Source: Actinomycetota bacterium (GTDB lineage: Bacteria > Actinomycetota > Actinomycetes > Mycobacteriales > Pseudonocardiaceae). Taken from it: a stretch of DNA of 38,797 nucleotides. This document shows, in pieces, positions 1 through 38,797 of the stretch. The stretch's first letter is position 1, and each line of letters begins with the position of its first letter. The translations under genes were made by a program, and so were the position numbers. The notes beneath the pieces were generated by a model that worked only from the letters and a program-made list of their open reading frames with translations, did not search any database and was not told the DNA's origin. The stretch spans positions 1 through 38,797 of the forward strand of contig JAJPIR010000099.1 of the NCBI GenBank assembly GCA_021324675.1, written 5' to 3'.

Positions 1-91
1 CTAGCCCCGGCACTTGGGCCCGCATGACGGGGGCATCCCCCGTCTCGATGTCGACAGTCCTGACCTCGTCCTGTGCTGCTGATGTAGTCAT
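1..91 (-). CDS. N-terminal fragment of an unidentified protein, cut by the window edge
   Basis: An open frame reads leftwards from an ATG at 89-91 and leaves the window after about 30 codons without a stop. The peptide begins MTTSAAQDEVRTVDIETG and has an ordinary acidic, soluble composition. No good ribosome binding site precedes the ATG, and no family can be assigned from so short a piece. It may equally be chance open sequence. Confidence 0.35.
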   Translation of the reverse strand, partial: MTTSAAQDEVRTVDIETGDAPVMRAQVPGL

Positions 92-517
92 TATATCTTA
101 TCCAATCGTGTGCTTGTGTCCATTGCACGGTTCTGGCTGAGTCGGGTGTGTGTAGCCCAATCCATAATGGTGCACGATTTCCACTGCTCGACCAAACCGG
201 TGTTTCGCTCCACCCACAGGTTCCTCCACGGCGTCTCCCGGCCGCAGGGGTTTAACCAGCGACCGCAACATAGGAGAACGAGCGGCACCTGGTAAGTACG
301 TCGCACTCAAGCCTGATCGGGTGAACACGCTGCGCCGGCCGGCCGCCGCAGCTGACCGACCCCGTCACCAGTTTTTTGACCGTCGTCAGCATTGCCGCCA
401 TGTGCGGCGGGATACCTACTTCACCTTCCGTCTTCCCACGATGAGAATCCGAGACCCGAGCCGGATATCTTCGTTATCTATCCGGCGCCGCGAAGACATG
501 CGCGCCTCTGTGTGCGT
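92..517. other. Gene-free stretch
   Basis: Short open frames exist on both strands but their translations are Arg- and Pro-rich, overlap one another and have no ribosome binding sites. I see no RNA gene or strong hairpin. The DUF397-type small partner gene that often accompanies DUF5753 regulators is not visible here. Confidence 0.5.
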
Positions 518-1348
518 TCAAAATTCGCGAGGAACACGCTCAAGATAATTGATCGTTTCCTTCGGTGATTTGGCAAGTACGAATACGTGGTCCATCAGTG
601 CTCGGTAGTGCTGCACGTCTTCATCCCGGTCGAGATACAGGGCAGTAGTTTGTTGCTGGCGGTACACAACGTCCGGCAGCTCAGGATCGGCGAACCGCAG
701 GATCGTCAAGGAACCGCTGAGGGCCACATACTCGCCGGAATAAACAGGCAGCACCTGCAATTTGATATGTGGTAACTCGGCCATGGTGATCAGATGCCGA
801 AGCTGCTCCCGCAGTACCGAATAGCCTATAAGCCGCCACAGCGCGGTCTGATCGATCACTGCCCACAAACGAGGCGCGCCGGAGCCAGTCAAGATTTCCT
901 GGCGGGTCATCTGCAAAGCGACTCTACGCTCGATATCGAGTACCGATTCGCTCGGGTGCCTTAAGGCCTGGAGGACGCGGGCGACATCCTCGGTCTGGAG
1001 AAGGTCAGGCACCAGCTGCGGTTGATAGGTGCGGATCACCGAACTGGCTTGCTCCAGGCCCAAGTAGGTCGCACCCCAACTCGGCAATAGATCGCTGTAG
1101 TGATGCGCCCAATCGGCTGCGTTGGCCTGTCGAGCCAGCGCCAGCAACTTCTGACGCTGGCGTTGATCAGTAACGCCGTACAAGGTAAGCAAATTGGCCA
1201 CCTCGCGCGCCTTGAACCCGACCCGACCGTGCTCCATACGGCTGATCTTGGTTTGGGACGCCCTGATCGCATGGCCCGCCACCTCGGCGGTAATACCACT
1301 GGCTTTACGCAGCTGGCGTAACTGAGTACCCACTAGAATGGGCACCAC
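518..1348 (-). CDS. XRE-family transcriptional regulator with DUF5753 domain
   Basis: This is a 276-residue DNA-binding regulator of the kind abundant in Streptomyces and relatives. Residues about 8-65 form a helix-turn-helix (LRQLRKASGITAEVAGHAI, then SQTKISRMEHGR). The remainder is the DUF5753 domain, with the typical segments YLGLEQASSVIRTYQPQLVP, DLLQTEDVARV and the C-terminal VVYRQQQTTALYLDRDEDV. The start is the first of two adjacent GTG codons, preceded by a G-rich Shine-Dalgarno-like run. In this family the regulator is often paired with a small DUF397 protein; none is seen downstream. Targets cannot be inferred from the sequence. Length and domain order are normal. Confidence 0.9.
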   Translation of the reverse strand: MVPILVGTQLRQLRKASGITAEVAGHAIRASQTKISRMEHGRVGFKAREVANLLTLYGVTDQRQRQKLLALARQANAADWAHHYSDLLPSWGATYLGLEQASSVIRTYQPQLVPDLLQTEDVARVLQALRHPSESVLDIERRVALQMTRQEILTGSGAPRLWAVIDQTALWRLIGYSVLREQLRHLITMAELPHIKLQVLPVYSGEYVALSGSLTILRFADPELPDVVYRQQQTTALYLDRDEDVQHYRALMDHVFVLAKSPKETINYLERVPREF

Positions 1349-1720
1349 GGTGGCCCCCCGCTGTCGTCGTCAGGGACGCTATGCCAATGCACGTGCACGC
1401 ACCCGCAGCTACGGGCAACTACTCATATTCGGGCCAGTTACCCGCGGCGCATTCACAATAGAGGGAACTTTGCTCTTCGTCACGTGAAACTATGTTAGCG
1501 GCCCGGTATGGCCGGATTAAAACGTTGTACCGATCTATACCATCTGACCGCTAAAGGCTTATTGCTGGCTTTGTTCGCCTCGACAGTGACCGTTGTTTTG
1601 CTCGATGGACCGTTGGGCTCGCCGTGCCTGTACACATACTATCTCGACACCGATGACCAAGATCGCGATGAGCCCAGAGGGTTGGACGCCCCTGCGCCGA
1701 CGCATCAGCACCGTGTGGAG
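1349..1720. other. Intergenic stretch between regulator and GH13 gene
   Basis: No convincing gene is present. An 84-codon plus-strand frame starting at 1508 has one hydrophobic segment (LLLALFASTVTVVLLDG), but it lacks a ribosome binding site and runs antisense into the 3' end of the GH13 gene, so it is not called. Confidence 0.45.
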
Positions 1721-3589
1721 TCAGTCGTCTTGAGACAGGATGAGCGCGGTGTACGGCGGTAGGGCAACGGTGGCGCTGGACGGCATACCGTCGTATGTCC
1801 CGCCGCCGGTAGTCGTGTCATAGCTGCCTTGCTGACCGAAGTCCGGGCTGTAGCCAACCCAATCAGTATTGCACCGCAGCCGCCAGAGGCCAGCCCGTGG
1901 CAACCCAACACGGTAGTTGGGGTAGGCGTTGCACGAGAGGTTGACGATCACGATGACGTCATCGCGGGGGCCGCCCGCATCCCACCGGTGGTAGGCCAGA
2001 ACCTTGCCGCCCTCGTTGACGTGATGGGCGTTAACCCAGTTGCCGCGAAGTCCCCGCGTCGTACCGCGCCGGTCCCGGCGTAGTGCAATCAGGTCCCGGT
2101 AGAGCGCGAGGATGCCGGCGTATGTCGTCGCCTTTGTCCAGTCGATTGGGTCGTCATCGCGCCACCACTGATCCTCAAGGATTTCTTGTCCCTGGAAAAT
2201 CATGGGAATACCGGGAGCGGTGAAGACCAGCGCCGCGCCAAGCGTCGAGCGTTTGCGGGCGTAGTAGTTGCCGGCATGGCCGGGGCTGATTTCCTCCGGC
2301 AGCCGGGCGTGGCCGTTGGCGACCTCATCGTGAGACTCGGTGTAAACAACGCGGCGCAGCGCACCACCGGAGAAGCTGTGCGTGATCGCATCGCGGACAG
2401 CGGCCACGCTGCGCGCAGCGTCGTCGGTGGCGGTGAGCGCAGCGCGGATTGAGTGGACGAAGGCGCCGTCCCATTGGCTGTCGAACCCGGCGCCGTTGTC
2501 GGTGACGCGGCGGGTCACCCAGTCGTTGCCCTGCAAATCTTCGGCGATGTGCAGCTTCCACGGCTGCCGTGCGTCGGTATCTGCCGTGATCTGCTGCATC
2601 AGCCGCCAGCCGTCGGCGATGTCACGGTCGGTAGCGTTCCCGCCGTCTAGGTTGCGGATGTAACCCGTTGCGTCCCAGCGCAGCCCGTCGGCGCGGAATT
2701 CCTCAAGCCACATGCGCGCGTTGTCGGTCAAGAACGCGCGGATCTCGGGGCGGCCGTAATCTGGCCGGGTTTCACCCCAGGGTGTGAGGCGCCGGTCGTC
2801 GTTATAGAAGTAGATGCCACCGCCCGATCCCTGGCTCCAGCCATCAAACCGCCACAGGTCGAGGTCTTGGGGGCCGAGGTGGTTGTAGACGACGTCGCAG
2901 ATGACCGCAAGCCCCCGCTCGTGCGCGGCCCGGATGAGCGCCTTGAGCCGACGCGGCCCGCCGTAGATTGACTCGACGGCAAACGGCTGCGCAGGGTTAT
3001 ACCCCCACGAAAAGTCGAAGGCGAATTCCATCGAGGGCATCAGCTCGATCGCGCTGACCCCGAGGTCTACCAGGTGGTCTAATCGGGCCTCGACGCTGTC
3101 AAAGCTGCCAGGCGGACCGCCGGGCAGATCGTTGTACGTTCCGACGTGCAGCTCATAGATGACGAGGTCGTCCCATGGCGGGGTGCGATAGTCGGCGGTG
3201 CCCCAATCGAAGTCGGAGCTGTGCACGATCGACCAGCCGTTCTGGCCGGACTGCGTCAGCTCACGAGCGTACGGATCATTGCGCTCAGCGCGATCAGCGC
3301 CGCCGACGCGAAACTTATAAAGGCTGCCTTCGCCTGCACCGGGCACGTCCGCCGACCACAGACCACTGTCCTCGCGAGCCAGCGGAACCACAGTCTGCCC
3401 GTCACCGGTGCCGAACCTGCCCATGACCCCGACGTCAGTCGCATGCGGCGCCCACACACGGAAGGTAACCCCACCGTCGTACGGCGTCGCACCCATTCCG
3501 GGTCGCACCGATGCCGTCACGCCGGGCGGCTTCGCGATCTCCCTCTGCTCGGCCATGACATCACTCTGCCCCACCCACCGTCTCGCCAT
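1721..3589 (-). CDS. GH13 alpha-glucan-active enzyme with CBM48 (branching enzyme / TreZ-like)
   Basis: A cytoplasmic enzyme of about 622 residues acting on alpha-glucans. The N-terminus is a CBM48-type domain (DGGVTFRVWAPHATDVGVMG). A TIM barrel follows with the four GH13 regions: DVVYNHLG, GLRWDATGY (nucleophile Asp about 306), HIAEDLQGND (acid/base Glu about 350) and YTESHDEVANG (Asp about 421). A beta-sandwich ends the protein. The arrangement resembles GlgB and malto-oligosyltrehalose trehalohydrolase; I cannot decide between hydrolase and branching activity. TTG 3595, GTG 3592 and ATG 3589 all lie behind an AGGAGG; ATG 3589 is chosen for codon and spacing, and ATG 3556 is a further alternative. 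It stands alone, without glgX, treY or glgE next to it. With the GH65 enzyme further along it points to glycogen or trehalose turnover. Confidence 0.88.
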   Translation of the reverse strand: MARRWVGQSDVMAEQREIAKPPGVTASVRPGMGATPYDGGVTFRVWAPHATDVGVMGRFGTGDGQTVVPLAREDSGLWSADVPGAGEGSLYKFRVGGADRAERNDPYARELTQSGQNGWSIVHSSDFDWGTADYRTPPWDDLVIYELHVGTYNDLPGGPPGSFDSVEARLDHLVDLGVSAIELMPSMEFAFDFSWGYNPAQPFAVESIYGGPRRLKALIRAAHERGLAVICDVVYNHLGPQDLDLWRFDGWSQGSGGGIYFYNDDRRLTPWGETRPDYGRPEIRAFLTDNARMWLEEFRADGLRWDATGYIRNLDGGNATDRDIADGWRLMQQITADTDARQPWKLHIAEDLQGNDWVTRRVTDNGAGFDSQWDGAFVHSIRAALTATDDAARSVAAVRDAITHSFSGGALRRVVYTESHDEVANGHARLPEEISPGHAGNYYARKRSTLGAALVFTAPGIPMIFQGQEILEDQWWRDDDPIDWTKATTYAGILALYRDLIALRRDRRGTTRGLRGNWVNAHHVNEGGKVLAYHRWDAGGPRDDVIVIVNLSCNAYPNYRVGLPRAGLWRLRCNTDWVGYSPDFGQQGSYDTTTGGGTYDGMPSSATVALPPYTALILSQDD

Positions 3590-4653
3590 CACCAATATCC
3601 TCCTGTGTCCTCCGGCTCAGCAGAGATACAGGAAAGAGGGTGAGCAATGCATGCCTAATACTCCATGCCGGTCCCGTTGTATTGGCGCGGCCTAGCGACA
3701 CTCCTGGGCAACCCGCGCACCGTCGCCGATCATGATCTAGGGACTTCCCTTCCTGTCCCGCTAAAACAAGGATGTTCGTAGGCCACCGACCGCGTGCCTT
3801 CTCAGGGTCACAACCGGCCAACAGCGGTCACCCACTTATCTACCGCTGAGTCAGCAGATCAGCATTGGCATACGTCAGCACCTTGATCGACTCCCGGCAT
3901 TCCGGCTGATCAGGCGTATTTGCTTTCGTCGCTCGCTTGACCGGCAGTAGGCGAGGCCGTTCCGGCATCGAAGGAAGGGCAGGGCAGCAGGTTGGGGGAG
4001 TAGGGATCGTACCTGGTACCGGCGGCGGCAACGAAACGCTGCGCGACCAAGCGCGGTTGGCCCCAGGCACAGCAGACGACACGGGTACCAGCAGCCATAC
4101 AGGCCCGGAATTCGTAACCGCCAACAACATCAATTTCCTGATTGCTAAGTACCACGTGCCATCTGAATTCGATCTACTGAGCATGGATATCGACGGCGAC
4201 GAGCTCTGGACGTGGAACCCGATCAATCCGCGCTGGAGACCGCGAGTCATCGGTCGGGATCGTGAAGGCGGTGAGGCGCTATTGTCCCGACCAGCACCAG
4301 ACCCGCTGACGCGGATAAATATCACGTTGGCCGCCTGCGCTCGAAGTCGATCTAATCGGTTGCGGATCGCGTGGAGGGAGATTGGGACCATTGATGGATT
4401 AGCGGTATTCGGACCATTTGGTGGTCTAACTAGGTGACGATGACGCGGGCAGCCGCGGCGATGCCAGTAGAGGACGGCTTCGATCCCGTGACAGCCTGGC
4501 GTCTGTCCGGGCCCGCGGCAGGATGGTCGAGCTACGCGGTACCGCGTGCAGGCCGGTGATCCATCCCGGAAGATTGGTACTGGCTGCATGCCGGCGTCCA
4601 GCTGGTTTCTATGCAGCTAAACGCCGAGATCGTCTGGCCAAGGGAGGGGCTCG
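3590..4653. other. Gene-poor stretch with one gene remnant
   Basis: Over 1 kb without an intact gene. Long open frames on both strands at about 3840-4590 are low-complexity translations that do not look like proteins, apart from the FkbM-like remnant at 4105-4260, annotated separately. The Shine-Dalgarno of the SMR gene (AGGGAGG) lies at 4641-4647. Confidence 0.5.
4105..4260 (+). pseudogene. Remnant of an FkbM-like (SAM-fold) family protein
   Basis: About 50 codons of protein-like sequence sit inside otherwise meaningless frame: GPEFVTANNINFLIAKYHVP, then SEFDLLSMDIDGDELWTWNP and PRVI. From memory this matches a conserved block of an FkbM/SAM-methyltransferase-like family (consensus close to 'EFDLLSIDIDGNDYWVW'). 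The N-terminal part before it and the C-terminal part after it are missing, and no start or ribosome binding site belongs to it. It is read as a decayed internal fragment. The frame stays open to 4437 by chance. Confidence 0.55.
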
Positions 4654-5010
4654 GTGCCTGGCTACTTATGCCTGTCCGTAGCGATCTGCTCAGAAGTTGC
4701 GGGGACGCTTGCCCTACGTTACACGCATGGATTTATGAAGCTGCTCCCATCGTTGATCGTCATTGTCGCCTACTCGCTCGCCTTTTATATGCTGTCGCTC
4801 GCGCTGCGTGACATCCCGGTTGGGGTTGCGTACGCGATTTGGTCCGGCGTCGGCACGGCGATTGTGGCGATAGGGGGTACGATTCTCTTCGGCGAGCGTC
4901 TGACAATCGCTACCATTGCCGGCTTGGCTCTAGTAGTCACTGGCGTGATCTTACTTGAATTAGGGACAAGCGTGGCGCCCGAATTTTCGATGGATCCGGG
5001 AGGTGACTAG
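4654..5010 (+). CDS. Small multidrug resistance (SMR/EmrE-type) efflux protein
   Basis: A 118-residue, four-helix membrane protein that would work as a dimer exchanging protons for cationic compounds or guanidinium-like substrates. The essential membrane glutamate is at Glu14 (LCLSVAICSEVAGTLALRY), exactly the EmrE position. The other conserved SMR segments are DIPVGVAYAIWSGVGTA in helix 3 and a C-terminal GLALVVTGVILLELG. The start is GTG 4654, placed by AGGGAGG a few bases upstream; this also puts Glu14 in register. It is slightly longer than EmrE because of a short C-terminal tail. It is a lone gene with no divergent regulator. The exact substrate (quaternary amines versus Gdx-type guanidinium) cannot be told. 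Confidence 0.93.
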   Translation: MPGYLCLSVAICSEVAGTLALRYTHGFMKLLPSLIVIVAYSLAFYMLSLALRDIPVGVAYAIWSGVGTAIVAIGGTILFGERLTIATIAGLALVVTGVILLELGTSVAPEFSMDPGGD

Positions 5011-5256
5011 GGTGCCTCTGTAAGTTGCAGTAGACGATGCAAAATATCGGATGCGACGTTCTGTGGTCCAACTCAACATGACTAAGAATCATTGAGAAAA
5101 ATGCGTCTGGCATGCAAACGCGTCATCGCTGGCCTAAAGCGAGTGTCACGCTGCCGGTAACCGTCTTTCTTATGCCGTTAGTCCACCACGTGGCTCCGGT
5201 TGTGGGTTCGGGGCTCAGTGGGAGGCAGCAGGACCGCCGGGGATCGGGTGGATTTA

Positions 5257-5601
5257 TTACTTACCGAGCACAAGGGTTTGCACGGCCGCCCAGGCACCCT
5301 GTGGACCGTTGATCAGGACCGGTGGCTTGCTCCCCAGGTCGTTGAGTGTGTGGATCTGTTCTGCTGAAGCCACCAACAGTCGGGCGCCCGCCTTGGTGGC
5401 GGCTGCCGCGATGTCCTGGGCAGAAAGCAGCGGATTCACCGGTAGTGGCACCGCTTGGTGCTTGATAGCGGCGGCGAATGCCTCGGCGAAGCCGGGACCG
5501 TCGGGCAGCATGATGAGCACCCGTTCCGCCGGCCGCACGCCCAGTTGGGCAAGTACAGCGGCAACTGCAGCCGTCTGTTCGGCCGATTCAGAACGATTCA
5601 T
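5257..5601 (-). pseudogene. Truncated acyl-CoA ligase / AMP-binding protein (N-terminal fragment)
   Basis: The 114-residue frame matches only the first part of the AMP-dependent synthetase fold: AVLAQLGVRPAERVLIMLPD, then GPGFAEAFAAAIKHQAVPLP, VNPLLSAQDIA and ARLLVASAEQI. Family members are about 500 residues long and carry the P-loop-like YTSGTTG motif, the ATP-binding YG(E/T)TE and a C-terminal lid. None of these is present, and a stop follows PQGAWAAVQTLVLGK. The usual first 30-40 residues also appear to be missing and no clear ribosome binding site precedes the ATG. It is read as a decayed fatty-acid-CoA ligase gene. No ligase activity is possible from this piece. Confidence 0.7.
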
Positions 5602-6052
5602 GGAATTAGCATCAGGCTTGTAGACGGTGTCTTCTTTCCGCGCGCTTGGGCGCGAGAGACTAGCTGATTGCTAAATGTTTGTCAACTAGACTGGACGGAA
5701 CGGCATTCGGCTGCATATGCACATGCAAGATCCGGTGCAATGTCTGGAGTATCGCGCCGACGATATTCTCGACTCGTGAGGAGTTCCTCGGATACGACAC
5801 CAAGATGTAAACCTGCGAACGATGTCCTGCGCCGCCACTGCCGACGGTCCCCGGCGATGCGCTCCCACCGTTTGTCCGGCTCTCCGCCGCTAAGCTCCTT
5901 GACCCGCCGGCAGGGCTGACCAGAATGATTTTCCACTCATTTCAGGTTCGGGCCCGGCATCAGAGCGCATACCATGTCGCGTTCTGGGGACCAAGCCGGC
6001 CGAAGACACAGAACAAAGCCAGCGATCGGCTGGCCGCGCCAGCTTGGCGGGT
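5602..6052. other. Gene-free stretch
   Basis: No intact gene is recognisable. Frames on both strands give Arg/Ser/Pro-rich translations without ribosome binding sites. It may include decayed sequence continuous with the adjacent ligase fragment, but nothing can be matched to a family. Confidence 0.45.
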
Positions 6053-6502
6053 TCACCGGCGTAGGATCACCGCTCGTAGCTCTGCGGACAGCCGTTCTTT
6101 GTTCAGTCCGTATCGGTCAGTCAAGGCCCAGATGGCCAAGCAGAACGTGATCGCTTCAACGATCAGGCTCGGGATGCCCAGGGGATAGAACCAGGCGCCG
6201 ATTGCGGTCAGGACTCCGGGTAGCCCCGTGGTACGGGTGAGGATGTAACCGAGGAAGGTCAAAAACGCGGTTACGCCGCCGATGAGCCAACCCAGGCGTG
6301 GGGCCGGCGCGATAAGGAACACCGCACCAAGGACCATGCCCGCCGCCGAAGCAGTGAACAATCCATCGAGCACTGGTAAGGAATAACCGGGCACGAACAC
6401 CAGATGCAGTCCCGCGCCGGTTAGCAACGCGGCGGCACCGATCAGGCGGGCAACAGGTTGTTCAGCGCGACCGGCGTCCAGTCCAGTGAGCTTGCCCAAC
6501 AC
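6053..6502 (-). CDS. Small integral membrane protein, unknown function
   Basis: A 149-residue hydrophobic protein with about four membrane helices (for example LIGAAALLTGAGLHLVFVPG, GMVLGAVFLIAP, GWLIGGVTAFLTFLGYIL and SLIVEAITFCLAIWAL) and a short charged C-terminus, ERLSAELRAVILRR. GTG 6502 is used as the start, with AGAGGAG about 11 bases upstream; an inner start is possible. The helical pattern and normal codon use make it a real gene, but I recognise no family. Upstream lies the stress-protein remnant, so operon context gives no clue. Confidence 0.65.
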   Translation of the reverse strand: MLGKLTGLDAGRAEQPVARLIGAAALLTGAGLHLVFVPGYSLPVLDGLFTASAAGMVLGAVFLIAPAPRLGWLIGGVTAFLTFLGYILTRTTGLPGVLTAIGAWFYPLGIPSLIVEAITFCLAIWALTDRYGLNKERLSAELRAVILRR

Positions 6503-6640
6503 AGTGTGTTCATCTCCTCTAACTTCTGCTCACCAGTCTTCGAACCACGTTACCGCGGCCAGCTGGGGCCTGATCACAGCTGCTCTCGGAGGCCAACACT
6601 TTGTCAGTGCATCTACTCCTTGCGGCGCCCAGACACAGGA

Positions 6641-6866
6641 CTAACCAGCATCGGGCGGTGTGTGTCGCGCGCAGTACCAGCTCACCGGCCAGTGCACCAA
6701 GTCGATCTCGTGGGGACCGTGGCCCACGATCAACAAATGCGCGTCCGCGGATGCAGACACCAAAGCGAGCAAGCCATGCCGTATTTGACCTTTTGCTCCA
6801 CCTCAACCTGTCCGACCGATTGGGTACCCGCAACCACGCGGTGGCCATGACCTGTACCCGCCTGCC
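6641..6866 (-). pseudogene. Frameshifted universal stress protein (UspA-type) remnant
   Basis: Reading leftwards, one frame gives RVVAGTQSVGQVEVEQKVKYG. The next frame continues as HGLLALVSASADAHLLIVG, then HGPHEIDLVHWPVSWYCARH, and ends at TAG 6641. This is the C-terminal half of a UspA domain: the beta-strand 'ADLLVVG', then a segment like 'GSVSWYCARHA'. The ATP-binding G-x2-G-x9-G(S/T) loop is damaged, there is a frameshift near 6783, and the N-terminal half is absent. The matching is from memory of the family; the call rests on two collinear pieces in adjacent frames. Confidence 0.5.
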
Positions 6867-6895
6867 ATAGGACGGCCGTGAGTTATGCCCGAGGC

Positions 6896-7261
6896 CTACC
6901 TACCTCCAGCGGTCTCCCACGCCTGCACCACCTCCGCGGGTAGCCGCCCGCGATCTCTGACGTTGTAGCCGTTTTTCTTGGCCCACTCGCGGATCGACTT
7001 CAGCGTCTGGCGGTTGTAGCCAGGGCCGCGCCTGGTGCTTGTGACGCCTCGGCCTGGGTGGGCCCCGCTGCGTCGGCGCCCACCCAGTTTTCGAGCTACG
7101 TTGACATAGGGGGCCAGCGCATCATGCAGCTTCGCGCTGTTTTCGTCAGTCAGATCGAGCTCGTAGGCCCTGCCATCAAGCGCGAACTCAACGGTGCTGA
7201 TGCTCTCAGCCGCCTCACCAGTCAGATCGTCGACCAGCGTGACGATGGTTTTCCGCGCCAT
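6896..7261 (-). CDS. lsr2: Lsr2-family nucleoid-associated protein
   Basis: A 121-residue xenogeneic silencer that dimerises, bridges AT-rich DNA and represses acquired genes in actinomycetes. The N-terminal beta-rich dimerisation domain is MARKTIVTLVDDLTGE with TVEFALDGRAYELDLT. A basic linker (GGRRRSGAHPGRG) leads to the C-terminal DNA-binding domain: YNRQTLKSIREWAKKNGYNV followed by RDRGRLPAEVVQAWE, which carries the RGR minor-groove hook. Length fits the family. Start ATG 7261 gives the canonical MARK N-terminus; GAGGAAG lies upstream. It may be a second copy, because actinomycetes often carry more than one Lsr2 and this one sits alone in a gene-sparse region. Confidence 0.95.
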   Translation of the reverse strand: MARKTIVTLVDDLTGEAAESISTVEFALDGRAYELDLTDENSAKLHDALAPYVNVARKLGGRRRSGAHPGRGVTSTRRGPGYNRQTLKSIREWAKKNGYNVRDRGRLPAEVVQAWETAGGR

Positions 7262-7882
7262 GGTTAATCCACTTCCTCGGTATCGCTTTAGCTTGTTGCG
7301 CATCCCAATGTACCCAACTTGTCGCGGCGCAAACAGGCGCGGTGACAGCGATACCGACGCAGGCCGATGCGCTTTCCATCGTGCCCACTCGCCGCGGTCT
7401 TGGTTCGCTTTACCGCTTCTGCTTTCCACTCGCTGGCAACTCTTCTGCCCTGGCGCTTGCCGAGCCGGTACCAGCATCGCTGATCCGCGCAGGGGTGTGG
7501 CAAGTTCCAGGAAAATTTCGAAATACGCCACAGCTCGTCAAGAGGACTCTAGTTCTTGAGCCTATACAAATAAATCTACCGGTGCGAGCCAGATGCCGCT
7601 GGTAGCCGCGCAGCAGCTCGCGATCCAGCCCGGCGATGTCTGGCGCACCGGCATGCCCATCTGCAGGTTGTGGTTGCCGCGGGCCCGCAGCCTGGGCAGC
7701 TCCGGCCCCGTGCACTAGGACGCCTCCTGGAGATCACCGCGTCAAGGCACTCCGCGTCCGACCATGCTGCGGTATTGGGTGCATCTGGATTTATAGAACC
7801 TCCACTTGACCTCAGCCCGAGCCGATTGGGAAACGACTCATCGGTGGCGGCGGCGCAGCAGTCCTCGGTTGTGCTGGCGGTG
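7262..7882. other. Gene-free stretch upstream of lsr2
   Basis: About 620 bases without an intact gene. A minus-strand frame near 7600-7715 includes APDIAGLDRELLRGYQRHLA, which recalls the N-terminal core-binding segment of tyrosine recombinases, but nothing else of an integrase follows, so it is not called. Confidence 0.4.
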
Positions 7883-8197
7883 TCAAGCTGATCTGTTCAG
7901 GCCCAAGCCGTGGCGCAACGCCTCGACCGTGGGCGCTCCGTGCACCTGGCCGCCCTCGTCTCGGTACAACCGGCACGACACGCCCGGCGCAAGCCCTGTC
8001 TCGGCGAACGGGTCAACACCGTCCACCAGCAGGGTTGGCGACCCGGTCATGCCCACCGCCTCCGCCGACGCCAGATCGTCGACCACCCGGTAAGCCCGCT
8101 CGACCAGCCGAGGATGGTCGGCTAGCACCTGGTCTAGCCGTTGCTCCAGCAGCGCCACATGCGGGCAGCCCGGTACGTGCACGATCTCCAGCTTCAT
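7883..8197 (-). CDS. Thioredoxin-fold protein (alkylmercury-lyase-associated type)
   Basis: A 104-residue cytoplasmic protein with a thioredoxin-like fold. The N-terminus MKLEIVHVPGCPHVALLEQR places one cysteine where the thioredoxin active site begins; the second is replaced, so a CxxC disulphide is not possible. The cis-proline loop is GMTGSPTLLVDGVDPF. A further cysteine occurs in PGVSCRLYRDEGG, typical of small proteins annotated next to alkylmercury lyases. ATG 8197 is chosen over upstream codons because AGGAGGAG lies just before it. No mer genes are near, so a mercury role is not supported here; a redox or thiol-sensing role is inference. Confidence 0.8.
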   Translation of the reverse strand: MKLEIVHVPGCPHVALLEQRLDQVLADHPRLVERAYRVVDDLASAEAVGMTGSPTLLVDGVDPFAETGLAPGVSCRLYRDEGGQVHGAPTVEALRHGLGLNRSA

Positions 8198-8707
8198 CGC
8201 AGCTCCTCCTGGCTTTGATGCGCAGGACGCCCAACATGGAGCATCGGCGATCACCACGTGAGCGATCACACGCTGCGCGGCCAAAGTGGTCAAGGCGGGA
8301 TTGGGTTGTTGTGATCCTATGCATCAACCCGTTGGCTGTCAGGTGTACACCGGGAAATTCAGCGATACGCACCACACCAAGGCTTGCCACGCATCGCCGT
8401 GCGTAGCATGCATGCCTCCGACAGCGACAACACCAGCCATAGCGTTGGCAGACCCGGAGCAAACCCAGGCCTACATCAATCGCTACATCAACGGCCATGG
8501 ACAGCCCAAACGTCCTCGGCGGTGGTCCAGAATATGCGGCCGATATCGACGCCTGCGGGTCGCTCTACAATTGGGTCCTGGCGGCACTGTGGCCAGTGCG
8601 GCACTCACGATTGGTACCGCAACCAGCGCCGTCGTCGGTTTGGGATGAATGATTAATTCCTGCGACTCTGGGAGTGAGCGGGGTTGTACCACCGACCTGG
8701 TGCTGGG
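8198..8707. other. Gene-free stretch
   Basis: About 500 bases between the thioredoxin-like gene and the convergently read end of GH65, with no convincing protein on either strand. It includes the ribosome binding site of the thioredoxin-like gene at about 8202-8209. Confidence 0.45.
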
Positions 8708-11074
8708 TTAACCGGCTGCATCAGCAGGCAGCCGGTGGCGAAGTGGTTCCCGCCCTAAAGGTTGGGTGACATGATCGGTGGATGGGGTCGGGGGGATAGG
8801 GACAACGGCTGGCGAGTTGGAAGTGACCGTGACCGACTGCCCGTGGTGTTTGAGCTGCAGTTCGCTGCCGTCGAGTAGGTGGTACAGCGCTTGCCCAGGG
8901 CTGATCTGTATCCGCAGTCGTTGTCCGCGCCAGCGTAGCCGGAAGGTGATTCTGGTCAGCGCTTCCGGGAGCCGAGGTGCAAACGCGAGGCTGCCATCGT
9001 CGAGGTGACGCAGCCCGCCGAACCCGGCGACGACTGCTGACCAGGCCCCGGCCAGGGACGCGATGTGCAAGCCGTCGCGCGTGTTGTGCGCCAGATCGGC
9101 CAGATCCATCAGGACGGTCTCGCAGAGGTAGTCATAGGCGAGATCTAGGTGGCCGGTTTCGGCCGCTAGCACTGCTTGGGTGGCTGCTGACAGCGAGGAG
9201 TCGCGAACGGTCATCCGCTCGTAGTAAGCGAAGTTACGGGCCTTTTGTTCAGCGGTGAACGCCTCGGGGCACAGGTGCATAGCCAGTACCAGGTCGGCCT
9301 GTTTGACCACCTGCTTGCGATAGAGATCGAAATAGGGAAAGTGCAGCAGTAGCGGGTATTGTTCCGGCGTTGTGCCGGCGAAATCCCAGAATGCGTGTTC
9401 AGTAAAGCCTTCCGCCTGCGGGTGTACACCGAGCTTGGCGTCATAGGGCACGACCATCCGGGCAGCCGCGTCACGCCAGGATGCGGCCTCTTCAGCGTCG
9501 ACGCCCAAGGCAGCTGCCTGGTGCTGGTGTCGCCCGACTGCGTCGGCGGCGGCGCGCAGATTCCGCTGCGCCATGAGGTTGGTGTAAACGTTGTTGTCGG
9601 CCAGTGCGCTGTACTCGTCTGGCCCGGTGACGCCGTCAATGCGGAAGTTGCCTTCCAGGTTGTGCTGACCCAGCGAGCGCCACAACCGGGCGGTCTGCAC
9701 CAGCAGCTCCAACGCAACATCGCGCTCGAACTCGGTGTCGCCAGTCGCGGTGACGTGACGGATCGCGGCGTCGGCGATGTCGGCGTTGATGTGGAAGGCT
9801 GCGGTGCTGGCCGGCCAGTAGCCGGAGCATTCCTGACCGTGAATAGTCCGCCACGGAAAGGCGGCACCGGCTAGGCCCAGCTGCTCAGCACGCTCGATGG
9901 CCAGGGGAAGGATTTGCTGGCGCCAGCGCAGCGCGTCAGCGGCCGCATTGGGCACTGTGTGCATGAGCACGGGCAGCACAAATGTCTCGGTGTTCCAGAA
10001 GGTATGGCCGTCATATCCCGGGCCGGTCAGGCCCTTGGCCGCAATCCCCCGTCGCTCGGCTCGCGCGCCGGCCTGCAACACGTGAAACAGCGCGAATCGA
10101 ATCGCCTGCTGCAGTCGCGAGTTGCCTTCTATCTCGACGTCGGCGGCGCCCCAAAACTCATCGAGGTAGCGGCGCTGCTCGCTGGCTAGGCCATCCCAGC
10201 CGGTATATCGGGCCGCCGCCAGCGCTGCCTGCACCTGATCATTGAGCGCCGGAAATGACCGCCGGGAGGACCAGCCGTAGGCCAGGTATTTCACCACCCG
10301 TAGCCGCTGGCCAGGTTCCAGCCGGCAGATCACTGTCGTCCGTGCGACGTGCTCGGTCGCCGAAGACTGGAACTTCGTGCGCGGTGGCCCCATCACTTCG
10401 TGGTCCATCGCCGCGGCCATCCGCAACCGGGAGTGGCGGGTGCTGTGCAGCAGGGTGGCGCTGGTGCCGCTGACTCGGTGTCCCTGAGCGATCAGTGGTT
10501 CGGACAGCGCCGCCGCCACTCGCGGATCATCGGTGCTAGGGGGCAGTTGCTCATTCGCGAATAGTTCCGACTGTAGGACCAGCAGCACCGGCGTATCGAC
10601 CGGTTCCACCTCATAGTTGATCCCAGCCACGGCTCGTTGCACCAGCGAAACCAGCCGCTGGGAGTGCACCCGCACCGCCTTGCCGGCGGGTGAGATCCAC
10701 TCCATGCGGCGAGTCAAGGTGCCGGCTCGTAGGTCGAGCACCCGTTCGTGGGCGCGTAGCTGCCCGTAGCGCACATCCAACGGCTCGTCATCGACCAGCA
10801 GACGAATCAGCTTGCCGTTGGTCACATTAATGATGGTCTGACCGGATTCGGGATAGCCATATCCTCCCTCGGGGTACGGCAGGGGCCGCAACTCATAAAA
10901 GGAATTCAGATAGCTGCCCGGCAGCGCATGGGGGTCGCCTTCATCGAGGTTGCCGCGAAGCCCAAGGTGCCCATTGGCTAGCGCGAAAACCGACTCTGTC
11001 CGTCCCAATGCGGCGATATCCAGCTCGGACTCCCGCACGGCCCACGGTTCCACGACGAACGACGACTCAATCAC
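8708..11074 (-). CDS. Glycoside hydrolase family 65 (trehalose/maltose/kojibiose phosphorylase-like)
   Basis: A 788-residue cytoplasmic enzyme with the full GH65 layout. The N-terminal super-beta-sandwich begins at VVEPWAVRESELDIAALGR and includes ESVFALANGHLGLRGN. An (alpha/alpha)6 barrel follows, containing GYDGHTFWNTETFVLPVL, EFERDVALELLVQTARLW and the acid loop GVTGPDEYSALADNN. Glu about 487 in that loop is the general acid. The C-terminal beta domain ends in a Pro-rich tail. Most GH65 members phosphorolyse alpha-linked disaccharides (trehalose, maltose, kojibiose, nigerose) to beta-glucose-1-phosphate; some hydrolyse. Specificity cannot be read from the motifs alone. No beta-phosphoglucomutase gene, the usual partner, is adjacent. 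ATG 11074 gives a standard N-terminus. Confidence 0.93.
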   Translation of the reverse strand: MIESSFVVEPWAVRESELDIAALGRTESVFALANGHLGLRGNLDEGDPHALPGSYLNSFYELRPLPYPEGGYGYPESGQTIINVTNGKLIRLLVDDEPLDVRYGQLRAHERVLDLRAGTLTRRMEWISPAGKAVRVHSQRLVSLVQRAVAGINYEVEPVDTPVLLVLQSELFANEQLPPSTDDPRVAAALSEPLIAQGHRVSGTSATLLHSTRHSRLRMAAAMDHEVMGPPRTKFQSSATEHVARTTVICRLEPGQRLRVVKYLAYGWSSRRSFPALNDQVQAALAAARYTGWDGLASEQRRYLDEFWGAADVEIEGNSRLQQAIRFALFHVLQAGARAERRGIAAKGLTGPGYDGHTFWNTETFVLPVLMHTVPNAAADALRWRQQILPLAIERAEQLGLAGAAFPWRTIHGQECSGYWPASTAAFHINADIADAAIRHVTATGDTEFERDVALELLVQTARLWRSLGQHNLEGNFRIDGVTGPDEYSALADNNVYTNLMAQRNLRAAADAVGRHQHQAAALGVDAEEAASWRDAAARMVVPYDAKLGVHPQAEGFTEHAFWDFAGTTPEQYPLLLHFPYFDLYRKQVVKQADLVLAMHLCPEAFTAEQKARNFAYYERMTVRDSSLSAATQAVLAAETGHLDLAYDYLCETVLMDLADLAHNTRDGLHIASLAGAWSAVVAGFGGLRHLDDGSLAFAPRLPEALTRITFRLRWRGQRLRIQISPGQALYHLLDGSELQLKHHGQSVTVTSNSPAVVPIPPTPSTDHVTQPLGREPLRHRLPADAAG
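8712..8735. terminator. Perfect 8-bp hairpin at the end of the GH65 gene
   Basis: CCGGCTGC at 8712-8719 and GCAGCCGG at 8728-8735 form a perfect stem with an 8-base loop, right next to the GH65 stop codon (8708-8710). No T-run follows. It lies in coding sequence, so it could be chance; a terminator role is only possible. Confidence 0.35.
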
Positions 11075-11834
11075 GACTGCTCCAACAGCTCAGCCAGTAT
11101 TGACCAACGATGTCGGCGACGTAGCACCAACGGATCAGCCTGCACCATTCGATCCCCGCCGACGACCGAATCCACACCGAGCCTTTGACCTCAGATAACC
11201 CTGATACATCGGGAAATCAGGACAAGCACAGGCTAAACACCTGCCGAGCTCGAAGCCACCTACTACCGTCACACCTCCGCCAACACCACCGAAGTCAACC
11301 ATCGAGTCTGGCACTAAACCTCTCGTAGCGGGTAGCTGTCTTGGTGGGTGGGCGGCTGTGGTGAGACGGCTGGAGCGGGACCATGACTGATCAAGTGGGC
11401 TTGCCTCTGTCTGACTTGAGTGGAACCCCAACGAGGTGCTGAGGTGGTCTGCCGGGATTGACCGACGCGTTGGAGGCGGTCAAGCGCCTTTGCCCAAGGC
11501 GCGCCACTGCGCTGCCATCAGGCCATCGCAACGCATCACACCGGTGATGGCTCCGGATACCCTCGCGCGGCGAGCTAAGGCAACACCAAAGCTCAACGCG
11601 GTTGGTAAGGCGGTATTGTGCAACACGGATCGTCACCATGCCACTAGTGAAACGTGGCATATGCACGAAGAGTGGCTTAGCGGTGTGAGTAGCCGACAAG
11701 TAGCCCTGCCGTCAACACACTCTAGTAAAAACAGAATTCGGGTTGCTCGTGCTTGCAGCGATCCGAATAACAACTACGCGCGGGGAGCGCTCGCACTACG
11801 GGTCTGAGGATGGCATGCCACAGATAGCAGCTCT
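11075..11834. other. Long gene-free stretch upstream of GH65
   Basis: About 760 bases without a convincing gene. Frames on both strands are short or compositionally unlike protein. Near 11240-11310 a plus-strand piece, ELEATYYRHTSANTTEVNHR, ends in a stop and could be the tail of something lost. It should hold the promoters of the GH65 gene and of the 11835 gene, but no clear -35/-10 pair is visible. Confidence 0.45.
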
Positions 11835-12368
11835 ATGACGCACGCCCGGGCCCACAAAGATGCGGTAGGTTGGGTAACTGTGTTCCACAAAAGTTCCACC
11901 GCCTTGTTGCTTGTTGGTGTGTGGACGGTCGCTACCCAGCTCGGCGTCGGCGGTAACGCGGCACCGGCTAGAATCCCTAGGTCGGTCACCTTCCCTGTTA
12001 GTGCTCAAGGCCCGGCTGGGGCGTCTTTGGACACGATCGAATTTCAGTCGCCGACCGTGCCGGCTGTACTGCTTGCTGTGCCGTCTGCTTCGCCAGCCCC
12101 ACCGGTGCCCTGCGCAGCGTCGCCGCGCAACGCCATGCCCAGGCGGGACACCGAAGAGACCATCACTGTGCATACGACTCGTGGAGCAGGTGTCAATCTG
12201 GTGGTCCATTATCCGACCAGAACGCGCTCCTTTACCATCGTTGCGGACAGCGCTGGCACGGCAGTCATCACTTTCTCCATCAGCCCGTCGATACCTGGTC
12301 ACCCCGTCTGGGTAGATGTATCGACCAACTCAGGACAAGTCTGCAGCACTCAGTTCACGCCGCAGTAG
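11835..12368 (+). CDS. Putative exported or membrane-anchored protein, unknown function
   Basis: A 177-residue frame with an N-terminal hydrophobic segment (STALLLVGVWTVATQLGVGG) after a short polar stretch, as in a signal anchor or secretion signal. A Pro/Ala/Ser-rich linker follows (SPTVPAVLLAVPSASPAPPV). The C-terminal domain is beta-rich (VNLVVHYPTRTRSFTIVADS, VWVDVSTNSGQVCSTQFTP) and looks like an immunoglobulin-like fold with two cysteines available for a disulphide. This build is common in actinomycete surface proteins. ATG 11835 is used; GTG codons a little downstream are alternatives. No family name is assigned and the gene is isolated. Confidence 0.6.
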   Translation: MTHARAHKDAVGWVTVFHKSSTALLLVGVWTVATQLGVGGNAAPARIPRSVTFPVSAQGPAGASLDTIEFQSPTVPAVLLAVPSASPAPPVPCAASPRNAMPRRDTEETITVHTTRGAGVNLVVHYPTRTRSFTIVADSAGTAVITFSISPSIPGHPVWVDVSTNSGQVCSTQFTPQ

Positions 12369-12751
12369 CACCCCCGCGCACTGGACGGCAGCTTCCGCAA
12401 GGGTCATGCGGTGCGGACCAGCCAGTTACTGACCGCTCCGCGTCAGCGCAATCCACGAGAAGTGCTAGGACTGCACTCTTGATGACAACGACCCCTTTGA
12501 CGACCCTTTAACGACCTCTTTATTGAACTCGCAGTTGCTTAACATGATCATCGTCAGCTTGCCGTCAGCAGACCACGTACGAGTGCTCTCGTCAGTGCGA
12601 AAATGAATGAGGTTATCCAAGCTTGGTCGTGCCAGCCGCGGTTTAGCTGCCGGCGGCACCGGTGTGGATGCCACGGGCGACGGCTGTCGGATCCGTGTGG
12701 ATGCGCTCTAGTCGTTTGTCGCAGCGATGGGCGGGGTCACGCGCGTTAACG
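12369..12751. other. Gene-free stretch between convergent genes
   Basis: About 380 bases between the ends of the exported-protein gene and the DUF2235 gene. No gene or strong hairpin was seen. Short frames on both strands lack ribosome binding sites. Confidence 0.45.
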
Positions 12752-13921
12752 TCAACCCAATTTTGTTTCTGCCACGCCGCTGTAGAGTCGGAGATTCCGA
12801 GCATCATGAGGGTGCATATGTCCTCGCTCGTCTTTGCCTGCGGCGCAGACCTTCATGACCTGGTGGGGTCCGCGGAGGTAGGTGACGAGGCCTGGTGATG
12901 TGTACGCTTGCATCTGCTGCTGCCGCTCAATTGCAGTCGAGGCGACGTACTCGTGGTCCCGGTCCGTGTCACCGAGCTTTCGGACGAATGGTCGGGACAG
13001 CCGGTAGAAACCTTTTCGTGACTCGTGTATGTGCCCAAGGGCTTTGGGGTCGACATACCTGTACGTAAGTTGGAGTTTCTCGGCGCCGCTGGGCGGAAGC
13101 GGGAGGAATGCGTTGGGGTCGAAGGCCAGGCCGCAGTCACGCGCTCGATCGACCATCCAAACCAGTGCAATCTCGGCTAGGGCGGGATCCTGATAACCTC
13201 CGCCGACATCGGAATGGACACCGGAAAACCAGACCTGCTCGAGTCGCTGGTGAGCCGCCTTCGTCGCAGGCGGGGCCCAGATTGCTGGCTGGAACGGCGC
13301 TCGCTTCTCGTCGATGGCCAGCGCATGGAAAGCGGCGTCGACGATTGCGCTCAAGGCCGTGTCGTGGAACTGCCATCGGCGGTTGATCAGGTTGACTAGG
13401 CGTAGCCCGCTCAGCGGGATTCCAAGGGCGCCCACGGTGTCCCAAACGCCAATGAAGCGGATGTTCGTTTCATGAGAATAGGAGCGTCTGAAAAGTTGCG
13501 CCTCCATGCTCCGCGGGTGCGTAGTGCTTTTCCGGCTGCGGTAGAACGCATACGCCTTATCGACCAGATCGGCATGCTTTCGGCGCAAGATCCCGCAGTT
13601 TCGGATGAGGCCTACTGTACTGCGCGCGGTGAACGCGCCACGACTAAACCCAAAGAAGAAGACCTCGTCTCCTGGCTCGAAGTTCTGCACCAGGAAGCGA
13701 TAGGCGTCCCGTACGTTCCGCGATAGTCCGAAGCCGAAGCCGCCCCCAAGGATACGATCCCAACGGTTGGTTCCGACGCCCCTGTGGTAGAACGTCCGCT
13801 GCTCTCGGCCAAAGGGGTCTGTCGGCGCGATCGCTTGCGCAACCTTGCTGACATTCGTCGGCGCCAACTGGTCTGGAGTGTTCCAGGTGCCGTCGCAACA
13901 CACCACGATACGCTTCGACAT
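12752..13921 (-). CDS. DUF2235 alpha/beta-hydrolase domain protein
   Basis: A 389-residue protein of the DUF2235 family, alpha/beta hydrolases related to the catalytic domain of some T6SS phospholipase effectors (Tle1) but also widespread as stand-alone cytoplasmic proteins. It opens with the family signature MSKRIVVCCDGTWNTPDQ. The nucleophile elbow GFSRGAF puts the serine at Ser93. Further conserved pieces are RSTVGLIRNCGIL, FIGVWDTVGALGIP and VWFSGVHSDVGGGY, which carries the His/Asp part of the active site. ATG 13921 follows AAGGAG closely. No T6SS or immunity genes are near, so a toxin role is not supported here; an intracellular esterase or lipase is the default. Confidence 0.9.
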   Translation of the reverse strand: MSKRIVVCCDGTWNTPDQLAPTNVSKVAQAIAPTDPFGREQRTFYHRGVGTNRWDRILGGGFGFGLSRNVRDAYRFLVQNFEPGDEVFFFGFSRGAFTARSTVGLIRNCGILRRKHADLVDKAYAFYRSRKSTTHPRSMEAQLFRRSYSHETNIRFIGVWDTVGALGIPLSGLRLVNLINRRWQFHDTALSAIVDAAFHALAIDEKRAPFQPAIWAPPATKAAHQRLEQVWFSGVHSDVGGGYQDPALAEIALVWMVDRARDCGLAFDPNAFLPLPPSGAEKLQLTYRYVDPKALGHIHESRKGFYRLSRPFVRKLGDTDRDHEYVASTAIERQQQMQAYTSPGLVTYLRGPHQVMKVCAAGKDERGHMHPHDARNLRLYSGVAETKLG

Positions 13922-14439
13922 GGCTCCTTCTTTCCGCCCGAAACGAGCGAGCGCTGACCGTGGCCGCGCTGCGTTTGCAACGCGTCGACCGATTGATCCA
14001 AAACTGTGATAATCCGTGCGGTGCCTTGCGCGGCGGTGGCCGCGCAATCCTTTTTTGCTGACCAAAAGAGGGTGATGCATCCGGTGCTTAGTCGCCGCGT
14101 ATACTGCTGTCCTGGAAGAGCACACAGTCGCTTACTTGATACACGCTGCGAATTTTTCACCCGAATAGAGCAATGTCTCTCCGGTGCGAGTTGTCGTGGT
14201 GGGGTGGTTACCTGCTGGTCGGCAGTGGTTGTCCGCCGCTTGATGAGATGGATGACAGGAGGTGCGATCATTCCTCATGCGAGAGGTCGGTCGACAGGTT
14301 CCCTGTCGGTATCCTACCCATCAGATTGACAAAAGTGCCCAGCCCGTACGAGGCTCGGGTCATTATTCTTGCTGGACCGCTAACGTTAGGTTTTACCTTG
14401 GTGGTCAAAGGTGTTAAATCCTGGCGATTTTGTAAGCAT
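13922..14439. other. Gene-free stretch left of the IS element
   Basis: About 520 bases with no convincing gene. It contains the promoter region of the DUF2235 gene and the left flank of the IS. A TTGACA hexamer at 14327-14332 has no good -10 partner. Confidence 0.45.
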
Positions 14440-14454
14440 GAGGCTTATGCGAAA
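14440..14454 (+). repeat. Left terminal inverted repeat of the IS
   Basis: GAGGCTTATGCGAAA matches the complement of 15320-15334 at 13 of 15 positions. Confidence 0.75.
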
Positions 14455-14497
14455 GAGCCTTGAAAGAGTTTCGCGTTCTCGCGTGTCGTAACCCATA

Positions 14498-14567
14498 GGG
14501 CAATGATCCCAACGAGAGAATTTGAAGGCCACGCCAATAGCCTTCATCCCCGGAGGGACCATTGCCC
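14498..14567 (+). promoter_or_regulatory. Leader RNA structure that can occlude the transposase start
   Basis: GGGCAATGATCCC at 14498-14510 pairs with GGGACCATTGCCC at 14555-14567 (12 of 13 positions). Inside it a second stem forms between TGAAGGC (14523-14529) and GCCTTCA (14540-14546). The right arm contains part of the Shine-Dalgarno GGAGGG (14552-14557) and the TTG start codon (14562-14564). Folding would hide both. Such start-site sequestration is known in IS10 and IS50, where it stops translation from transcripts entering from outside. Here the role is inferred from the pairing alone. Confidence 0.55.
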
Positions 14568-15329
14568 GGCCAGGCTACTACGGGACTCACTTCCGAGCAA
14601 TTCGACGAACTCGTTGACCGTGTCGGAGAGCGCATCGTTTGGGATTACGGACGAGGCCGACCACGGGGACTGACGCTACACCAGGCCGTCAAAGCCGTGG
14701 TCATGTACTTCCGCACCAACATCACACAAGAATTGATCGCTGAACTGCTGTTCGTTGACCAATCCACGATCTCCAGAGCGATCAGCGATCTCGAGGAAAT
14801 CATCGCCGAAGCACTCGATGAGTTTGTCCCCGAGTTACCCGAGGAGATCGAGGGTCGAGTCGCCATAGTCGACGGATCACTGTGTCCGTGCTGGTCGTGG
14901 GCTGATGCACCCGAGCTTTATTCGGGCAAGCACAAGACCACAGGCCACGCCCACCAGTTCGTCTGCGATCTCTTCGGGCACCTGATGCACATCTCGGACC
15001 CACTGCCTGGCAGCACTCACGACGCCAAAGCAATTCACGCCACCGGGCTAAGCGAACTTCTCGGTGACGACAACGCCATCGGCGATAAGGGTTACCTCGG
15101 AACGGGCATCACCACCCCCTTTCGCAAGCCCGCTGGCGGTGAACTACTGGATTGGCAAAAGGAATTCAACACCACGGTCCACAAAATTCGTTATGTGATC
15201 GAACGCGCAATCTCTCACTTCAAGACGTGGCGGTGCATGCACAGCGACTACCGCAGACCCCAGCGCACCTACGCCACAGCGTTCAACGCCGTCCGAGCGC
15301 TCCACTTCTTCAAACTGCGTTTCGCATGA
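14562..15329 (+). CDS. DDE transposase with N-terminal helix-turn-helix (DDE_Tnp_4 type)
   Basis: A 255-residue transposase. The N-terminal part carries a helix-turn-helix (YFRTNITQELIAELLFVDQS followed by TISRAISDLEE) that would bind the terminal repeats. The catalytic domain shows the acidic triad at Asp104 (AIVDGSLCPC), Asp175 (AIGDKGYLG) and Glu214 (YVIERAISHFK), in the DDE_Tnp_4/HARBI-like arrangement of IS5-superfamily elements. The TTG start at 14562 is fixed by GGAGGG five bases upstream and by the reading frame opening. It is intact, with no frameshift. Translation is probably limited by the leader structure described separately, and the rare TTG start also favours low expression. 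Confidence 0.88.
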   Translation: MPGQATTGLTSEQFDELVDRVGERIVWDYGRGRPRGLTLHQAVKAVVMYFRTNITQELIAELLFVDQSTISRAISDLEEIIAEALDEFVPELPEEIEGRVAIVDGSLCPCWSWADAPELYSGKHKTTGHAHQFVCDLFGHLMHISDPLPGSTHDAKAIHATGLSELLGDDNAIGDKGYLGTGITTPFRKPAGGELLDWQKEFNTTVHKIRYVIERAISHFKTWRCMHSDYRRPQRTYATAFNAVRALHFFKLRFA

Positions 15330-15334
15330 GCTTC
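15320..15334 (-). repeat. Right terminal inverted repeat of the IS
   Basis: The complement reads GAAGCTCATGCGAAA and matches the left repeat at 13 of 15 positions. It overlaps the last codons and stop of the transposase gene. Confidence 0.75.
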
Positions 15335-15533
15335 CATGTATGATCCGCTTGCGCTAAATAACGCGCAGGGTGCGGGGCCCAGCGTTTATGCCGGCGTGGG
15401 AACGAAGACGTGATGCCGTCTGTGCTGCGCCCGAAGTGGGTGCCTCGCGCTTGTACGCCGTCGTCAATGATCCACCGATCATCTGTCGGGGTCGAAGGAA
15501 TCCTGGTTGACTGCGCACAGGACTGACCTTGAG

Positions 15534-15567
15534 GTGTGGGGGAGCCAGCTGCCTGGCACCCCCACAC
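15534..15567. terminator. Strong hairpin downstream of the manganese catalase gene
   Basis: GTGTGGGGG (15534-15542) pairs with CCCCCACAC (15559-15567). Inside, after one A-A mismatch, GCCAG (15544-15548) pairs with CTGGC (15553-15557) around a CTGC loop: 14 pairs in all. It lies about 55 bases past the catalase stop. There is no T-run, as is common for actinomycete terminators. It could serve both strands, shielding the catalase gene and the IS from each other's transcription. Confidence 0.7.
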
Positions 15568-15621
15568 TCCGGTCCCATCATTGCAATACCAGCGGTGTTG
15601 CTGAAACGAAACTCGTTCTAG

Positions 15622-16425
15622 CTAGTTCGCTGGTGGAGGTCCGACCTGTTGTTTGGCGGCGTGGGTGACAGGATGTGTGTCGAGTTCAAAGCCCCAATCG
15701 CTGTTAGCTTGGGACAGCTCAAAGCCATCGGCATTACCGTCGCCACTGAAGTCACCCGAGTCGGCGATGTAAGCGTGACCTAGCTCCTGGTTGCCGGGCA
15801 GGGTACCGGGCGGGAAATTCTCCACGATCGCGTCCAGCGCGGCCTGGAACATCTTTTGGTGGGCAATCTCCCGGGTCATAAGGAAGGTCAACGTGTCCTT
15901 GCACCCGGCATCGTCACACTGCTTGATCAGCCGCTCGTAAACGATTTTCGCACGCGCCTCTGCGGCGATGTCGGAATGCAGGTCAGCCACCGGCTGGCCA
16001 AGCGTGTCGATGTAGGCGGCAGTCCACGGAGTACCCATCGAGTCGGTCAGTCGTGGGCCTCCGCCCCCGAGCACGTTGGGTCCACTGTTGAGCGCCAGGG
16101 TGAGGTAGTCGGGCATCTTGCCGTCCAGCAGCTCACCGAGGTAAGACCCCTCAACCTGATCGACAAGCTGCGACGGGGATCCCTTGAGCAGCATGGAAAG
16201 GGTCTGCGCGACCATCTCGAGGTGGGACAGCTCCTCGGTGGCGATGTCGAGCAACATGCTGCGGCGTGGACCATCGGGTTCGTTCCACCCCTGAGTGAAG
16301 TACCGCATCGCCGCGGCGAGTTCGCCGTTGGGGCCGCCAAACTGCTCCAGCAGCATCTTGGCGAAAGCGGGGTTCGGTTGGTCGACCCGCACCGTGTACA
16401 TCATTTTCGGGTTGTGCAAAAACAT
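15622..16425 (-). CDS. Manganese (non-haem) catalase
   Basis: A 267-residue di-manganese catalase that dismutates hydrogen peroxide in the cytoplasm. The ferritin-like four-helix bundle supplies the metal ligands: NGELAAAMRYFTQGW (first Glu), ATEELSHLEMVAQTL (ExxH), EARAKIVYERLIK (Glu) and TREIAHQKMFQAAL (ExxH). The N-terminus MFLHNPKMMYTVRVDQPNPA is typical of the family, as is the C-terminal region with SDWGFELDTHP. ATG 16425 is preceded by GGAAGG at suitable spacing; upstream in-frame codons give non-family sequence. It stands alone with a strong hairpin after its stop. In spore-forming or desiccation-tolerant bacteria this enzyme belongs to general stress regulons; that link is only suggested here. 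Confidence 0.95.
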   Translation of the reverse strand: MFLHNPKMMYTVRVDQPNPAFAKMLLEQFGGPNGELAAAMRYFTQGWNEPDGPRRSMLLDIATEELSHLEMVAQTLSMLLKGSPSQLVDQVEGSYLGELLDGKMPDYLTLALNSGPNVLGGGGPRLTDSMGTPWTAAYIDTLGQPVADLHSDIAAEARAKIVYERLIKQCDDAGCKDTLTFLMTREIAHQKMFQAALDAIVENFPPGTLPGNQELGHAYIADSGDFSGDGNADGFELSQANSDWGFELDTHPVTHAAKQQVGPPPAN

Positions 16426-16857
16426 CAGACAGGCTTCCTTCCGGTCGCATACTGGACGGCTGAGGGCACGAACAGCACTGCCCTGGCACGAACCTCGGAG
16501 TACCAACCTGGACCGTCCCCACACCCGAGATGCACACAAGGATGAACGCCTCGTGGATGCGCCGTGCCCGCCGCTCACGCCCCGTGCTCACAGGGAGCCC
16601 CGCAGTCACCAGAAGTGACCTCATGCCCCCCGGCTCAGGCAGGCCAAGCCGAGACCACGGCATACTCAAGGGGATCACAAGGAGATCACCGGCCTGTCCG
16701 GCCCCGAACACCGCCTGTCCTGATTTCCATCTAGAAGCTGGACCCTTGAGGCATGGCGACGACCACGTTTTGTCGAGGTTCGTTTGACGCCGACCCAGTA
16801 TGCGGACTGTCGGGATTCCTTCGGCGGGCAAATTATTTAACACGCGCGGGGTGGCCT

Positions 16858-16886
16858 ATACGAGTTCGGAGGGGAGCAACTCGTAT
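16858..16886. repeat. Perfect 9-bp inverted repeat around a G-rich spacer
   Basis: ATACGAGTT (16858-16866) and AACTCGTAT (16878-16886) are perfect complements separated by 11 bases (CGGAGGGGAGC). The dyad spacing suits a dimeric regulator's operator or an RNA hairpin with a purine loop. It is about 430 bases upstream of the catalase start and 190 bases past the end of the Pro-rich protein gene, so its target is unclear. Confidence 0.4.
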
Positions 16887-16988
16887 GTGAACGCTTCTAC
16901 ACGGATTTTAGTGAAATCGCCCGTCCGCTTGGAGCAATCGGCTGAGTGAAGGCAGTGTCCCTGCTACGCATCGGCCGCTTGAGGGGCC

Positions 16989-17021
16989 GGTCATGGGTAA
17001 GTTGTGACGTCACCCATGACC
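16989..17021. terminator. Perfect 10-bp hairpin downstream of the Pro-rich protein gene
   Basis: GGTCATGGGT (16989-16998) pairs with ACCCATGACC (17012-17021). The loop contains the self-complementary GTGACGTCAC region. It lies about 54 bases after the minus-strand stop at 17075, a natural place for a terminator. There is no T-run. Confidence 0.6.
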
Positions 17022-17074
17022 CACCTCGTCGATCATCGACGCCGCACCATTCAGGCTATAAGCCGTTCGATTCG

Positions 17075-17569
17075 TTAAGACAGCTCCGGTGGTGCGCCTG
17101 GCTTCACCGGAGTAGCCGATCTGGCGGGATTGGTTTGTGGCGGCGGCGGTACCGGGGGCAATGCTGGCGCCGGAGCGACTCGGCGATGGGGCAATGTTTT
17201 CGCATTGAGCAGTTTCCGGGGAGCCGGTGCTGGCTGAGGGGCAGTGATCTGAGGCGCCGGCGCAGCAAGGGCTGGGGTGACGGGAATTGTGGCCACCTGC
17301 GGTGCGGTTGCCAGCTGCGGTGGGTGAGAGGCCGACCCGACCAGTGCGTTGGCAGGGTCGCCAGTGGTAACCGGGTCGGGATGAGGCACCACGTTCGGAC
17401 TGGGTATTTCACCCGCGCCAGCACGAACGCTTGCGGTGGGTATCGCGACGGTTGTTCTCTGGTCTTGCTGTTGATGAATGACCAGGATAGTCAAGACGCC
17501 GACGAGAGTTGCGGCGCTTCCTGTAACACCTATCAGAAACCTGTTGGACTGTACCCAGAAAGAATTCAT
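17075..17569 (-). CDS. Membrane-anchored Pro/Ala-rich protein, unknown function
   Basis: A 164-residue protein with a short cytoplasmic N-terminus and one membrane segment (RFLIGVTGSAATLVGVLTIL). A long low-complexity tail follows, rich in Pro, Ala and Thr (for example APAPQITAPQPAPAPRKLLN and PALPPVPPPPQTNPARSATP). The tail should lie outside the cell, perhaps spanning the wall. ATG 17569 is chosen because a GGGGGA Shine-Dalgarno-like run precedes it and it begins directly before the hydrophobic segment; the frame stays open further upstream. No enzymatic domain is visible. A perfect hairpin follows the stop. Confidence 0.6.
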   Translation of the reverse strand: MNSFWVQSNRFLIGVTGSAATLVGVLTILVIHQQQDQRTTVAIPTASVRAGAGEIPSPNVVPHPDPVTTGDPANALVGSASHPPQLATAPQVATIPVTPALAAPAPQITAPQPAPAPRKLLNAKTLPHRRVAPAPALPPVPPPPQTNPARSATPVKPGAPPELS

Positions 17570-18068
17570 CGATCCCCCGGCCTGACCTCCGTGGAAAACT
17601 AATCGAAAATGCAATTCGGCGGATTCGATTGCGGAGATGCGCGAGGACCCAGCCCTGCGGCCCAAGTTAATCTCGTTAATCTCGTGTCCTCGATGAGAAA
17701 CGGGGCAGCCCAGCTGCCACGCAAATGCCCGACCCCTCTCCGTTGTGCTGCCCCGACCGCGCGTTCCAGGATAAGTTGCCGTTGAGTCGGAAGACAACCT
17801 TGGAACACCTATAGGATGAACCATCGGCGCAGGGGGATCACTCGGACTGCCCCAAGGGCAAGCTTCTTGCCGCAGACTGAAGGCGCTCCGCGAGCACTTG
17901 GCTTGTTGGGCAGCTTTAGGCCGTGTGTAAGCTGCGATAATCCTGTGAGCGACGGTGAGCAAGATTATTGATCTTCACGGCACGGCCCCGCTGCGTGAGA
18001 CGCCCGATATCAGAACAATTTCAGGTGGGCCTTCGAAGACGCTCACTCCCCGGTGCTCGGGAGATCGA
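17570..18068. other. Gene-free stretch
   Basis: About 500 bases between two minus-strand genes of unknown function. It must contain the promoter of the Pro-rich protein gene, but no clear promoter elements or hairpins stand out. Frames across it give no family-like sequence. Confidence 0.45.
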
Positions 18069-18698
18069 TCATGGCAAGTGATGCTGCCACGCCTGCGATA
18101 CGTGTTTCGACGGTGTTTCTGCCATCCGGGCGGTGAGGCGTGCGGCGCGATGGCCGGCGCGTCCTGGCGGGGGAAGCTGCATGGTCAACGGACGTTGCTC
18201 AGCGCGAGGGATCTGCAAGCCGGGTGGTGCGAGATAGGGATTGGTGGGAGCGTGGGGATGATCAGGAGGGAGCAAGTTGAGTAATGCCCGCAGCGCCGGC
18301 TCTGGCGGGCCCTCATATGCCCATACCACGACCGGTGGGGCAAACACGTCAACCCGGTCGTCCTTGGGGTCGGGAACCCGGGCGGTGATGATGCGGTCGA
18401 AGCGCCGGATGGTGAGCAAATCCAGGTAACCATCCCAGGAGTAGGACGCGACCAGAGCACGCGGTTCGTCCCGCGGACCGCAGCAATACAGGATGAAGCC
18501 GTCGGCGACCACATCCTGCAGCAGCCGTTCCACCTTGGTGGGCAGGACCACCTCGCCGCTGACACCCAACGCAGATGCCGCGACGATCCTCGACCGCCGA
18601 CCATCCTCGATCATGCCCGGGTCATGGCGGGCCCGCTCGGCCGTCGGTGAGTGCCGAGCGTGGAGGATCTTTCTCGCCTGTGTGCGTAAAGACCCCAC
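18069..18698 (-). CDS. Conserved actinobacterial protein of unknown function
   Basis: A 209-residue soluble protein. The central block looks like a real conserved domain: VERLLQDVVADGFILYCCGP, then RDEPRALVASYSWDGYLDLL, TIRRFDRIITARVP and VDVFAPPVVVWAYEGPPEPA. I recall similar sequences as hypothetical proteins in Pseudonocardiales and relatives, without known function. The C-terminus is Pro/His/Arg-rich and probably disordered. GTG 18698 has GGGAG seven bases upstream; an inner ATG at 18614 is an alternative, since the first 28 residues are very basic. It has no operon partner. Confidence 0.6.
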   Translation of the reverse strand: MGSLRTQARKILHARHSPTAERARHDPGMIEDGRRSRIVAASALGVSGEVVLPTKVERLLQDVVADGFILYCCGPRDEPRALVASYSWDGYLDLLTIRRFDRIITARVPDPKDDRVDVFAPPVVVWAYEGPPEPALRALLNLLPPDHPHAPTNPYLAPPGLQIPRAEQRPLTMQLPPPGRAGHRAARLTARMAETPSKHVSQAWQHHLP

Positions 18699-19589
18699 GA
18701 TGCATCTCCCTACGCCGGATAGTTGGTTGGACGGTGGAGTAGTTACCGTTCCAGTAATCTGACGCTACCGCAAGTGGAATTGCCAGTTAATAAGATATCC
18801 GCTAGCCGTCGTGTACCGATGCACGAACTAATGAGGGGCGCCTATCTTGACTTGCCGGTTTGCGTGTTATGACCGCTTTGACGCCATGTTGGCTAATCGC
18901 CCTTTAGGAAGGGTCTGCATGTGGCTGCACGGGTGGGGCACGGCACTGGCGTGCCGTCGCTTGCCGAACACCAATCCGTGTCCTGGGATCGAGCGAAGGA
19001 AGGAGCGCCAGGTGTCAAAGGCGTCAGGGTTTTGCTGCGGGTAACGTCATCGACCTTCATTTTGTCGGCTCGAGCGGCTAACTGAGTAAAAAGGTGCGCA
19101 CCCGCTTCGCTGGTCGGCGAATGAAGGAAGTCTACTTGTCGTCCACTAAATGGTGCGAGGTCCCTGCTGCGGTGCTGAGATTTTTTGTCCCTCGTGTTTT
19201 AGATCAATGGGTTCGAGGTGTGCCTGGCACGCCGCTTGGCACCACAGGCAACGGCATCCCATCCGGTAACCGGCGAGTGTCCCATGTGGCGCATTAATGA
19301 TGCTACGCCGACCTAGCTCTGCCACTGTCGGACTCCTCTTGAACGTAAACCGACACACCAGACGTACGGTCGCAGAGGCTGCCTGCACATGCAAGTGCAG
19401 GTGCGGATCCGGCGACTTATATCACCTGAGCGAGCAGTACGGTATCGATGCATGTACTCTTGCAATTTATCGGCGCTATGACCAGGCGAAATAGCCAGAG
19501 TTGTTTACAGCGTGATGTTCGCCTCGTGCGGTCGAGAGGATTACGCACGTTCGATGCACCGGTATGCAGGTCAGCCCGCTGTACTTGGA
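18699..19589. other. Gene-poor stretch
   Basis: About 890 bases without a confident gene. It contains a possible short Cys-rich protein or remnant on the minus strand (19146-19394) and small hairpins such as ACGGCA/TGCCGT (18940-18957). It leads into the aldo/keto reductase remnant. Confidence 0.45.
19146..19394 (-). CDS. Small Cys-containing protein or remnant (HGTxxGYxxGCRC motif)
   Basis: An 82-codon frame contains INAPHGTLAGYRMGCRCLWC followed by QAACQAH. The pattern HGTxxGYxxGCRCxxCxxA is one I recognise from small, often phage- or plasmid-associated actinomycete proteins, where Cys and His probably bind zinc. The first 33 or so residues (MHVQAASATVRLVCRFTF...) do not look conserved, and there is no good ribosome binding site. 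It may be a decayed gene or a start further in. Low confidence. Confidence 0.3.
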   Translation of the reverse strand: MHVQAASATVRLVCRFTFKRSPTVAELGRRSIINAPHGTLAGYRMGCRCLWCQAACQAHLEPIDLKHEGQKISAPQQGPRTI

Positions 19590-19810
19590 CGATGATGTTC
19601 CGTGCGTGGGACGAACCGGATCACGACGCCTCTATGGCATCCATCTCTTGCGCTGAATGCCGGAATAACTTCATCGACACCGCCGATGTGTACCCCAGGG
19701 CGAGTCGGAGGTCATTGCCGGCAAGCGTGGAGAACCGCCTGCGCCGCCTCGGCACACCGATGGATGGATCTTTACCAGGTGCACCGGCCGGATCCGGACA
19801 CGTGGTGAAG
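19590..19810 (+). pseudogene. Aldo/keto reductase remnant with frameshifts and internal deletion
   Basis: Pieces of an aldo/keto reductase appear in order but in different frames: MMFRAWDEPDHDASMASISC, then CRNNFIDTADVYPRASRR (the family's 'NFIDTADVY' with the catalytic Asp and Tyr), and then ENRLRRLGT followed in another frame by MDLYQVHRPDPDTW. In an intact enzyme about 50 residues, including the catalytic Lys, lie between 'TADVY...' and 'SLRRLGTD'; here they are gone. Nothing of the C-terminal barrel follows. It cannot be functional. Confidence 0.72.
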
Positions 19811-19881
19811 CGTCGCACGAGCTGACGCCCGCGGTTCGGCTGCCCTGTTTGGTGCGAGATACGGACGGGTATGGCGCTGGC

Positions 19882-20082
19882 ATGGCTGACACGTCCCTGG
19901 GCTCACCTGAGAAGGACCCTCAAGACTGGGTCACCGGTGACGAGCCGATGACTGGACCGCAGCGTAGCTACCTCGAGACGCTGGCTCGAGAGGCCGGGGA
20001 GGACGTCCCAGCGGATCTGACCAAGGCTCAAGCGTCTGAGCTCATCGACCGGTTGCAAGGCAAGACTGGACGCGGGCGCTAA
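19882..20082 (+). CDS. DUF3072 family small protein
   Basis: A 66-residue acidic protein matching the DUF3072 core: EKDPQDWVTGDEPMTGPQRS, YLETLAREAGEDVPADL and TKAQASELIDRLQGKTGRG. The 'AQASELIDRLQ' end resembles the C-terminal helix of SAP-like or BRCT-adjacent small domains, and DUF3072 proteins are widespread in bacteria with unknown function. ATG 19882 gives a family-like N-terminus (MADTSLGSPEKDP); the frame is open from 19849, and the ribosome binding site is weak for both. The cupin gene follows about 86 bases downstream on the same strand. Confidence 0.8.
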   Translation: MADTSLGSPEKDPQDWVTGDEPMTGPQRSYLETLAREAGEDVPADLTKAQASELIDRLQGKTGRGR

Positions 20083-20168
20083 GCGCCCAGTGCTCGGCTT
20101 GTTGTGTTGCGGTGGCGGTCGTTCCGGGGAACCTGCGCCCCGGCGAAGTGAAGTCCTATGCTGCTGGG

Positions 20169-20435
20169 ATGAGACGCGAGGAGATAAAGAAAGCATTTGC
20201 GGACGAGGGATTGTCACCCCACTCGTGGAGCAATAGTGCGAACTACTCCTACCATGAACATTCGCATGATTACGACAAGGTCCTGTACTGCGTGAAAGGG
20301 GAAGTGACGTTCCATCTGAAGGATGGCGACGTCGTGCTCCATCCTGGCCGGCGCGTCGATATTCCGGCTGGCGCTCCACATGCAGCAACGGTCGGACCAA
20401 ACGGCGTGGAATGTATGGAGGCGGCTGTCCGCTAG
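20169..20435 (+). CDS. Small cupin-domain protein
   Basis: A single-domain cupin of about 88 residues. The first motif is NYSYHEHSHDYDKVLYCVKG, with HxH and an acidic residue (Asp in place of the usual Glu). The second motif is HPGRRVDIPAGAPHAATVGP, with the distal His. This is a metal-binding beta-barrel likely to bind a small ligand or act as an isomerase or oxygenase-like enzyme; the substrate is unknown. ATG 20169 is preferred because the sequence before it (from GTG 20112) is not family-like, although no strong ribosome binding site distinguishes them. It converges with the triosephosphate-isomerase-like gene. Confidence 0.75.
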   Translation: MRREEIKKAFADEGLSPHSWSNSANYSYHEHSHDYDKVLYCVKGEVTFHLKDGDVVLHPGRRVDIPAGAPHAATVGPNGVECMEAAVR

Positions 20436-20483
20436 GGATGAATGCAGTGATGCACCGGAACACAGTTGCCGTAGCCTCCGCGG

Positions 20484-21227
20484 TTAGCGGCAGCAGGTTA
20501 TCCGGTCGATCATCGCCAAGAAACCCTGAGGATTGAGGCTGGCTCGGGTCGCGCCTACGCCGTCGAGCGCGTCAAGCCGGCAGAACTGCTTGATGTTCTC
20601 CTTCGTCACCGTCCCGCCGTAGAGAACCTGGGGGCCGACCATCCCAAGCTGGCGCAGCAAGTCCTTGATCGCTATGGCCATCTCCCGGACGTAGTCGGCA
20701 TCGGCGGCACGGTCCGCGCCGATCGCCCAGGCAGGTTCGTAGACAACGAGCACAAGCTGCCGGCGGACGTCGATGCACGAAATGCCCTGTCTCAACCGAT
20801 GCTCGGTCTGCAGGCGCGCACCGGCTCCGGGCTTGTCCTCCCCGACGAACAGGATGGGAGTCAGACCTGCCCTAGCAACTGCTGCGACCTTGCGGGCGAT
20901 CTGCTCGTCCGACTCGCCGGCGGCGCGTCGCTCGCTGTGCCCGACGAGCACGTACCGTGCCAGTCCGGTCAGCATGGACGGTGAAATCTCCCCGGTGTAC
21001 GGGCCTTCCTTCTCCCAGTGGCAGTTTTGTGCACCGAGGCGCACGAGGTGCTCGTCAGCCACCGCCCGCAGGGCCATCAGCGACACAAATGGCGGGCAGA
21101 CGATCACGCTGGGCAGTTGCTGCCCTCGGGCCACTCGCTCCCGCAGCCCTTGCTGTATCTCCTCGACCAGGGCGACTGCCTGCTCGACGGTGGTGTGCAT
21201 CTTCCAGTTGGCGAGCAAGTACTTCAC
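20484..21227 (-). CDS. Triosephosphate isomerase family enzyme
   Basis: A 247-residue (beta/alpha)8 isomerase with all catalytic residues: Asn7 and Lys9 in LLANWKMH, His97 in YVLVGHSERR, Glu164 in VVYEPAWAIG, and the phosphate-binding VLYGGTVTKENI. Overall the sequence departs from house-keeping TpiA (short loops, unusual C-terminus FLAMIDRITCCR). That, and its position 58 bases after a Gfo/Idh/MocA dehydrogenase gene on the same strand, suggests a paralogue working on another sugar or tetrose phosphate, as TIM paralogues do in erythritol catabolism. That substrate is inference. GTG 21227 starts the conserved N-terminus; GGGAAG lies upstream. Confidence 0.88.
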   Translation of the reverse strand: MKYLLANWKMHTTVEQAVALVEEIQQGLRERVARGQQLPSVIVCPPFVSLMALRAVADEHLVRLGAQNCHWEKEGPYTGEISPSMLTGLARYVLVGHSERRAAGESDEQIARKVAAVARAGLTPILFVGEDKPGAGARLQTEHRLRQGISCIDVRRQLVLVVYEPAWAIGADRAADADYVREMAIAIKDLLRQLGMVGPQVLYGGTVTKENIKQFCRLDALDGVGATRASLNPQGFLAMIDRITCCR

Positions 21228-21285
21228 GATCTTCCCGGGCCCAGGTCCGCGAGACAGCGCTCGCTGGTGCCCACGCTCGCAGCCG

Positions 21286-22326
21286 CTAGGACGTGACTGG
21301 CTCGGGCCTTACCCATCGACGCTCAATGTCAGCCGTCCGAAGGGCATCGAAAACGGCCTGTACACGCAACCCCTCCTCCAGCGATGGCTCGGGCGCTGCC
21401 CCATTCCGGATCGCCGCCCAGAAGTTTCGGGCCACCCGCGTGAAGGCCTCGGTCGAGCTGCCGTCAAGCGGACCTTCACTGCGCAGCTCCTCACCGGTGC
21501 GCCCTGACCAGACCCGCTGGTCATCGTCGAGCTGTACGGTTCCCTCGTCTCCGTAGATCTCGATGACGTCGCCACGTCCGTGCCGGGCGGTAGCCACCAG
21601 GGTCACCACCCCGAGCCCCCCGCCGCGGAACCTCAGGAGCAGCGCGTAGGAGTCCTCGGCCGTTACCCGCCATAGCTCCCCGTCCTCGGTCCTACGGACG
21701 GGCACGCCGACCTCAGTGGCGGCGGCCACGGCCTCAACATCAGGGAAGATCTCCAGCAGGAGATCGAGGTCGTGCACCCCGTATCCCTGGAGCCGTCCAC
21801 CGCCGAGCCGGGCATCATGCACCCAGGTGTAGGGACGTGAGTCCGGGTCGGCATGATCCGAGGAGACGAGTGAAACTGATGCCATGCGGGGTCGTCCCAC
21901 GATTTCCCGTGCGCGTTCGATGACCCGCTGGCGGGTCTGCTGCATCCGTCGCCCGTAATTGACCACGCCGACCACCCCGGCCGTCCGGATGGCAGCCACG
22001 ATGTGGCGAGCATCCTCGAGGCTGTCGGCCAAAGGCTTCTCGCACATCACATGCAGTCCCCGCGCAGCCGCGGCGACGGCGAACTGGATGTGCGTCGTCA
22101 CGGGGGTGGCGATGTGCACAGCCTCGAGCCCCGGCACCGATAGCAGCTCATCGAAATCGGCGGTACCGAGACCTATGCCCGCCTTCTCAGCCAGCTCCCG
22201 GGCTCGCTGCGGCTGCCGCGACCACACGGCCACGGGTTCGAATTCCGCCAGCTTGGCGTAGACGGGCAGGGCCACCTTCCTCCCGTAGCCGCTGCCGACG
22301 ATAGCGATCTTGATCGGTTCGTCCAT
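21286..22326 (-). CDS. Gfo/Idh/MocA family NAD(P)-dependent oxidoreductase
   Basis: A 346-residue sugar or polyol dehydrogenase. The N-terminal Rossmann fold has the GxGxxG-like IAIVGSGYGRKVALPVYAKL, followed by VHIATPVTTHIQFAVAAAAR and the family-defining CEKPLADS, with the lysine that contacts cofactor and substrate. The C-terminal alpha/beta domain includes RLGGGRLQGYGVHDLDLLLE, with the usual Gly-x-x-Asp/His catalytic region, and EIYGDEGTVQLDDD. ATG 22326 has GGAGGGG just upstream. It is followed by the TIM-like gene with a 58-base gap, so the two are probably co-transcribed. The substrate is not determinable from the sequence. Confidence 0.92.
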   Translation of the reverse strand: MDEPIKIAIVGSGYGRKVALPVYAKLAEFEPVAVWSRQPQRARELAEKAGIGLGTADFDELLSVPGLEAVHIATPVTTHIQFAVAAAARGLHVMCEKPLADSLEDARHIVAAIRTAGVVGVVNYGRRMQQTRQRVIERAREIVGRPRMASVSLVSSDHADPDSRPYTWVHDARLGGGRLQGYGVHDLDLLLEIFPDVEAVAAATEVGVPVRRTEDGELWRVTAEDSYALLLRFRGGGLGVVTLVATARHGRGDVIEIYGDEGTVQLDDDQRVWSGRTGEELRSEGPLDGSSTEAFTRVARNFWAAIRNGAAPEPSLEEGLRVQAVFDALRTADIERRWVRPEPVTS

Positions 22327-22437
22327 GACAGACCCCTCCGGTGCAGGAAGCTACCGCACGGCTGAACCCGTCGCATCAAGGCCGGTTTCTGCCGGAACAC
22401 AAACCGCCACCGGAGTTAATCGCAGGATCACAGGAGT

Positions 22438-22671
22438 CTATCCACCATCGCCGGCGTGAGCACTGCCACCTGTGCCAGCCACACCGTTTCCAGCGCTATT
22501 GATCTGACCGCCCAACGCCTCGGACATCATGCTGAACAACCCGCCGGCGCCGCCGTTGTGGCCCCCATCGCCGCCCCGTGTACCCGCGCTGAACAGCGAC
22601 AAGACCGTACGGGTAGGCAGCAGTTCCGCCTGGAGCCCATCGATCTGGGCAAAACTCAATGCATCAGCCAT
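22438..22671 (-). CDS. Small Gly-rich peptide (possible secreted or modified peptide precursor)
   Basis: A 77-residue peptide with a two-part build. The N-terminal half is MADALSFAQIDGLQAELLPT followed by RTVLSLFSAG. The second half is very rich in Gly, Ala, Ser and Asn (GTRGGDGGHNGGAGGLFSMM, ending GTGGSAHAGDGG). ATG 22671 follows a strong GAGGGGG, so translation is well supported. The leader-like acidic/hydrophobic segment plus a Gly-rich core is reminiscent of peptide precursors (RiPP or bacteriocin-like), but no maturation enzyme or exporter is adjacent. I recognise no named family; cysteines are absent, so lanthipeptide chemistry is excluded. Confidence 0.6.
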   Translation of the reverse strand: MADALSFAQIDGLQAELLPTRTVLSLFSAGTRGGDGGHNGGAGGLFSMMSEALGGQINSAGNGVAGTGGSAHAGDGG

Positions 22672-22690
22672 GTGAAATCCCCCTCACGGC

Positions 22691-22710
22691 GGCCCCCGGA
22701 ATAGGGGGCC
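22691..22710. promoter_or_regulatory. Perfect 7-bp GC hairpin just upstream of the Gly-rich peptide start
   Basis: GGCCCCC (22691-22697) pairs with GGGGGCC (22704-22710) around GGAATA. In the minus-strand transcript it ends a few bases before the GAGGGGG Shine-Dalgarno. It could tune translation or mark an upstream transcript end. Role inferred only. Confidence 0.4.
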
Positions 22711-22939
22711 CACAACGGCGCACCAACCCGATGGTGCTTCCGGTCCGGACCCACTTCTACCATGGCGTCGAGGAGTTTGTCTGACAACGCCCACCCGCCC
22801 CTAAAAATGTACGCGGCGCTACCTAGCTGTGCGACGGATCGTCGACTACGTAGCCGGTAGGGAAGTAGGTAGTTCGACCAGGCTGCTAGCCCACGACTTC
22901 CTTGACGTCACTGCCTTGAGCTGCCCCAGCACTGCTGCT

Positions 22940-23752
22940 TCAGGATGCGTGGCGCATGGTCATGCCGCCCAAGGCAACGGAGTACTCCTTTGCCTGGTCG
23001 TCGTAATGGACGCTGTATGTCGTTGGATAATAGCCGCTTTTCTGGTAGGCCTGCGGTTGTTTAATTTTTTCCTGGACGGCTTGCTTCGTTAGCATCCATT
23101 CGCGTGTCATCATCGGTTCCACAAAGGTGTATACGCCGTCCCATGACCCGTTGATGAGGATCTGTTTGAAGTCATATTTGCCCGGCTTGAGTCCATCGGT
23201 AGCGTCAAGCCAGTGCAGTCCCATGGCTGGCACGGCATTTTCAGCTGGTGAACCAGGGGGAAGGACGTAGTCTCGTGGCATGTACTTTTGATCGGGTAGG
23301 TGCGCGGCCCGTGTTACGAAGTCCGGCTTGGTTGGATCAATCCCGGCTACTGCGTCTGGGTTGACCATATAGAAGTGGATGTCGAAGTGCGGTTTGCTGA
23401 AAAGCTCCACTGGCTGATGCCCGTGGCTATTCCAATTAAGCATAACGTGATCGAACACGGTCGTCGACGCTTGGCGCGGAAAGGCTAGAATCAGCATATG
23501 CGGAGGAACCGCGTCTTCTGCTGGGAGCCCGTCCAGTGATGCCGCCGACATTCGAACGCCGACCTCGGTCGGGTTTCCAGATTCGTCCACCGTTGTGTAA
23601 GCCTTGATCGTGCCGTTTCCGATGCTCTGAGGTGGCCCGAAGAACGTCCCACGTTTATCTTCTTGACCATTACTGCATGCAGCAAGAAATGCCAGGCCGG
23701 CGCACGCGGCAAGGAGTGTTCCCAAGCGGCTCCGCATTCTGCGAGAATGCAT
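22940..23752 (-). CDS. DUF5602-family lipoprotein
   Basis: A 270-residue exported lipoprotein. The N-terminus is a type II signal peptide with lipobox (RLGTLLAACAGLAFLAACSN; the second AAC supplies the lipidated Cys). The mature domain has family-like pieces: VGVRMSAASLDGLPAEDAVP, SHGHQPVELFSKPHFDIHFY, MGLHWLDATDGLKPGKYDFK and ILINGSWDGVYTFVEPMMT. The His-rich strand (FDIHFY, GLHW) recalls the TTHB210-like fold, where histidines may bind a ligand or metal. ATG 23752 has GAGGG six bases upstream. Function in the cell envelope is unknown. Confidence 0.85.
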   Translation of the reverse strand: MHSRRMRSRLGTLLAACAGLAFLAACSNGQEDKRGTFFGPPQSIGNGTIKAYTTVDESGNPTEVGVRMSAASLDGLPAEDAVPPHMLILAFPRQASTTVFDHVMLNWNSHGHQPVELFSKPHFDIHFYMVNPDAVAGIDPTKPDFVTRAAHLPDQKYMPRDYVLPPGSPAENAVPAMGLHWLDATDGLKPGKYDFKQILINGSWDGVYTFVEPMMTREWMLTKQAVQEKIKQPQAYQKSGYYPTTYSVHYDDQAKEYSVALGGMTMRHAS

Positions 23753-24132
23753 AATTCACCCTCACTCGGCAATCAGAATCGGGTAACGCCTGGCCGGCGG
23801 ATCCCCCAGGGATCGGGTTGTGGTCGGTCTATTATGGCCCGGAGATCTATGGTGTGCAACCCTATATTAATCACGAAACAGCTACGTTCCCGCCGATCGG
23901 CTGTACGCTGTCCGTCACATCGTGCGACGACGTGGTCAGGCCGCGCTTGAGGCCGTGGGCGGCCGAGCCTGGCCGATTATTCTTTTCGGCGGGCGTCAAC
24001 AATAGCTGCTGCAACTCGTATGCGTAAGGGGTTAGTCACATACGGCTGCGCAAGTCCAGTCGGTGAGTGACGAAGTTCGTTATCATCCACCTGCTGTGAC
24101 CAATTCGAATTATATTCCGGGGTCGATCGCTT
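23753..24132. other. Gene-free stretch
   Basis: About 380 bases between the lipoprotein gene start and the tricorn gene end, both on the minus strand. No gene or clear hairpin was seen. It should hold the lipoprotein promoter. Confidence 0.45.
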
Positions 24133-27100
24133 TCAGCGCGGCGGCAAGGGTGGTGCTGAGGTAGGCGGACGGTCGTGAGTGGTCGGCGCGGTAGCCGCGG
24201 GCGCCTGAGCCAACGCAGCCAGCGCCAGTTCCACCGCGGTATCCAGTTGCGGATCCAGACCTTGGGCCCATGCCTGTGGCGGCACCGGCACCTCGACGTC
24301 GGGATCCACGCCGTGGTTTTCCACTGACCAGCCCCGGTTGGCGATCCAGATCGGGTAGCGAGGCTGGGTCACCGTGGAGCCGTCCGCCAGCTTGGTGCCA
24401 GGCTCGATGCCGATCACGCCGCCCCAGCTGCGCATTCCCACTACCGGCCCCAGACCGTGTTCCTGGATCATCGCGGTGACGATGTCGCCGTCGGAGCCCG
24501 CATTCTCGTCCGTGATGGTGATCAGCGGACCCCGACGGACGTCTCGGGGATAGGTGTAGGGCTGCTTGCCGCGGGGCACGACCCACCCGGTGAGTTTCCG
24601 GGCCAGCTTCTCCACGACCAGCTGCGAGGTGTGCCCGCCGCCGTTGCTGCGTACATCGAGCACCAACGCCTCGCGTGCGACCTCGACATGCAGGTCACGG
24701 TGTAGCTGCGCCCAGCCCAGCGCCATCATGTCCGGCACGTGCAGGTAACCCACCCGGCCGTCGGTGGCTCGATGCACTGCGGTGCGGCGATCGGCTACCC
24801 AGTCGTGGTAGCGCAGCGGCATCTCGTCGGCTACGGGAACCACGACGATGGTCCGCTCGTCCGCAGAGCTCACCACGCGTAGCCGCAGCTCGATGGGCTT
24901 GCCTGCGGTGCCTACCAGCAACGGCCACGGCCCGGTCACCGAGTCGACGGGCCGGCCGTCGACCGCAACCAGCGCTTCCCCGGGTCGCACTGCAGTTCCC
25001 GGCGCCCGCAATGGAGAACGGCCGGCTTTTGCGGAGCTCTCTCCGAGCAGCACCCGGGTAATCCGCCAGAACCCGTCGGAGTCCCGTTCCAGGTCGGCGC
25101 CAAGGTGTCCGAGCCGCCGCTCCTTCTGCTCGGGTTGCTCGGGCGGTGTCTCGTAGGCGTGTGAGGTGCCCAGCTCGGCTTGCACTTCCCAGAGCAGGTC
25201 GGACAGGTCGTCTCGGGTGGCGATCCGGTCCAGCAACGGCCGGTACCGGGCCAGCAGGGCAGCCCAGTCATTCCCGGCCATGTCAGCTACCCAAAAGTTG
25301 TCCCGCATCAGCCGCCCGGCTTCCTCGTACATCTGGCGCCATTCCAAGGCCGGCGTCACGGGTACGCGAACCCGGGACAGGTCCACATCGGTCACTGCCG
25401 ATGGGTCGCCGCGCTGAGCATCCTTGCTGGCCGGCTTCTCGCTGGGCAGCACCCGCAGCTTCTCCTTGTCACGGATCACCAGGCGAGTGCCGTCGCCGCT
25501 GACCCAGACCTCGTTGACACCCTCTTGCAACACCGTTGACACGCCGGTGGCCAGGTTCAGACGTTCCAACACGGGGCGCGGAGCCTCGTCGTCGGGAGTG
25601 GCGAGGTCGTCGCCGAGGACGCCGTGCAGGGGCTTGCGCAGCCATACCAGCCCACCCTTCACCGCGCGCAGTGACGAGTATCGCGCCGCTGGCACCGGCA
25701 CCGGCACAGCACGCTCGATCAGGCCGTTGAGGTCCACCGCGACGGCGACCCGCGCATTGCTGTCACCGTTGTCCGTGGCGGGATTGGGGAGGCGGCCCTG
25801 CACTGTGGGGGCGAACGGCGATGGCGTTGCGGCCGCCAGCACCAGCAGGTGCGGTCGGGTGCCAGCTACGAACGACAGGTCGAAGACCTGCGCGTCGTAC
25901 ACCGGGTCGAAGGTACGGGTGGACAGGAACGCCAGGTGACGGCCGTCCAAAGTGAAGGTCGGAGCGAAATCTGCGAAGCGCAGCGCGGTGGCATCCACCA
26001 CGGTGCTGTCCGCGAGCCGGGCCAACTTGATCTGACGCAGCGGGTACGGGCCGGGGTGGGTCCATGCCAGCCATCGCGAATCGGGCGAGAAGGCCAAGTC
26101 CCCCACGGCCCCGTTGTCGCTAATGGCTAGTTCGGTATCCGCGCCTCTGGCGGGATCGACCAGCAGCAGCCGACCGTCGTGCGTGGCCACCGCCAACCGG
26201 CTACCGTCCGGAGCGGCGGCAAGGTCGCGAACGCGTCCCAGCCTGCCAGCCGCCAGCGTGCGCACACCAGTGCCGTCCCGCGAGGACACAACCAGCCCGT
26301 CCTCGCCTAGGCCGTCGCTGACCCACGCCACGTCTTCGCCGAGCAGCCGGGCCAGCCGGGCACGCACCCCCGGCTGAGCTGCCAAGGTCCGCACGGGACC
26401 GTCTGCGTGTGTCACCCACTGCACGGTGCCCCGCACCTCGACTGCACTGGCCTGGCCGGCGCGATCGACGGCGACGTCACCCAGGTGCTTGCCGGCGGGT
26501 ACCGGGGACGCGATGCGCGCCGCGCGGGGTCCCCCGGTGCGCAGCTCCAGCCGGTGCGGCCGGGAGTCTGCAGCCAAGTCGTTGAGCAGCCATAGCTCCC
26601 CAGCCGCGGCGTAGACCACTCGCTCGCCGTCGGTGGTGGCATGCCGCGCGTAGTAGGTGTCGTGATCGGTGTGCCGCCGCAGATCTGAGCCGTCCGGAAG
26701 CACGGAATACACGTTGCCCACGCCTTCGTGGTCGGACAGGAACGCGACTCGACCGCCCACCCACATCGGAGCGGTGAGCTGGCCGTCCAATTCAGGCAGC
26801 AACCGGACGAACAGGCCCGCGCCGTCGGGATCGATCCACAGCCGACCTGCGGTGCCGCCCCGGTAGCGTTTCCACATCGCGGGATCGCGGCGCCGCCCGC
26901 CGAACCCAGTGCCGACAACCACGCCGCCTGCAGCCGCAACGTGCAGCGCAGTGACCGGACCGTACGGCAGCCGCTGTGCTGGCCCGCCGTCCAGCGGGAC
27001 GGTACGAGCCCAGGTGCGGTGGCGTAGCGGCTCCCGCACAGCTGAGGCCACGTGTACCTGGTGCGCATCAGCCCACCCGAGCAAGCGAATGTGCATGTCG

Positions 27101-27366
27101 CCCCACCACGTCGTGCGTAACGACGGTCCCCCGGCGGTGGCCACAACGTGTACCTCCGGCGCACCATCGCGCTGGCTCACGTAAGCCAAGTGCGCACCGT
27201 CAGGGGAGAAACGCAGGTCCTTGATCCAGGCGTGATCCGAGGTCAGCTGCCATGCTCGGCCACCGGTCACCGGGGCAAGCCAGACCTCGTCCTGAGCTAC
27301 GAAGGCGACCAGGTCGCCGTGCAAGGTGGGGTAGCGGAGATAGGAGTCGTTACCGGGGCTCAACAC
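24133..27366 (-). CDS. Tricorn-type protease (S41 family, beta-propeller plus PDZ)
   Basis: A 1077-residue cytosolic peptidase that trims oligopeptides released by larger proteases, as tricorn does downstream of the proteasome in Thermoplasma; actinomycetes carry close homologues. The first 650 or so residues are WD40/PD40-like propeller blades (LRFSPDGAHLAYVSQRDG, LAFSPDSRWLAWTHPGPY). A core and PDZ region follows (PLRAPGTAVRPGEALVAVDG), then the protease domain. The catalytic tetrad is in place: Ser735-His736 (ELGTSHAYE), Ser958 (ENAGSDGDIVTA) and Glu1016 (WSVENHGVDPDVEV). Length fits the family. The SSI-type inhibitor gene ends 37 bases upstream on the same strand, so the two may share a transcript. 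Confidence 0.95.
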   Translation of the reverse strand: MLSPGNDSYLRYPTLHGDLVAFVAQDEVWLAPVTGGRAWQLTSDHAWIKDLRFSPDGAHLAYVSQRDGAPEVHVVATAGGPSLRTTWWGDMHIRLLGWADAHQVHVASAVREPLRHRTWARTVPLDGGPAQRLPYGPVTALHVAAAGGVVVGTGFGGRRRDPAMWKRYRGGTAGRLWIDPDGAGLFVRLLPELDGQLTAPMWVGGRVAFLSDHEGVGNVYSVLPDGSDLRRHTDHDTYYARHATTDGERVVYAAAGELWLLNDLAADSRPHRLELRTGGPRAARIASPVPAGKHLGDVAVDRAGQASAVEVRGTVQWVTHADGPVRTLAAQPGVRARLARLLGEDVAWVSDGLGEDGLVVSSRDGTGVRTLAAGRLGRVRDLAAAPDGSRLAVATHDGRLLLVDPARGADTELAISDNGAVGDLAFSPDSRWLAWTHPGPYPLRQIKLARLADSTVVDATALRFADFAPTFTLDGRHLAFLSTRTFDPVYDAQVFDLSFVAGTRPHLLVLAAATPSPFAPTVQGRLPNPATDNGDSNARVAVAVDLNGLIERAVPVPVPAARYSSLRAVKGGLVWLRKPLHGVLGDDLATPDDEAPRPVLERLNLATGVSTVLQEGVNEVWVSGDGTRLVIRDKEKLRVLPSEKPASKDAQRGDPSAVTDVDLSRVRVPVTPALEWRQMYEEAGRLMRDNFWVADMAGNDWAALLARYRPLLDRIATRDDLSDLLWEVQAELGTSHAYETPPEQPEQKERRLGHLGADLERDSDGFWRITRVLLGESSAKAGRSPLRAPGTAVRPGEALVAVDGRPVDSVTGPWPLLVGTAGKPIELRLRVVSSADERTIVVVPVADEMPLRYHDWVADRRTAVHRATDGRVGYLHVPDMMALGWAQLHRDLHVEVAREALVLDVRSNGGGHTSQLVVEKLARKLTGWVVPRGKQPYTYPRDVRRGPLITITDENAGSDGDIVTAMIQEHGLGPVVGMRSWGGVIGIEPGTKLADGSTVTQPRYPIWIANRGWSVENHGVDPDVEVPVPPQAWAQGLDPQLDTAVELALAALAQAPAATAPTTHDRPPTSAPPLPPR

Positions 27367-27403
27367 CCAAGCACCTTATCCACGGCAATAGCCCGGCACC
27401 CGG

Positions 27404-27787
27404 TTAGAACTGGAAGAGCGGAGCGGTCTTGGTGGCCAGTTCGCAGTGATTGGGGTAGGTGCGCTGGAAGATCATCTGCGCGCCTTGGTAGTGACCGGAA
27501 GCGGTTGCCGTTACCGGATCGTAGATGTCGGGACACAGGGTGTCAGGTTGCCCGGCGAGCTTATTGATGTCCCCCCCGGCTGCCAGCAATGCCCTGCAGG
27601 TGGCGTCGGCATGCGGATGGGTTCCGCTGGCCGGATCGCAGTGAAGCGTGACGAACTGCGCGTGACCATCACCCGAAACGCCCAGCACGAGGAACGTCTC
27701 GGGGGCGGCGGCCGCCTCGGTGGCCCCAGCAGCCGGTATTGCCCCGGTCATCCCGGTGAGCAGCGCCACGACCACCAGTATTCGCAT
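27404..27787 (-). CDS. Subtilisin inhibitor-like (SSI) secreted protease inhibitor
   Basis: A 127-residue secreted inhibitor of serine proteases, of the family typified by Streptomyces SSI. A signal peptide (MRILVVVALLTGMTGAIPAA) precedes a mature domain of about 100 residues with the SSI hallmarks: TLHCDPASGTHPHADATCRA, LLAAGGDINKL, the reactive loop LCPDIYDPV and the closing disulphide Cys in YPNHCELA. By alignment with SSI (CPM-VYDP) the P1 position is Asp87 rather than Met or Lys, which is unusual. ATG 27787 is chosen because AGGAGGAG lies just upstream and the signal peptide starts there; ATG 27805 is the alternative. The gene precedes the tricorn gene on the same strand. Confidence 0.93.
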   Translation of the reverse strand: MRILVVVALLTGMTGAIPAAGATEAAAAPETFLVLGVSGDGHAQFVTLHCDPASGTHPHADATCRALLAAGGDINKLAGQPDTLCPDIYDPVTATASGHYQGAQMIFQRTYPNHCELATKTAPLFQF

Positions 27788-27791
27788 ACTG

Positions 27792-27983
27792 CTACTCCTC
27801 CTCATTCGGTGAGCACGCTGTTCTGCGAATGCACACCACGGAGAGGTTGGCGGATCCGGGTTCGAGCTGCGTCAATGCCACCATCATGAGGTCTCGCAGC
27901 GTCGAGCAACAGCGGCCGTATGGTGCCGTGCCAAGATCAGCCAGCAGCGCGGAAACGGTAGGGCATTGCGGCCCTGGTAACAA
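27792..27983 (-). CDS. Possible small upstream reading frame coupled to the SSI gene
   Basis: A 63-codon frame (TTG start, AGGACGG upstream) ends in ...SPNEEE with its TAG at 27792-27794, inside the Shine-Dalgarno region of the SSI gene, four bases before that gene's ATG. The stop/start spacing suits translational coupling and third codon positions are GC-rich. The peptide (STLRDLMMVALTQLEPGSAN) matches nothing I can name. It may be a chance frame. Confidence 0.28.
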   Translation of the reverse strand: MLPGPQCPTVSALLADLGTAPYGRCCSTLRDLMMVALTQLEPGSANLSVVCIRRTACSPNEEE

Positions 27984-28075
27984 CTGCCGTCCTAGCGAGA
28001 CGAAATTGGTTGCCCAGCGAGATCCCCGAAGACGGTTACGATGCAGACACCGACACTGTTCGAGGGGAGTTTGCT

Positions 28076-29368
28076 GTGCCGGTACTGCGGCGCATGGTGC
28101 ACGAGGTTCGTTCGATGGAAATCGGTGCCGCTACCCGGTACGAGCAACACCAGCTCGTGGTGGGCCGGGAGCAAGCCCAGGCGCTGTTCGCTGATCCCGC
28201 TCTGGCCGCGGTACGGGTACACGTCGCCGCACCTGGAGACCCGACACGCATCATCGCCCCGCTCGACGTCGTGGAGCCGCGCAGCAAGGGGCCGGGCGGG
28301 GGAGTGTTTCCCGGTTGGATGGCGCCGGTGAATCGCCCGCGGGGCGGTGACACCCACGTGCTGCGTGGGGCCGCGGTGCTGGCCGCCGGGTACCTGCCCC
28401 GCAACCAGGAGGGCTTGATCGACATGTCCGGTCCGGCTGCCGAGCGTTCTCCGTTCGGCCGGACGAACAACGTCGTGATCGAGTTCGACCGCGCCGACGG
28501 GGCCTCCTGGCAGGAGGCTGAGGTTGCACTGCGCCGGGGGCTGCTGCGCCTGGCCGTGCATCTCGCCGACGCCGCCGTCGATGCCCCGCCCGATGTGGTC
28601 GAGGAGCTGGCGGCTCCACATCGTCCGGGGATGTCGACCGGTGGCCTGCCCCGCGTCGGCGCAATCACCAACCTGCAGACCCAAGGCGCGTTCAAGGACG
28701 TCTTCGTCTATGGGCGTAGCATGGCCGGCAGCCTGCCGACCTTGTTCGACCCAGTTGAAATCGAAGACGGGGCCGTGGTCAGCGGCCAGTACGGGCACCC
28801 AGCCCTGCGCAATCCCACTTACATCCACCAGAACAACCCAGTGGTTGCCGAGCTGCGCGCGCGCGATGGCCAGGATCTGTGCTTTGCCGGAGTGGTGCTG
28901 TGCCCGGAGCCGGTCGAGCAAGCTGACAAAGAACTCGTTTCCACGCATGCAGCTTGGCTGTGCCGGGCCGCCGGCTTCGATGCCGCCATCGTCACCAAGG
29001 AAGGTGCGGGCAACGCCGACAACGACCTGATGCTGAAGGTTGATGCGCTGGAGGCTGACGGCTTGACAGCGGTTGCGCTGTACGCCGAGTTGTCCGGTGC
29101 TGACGGCACCGGCCCACCGCTGGTGGCCGGCCCGCGTCGAGGTGCAGTGGTCAGTACCGGTAACTACGATCAGAGAGTGAAGCTGCCTGCGGTGGAGCGG
29201 GCGTTGGGAGGCACTCGTCTGAACATCGCTGACGCGGAGGCGACCGCGGCGGTTGATGTGCCGACCGCAGCGATTCTCGGTGCCTTGAGCCCGCTGGGCG
29301 CCGGGTGGCTCACCTGCCGTTCGGAGCAGCAGCAACTGGCCGGCCAGAAGTTGGGAGGCGCGGCCTGA
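28076..29368 (+). CDS. grdE: Glycine/sarcosine/betaine reductase component B, GrdE-type subunit (pyruvoyl Cys absent)
   Basis: A 430-residue homologue of GrdE, the proprotein subunit of the substrate-binding selenoprotein-B component, which in clostridia reduces glycine to a carboxymethyl-selenoether intermediate. Collinear conserved segments are VVEPRSKGPGGGVFPGWMAP, GGDTHVLRGAAVLAAGYLPR, NQEGLIDMSGPAAERSPFGR, TNLQTQGAFKDVFVYGRSM and ITKEGAGNADNDLMLK-like VTKEGAGNADNDLML. In clostridial GrdE the segment SGNCVSACDKNTTY is cleaved before its Cys to make the pyruvoyl group. Here the ungapped equivalent, residues 236-249, is SGQYGHPALRNPTY: both cysteines are replaced (Tyr239, Ala243), so this processing cannot occur. 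GTG 28076 follows GAGGGGAG by six bases and matches the family N-terminus; TTG 28010 is less likely. It overlaps grdB by one base. Confidence 0.9.
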   Translation: MPVLRRMVHEVRSMEIGAATRYEQHQLVVGREQAQALFADPALAAVRVHVAAPGDPTRIIAPLDVVEPRSKGPGGGVFPGWMAPVNRPRGGDTHVLRGAAVLAAGYLPRNQEGLIDMSGPAAERSPFGRTNNVVIEFDRADGASWQEAEVALRRGLLRLAVHLADAAVDAPPDVVEELAAPHRPGMSTGGLPRVGAITNLQTQGAFKDVFVYGRSMAGSLPTLFDPVEIEDGAVVSGQYGHPALRNPTYIHQNNPVVAELRARDGQDLCFAGVVLCPEPVEQADKELVSTHAAWLCRAAGFDAAIVTKEGAGNADNDLMLKVDALEADGLTAVALYAELSGADGTGPPLVAGPRRGAVVSTGNYDQRVKLPAVERALGGTRLNIADAEATAAVDVPTAAILGALSPLGAGWLTCRSEQQQLAGQKLGGAA

Positions 29369-30678
29369 TGCGCATCGTGCATTACGTCAATCAGTTTTAT
29401 GCGGGTCTCGGTGGCGAAGCGGAGGCTGGTATCGGCCCCCGCGCGCTCGAAGGAACGGTCGGCCCTGGGCGGTTGCTGTCCCAATTGCTGGGCGACGAAC
29501 ACGAAATCGTGGTCACGCTCGTGTGCGGCGACGACTACGCCGCTTCTAACACCGCCGTCGCTGAAGAACTGGTCGGGATGGCCCGTGAGGCCGGTGCCGA
29601 ACTGCTCGTTGCCGGGCCTGCTTTCGGTAGCGGGCGCTACGGGCTGGTATGTGCGCGGCTAGTTGCCGCCGCTGAGGCCGCTGGATTGCCGGCGCTGGCG
29701 TCGATGCACCCCGACAACCCCGGGATCTCTGACGCGGGTGGAGCACCCGTCGTGGCCGCGGGTGCCTCAAGCCGGCAGATGCGGCCGACATTGCAGACGG
29801 TTGCGGCCGCCATCGCGAAGCTGGCCACCGGCGCGAACCTGACGGTCGCCGACGGCCGAGTCGCCCGGGCTGCCCGGGTCGGCCAGCTGGTCGATCAGCG
29901 CGCCGCGGCACGGGCCGTTGAGCTCGTGCTGCGGCGCCTGGCCGGTGACCGGGAAAGCACCGAAGTTCCCGTCGGTGGGTTCGACGTGGTCACTCCGTCG
30001 GCCCCGGTCGATAAGCTGGCCAGCGCGACCGTCGCACTGGTCACCGAGGGCGCCTTGGTGCCAGCTGGCAACCCGGACCGGCTGGAATCTGCCCGCGCTA
30101 CCCGCTGGCTGCGTTATCCGATCGAGGGAATGGATTCGCTCGCTTCCGGGAAGTGGGAATCTGTGGATGGCGGCTTCGCGACGACCGCCGCCAATGCCGA
30201 TCCAAACCGGATCGTGCCCCTGGATACCGTCCGCAGGCTAGAACGGGACGGCGTGATCGGCCGGCTGCACAACGAATTGCTCGTCACGGTGGGCAACGGC
30301 ACGCAGGTGGCCTCCGCGCGGCGCTTCGGCGTCGAGTGGGCCGCGGAGCTGCGTAAGGCCGGGGTGCAAGCAGCGATCCTGACCGCTACTTGAGGCACCG
30401 GTACGCGTTGCGGGTCAGCGCTTGCCAAGGAGCTGGAGCGGGCTGGCATCCCCACAGCTGTGATCACCAATCTCGTGACGATCGCTGAGCAGGTTGGGGC
30501 ACCGCGGATCGTGCCCGGTCGGGGCATCCCCTACCCATCGGGTGATCCGAACGTGCCGCCGTCTGCCGAGCAGAGCTGGCGGCGGCGACTGGTGCAACGT
30601 GCACTGGACGCGGTCGCCACCGCGGTGGAACGTCCCACGATCTTCGAAGTAGGTGACGTGGAGGAGGCCCATGCCTGA
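29368..30678 (+). CDS. grdB: Glycine/sarcosine/betaine reductase component B, selenoprotein GrdB (in-frame UGA = Sec342)
   Basis: A 436-residue catalytic subunit of the substrate-binding component. The N-terminal part reads MRIVHYVNQFYAGLGGEAEA, GPGRLLSQLLGDEHEIVVTL and LLVAGPAFGSGRYGLVCARL, as in GrdB. The TGA at 30391-30393 (codon 342) falls at the known Sec position: ...QAAILTAT-Sec-GTGTRCGSALAKELERAG. Homology continues unbroken to TGA 30676-30678. Total length matches clostridial GrdB (about 436 residues). In clostridia the motif is Sec-GTCTRCG; here the Cys three residues after Sec is Gly, while the later Cys is kept. ATG 29368 overlaps the grdE stop, with GGGAGG upstream, and the 3' end overlaps grdC by 8 bases. 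A standard annotation would wrongly end the gene at 30393. Confidence 0.93.
30391..30426 (+). promoter_or_regulatory. SECIS-like element after the grdB UGA
   Basis: Directly after TGA 30391-30393, GCGTTG (30405-30410) pairs with CAGCGC (30416-30421) around the loop CGGGT (30411-30415). A lower stem is possible between GGCA (30394-30397) and TGCC (30423-30426). The loop lies about 18-22 bases after the UGA and has G in its second position, within the published range for bacterial SECIS elements (apical loop roughly 16-37 bases from UGA, early G in the loop). SelB would bind here to deliver Sec-tRNA. The fold was worked out by hand, not computed. Confidence 0.7.
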
Positions 30679-32098
30679 AGCCGCTGTGATCCGCGCAGCA
30701 AGCCTTGTGCTTGCCCACACCCCGGGTCTAGCCCGGCATGGGTCCAAGCCGATGCGATCTCTCCCTGGCAACGCCGAGCTGACCGCCCGGTTCCTGGCGA
30801 GCCTGCGAAGCTTTGACGACGCCGTCAACTACCCACCGCACCAGGCGTTCCTAGGCGCATGCCACCCTCGCGAGCTGCCGTCGCGTCCCTGGGTCGGAAC
30901 TGGCTTGCCAGGCGCGGACCGCTTCGCGCCGTTTGGCGAGCTGATGCCGGAGGAGGAGTTCCTCGGGCTGATGGCTGCCGTCGACGAGTTCGACTTGCTC
31001 AAGCTCACCCCGGAGGTCGCTGAGCGGTCCGCCAAACGCTTGGCTGAGCATCCGCTGGCACAGCACCTGGACCTGGCTCGGATCTCCGCGGCGGCTGGGG
31101 ATGTTGCCGCTGCCGTGGCCAGCGATGCACTGCCGGTGCACCTGGCGCCCGACTGCCTGGCTGGCGCGCTGCGCGGCGCGCATGCCGAGGATGAGTCGCT
31201 GACTGCCTACGTGTTGCTGGAGAATTTGGCCTGCAAGGCCACCGGCACGCTTGCGCTGCTGCATCTGCTGCACGACCACGACCTCGATCCCGCCGCGATC
31301 GGCTACACGATCTCCTGCTCCGAGGAGGCCGTTGGCGATCGTTACCAGCGCGGTGGGGGCAATATGGGCAAGACCATCGCGTCGGTCGCCGGTCTGGTCG
31401 AGTCATCTGGCGCGGATGTCAAAAACTTCTGCGCAGCACCCATCCCCGCGCTGGTGATCGCCGCCAGCCTCGTGGTGGCAGGGGTATTCGAGCAGGTGGT
31501 TGTCGTTGCCGGCGGCTCACTACCCAAACTCGGGATGAAGTTCGAGGGGCACCTGCGCCACGACCTCCCTGTGCTCGAAGATGTACTCGGCGGCGTTGCG
31601 GTGCTCGTGGGTGCCGACGATGGTGTCTCACCGCGGATCAGGCTCGACGCCGTGGGGCGCCACAAGGTGTCCTCGGGCGGTGCAGGTGCGCAGATCTTGC
31701 ACGATCTGGCAGTGCAGCCGCTTGAGGCGATTAACGCGCGCCTGATCGACATCGACGATTACGCCACCGAGTTGCACAACCCAGAGATCACCGAGCCGCA
31801 GGGTTCGGGAGACGTCGCGGCACGCAACTACCGCACGATCGCTGCGCTGGCGGCTCGCCGCAAGGAGATCACTCGAGACGAGATCGACTCGTTTGTCGCC
31901 GAGCGTGGCATGCCGGGTTACGCACCTACCCAGGGGCACATCGCGTCAGCGATCTGTTACCTGCCTCATGCGCTTCGGCGCCTCGAGGCCCGATCGGCTA
32001 ACAAGGTGTTGCTGCTGGCCAAGGGCAGCCTGTTCCTCGGGCGGATGAGCCAACGGTCCGACGGCATGAGCGTGCTGCTGGAACGTAACGGAGGCTGA
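30671..32098 (+). CDS. grdC: Glycine reductase complex component C, beta subunit GrdC
   Basis: A 475-residue homologue of GrdC, a thiolase/FabH-fold subunit of component C, which in clostridia takes the carboxymethyl group from GrdA selenocysteine and forms an acetyl thioester. Diagnostic segments are YTISCSEEAVGDRYQRGGGN, NFCAAPIPALVIAASLVVAG, VVVAGGSLPKLGMKFEGHLR, LEDVLGGVAVLVGADDGVSP and APTQGHIASAICYLPHALRR, ending LLAKGSLFLGRMSQRSDGMS. The catalytic-type Cys in 'CSEE' and 'FCAAP' are kept. ATG 30671 has GGAGGAGG upstream and overlaps the grdB end by 8 bases. The usual partner GrdD (PlsX-like, releases acetyl phosphate) is not in the window, so the fate of the acetyl group is open. Confidence 0.92.
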   Translation: MPEAAVIRAASLVLAHTPGLARHGSKPMRSLPGNAELTARFLASLRSFDDAVNYPPHQAFLGACHPRELPSRPWVGTGLPGADRFAPFGELMPEEEFLGLMAAVDEFDLLKLTPEVAERSAKRLAEHPLAQHLDLARISAAAGDVAAAVASDALPVHLAPDCLAGALRGAHAEDESLTAYVLLENLACKATGTLALLHLLHDHDLDPAAIGYTISCSEEAVGDRYQRGGGNMGKTIASVAGLVESSGADVKNFCAAPIPALVIAASLVVAGVFEQVVVVAGGSLPKLGMKFEGHLRHDLPVLEDVLGGVAVLVGADDGVSPRIRLDAVGRHKVSSGGAGAQILHDLAVQPLEAINARLIDIDDYATELHNPEITEPQGSGDVAARNYRTIAALAARRKEITRDEIDSFVAERGMPGYAPTQGHIASAICYLPHALRRLEARSANKVLLLAKGSLFLGRMSQRSDGMSVLLERNGG

Positions 32099-32101
32099 CA
32101 C

Positions 32102-32440
32102 ATGGCTGTAATGGATGCGACGAAAGAAAACTTCGACGAGCTCGTGGGATCGGGTTTGGTGCTCGTGGATGTATGGGCTGAAAGCTGTCGCCCCTGTGTG
32201 GCTCTGGCACCACATATGGAAAGTATTGCTAGTGACAACCCAGATCTGACCGTGATCAAGCTGGATGCCAGCAAGGCGCGGCGCCTGGTCATGTCGCTTC
32301 AGGTGCGCGGACTTCCGACCATCTTGCTGTTCTCCGATGGTCAGGAAGTGGACCGTATCTCCGATCCCAACCTCAACGCAGACCAGCTCGACGCGTGGCT
32401 GGCAAGTGCACTGGAGAAGCTACCCGCAAAGGAGGCGTGA
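32102..32440 (+). CDS. trxA: Thioredoxin of the glycine reductase operon
   Basis: A 112-residue thioredoxin with active site CRPC (Cys29, Cys32; in VLVDVWAESCRPC), the cis-proline loop in QVRGLPTILLFSDGQEVDRI, and ordinary thioredoxin length. The central Arg replaces the usual Gly, a variation also common in operon-specific thioredoxins. In clostridial grd operons a dedicated thioredoxin and thioredoxin reductase re-reduce the selenenylsulphide of GrdA after each turnover; the same job is inferred here from its place between grdC and grdA. A trxB reductase gene is not present nearby. GGAGG precedes the ATG, which lies three bases after the grdC stop. Confidence 0.93.
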   Translation: MAVMDATKENFDELVGSGLVLVDVWAESCRPCVALAPHMESIASDNPDLTVIKLDASKARRLVMSLQVRGLPTILLFSDGQEVDRISDPNLNADQLDAWLASALEKLPAKEA

Positions 32441-32902
32441 ATGTTCGACGGCAAGCAGGTCATCGCGATCGGAGAGCGCGACGGAGTCTCAGGAACGGCG
32501 ATTGCGGCTTGTGCCAAGGCGGCGGGTGCCCCGGTCGCCTATGTCGCCACCGAATGCTTTGTTTGAACGGCCGCTGGCGCCATGGACCTGTCCACCCAGG
32601 AGACGATCAAGCGCCTGGCCGACGAGCACGGTGCGGATTCGCTGATCGTGCTGCTTGGCGCACCGGACGCGGAAAGCGCCGGGATCGCCGCCGAAACGGT
32701 GGTGCTCGGTGATCCGAGTTGGGCAGGACCGCTGGCCGGGGTCCAGTTGGGCCTCCGCGTGTACCACATTCTCGAAGAGGAGGCGCGCGCTGCGGTGCCT
32801 TCCGAAGTATGGGAAGAACAGGTTGGGTTGATGGCCGATGTCCTCGAGGTGGATGCCATAGCCGAGGCCGTCCGAGAATTTCGCGAGCAGGTCCCCCAAT
32901 AG
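32441..32902 (+). CDS. grdA: Glycine reductase selenoprotein A, GrdA (in-frame UGA = Sec42)
   Basis: A 153-residue small acidic carrier selenoprotein. It receives the carboxymethyl group from component B on its selenocysteine and passes it to component [19 protein letters not shown] opens the protein. The redox motif is YVATECFV[11 protein letters not shown], where Cys39 and the TGA at 32564-32566 (codon 42) form the canonical CxxSec exactly as in clostridial GrdA. The sequence then continues [40 protein letters not shown] and [20 protein letters not shown], all family-like, to the stop at 32900-32902. ATG 32441 follows GGAGG and the trxA stop directly. Without Sec decoding only a 41-residue stub would be made. 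Confidence 0.94.
32564..32599 (+). promoter_or_regulatory. Candidate SECIS-like stem-loop after the grdA UGA (weak)
   Basis: After TGA 32564-32566, TGGA (32583-32586) pairs with TCCA (32591-32594) around the loop CCTG, and an outer CTGG (32574-32577) pairs with CCAG (32596-32599), with an asymmetric internal loop. The loop is 20-23 bases after UGA, the right distance, but the stem is short and the loop lacks an early G. It is weaker than the grdB element. Glycine reductase SECIS elements are known to vary, so it is listed as a candidate only. Confidence 0.4.
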
Positions 32903-32913
32903 TCGCCGCTTGT

Positions 32914-32978
32914 GCCGTGAACTCGACGCCATCGACCTAATCAGGCCACCTGCAGGTCGTTCCCGTCGAGTTCACGGC
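32914..32978. terminator. Long inverted repeat between convergent operons
   Basis: GCCGTGAACTCGACG (32914-32928) and CGTCGAGTTCACGGC (32964-32978) are perfect 15-base complements. Inside them CGACCT (32933-32938) pairs with AGGTCG (32954-32959). It starts 12 bases after the grdA stop and ends about 50 bases before the end of the convergent redox-enzyme gene, so a two-way terminator is the simplest reading. No T-run is present. Confidence 0.7.
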
Positions 32979-33030
32979 GCGCTGTTCGGGCCCGCCGTCT
33001 TACCCGGCCGCCTTTTGCCAGACATGAGGG

Positions 33031-34053
33031 CTAGCTCGGTGCGTCAGGCAAAGGATTGCGCAGCGTGGGTTGATCGGCGGCCCATTTTTCAAGCAAGAGG
33101 TCGGAAAAGCGATCGGCGAGCAGGTTGGCGGCCTGGATACCGAACACCACGTCGGCGGCGAGCTCGGGCTCGCTGGCAAGCAGCGGGGTGATTACGCCGT
33201 GGCGGATGAGTTGCTCGTGCGCGGCGTCGGCTTCGACATGTTCGGCGTAGAACTCGATCGCCGCGGGTCCGCAACCCAGCCGGCGCATGGCACGGACGAG
33301 CCGGTCGGATCCGGGTGAGGAGGTCAGCTCCACGGTGGCGAACTGGCCGATGAGCGCACCGCGCAGCTTGCGGTGCAGGCCGCACATCGACATGAAGTTG
33401 ATCTCGGCCAGGGTGGTGGCCGGCGCAGCATCGAGGTACGCCCCGTACTGCGCGCAGAGCCCGAGCTCGGTCATCATGTCGGCGAACAGCCGAGCGTGCA
33501 TACGCCGCGGGTTACCCGCGCCGTATTCGTCGTGCTCAACTGTCACCAGCGCGGCCTTGGCGGGCCCGCTGAGCCGGGGGATCACCCATGCTTGCGGATC
33601 GGCCTCTTTCAGGTGGTAGAGCGAGCGGTGCGTGACGTACTCGCGCAGCTGCCACAGCGTCCCGCGCCGGCGCAGATGGTGCGAGACACCGCCGGCGTCT
33701 GGCGCCTCCACCAGCAATGCATCGATCTCGGCGGGAACATCGGCCCCGCCGGGCACATCGGCCCGTAACGCAGCTAAAAAAGCCTGCTCGAGCTGCCAGC
33801 GCAGCCGGAGCAGTTGCGGGTCCCATTCCAACTCGGCGCACACTCCGGTGAAACCGCGGTAATGCAGTTCGTAGCAGCAGTACAGCGCCAGCTGGAGGTC
33901 GTCCCCGTACGGGTCAGCCTGCGCTACGGTCGCCGCGTCGATCTGCCCGCAAGGCACACCCCGCAACCTGTCGAATGCGGCGGCGGACAGCACACCCCGC
34001 GGAGCTGGAAGGTCCGGCGCCGCCACAGCCGAAACCACGGTGTTGCTCGTCAC
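33031..34053 (-). CDS. Iron-containing redox enzyme family protein (haem-oxygenase-like fold)
   Basis: A 340-residue protein of the helical HO-like diiron family, members of which oxidise or cleave small substrates. The first metal region is CYELHYRGFTGVCAELEWDP (Glu/His). The middle has REYVTHRSLYHLKEADPQAW and EHDEYGAGNPRRMHARLFAD, with further Glu/His ligands. The C-terminal block is AIEFYAEHVEADAAHEQLIR (Glu...His...Asp...His). The ligand pattern is intact. ATG 34053 lies three bases after the CDGSH gene stop, so the two are almost certainly co-transcribed. An Fe-S donor next to an iron oxidase suggests one redox unit, but the substrate is unknown. Confidence 0.87.
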   Translation of the reverse strand: MTSNTVVSAVAAPDLPAPRGVLSAAAFDRLRGVPCGQIDAATVAQADPYGDDLQLALYCCYELHYRGFTGVCAELEWDPQLLRLRWQLEQAFLAALRADVPGGADVPAEIDALLVEAPDAGGVSHHLRRRGTLWQLREYVTHRSLYHLKEADPQAWVIPRLSGPAKAALVTVEHDEYGAGNPRRMHARLFADMMTELGLCAQYGAYLDAAPATTLAEINFMSMCGLHRKLRGALIGQFATVELTSSPGSDRLVRAMRRLGCGPAAIEFYAEHVEADAAHEQLIRHGVITPLLASEPELAADVVFGIQAANLLADRFSDLLLEKWAADQPTLRNPLPDAPS

Positions 34054-34056
34054 TGA

Positions 34057-34290
34057 TCACACATCCCGGGGTGGCTCGCTGCCGCGGCTGCGATCGGTGC
34101 GCACCCGCCGCCGGTGGCTGGTGTCACAGAACGGGTACCGGCGGCTGCGGCGGCACGTGCACAGCGCAGTGGCTGCCCGGTCAGATATCACCTCCCGCCC
34201 ATCGGCAAGCACGATCTCGACCGGGCCCTGCACGAGGACCGGCCCGTCATCGGTCATGGTGATCCGGCGTCGGGCGGGCTCAGGGGACAC
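34057..34290 (-). CDS. CDGSH iron-sulfur domain protein
   Basis: A 77-residue mitoNEET-like protein binding one 2Fe-2S cluster through three Cys and one His: Cys44, Cys46, Cys55 and His59 in LCTCRRSRRYPFCDTSHRR, which fits CxC-x2-S-x3-P-x-C-D-x-S-H. The N-terminal strand DGPVLVQGPVEIVLADGREV is typical. GTG 34290 is preferred because GGAGG lies a few bases upstream and it matches the family N-terminus; ATG 34311 or 34329 would add residues without similarity. It overlaps the end of the methyltransferase gene by 11 bases and is followed after three bases by the iron redox enzyme gene: a three-gene operon. Confidence 0.92.
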   Translation of the reverse strand: MSPEPARRRITMTDDGPVLVQGPVEIVLADGREVISDRAATALCTCRRSRRYPFCDTSHRRRVRTDRSRGSEPPRDV

Positions 34291-35107
34291 CTCGACCTCC
34301 AGCAGATGCATGGGCTGCGATGACGACAAGCTCTTCGTTGCGTTGGCCGGGTTGGATGAGCCCGCGGGCTTCCAGCATGGCTGCCCGTAGCCGCATGACC
34401 GGTCCGAAGGGGACGGTGCAGCGGGTCAGCACCTTCGCGTGCAGCCCAGCGTCAGTGAGGCGGCGCAGCGTGACGCTGTCGTCGCACACTGCTGAGTGGA
34501 CGATCAGCATCATCCCTTCCGGGCTGAGCAACTCGGGCGCTCCGGTACACAGCCGATCCAGCACAGCGCGCCCGTCGGTGCCGCCATCCCAGCACCGGTT
34601 GATCCGGTGCCGGCTTAGCCCGTTGGTGGCGGCAGGCACGTAAGGCGGGTTGGCCACGATGAGGTCGAAGTGCTGTCCTGCGACCGGTTCGAACAAGTCA
34701 CCGCGGTACACGGTGCACCGAGCGCGGTGGATCCGGCAATTGAGCCAGGTGGCCAGGATCGATCGCAGCGAAAGATCGACCGCGGTGACCGAGGCGGCTC
34801 CGGCCCTGGCAGCGGCAAGCGCCAGGGCGCCAGTGCCGGTGCCGATATCGAGCACGCGGCGTCCAACCGGGTAACGGCCAGCGCACATGACCTCTATCAA
34901 CAAGGAGGTGTCGCTATCGGCTCGATAGACGCCGGGGGGCCGCAGAAGTAGCACGCTGTGCGAGGTACCCGCAGCGTGCCAGGAGAAAACCCCAGCTCGG
35001 TGGGCCTCATTGGGGACCGGGATGGAAACGTCCAGGCGGAGAGAACCGCTGGCGGACGTTACCGGATTGCAGCCAGCTACGATCTCGCCTCGCTTGGCGG
35101 CCCTCAT
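34280..35107 (-). CDS. SAM-dependent methyltransferase (HemK/PrmC-like class I)
   Basis: A class I methyltransferase. The SAM-binding motif I is RRVLDIGTGTGALALAAARA, with SVTAVDLSLRSI following. The N6-/glutamine-methyltransferase motif is DLIVANPPYVP, as in PrmC and other NPPY enzymes. A likely core start is near SVLLLRPPGVYRADSDTSLL (GTG about 34954), since homologues usually begin there. The open frame extends to ATG 35107, and the extra 51 residues could be spurious; both are possible. It leads the operon with the CDGSH and iron redox genes. The substrate is unknown; modification of a small-molecule or protein Gln/Asn is inference from NPPY. Confidence 0.85.
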   Translation of the reverse strand: MRAAKRGEIVAGCNPVTSASGSLRLDVSIPVPNEAHRAGVFSWHAAGTSHSVLLLRPPGVYRADSDTSLLIEVMCAGRYPVGRRVLDIGTGTGALALAAARAGAASVTAVDLSLRSILATWLNCRIHRARCTVYRGDLFEPVAGQHFDLIVANPPYVPAATNGLSRHRINRCWDGGTDGRAVLDRLCTGAPELLSPEGMMLIVHSAVCDDSVTLRRLTDAGLHAKVLTRCTVPFGPVMRLRAAMLEARGLIQPGQRNEELVVIAAHASAGGRGVP

Positions 35108-35151
35108 GCCGTGCGCGCCAGGTATTCCGGATGAACAGGAGCTTTAGGCCC

Positions 35152-36189
35152 ATGACCGCCAGTTGTGCGCGGCGCTGCATCGTGCCACCCTCCCTGCTGT
35201 ACCGCCTGGCGCGCTCTGCTGACGAGGCGGTACGCGATGCCGCGCTCGACGCGCTGGTGTTGGATGCTCGCTTCCGGCTGGCCCGTGCCGAGTGCGCGGT
35301 GACGCTGCGCCGCCAGCCGGCGCCGGTCACGTTTGGCCGGGCCGGTGGCCAGCCGCAGCGGACGATCTACGATCAGCAGGGTAGTGAGTCGCAGACACCC
35401 GGAGTGGTCGTCCGGGCGGAAGGGCAAGCGCCAAGCCAGGATGAAGCGGCCAATCAGGCCTATGACGGCCTCGGGGCCACCTACGGGTTTTACTGGACCG
35501 TGTTCGAGAGGGACTCCATCGACGCGGCGGGTATGCCACTACTTGGACTTGTGCACTACGGGCGCCGTTACCCTAATGCGTTCTGGGATGGCGCAGGTCA
35601 TATGTTCTTCGGTGACGGCGATGGGCAAATCCTCACCCAGACGACAGCCGGGATCGATGTCATCGGGCATGAGCTCACCCACGGCGTCACCCAGTACGAG
35701 GCGAACCTGACCTACTCAGGGCAGTCTGGAGCACTCAACGAGTCGGTGTCTGATGTCTTCGGTATTCAGGTCAAGCAATACTTACTTGGCCAGGACGTGC
35801 ATCGCTCGGACTGGCTCATCGGAGCAGACATCGTAGGTCCCGCCTTGCGCCCGGCGCTGCGGTCGATGAAACACCCGGGCACCGCCAATGCTTATGATGA
35901 CCAACCCGCCGATATGGACAACTACGTACCCGGCGGCGACGTGCACACCAATTCAGGAATTCCCAACCGTGCGTTCTACGTCGTGGCCAGTACGCTTGGC
36001 GGGTATGCCTGGGATGCGGCAGGGCCGATCTGGTACGCCGCGCTGGCAGATCCACAGCTTCATCCCAACGCGACATTCCGTGACTTCGCCCGGATCACCT
36101 TGCGTCAGGCACAACAAACCTACGGTGCCGGCAGCGACCAAGCGCACGCAGTGCAACAGGGTTGGGAAGCCGTCAAAGTATCGCTGTGA
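35152..36189 (+). CDS. Protealysin-like M4 metalloprotease
   Basis: A 345-residue zinc metalloprotease of the thermolysin family, protealysin subgroup. It has no signal peptide. The short propeptide carries the protealysin signature CIVPPSLLYRL near the N-terminus. Zinc ligands are His173 and His177 in VIGHELTHGVTQYE, with Glu174 as catalyst, and Glu197 in GALNESVSDVFG. The later catalytic His is His265 in VPGGDVHTNSGIPNRAFYVV. The C-terminal helical domain is complete. ATG 35152 is chosen for AGGAG at eight bases, and it keeps the CIVPP motif close to the start; ATG 35131 is the alternative. An emfourin-type inhibitor gene follows 41 bases downstream, the known protealysin-inhibitor pairing. 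Confidence 0.94.
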   Translation: MTASCARRCIVPPSLLYRLARSADEAVRDAALDALVLDARFRLARAECAVTLRRQPAPVTFGRAGGQPQRTIYDQQGSESQTPGVVVRAEGQAPSQDEAANQAYDGLGATYGFYWTVFERDSIDAAGMPLLGLVHYGRRYPNAFWDGAGHMFFGDGDGQILTQTTAGIDVIGHELTHGVTQYEANLTYSGQSGALNESVSDVFGIQVKQYLLGQDVHRSDWLIGADIVGPALRPALRSMKHPGTANAYDDQPADMDNYVPGGDVHTNSGIPNRAFYVVASTLGGYAWDAAGPIWYAALADPQLHPNATFRDFARITLRQAQQTYGAGSDQAHAVQQGWEAVKVSL

Positions 36190-36230
36190 CCGCTACTGCG
36201 GTGTGCTGCTCAAGCCAGGACACTGAGCCC

Positions 36231-36533
36231 ATGCGCGTCGACGTGACCCGCCGCGGTGGCGTGGCCGGGGTCGCCCTGCACGCCACGCTCGACACCGCTG
36301 AGCTGACCGGCACCGATGCCCCGCGCGTCGAAGCGGCCCTGCGGGATCTGCCCTGGGGGCGCCCCGTCCCGGTATCCATCGGGCCGGATCGCTTCCGTTA
36401 CGAGATGGTCACTGCTGAAGGTGACCATGAACGGCGGGTGGTGTTAAGCGAAAGTGAGATTCCGGATGCACTGCAGCCGCTGCTGACGCTGCTCGCCGAC
36501 CTTGGACAGATCCGCCCGGCTTCGGCTGAGTGA
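36231..36533 (+). CDS. Emfourin-type (protealysin inhibitor-like) protein
   Basis: A 100-residue protein of the emfourin family, small inhibitors encoded next to protealysin-like M4 proteases. Its sequence is MRVDVTRRGGVAGVALHATL, DTAELTGTDAPRVEAALRDL, then FRYEMVTAEGDHERRVVLSE and a C-terminal ALQPLLTLLADLGQIRP. The gene position, immediately after the protease with no other gene between, is the strongest support. ATG 36231 has AGGA about ten bases upstream; an earlier in-frame start at 36162 would overlap the protease gene and adds unlikely sequence. It should bind and silence the protease inside the cell. Confidence 0.82.
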   Translation: MRVDVTRRGGVAGVALHATLDTAELTGTDAPRVEAALRDLPWGRPVPVSIGPDRFRYEMVTAEGDHERRVVLSESEIPDALQPLLTLLADLGQIRPASAE

Positions 36534-36747
36534 AAAATCCATACCTGCGGCTAAAGATCGCCCGCCCGGGTGTTGCAGCACTTTCCGTGACGGGCGCAAC
36601 GCGGTAGCGTCTAGCGCGGACCGCGTACGGTGGGTGACGTCCCCTCCCGCCGCAAGGTCCCGATTGGACGGTCGGGCGCTGCTGCCTGCCGGACACCGGG
36701 GCCTGCGCGATCCGCATGATAAGGGGGAATGGGGATGGGGGGACAGC

Positions 36748-37440
36748 ATGATCCAGCTTGAAGACGTCACCAAAATCTATCGGATGGGCAAAGTCGAGGT
36801 GCGGGCACTGGAAAGTGTCGACCTGACGATTGACGATGGTGAGTTCGTCGCCATCATGGGCCCTTCCGGGTCGGGCAAGACCACACTCATGAATATCATG
36901 GGTTGTCTGGATGTTCCGACGAGTGGGCGCTACCTACTTGACGGCACTGATGTCAGCCGGCTATCTGACAACCGGTTGGCCAAAATCCGTAGCCGCAAGA
37001 TTGGCTTCGTCTTCCAGTCGTTCAACCTGGTGGCCCGTACCAGCGCGATCCGTAATGTCGAATTGCCTCTGGTCTACGCGGGCGTGCGAACCCGTCGTCA
37101 TGCAGCCAGGGTAGCGCTGGAGCAGGTGGGATTGGGTGATCGTATGAAGCACATGCCCAATGAGCTTTCTGGTGGACAGCAGCAGCGGGTTGCTATTGCC
37201 AGGGCGCTGATCAATGACCCGGTCCTGCTGCTAGCCGATGAGCCCACCGGCAACCTCGACACCGCATCCAGTGCAGAGATCCTCAAAATTCTCCGTGCAC
37301 TCAACGACGCGGGCCGCACCGTTGTCATCATCACGCACGAGGAAGAGGTCGCCCAGTTCGCCCGGCGGGTTGTGCGGATGCGAGATGGGCACATCGTCAG
37401 TGACCAGGCGCAGCGGATCCGGACGGAGGTCAGCGCGTGA
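36748..37440 (+). CDS. MacB-type ABC transporter ATP-binding protein
   Basis: A 230-residue ATPase of the LolD/MacB subfamily. Walker A is MGPSGSGKTT, the Q-loop region is GFVFQSFNLVARTSA, the signature is ELSGGQQQRVAIARALI, Walker B is LLADEPTGNLD, and the H-loop is VVIITHEEEVA. ATG 36748 is selected by the G-rich Shine-Dalgarno just upstream and the canonical N-terminus MIQLEDVTKIYRMGKVEVRA; the frame stays open further upstream to 36502. It overlaps the permease start by four bases (GTGA), so the two are translated together. These systems drive tripartite or mechanotransmission-type export of peptides, lipids or antibiotics; the cargo is unknown. Confidence 0.95.
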   Translation: MIQLEDVTKIYRMGKVEVRALESVDLTIDDGEFVAIMGPSGSGKTTLMNIMGCLDVPTSGRYLLDGTDVSRLSDNRLAKIRSRKIGFVFQSFNLVARTSAIRNVELPLVYAGVRTRRHAARVALEQVGLGDRMKHMPNELSGGQQQRVAIARALINDPVLLLADEPTGNLDTASSAEILKILRALNDAGRTVVIITHEEEVAQFARRVVRMRDGHIVSDQAQRIRTEVSA

Positions 37441-38663
37441 ACCTCGAGGAGGCGCTGCGCGTCGCACTGCGGGGATTGCGCGCCAACCGGTTGCGGTCTG
37501 CGCTGACCATGCTCGGCATCATCATCGGTGTTGCTTCGGTGATCCTGCTGGTGGCTCTCGGCAACGGTGTGCAGACCTCGGTCAACGAGAAAATCCAACC
37601 GCTAGCCAATTTGATCACTGTCGTGCCGTCAGTCGGGAACGTCCCCGGAGGTGCCCCGCCGAAAGATCTGATCGACGCAGACGTCGCGGCGCTGCAAGAT
37701 AAAGCACTGTCCCGCGACATTGCGGCGGTCATTCCTGCCACCAGCGGTAAAGCACTGGTGGACGGGGATGCCTACCGATACCGGGCGAATGTGGTGGGCA
37801 CTACCGAGCGGTGGCTCGAGGTGAACAACCAGGACATGTCCGCCGGTACGTTCTTTGACGAGGCTCAGGTCCGCACCACGGCCAGAGTGGTGGTGCTGGG
37901 TTCTGCGGTGGCCAACTACTTATACGGTGACGATCCTGCGGCTGCATTGGGCCAACCCGTCCGGATCAACCGGCAGACTTTCCGGGTTATCGGAGTGATG
38001 CAGTCCGTCGGAGAACCCGGCGATGGTGTCGTCGCCATGCCGCTGCCAACGGTACGGCGCTACATCTTCGGCGGCGGCGACAAGATCAACCAGATGATCG
38101 TGCAAGCAACCGATGCTAACGCGGTGCCTGCGGCCGAGAACGATGTGATTCGCATCCTCTCCGAACGGCACCGGATCAAGGATTCCGCGAACCGGGATTT
38201 CGAAGTACAATCTTTGCGCAGCCGGCTTGACACCTTCAATCAGATCTTGCGGATTCTTACCTTGTTCACCGCGGCCGTGGCAGCGATCTCTCTAGTAGTC
38301 GGTGCGATCGGGGTCCTAAACATTATGCTGGTATCGGTCACCGAGAGAACTCGCGAGATCGGTATTCGAAAGGCAATTGGCGCGACTCGTCGAGCAATTC
38401 TTGAACAATTCCTTATCGAGTCGCTACTGTTAGCCGGCTTAGGTGGTGTGATCGGTGTCCTGGTGGGTGTTGGGTTGTCGGTGTTGGGTGCCAACGTCGC
38501 GCCGTCGTTCGGACCCACTTTCGCTACCTTCGCGCCGTCTGTGACGATCCCCTCAGTGGTCCTCTCGTTCGCTATCAGCCTGGCGATCGGGTTGGTCGCC
38601 GGAGGATACCCCGCCAACCGTGCGGCGCGACTCCGGCCCATCGAGGCGCTCCGGTATCAGTAA
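37437..38663 (+). CDS. MacB/FtsX-type ABC transporter permease
   Basis: A 408-residue permease partner of the ATPase. It has the MacB layout: a first membrane helix (LTMLGIIIGVASVILLVALG), a large extracytoplasmic MacB_PCD domain of about 210 residues (including GTTERWLEVNNQDMSAGTFF and RVVVLGSAVANYLYGDDPAA), then the FtsX domain with three helices (ILTLFTAAVAAISLVVGAIG, SLLLAGLGGVIGVLVGVGLS, VVLSFAISLAIGLVAGGYPA). The cytoplasmic coupling motif is VTERTREIGIRKAIGATRRA, and it ends RAARLRPIEALRYQ. GTG 37437 overlaps the ATPase stop. A further gene may start at 38760. Confidence 0.95.
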   Translation: MNLEEALRVALRGLRANRLRSALTMLGIIIGVASVILLVALGNGVQTSVNEKIQPLANLITVVPSVGNVPGGAPPKDLIDADVAALQDKALSRDIAAVIPATSGKALVDGDAYRYRANVVGTTERWLEVNNQDMSAGTFFDEAQVRTTARVVVLGSAVANYLYGDDPAAALGQPVRINRQTFRVIGVMQSVGEPGDGVVAMPLPTVRRYIFGGGDKINQMIVQATDANAVPAAENDVIRILSERHRIKDSANRDFEVQSLRSRLDTFNQILRILTLFTAAVAAISLVVGAIGVLNIMLVSVTERTREIGIRKAIGATRRAILEQFLIESLLLAGLGGVIGVLVGVGLSVLGANVAPSFGPTFATFAPSVTIPSVVLSFAISLAIGLVAGGYPANRAARLRPIEALRYQ

Positions 38664-38759
38664 CCACCAAGGTCAGCTGGCCGCTCCAGGAGACCGCGTA
38701 ACTCCCTGCCGTCTGAGGCGTTGCATTGCGTGAAGCCGAAGACACAGGGGGATCTCACT

Positions 38760-38797
38760 GTGATCAATTTCCTGACCAGCCCATCGACGCTGATCAC
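38760..38797 (+). CDS. Start of a gene running off the right edge
   Basis: GTG at 38760-38762 follows GGGGG at suitable distance and reads MINFLTSPSTLI to the window end. It lies about 100 bases after the permease stop on the same strand and may belong to the same transcription unit. Too short to identify. Confidence 0.4.
   Translation, partial: MINFLTSPSTLI

Follow-up and report, generated by a model that had tools for sequence, protein, structure and literature searches.

We conclude that the contig analysed here carries a genuine, selected, selenocysteine (Sec)-dependent operon of the glycine reductase (Grd) superfamily, in an actinomycete that also encodes the Sec machinery. As read from sequence, five genes are present with their Sec codons, the processing cysteine of GrdE is lost, no recognisable GrdD accompanies them, and all of these traits are conserved in a distinct clade; the term 'glycine-reductase-type' describes the family correctly but not what the system does. 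The window, that is the whole contig of 38,797 nucleotides, contains the following features, for which alignment counts refer to an alignment of relatives with 54 rows.

28076..29368, + strand: grdE-like gene (protein B alpha subunit), GTG start, 430 aa; Pfam Gly_reductase 323.6 bits
29368..30678, + strand: grdB-like gene (selenoprotein B), 436 aa, motif TATUGTGTRCG; TIGR01918 410.4 bits, cut-off 65.45
30391..30393, + strand: TGA codon for Sec342 of GrdB; stop at this site in 48/48 readable rows of 54, TGA in 47/47 codons read
30403..30414, + strand: frozen codons ACG-CGT-TGC-GGG, core of a probable SECIS inside grdB, from codon conservation
30671..32098, + strand: grdC (component C beta subunit), 475 aa; thiolase/KAS III-like fold
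32102..32440, + strand: trx (thioredoxin), CRPC motif
32441..32902, + strand: grdA (selenoprotein A), 153 aa; motif ECFVU
32564..32566, + strand: TGA codon for Sec42 of GrdA (CFVU); stop at this site in 43/43 readable rows of 54, TGA in 42/42 codons read

The original prediction of a grdE-grdB-grdC-trx-grdA operon at 28076-32902 was correct: each of the five genes lies on the + strand, with Sec TGA codons in grdB and grdA. The Pfam scores (Gly_reductase 323.6, GRDB 357.2 and GRDA 207.2 bits) and the NCBIfam profile scores place the identities of the Grd genes beyond chance. The coordinates bear out the compact layout that had been described, grdB overlapping grdE by 1 base and grdC overlapping grdB by 8 bases, and a Shine-Dalgarno-like stretch, read by eye, lies upstream of each of the five starts, as claimed. 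The dN/dS of the five genes was 0.065-0.199 against four relatives (C148, L036, L038 and L041). They therefore show no sign of decay, in agreement with the view that they are under selection.

The Sec machinery on which the prediction depended was found in the source genome, every component scoring over its cut-off. The tRNA-Sec (G000:C206:305-396, 75 bits) shares a contig with selA (414.2 bits, cut-off 267.9) and selB (265.1 bits, cut-off 242.25), and selD lies at G000:C8:35918-36838. SelB was dropped as a presence/absence marker because it was too unspecific, with matches in 396/396 genomes at E 0.001 and 214 over the cut-off. The idea that the machinery serves the grd operon alone was rejected for the source genome, in which a frame on contig C141 with an in-frame TGA (RI-U-HSSTV) is a second candidate. 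This frame matched the actinobacterial formate dehydrogenase model with 794.9 bits over 431 residues, a score below the cut-off of 1400, which is set for the whole protein while the query is only part of one.

Codon usage was examined 3' of the grdB TGA. The codons ACG, CGT, TGC and GGG were conserved in 46/47, 47/47, 47/47 and 45/47 sequences respectively; elsewhere in the same genes CGT makes up 6% of its synonyms and GGG 22%, TGC reaching 90% anyway. This near-frozen stretch is probably the pattern left by a SECIS element. Predicted folding energy in the candidate SECIS regions of grdB and grdA was no better than that of shuffled sequences (z -0.26 and 0.04) and so gave no evidence of such an element.

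A survey for relatives yielded 52 named loci in public MAGs, 49 of them titled Actinomycetota or a group within it, so the operon is no isolated oddity. The original prediction had left room for a contig derived from an anaerobe. Contamination, or a decayed import from such an organism, is scarcely credible and already largely refuted: the window matched L038, another Pseudonocardiales MAG, at 83-89% nucleotide identity over most of 19.8-38.8 kb, with collinear flanks (two weaker pieces at 78-81% lie before 19.8 kb), dN/dS is low, and relatives occur in many actinobacterial bins. What can be said for it is that every one of the 52 named loci is from a record with MAG in its title, and that the bin holds a second copy of the operon (C148, 88.1% identical) and a duplicate of the ackA region at 86.9%. 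Since the two duplications are at similar identity, a co-binned sister species is tentatively favoured over a paralogue as the origin of C148.

The GrdE-like subunit has lost the site at which the pyruvoyl group is formed. Reference Cys242 (numbering of the glycine-type GrdE of A. noterae, L090) aligns to position 239 of the window protein, which reads SGQYGHPALRN, as against SGNC(V/A)..C in four glycine/sarcosine-type references. The cysteine is replaced by Tyr, Phe or Leu in 51/51 clade sequences, the preceding Asn by Gln in 50/51, and the second conserved cysteine (243) is also lost in 51/51; a pyruvoyl-forming Asn-Cys was found in none of the 51, compared with 4/4 of these references. The betaine-type reference from E. 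gilvus has SF in place of NC (SGSF). Glu308, common to all five references including the betaine-type one, is Lys in 51/51 clade sequences. Lys321 was considered as a pyruvoyl replacement and dropped, as reference Cys242 aligns at 239 instead; it is Lys in 49/51 sequences, and canonical enzymes have a second Asn-Cys at that place. GrdE scored over no NCBIfam cut-off, its best matches being GrdG (229.3 bits, cut-off 780) and, second among three, FarE (123.9 bits, cut-off 675). No PDB fold matched GrdE at E 0.001, and sequence searches of the PDB with GrdE and with GrdB gave no match.

Changes were also found in the partner proteins. GrdB exceeds the general TIGR01918 cut-off, and its GrdF match is level with TIGR01918. 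Its UxxC motif has become UxxG in 47/47 readable sequences, the Sec and the second cysteine of UxxCxxC being kept. The Ser of the STUG motif, named in a published passage as a candidate carbonyl source, is Ala in 42/48 sequences, the window included, and Ser227 is Glu in 48/48. In a GrdB tree built without FarE/FarB sequences the clade formed a distinct group, with support of 100/99 for 26 rows and of 97/91 when a Methylomirabilota row was included. GrdC matched the NCBIfam component C beta model NF040746 (551.2 bits, cut-off 450); Cys254 is kept and reference His259 is replaced in 46/46 sequences, by Pro in the window. The predicted GrdC model (pLDDT 91.1) had thiolases and KAS III as its nearest PDB folds, with E about 1e-10 and TM-scores of only about 0.35-0.40 on the query. 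GrdA matched NF040748 (selenoprotein A, 211.3 bits, cut-off 130) and differs in fixed fashion from four references at only four places.

No GrdD was found in the source genome, and in none of the 15 clade genomes, source genome included, did a match to the GrdD profile pass the cut-off of 350 bits; 4/15 (G035, G082, G433 and G526) gave weak matches of 19-33 bits, and a very diverged GrdD would be overlooked. In the loci examined by tblastn, GrdD was found only on three reference plasmids. Acetate kinase (ackA) was detected in 5/15 clade genomes, among them the source genome with two matches, and was not found in 10/15. COX1 is present in all 15 genomes, and it is this gene that makes aerobic or facultative hosts probable. 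The identification of the operon as a Stickland glycine/sarcosine reductase could thus not be upheld, given the absent GrdE Asn-Cys, the missing GrdD and the restricted occurrence of ackA. The accompanying suggestion that the system may reduce another substrate is in keeping with the findings.

Because the textbook parts are absent, namely the amine-activating pyruvoyl group and GrdD, the maker of acetyl phosphate, another compound is probably reduced, in another way. We favour, at a probability of roughly 55%, a thioredoxin-fed Grd-superfamily selenoenzyme that dispenses with pyruvoyl and GrdD, in which a leaving group other than an amine is displaced directly and the acyl product comes off thiolase-fold GrdC. 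Sec342 of GrdB would attack a carboxylate-bearing substrate directly at its alpha carbon, with no Schiff base, expelling a leaving group other than a primary or secondary amine. The fixed residues Lys308 and Arg109 of GrdE and Arg136 and Arg243 of GrdB suggest, on the alignment, that this group is neutral or anionic; the fixed Glu227 of GrdB speaks against this. The carboxymethyl group would then pass to Sec42 of GrdA, electrons would come from the thioredoxin of the operon, and an acetyl (acyl) thioester on GrdC Cys254 would be transferred to CoA or water, not to phosphate. The trxB genes found 3' of grdA in L044 and L045 are in favour of this scheme. Given a probably aerobic or facultative host, the system would serve to exploit or detoxify some small substituted acid and not to ferment. 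The four fixed GrdA differences equally suit a glycine-like substrate, which counts against our explanation, as does the acetate kinase of the source genome.

Selenoenzymes of the glycine-reductase type are mostly taken to indicate that an organism ferments amino acids anaerobically. We tentatively propose that in oxidase-bearing uncultured actinobacteria such a pyruvoyl- and GrdD-free complex might break a carbon-heteroatom bond beside a carboxylate by direct selenolate attack and transfer the acyl group of GrdC to CoA, which would add a third chemistry to the reduction of amines (Schiff-base) and of quaternary amines. A conserved clade of this kind in hosts with haem-copper oxidase, lacking the parts for substrate activation and energy conservation, would make the Sec-A/Sec-B/GrdC core a general device for reductive C-X cleavage. 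It is also a caution that annotating these genes as glycine or sarcosine reductase may credit such MAGs with the wrong metabolism.

A true glycine/sarcosine reductase, whose carbonyl went unrecognised and whose GrdD has diverged, is very unlikely. The best NCBIfam matches do point to the sarcosine enzyme, GrdE matching GrdG best and GrdB matching GrdF, and the clostridial enzymes (GrdABCDE; GrdFG) have in common with the clade a thioredoxin, a compact operon and the proteins A, B and C-beta, of which A and B contain Sec. However, both proposed carbonyl sources, Cys242 and the STUG Ser, are gone in the window (the latter in most of the clade), GrdD scored over the cut-off in none of the 15 clade genomes, and UxxG for UxxC, the replaced His259 of GrdC and a haem-copper oxidase in the hosts set the clade further apart. 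Glycine betaine is a common osmolyte. It cannot form a Schiff base, so its cleavage to trimethylamine and an acetyl thioester would need no pyruvoyl group, and the alpha subunit of betaine reductase protein B (GrdHI) likewise has no processing Asn-Cys. We nevertheless consider betaine reduction unlikely: the clade GrdB branches away from the sole betaine-type sequence, itself a long branch, the GrdH profile gave 367.6 bits against a curated cut-off of 775, the Glu308 kept in the betaine-type reference is Lys throughout, and no BCCT betaine transporter was recognised beside the operon, whereas E. gilvus has one.

It is also improbable that the system is protective, its selenols scavenging electrophiles such as alkylating alpha-carbonyl compounds and thioredoxin regenerating them, with acetyl release incidental. 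Thioredoxin is in order in 30/52 named operons, trxB lies 28 bases 3' of grdA in L044 (where TrxB is over its cut-off) and 91 bases in L045, and the findings on GrdD and ackA would fit, but the strong constraint on the whole of protein C suggests that the acyl product matters. Rather doubtful, finally, is an activity like reductive dehalogenation in which Sec displaces halide from a haloacetate that the hosts detoxify or use. The fluoroacetate reductase FarEB of Synergistota, according to a passage in PMC10838667, similarly has no processing cysteines in FarE and an altered Cys motif beside the Sec of FarB; FarE is among the GrdE matches, and a leaving group with negative charge would go well with the fixed cationic residues. 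In contrast, the FarE score is far under its cut-off and GrdG matches better, the clade operon has its own grdA, grdC and trx and no antiporter or radical-SAM gene as in farACEB, and its GrdB keeps the second Cys, where the same passage describes FarB without the CxxC residues.

In the literature searched, outside which most subscription journals fall, we found no paper on this clade. D-proline reductase (PrdA/PrdB) is a distant homologue, at 34.0 and 76.6 bits, and to our knowledge has no protein A or C. Symbiobacterium has since been moved to the Firmicutes. A passage of PMC1794560 lists its GrdA and GrdB under Actinobacteria, and one of PMC10298544 gives D-proline reductase no acyl intermediate. 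According to PMC9751293, GrdB was surveyed over GTDB with a filter on a glycine-reductase motif. In a passage of PMC13014828, about 8% of groundwater MAGs with the rGly pathway are reported to have glycine reductase, and no phyla are named.

Among the genes beside the operon, none recognisable as a substrate gene, transporter or regulator recurred, and flanking genes were set aside as a clue to the substrate, none steadily adjoining it. Operon and antisense ORFs aside, flank clusters present in at least four loci were selA, selB, selD (8/52 named loci) and an ABC ATPase (10 loci), together with an AMP-binding ligase, SSB, Gfo/Idh/MocA, a histidine kinase and a sigma factor; these come from a home-made ORF caller on loci of which many are cut short, with one member of each cluster Pfam-checked and profile searches covering the smaller part of the flank genes. 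In L042, and there only, an AMP-binding ligase is encoded close by, 156 bases upstream of grdE.

The original prediction had placed five genes, grdE, grdB, grdC, trx and grdA, at 28076-32902, and these open reading frames (plus strand) proved to be real and correctly positioned. Successive genes are spaced by -1, -8, +3 and 0 bases, and the ribosome-binding sites claimed for each gene were seen by eye as a Shine-Dalgarno-like stretch at every start. In profile searches, GrdA and GrdC exceeded the curated NCBIfam cut-offs and GrdB exceeded that of the general TIGR01918 model; GrdE gave a strong match to Pfam Gly_reductase and none over cut-off to any NCBIfam model. The operon belongs to the Grd superfamily. 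Its proposed identity as a glycine reductase did not hold: by the features tested, it is not one.

Relatives were sought by scanning a GrdE alignment once against a genome collection of 84,980 species. The scan relied on two exact peptide patterns of the clade (the window's operon and its relatives in public MAGs), and so says little about more distant forms. It returned 52 named loci, every record titled as a MAG; 49 were titled Actinomycetota or a group therein (Pseudonocardiales, Solirubrobacterales/Thermoleophilia, Acidimicrobiia and others), and the remaining three Dormiibacterota, Methylomirabilota and Desulfobacterales, one each. The suggested survey for the same five-gene order found a complete set, arranged as in the window, in 30 of the 52 loci; in the others trx or grdA was missing nearby, or contig ends cut the operon. 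Counting the window's own genome (G000), PF09338 was found among 298 genomes of the order in 5, and in a phylum sample of 396 genomes in 16, of which 11 were clade members by identity to the window.

Residues were compared with references taken from plasmid records: sarcosine grdGF from Peptoclostridium acidaminophilum (twice), the grdH betaine operon from Enterococcus gilvus, and the operons of Acetoanaerobium noterae and Photobacterium. The last two records lack gene annotation, and their 'glycine-type' label was assigned in the analysis. The Cys of SGNC in A. noterae GrdE is residue 242, which we take to be the processed position. GrdE counts covered 51 of 54 rows (the 52 loci, the window and a second copy on contig C148), L087, L083 and L085 being excluded for distance or coverage. 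In all 51 the residue at Cys242 is Y, F or L and is directly followed by GHP; the preceding Asn is Gln in 50, and the second Cys of the references is also lost. The Ser of the STUG motif around selenocysteine in GrdB, the other candidate carbonyl proposed in a published passage that gives no residue positions, is Ala in 42 of 48 clade sequences, and UxxC of the references is replaced by UxxG. Further differences from the references were Glu308 to Lys and Gly109 to Arg in GrdE (each 51/51), and Ser243 to Arg, Ser227 to Glu (each 48/48) and Ala136 to Arg (47/48) in GrdB. Clade GrdC retains Cys254, whereas the reference His at 259 is absent in 46/46 (Pro in 44).

A midpoint-rooted GrdB tree of the window, 26 clade rows, five references and five other actinobacterial rows separated the clade from glycine-, sarcosine- and betaine-type sequences, with support of 100/99 for the 26 rows and 97/91 with the Methylomirabilota row added; the tree software flagged unusual composition in the references, as well as long branches for the betaine-type one and locus L035. 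Pseudonocardiales rows clustered. The pairing of a Mycobacteriales row (L066) with an Acidimicrobiaceae row, and the nesting of the Dormiibacterota row within the clade, suggest some transfer.

Other variants were also observed. A more distant actinobacterial GrdE/GrdB pair (L033 and L034, in G515 and G399) has TGTUGTGTRCG and no processing cysteine, its GrdE being just 33-35% identical to the window's. In another (L020 and L021, in G617 and G591) the first Cys is lost, the second kept (YVYAC/YVYGC) and selenocysteine kept. In L087 (CP070694.1, Desulfobacterales) the gene for a distant GrdE, which has SGNYVIP, is convergent with a grdA bearing a stop at the selenocysteine site.

Downstream chemistry was assessed in 20 genomes with GrdE-like genes, 15 of the clade (G082 and G543 being 87 and 81% complete, the others not below 90%) and five with other GrdE variants (G399, G428, G515, G591 and G617). 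GrdD, the acetyl-phosphate-releasing partner in the textbook enzyme, exceeded the cut-off in none of the 20; weaker matches occurred in six, four of them clade, and G000 had no match whatever. Acetate kinase was found in five, all clade and including G000, with no match in the other 10 clade genomes. COX1 was present in all 20, in G428 just as a fragment. The predicted GrdC structure (pLDDT 91.1) is similar to those of thiolases and KAS III, a likeness that would make acyl transfer to CoA chemically natural. The GrdE model (pLDDT 80.8, poorly defined at 240-244) had no PDB neighbour at E 0.001. We propose that the enzyme probably acts through a selenolate that directly displaces a non-amine group.

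The possibility that the host lacks selenocysteine machinery was not borne out: G000 encodes tRNA-Sec (75 bits), with SelA and SelB on that contig too, and SelD. SelD was present in all 20 genomes with GrdE-like genes. Fetched flanks carried sel genes in 8 of the 52 loci, profile-confirmed as SelA and SelB in L036 and as SelA, SelB and SelD in L059; tRNA-Sec was present in five of these eight (15 loci scanned). The selenocysteine site is a stop in all readable rows (48 grdB, 43 grdA), with no Cys form seen among them, and the codon is TGA in 47/47 grdB and 42/42 grdA genes read, codons having been read solely in rows where the motif holds a stop. The codons 3' of the grdB TGA are ACG (46/47), CGT (47/47), TGC (47/47) and GGG (45/47); elsewhere in these genes Arg is encoded by CGT in 6% of cases and Gly by GGG in 22%. 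Ranked by purity among columns with conserved residues, CGT comes first of 31 six-fold columns, and the top two of 76 four-fold columns are ACG and GGG. Such frozen codons are the pattern expected from a SECIS element within coding sequence, and one inside grdB would leave them; folding energies were uninformative. On another G000 contig, C141 (L099:3249-4541, minus strand), a formate dehydrogenase frame with an in-frame TGA (RI-U-HSSTV) probably encodes a selenocysteine enzyme.

The window is an entire contig, and contamination from an anaerobe had been considered. This is not supported, as its flanks are collinear with those of L038, another Pseudonocardiales MAG, at 83-89% nucleotide identity. 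Matches to L036 and L040 are confined to the operon, so related genomes carry it at different positions. A second complete operon on C148 of G000 (L018:2592-7455) is 88.1% identical over 4.9 kb; because the ackA region is likewise duplicated, at 86.9%, this copy probably belongs to a co-binned sister species. Pfam matches identified these neighbours of the window's operon:

24133-27366, tricorn-type protease
33031-34053, iron-containing redox enzyme family
34057-34329, CDGSH iron-sulfur protein

A Gfo/Idh/MocA-family oxidoreductase gene lies near both operon copies (window 21286-22326; L018:1118-2161), the two being 79% identical in nucleotides.
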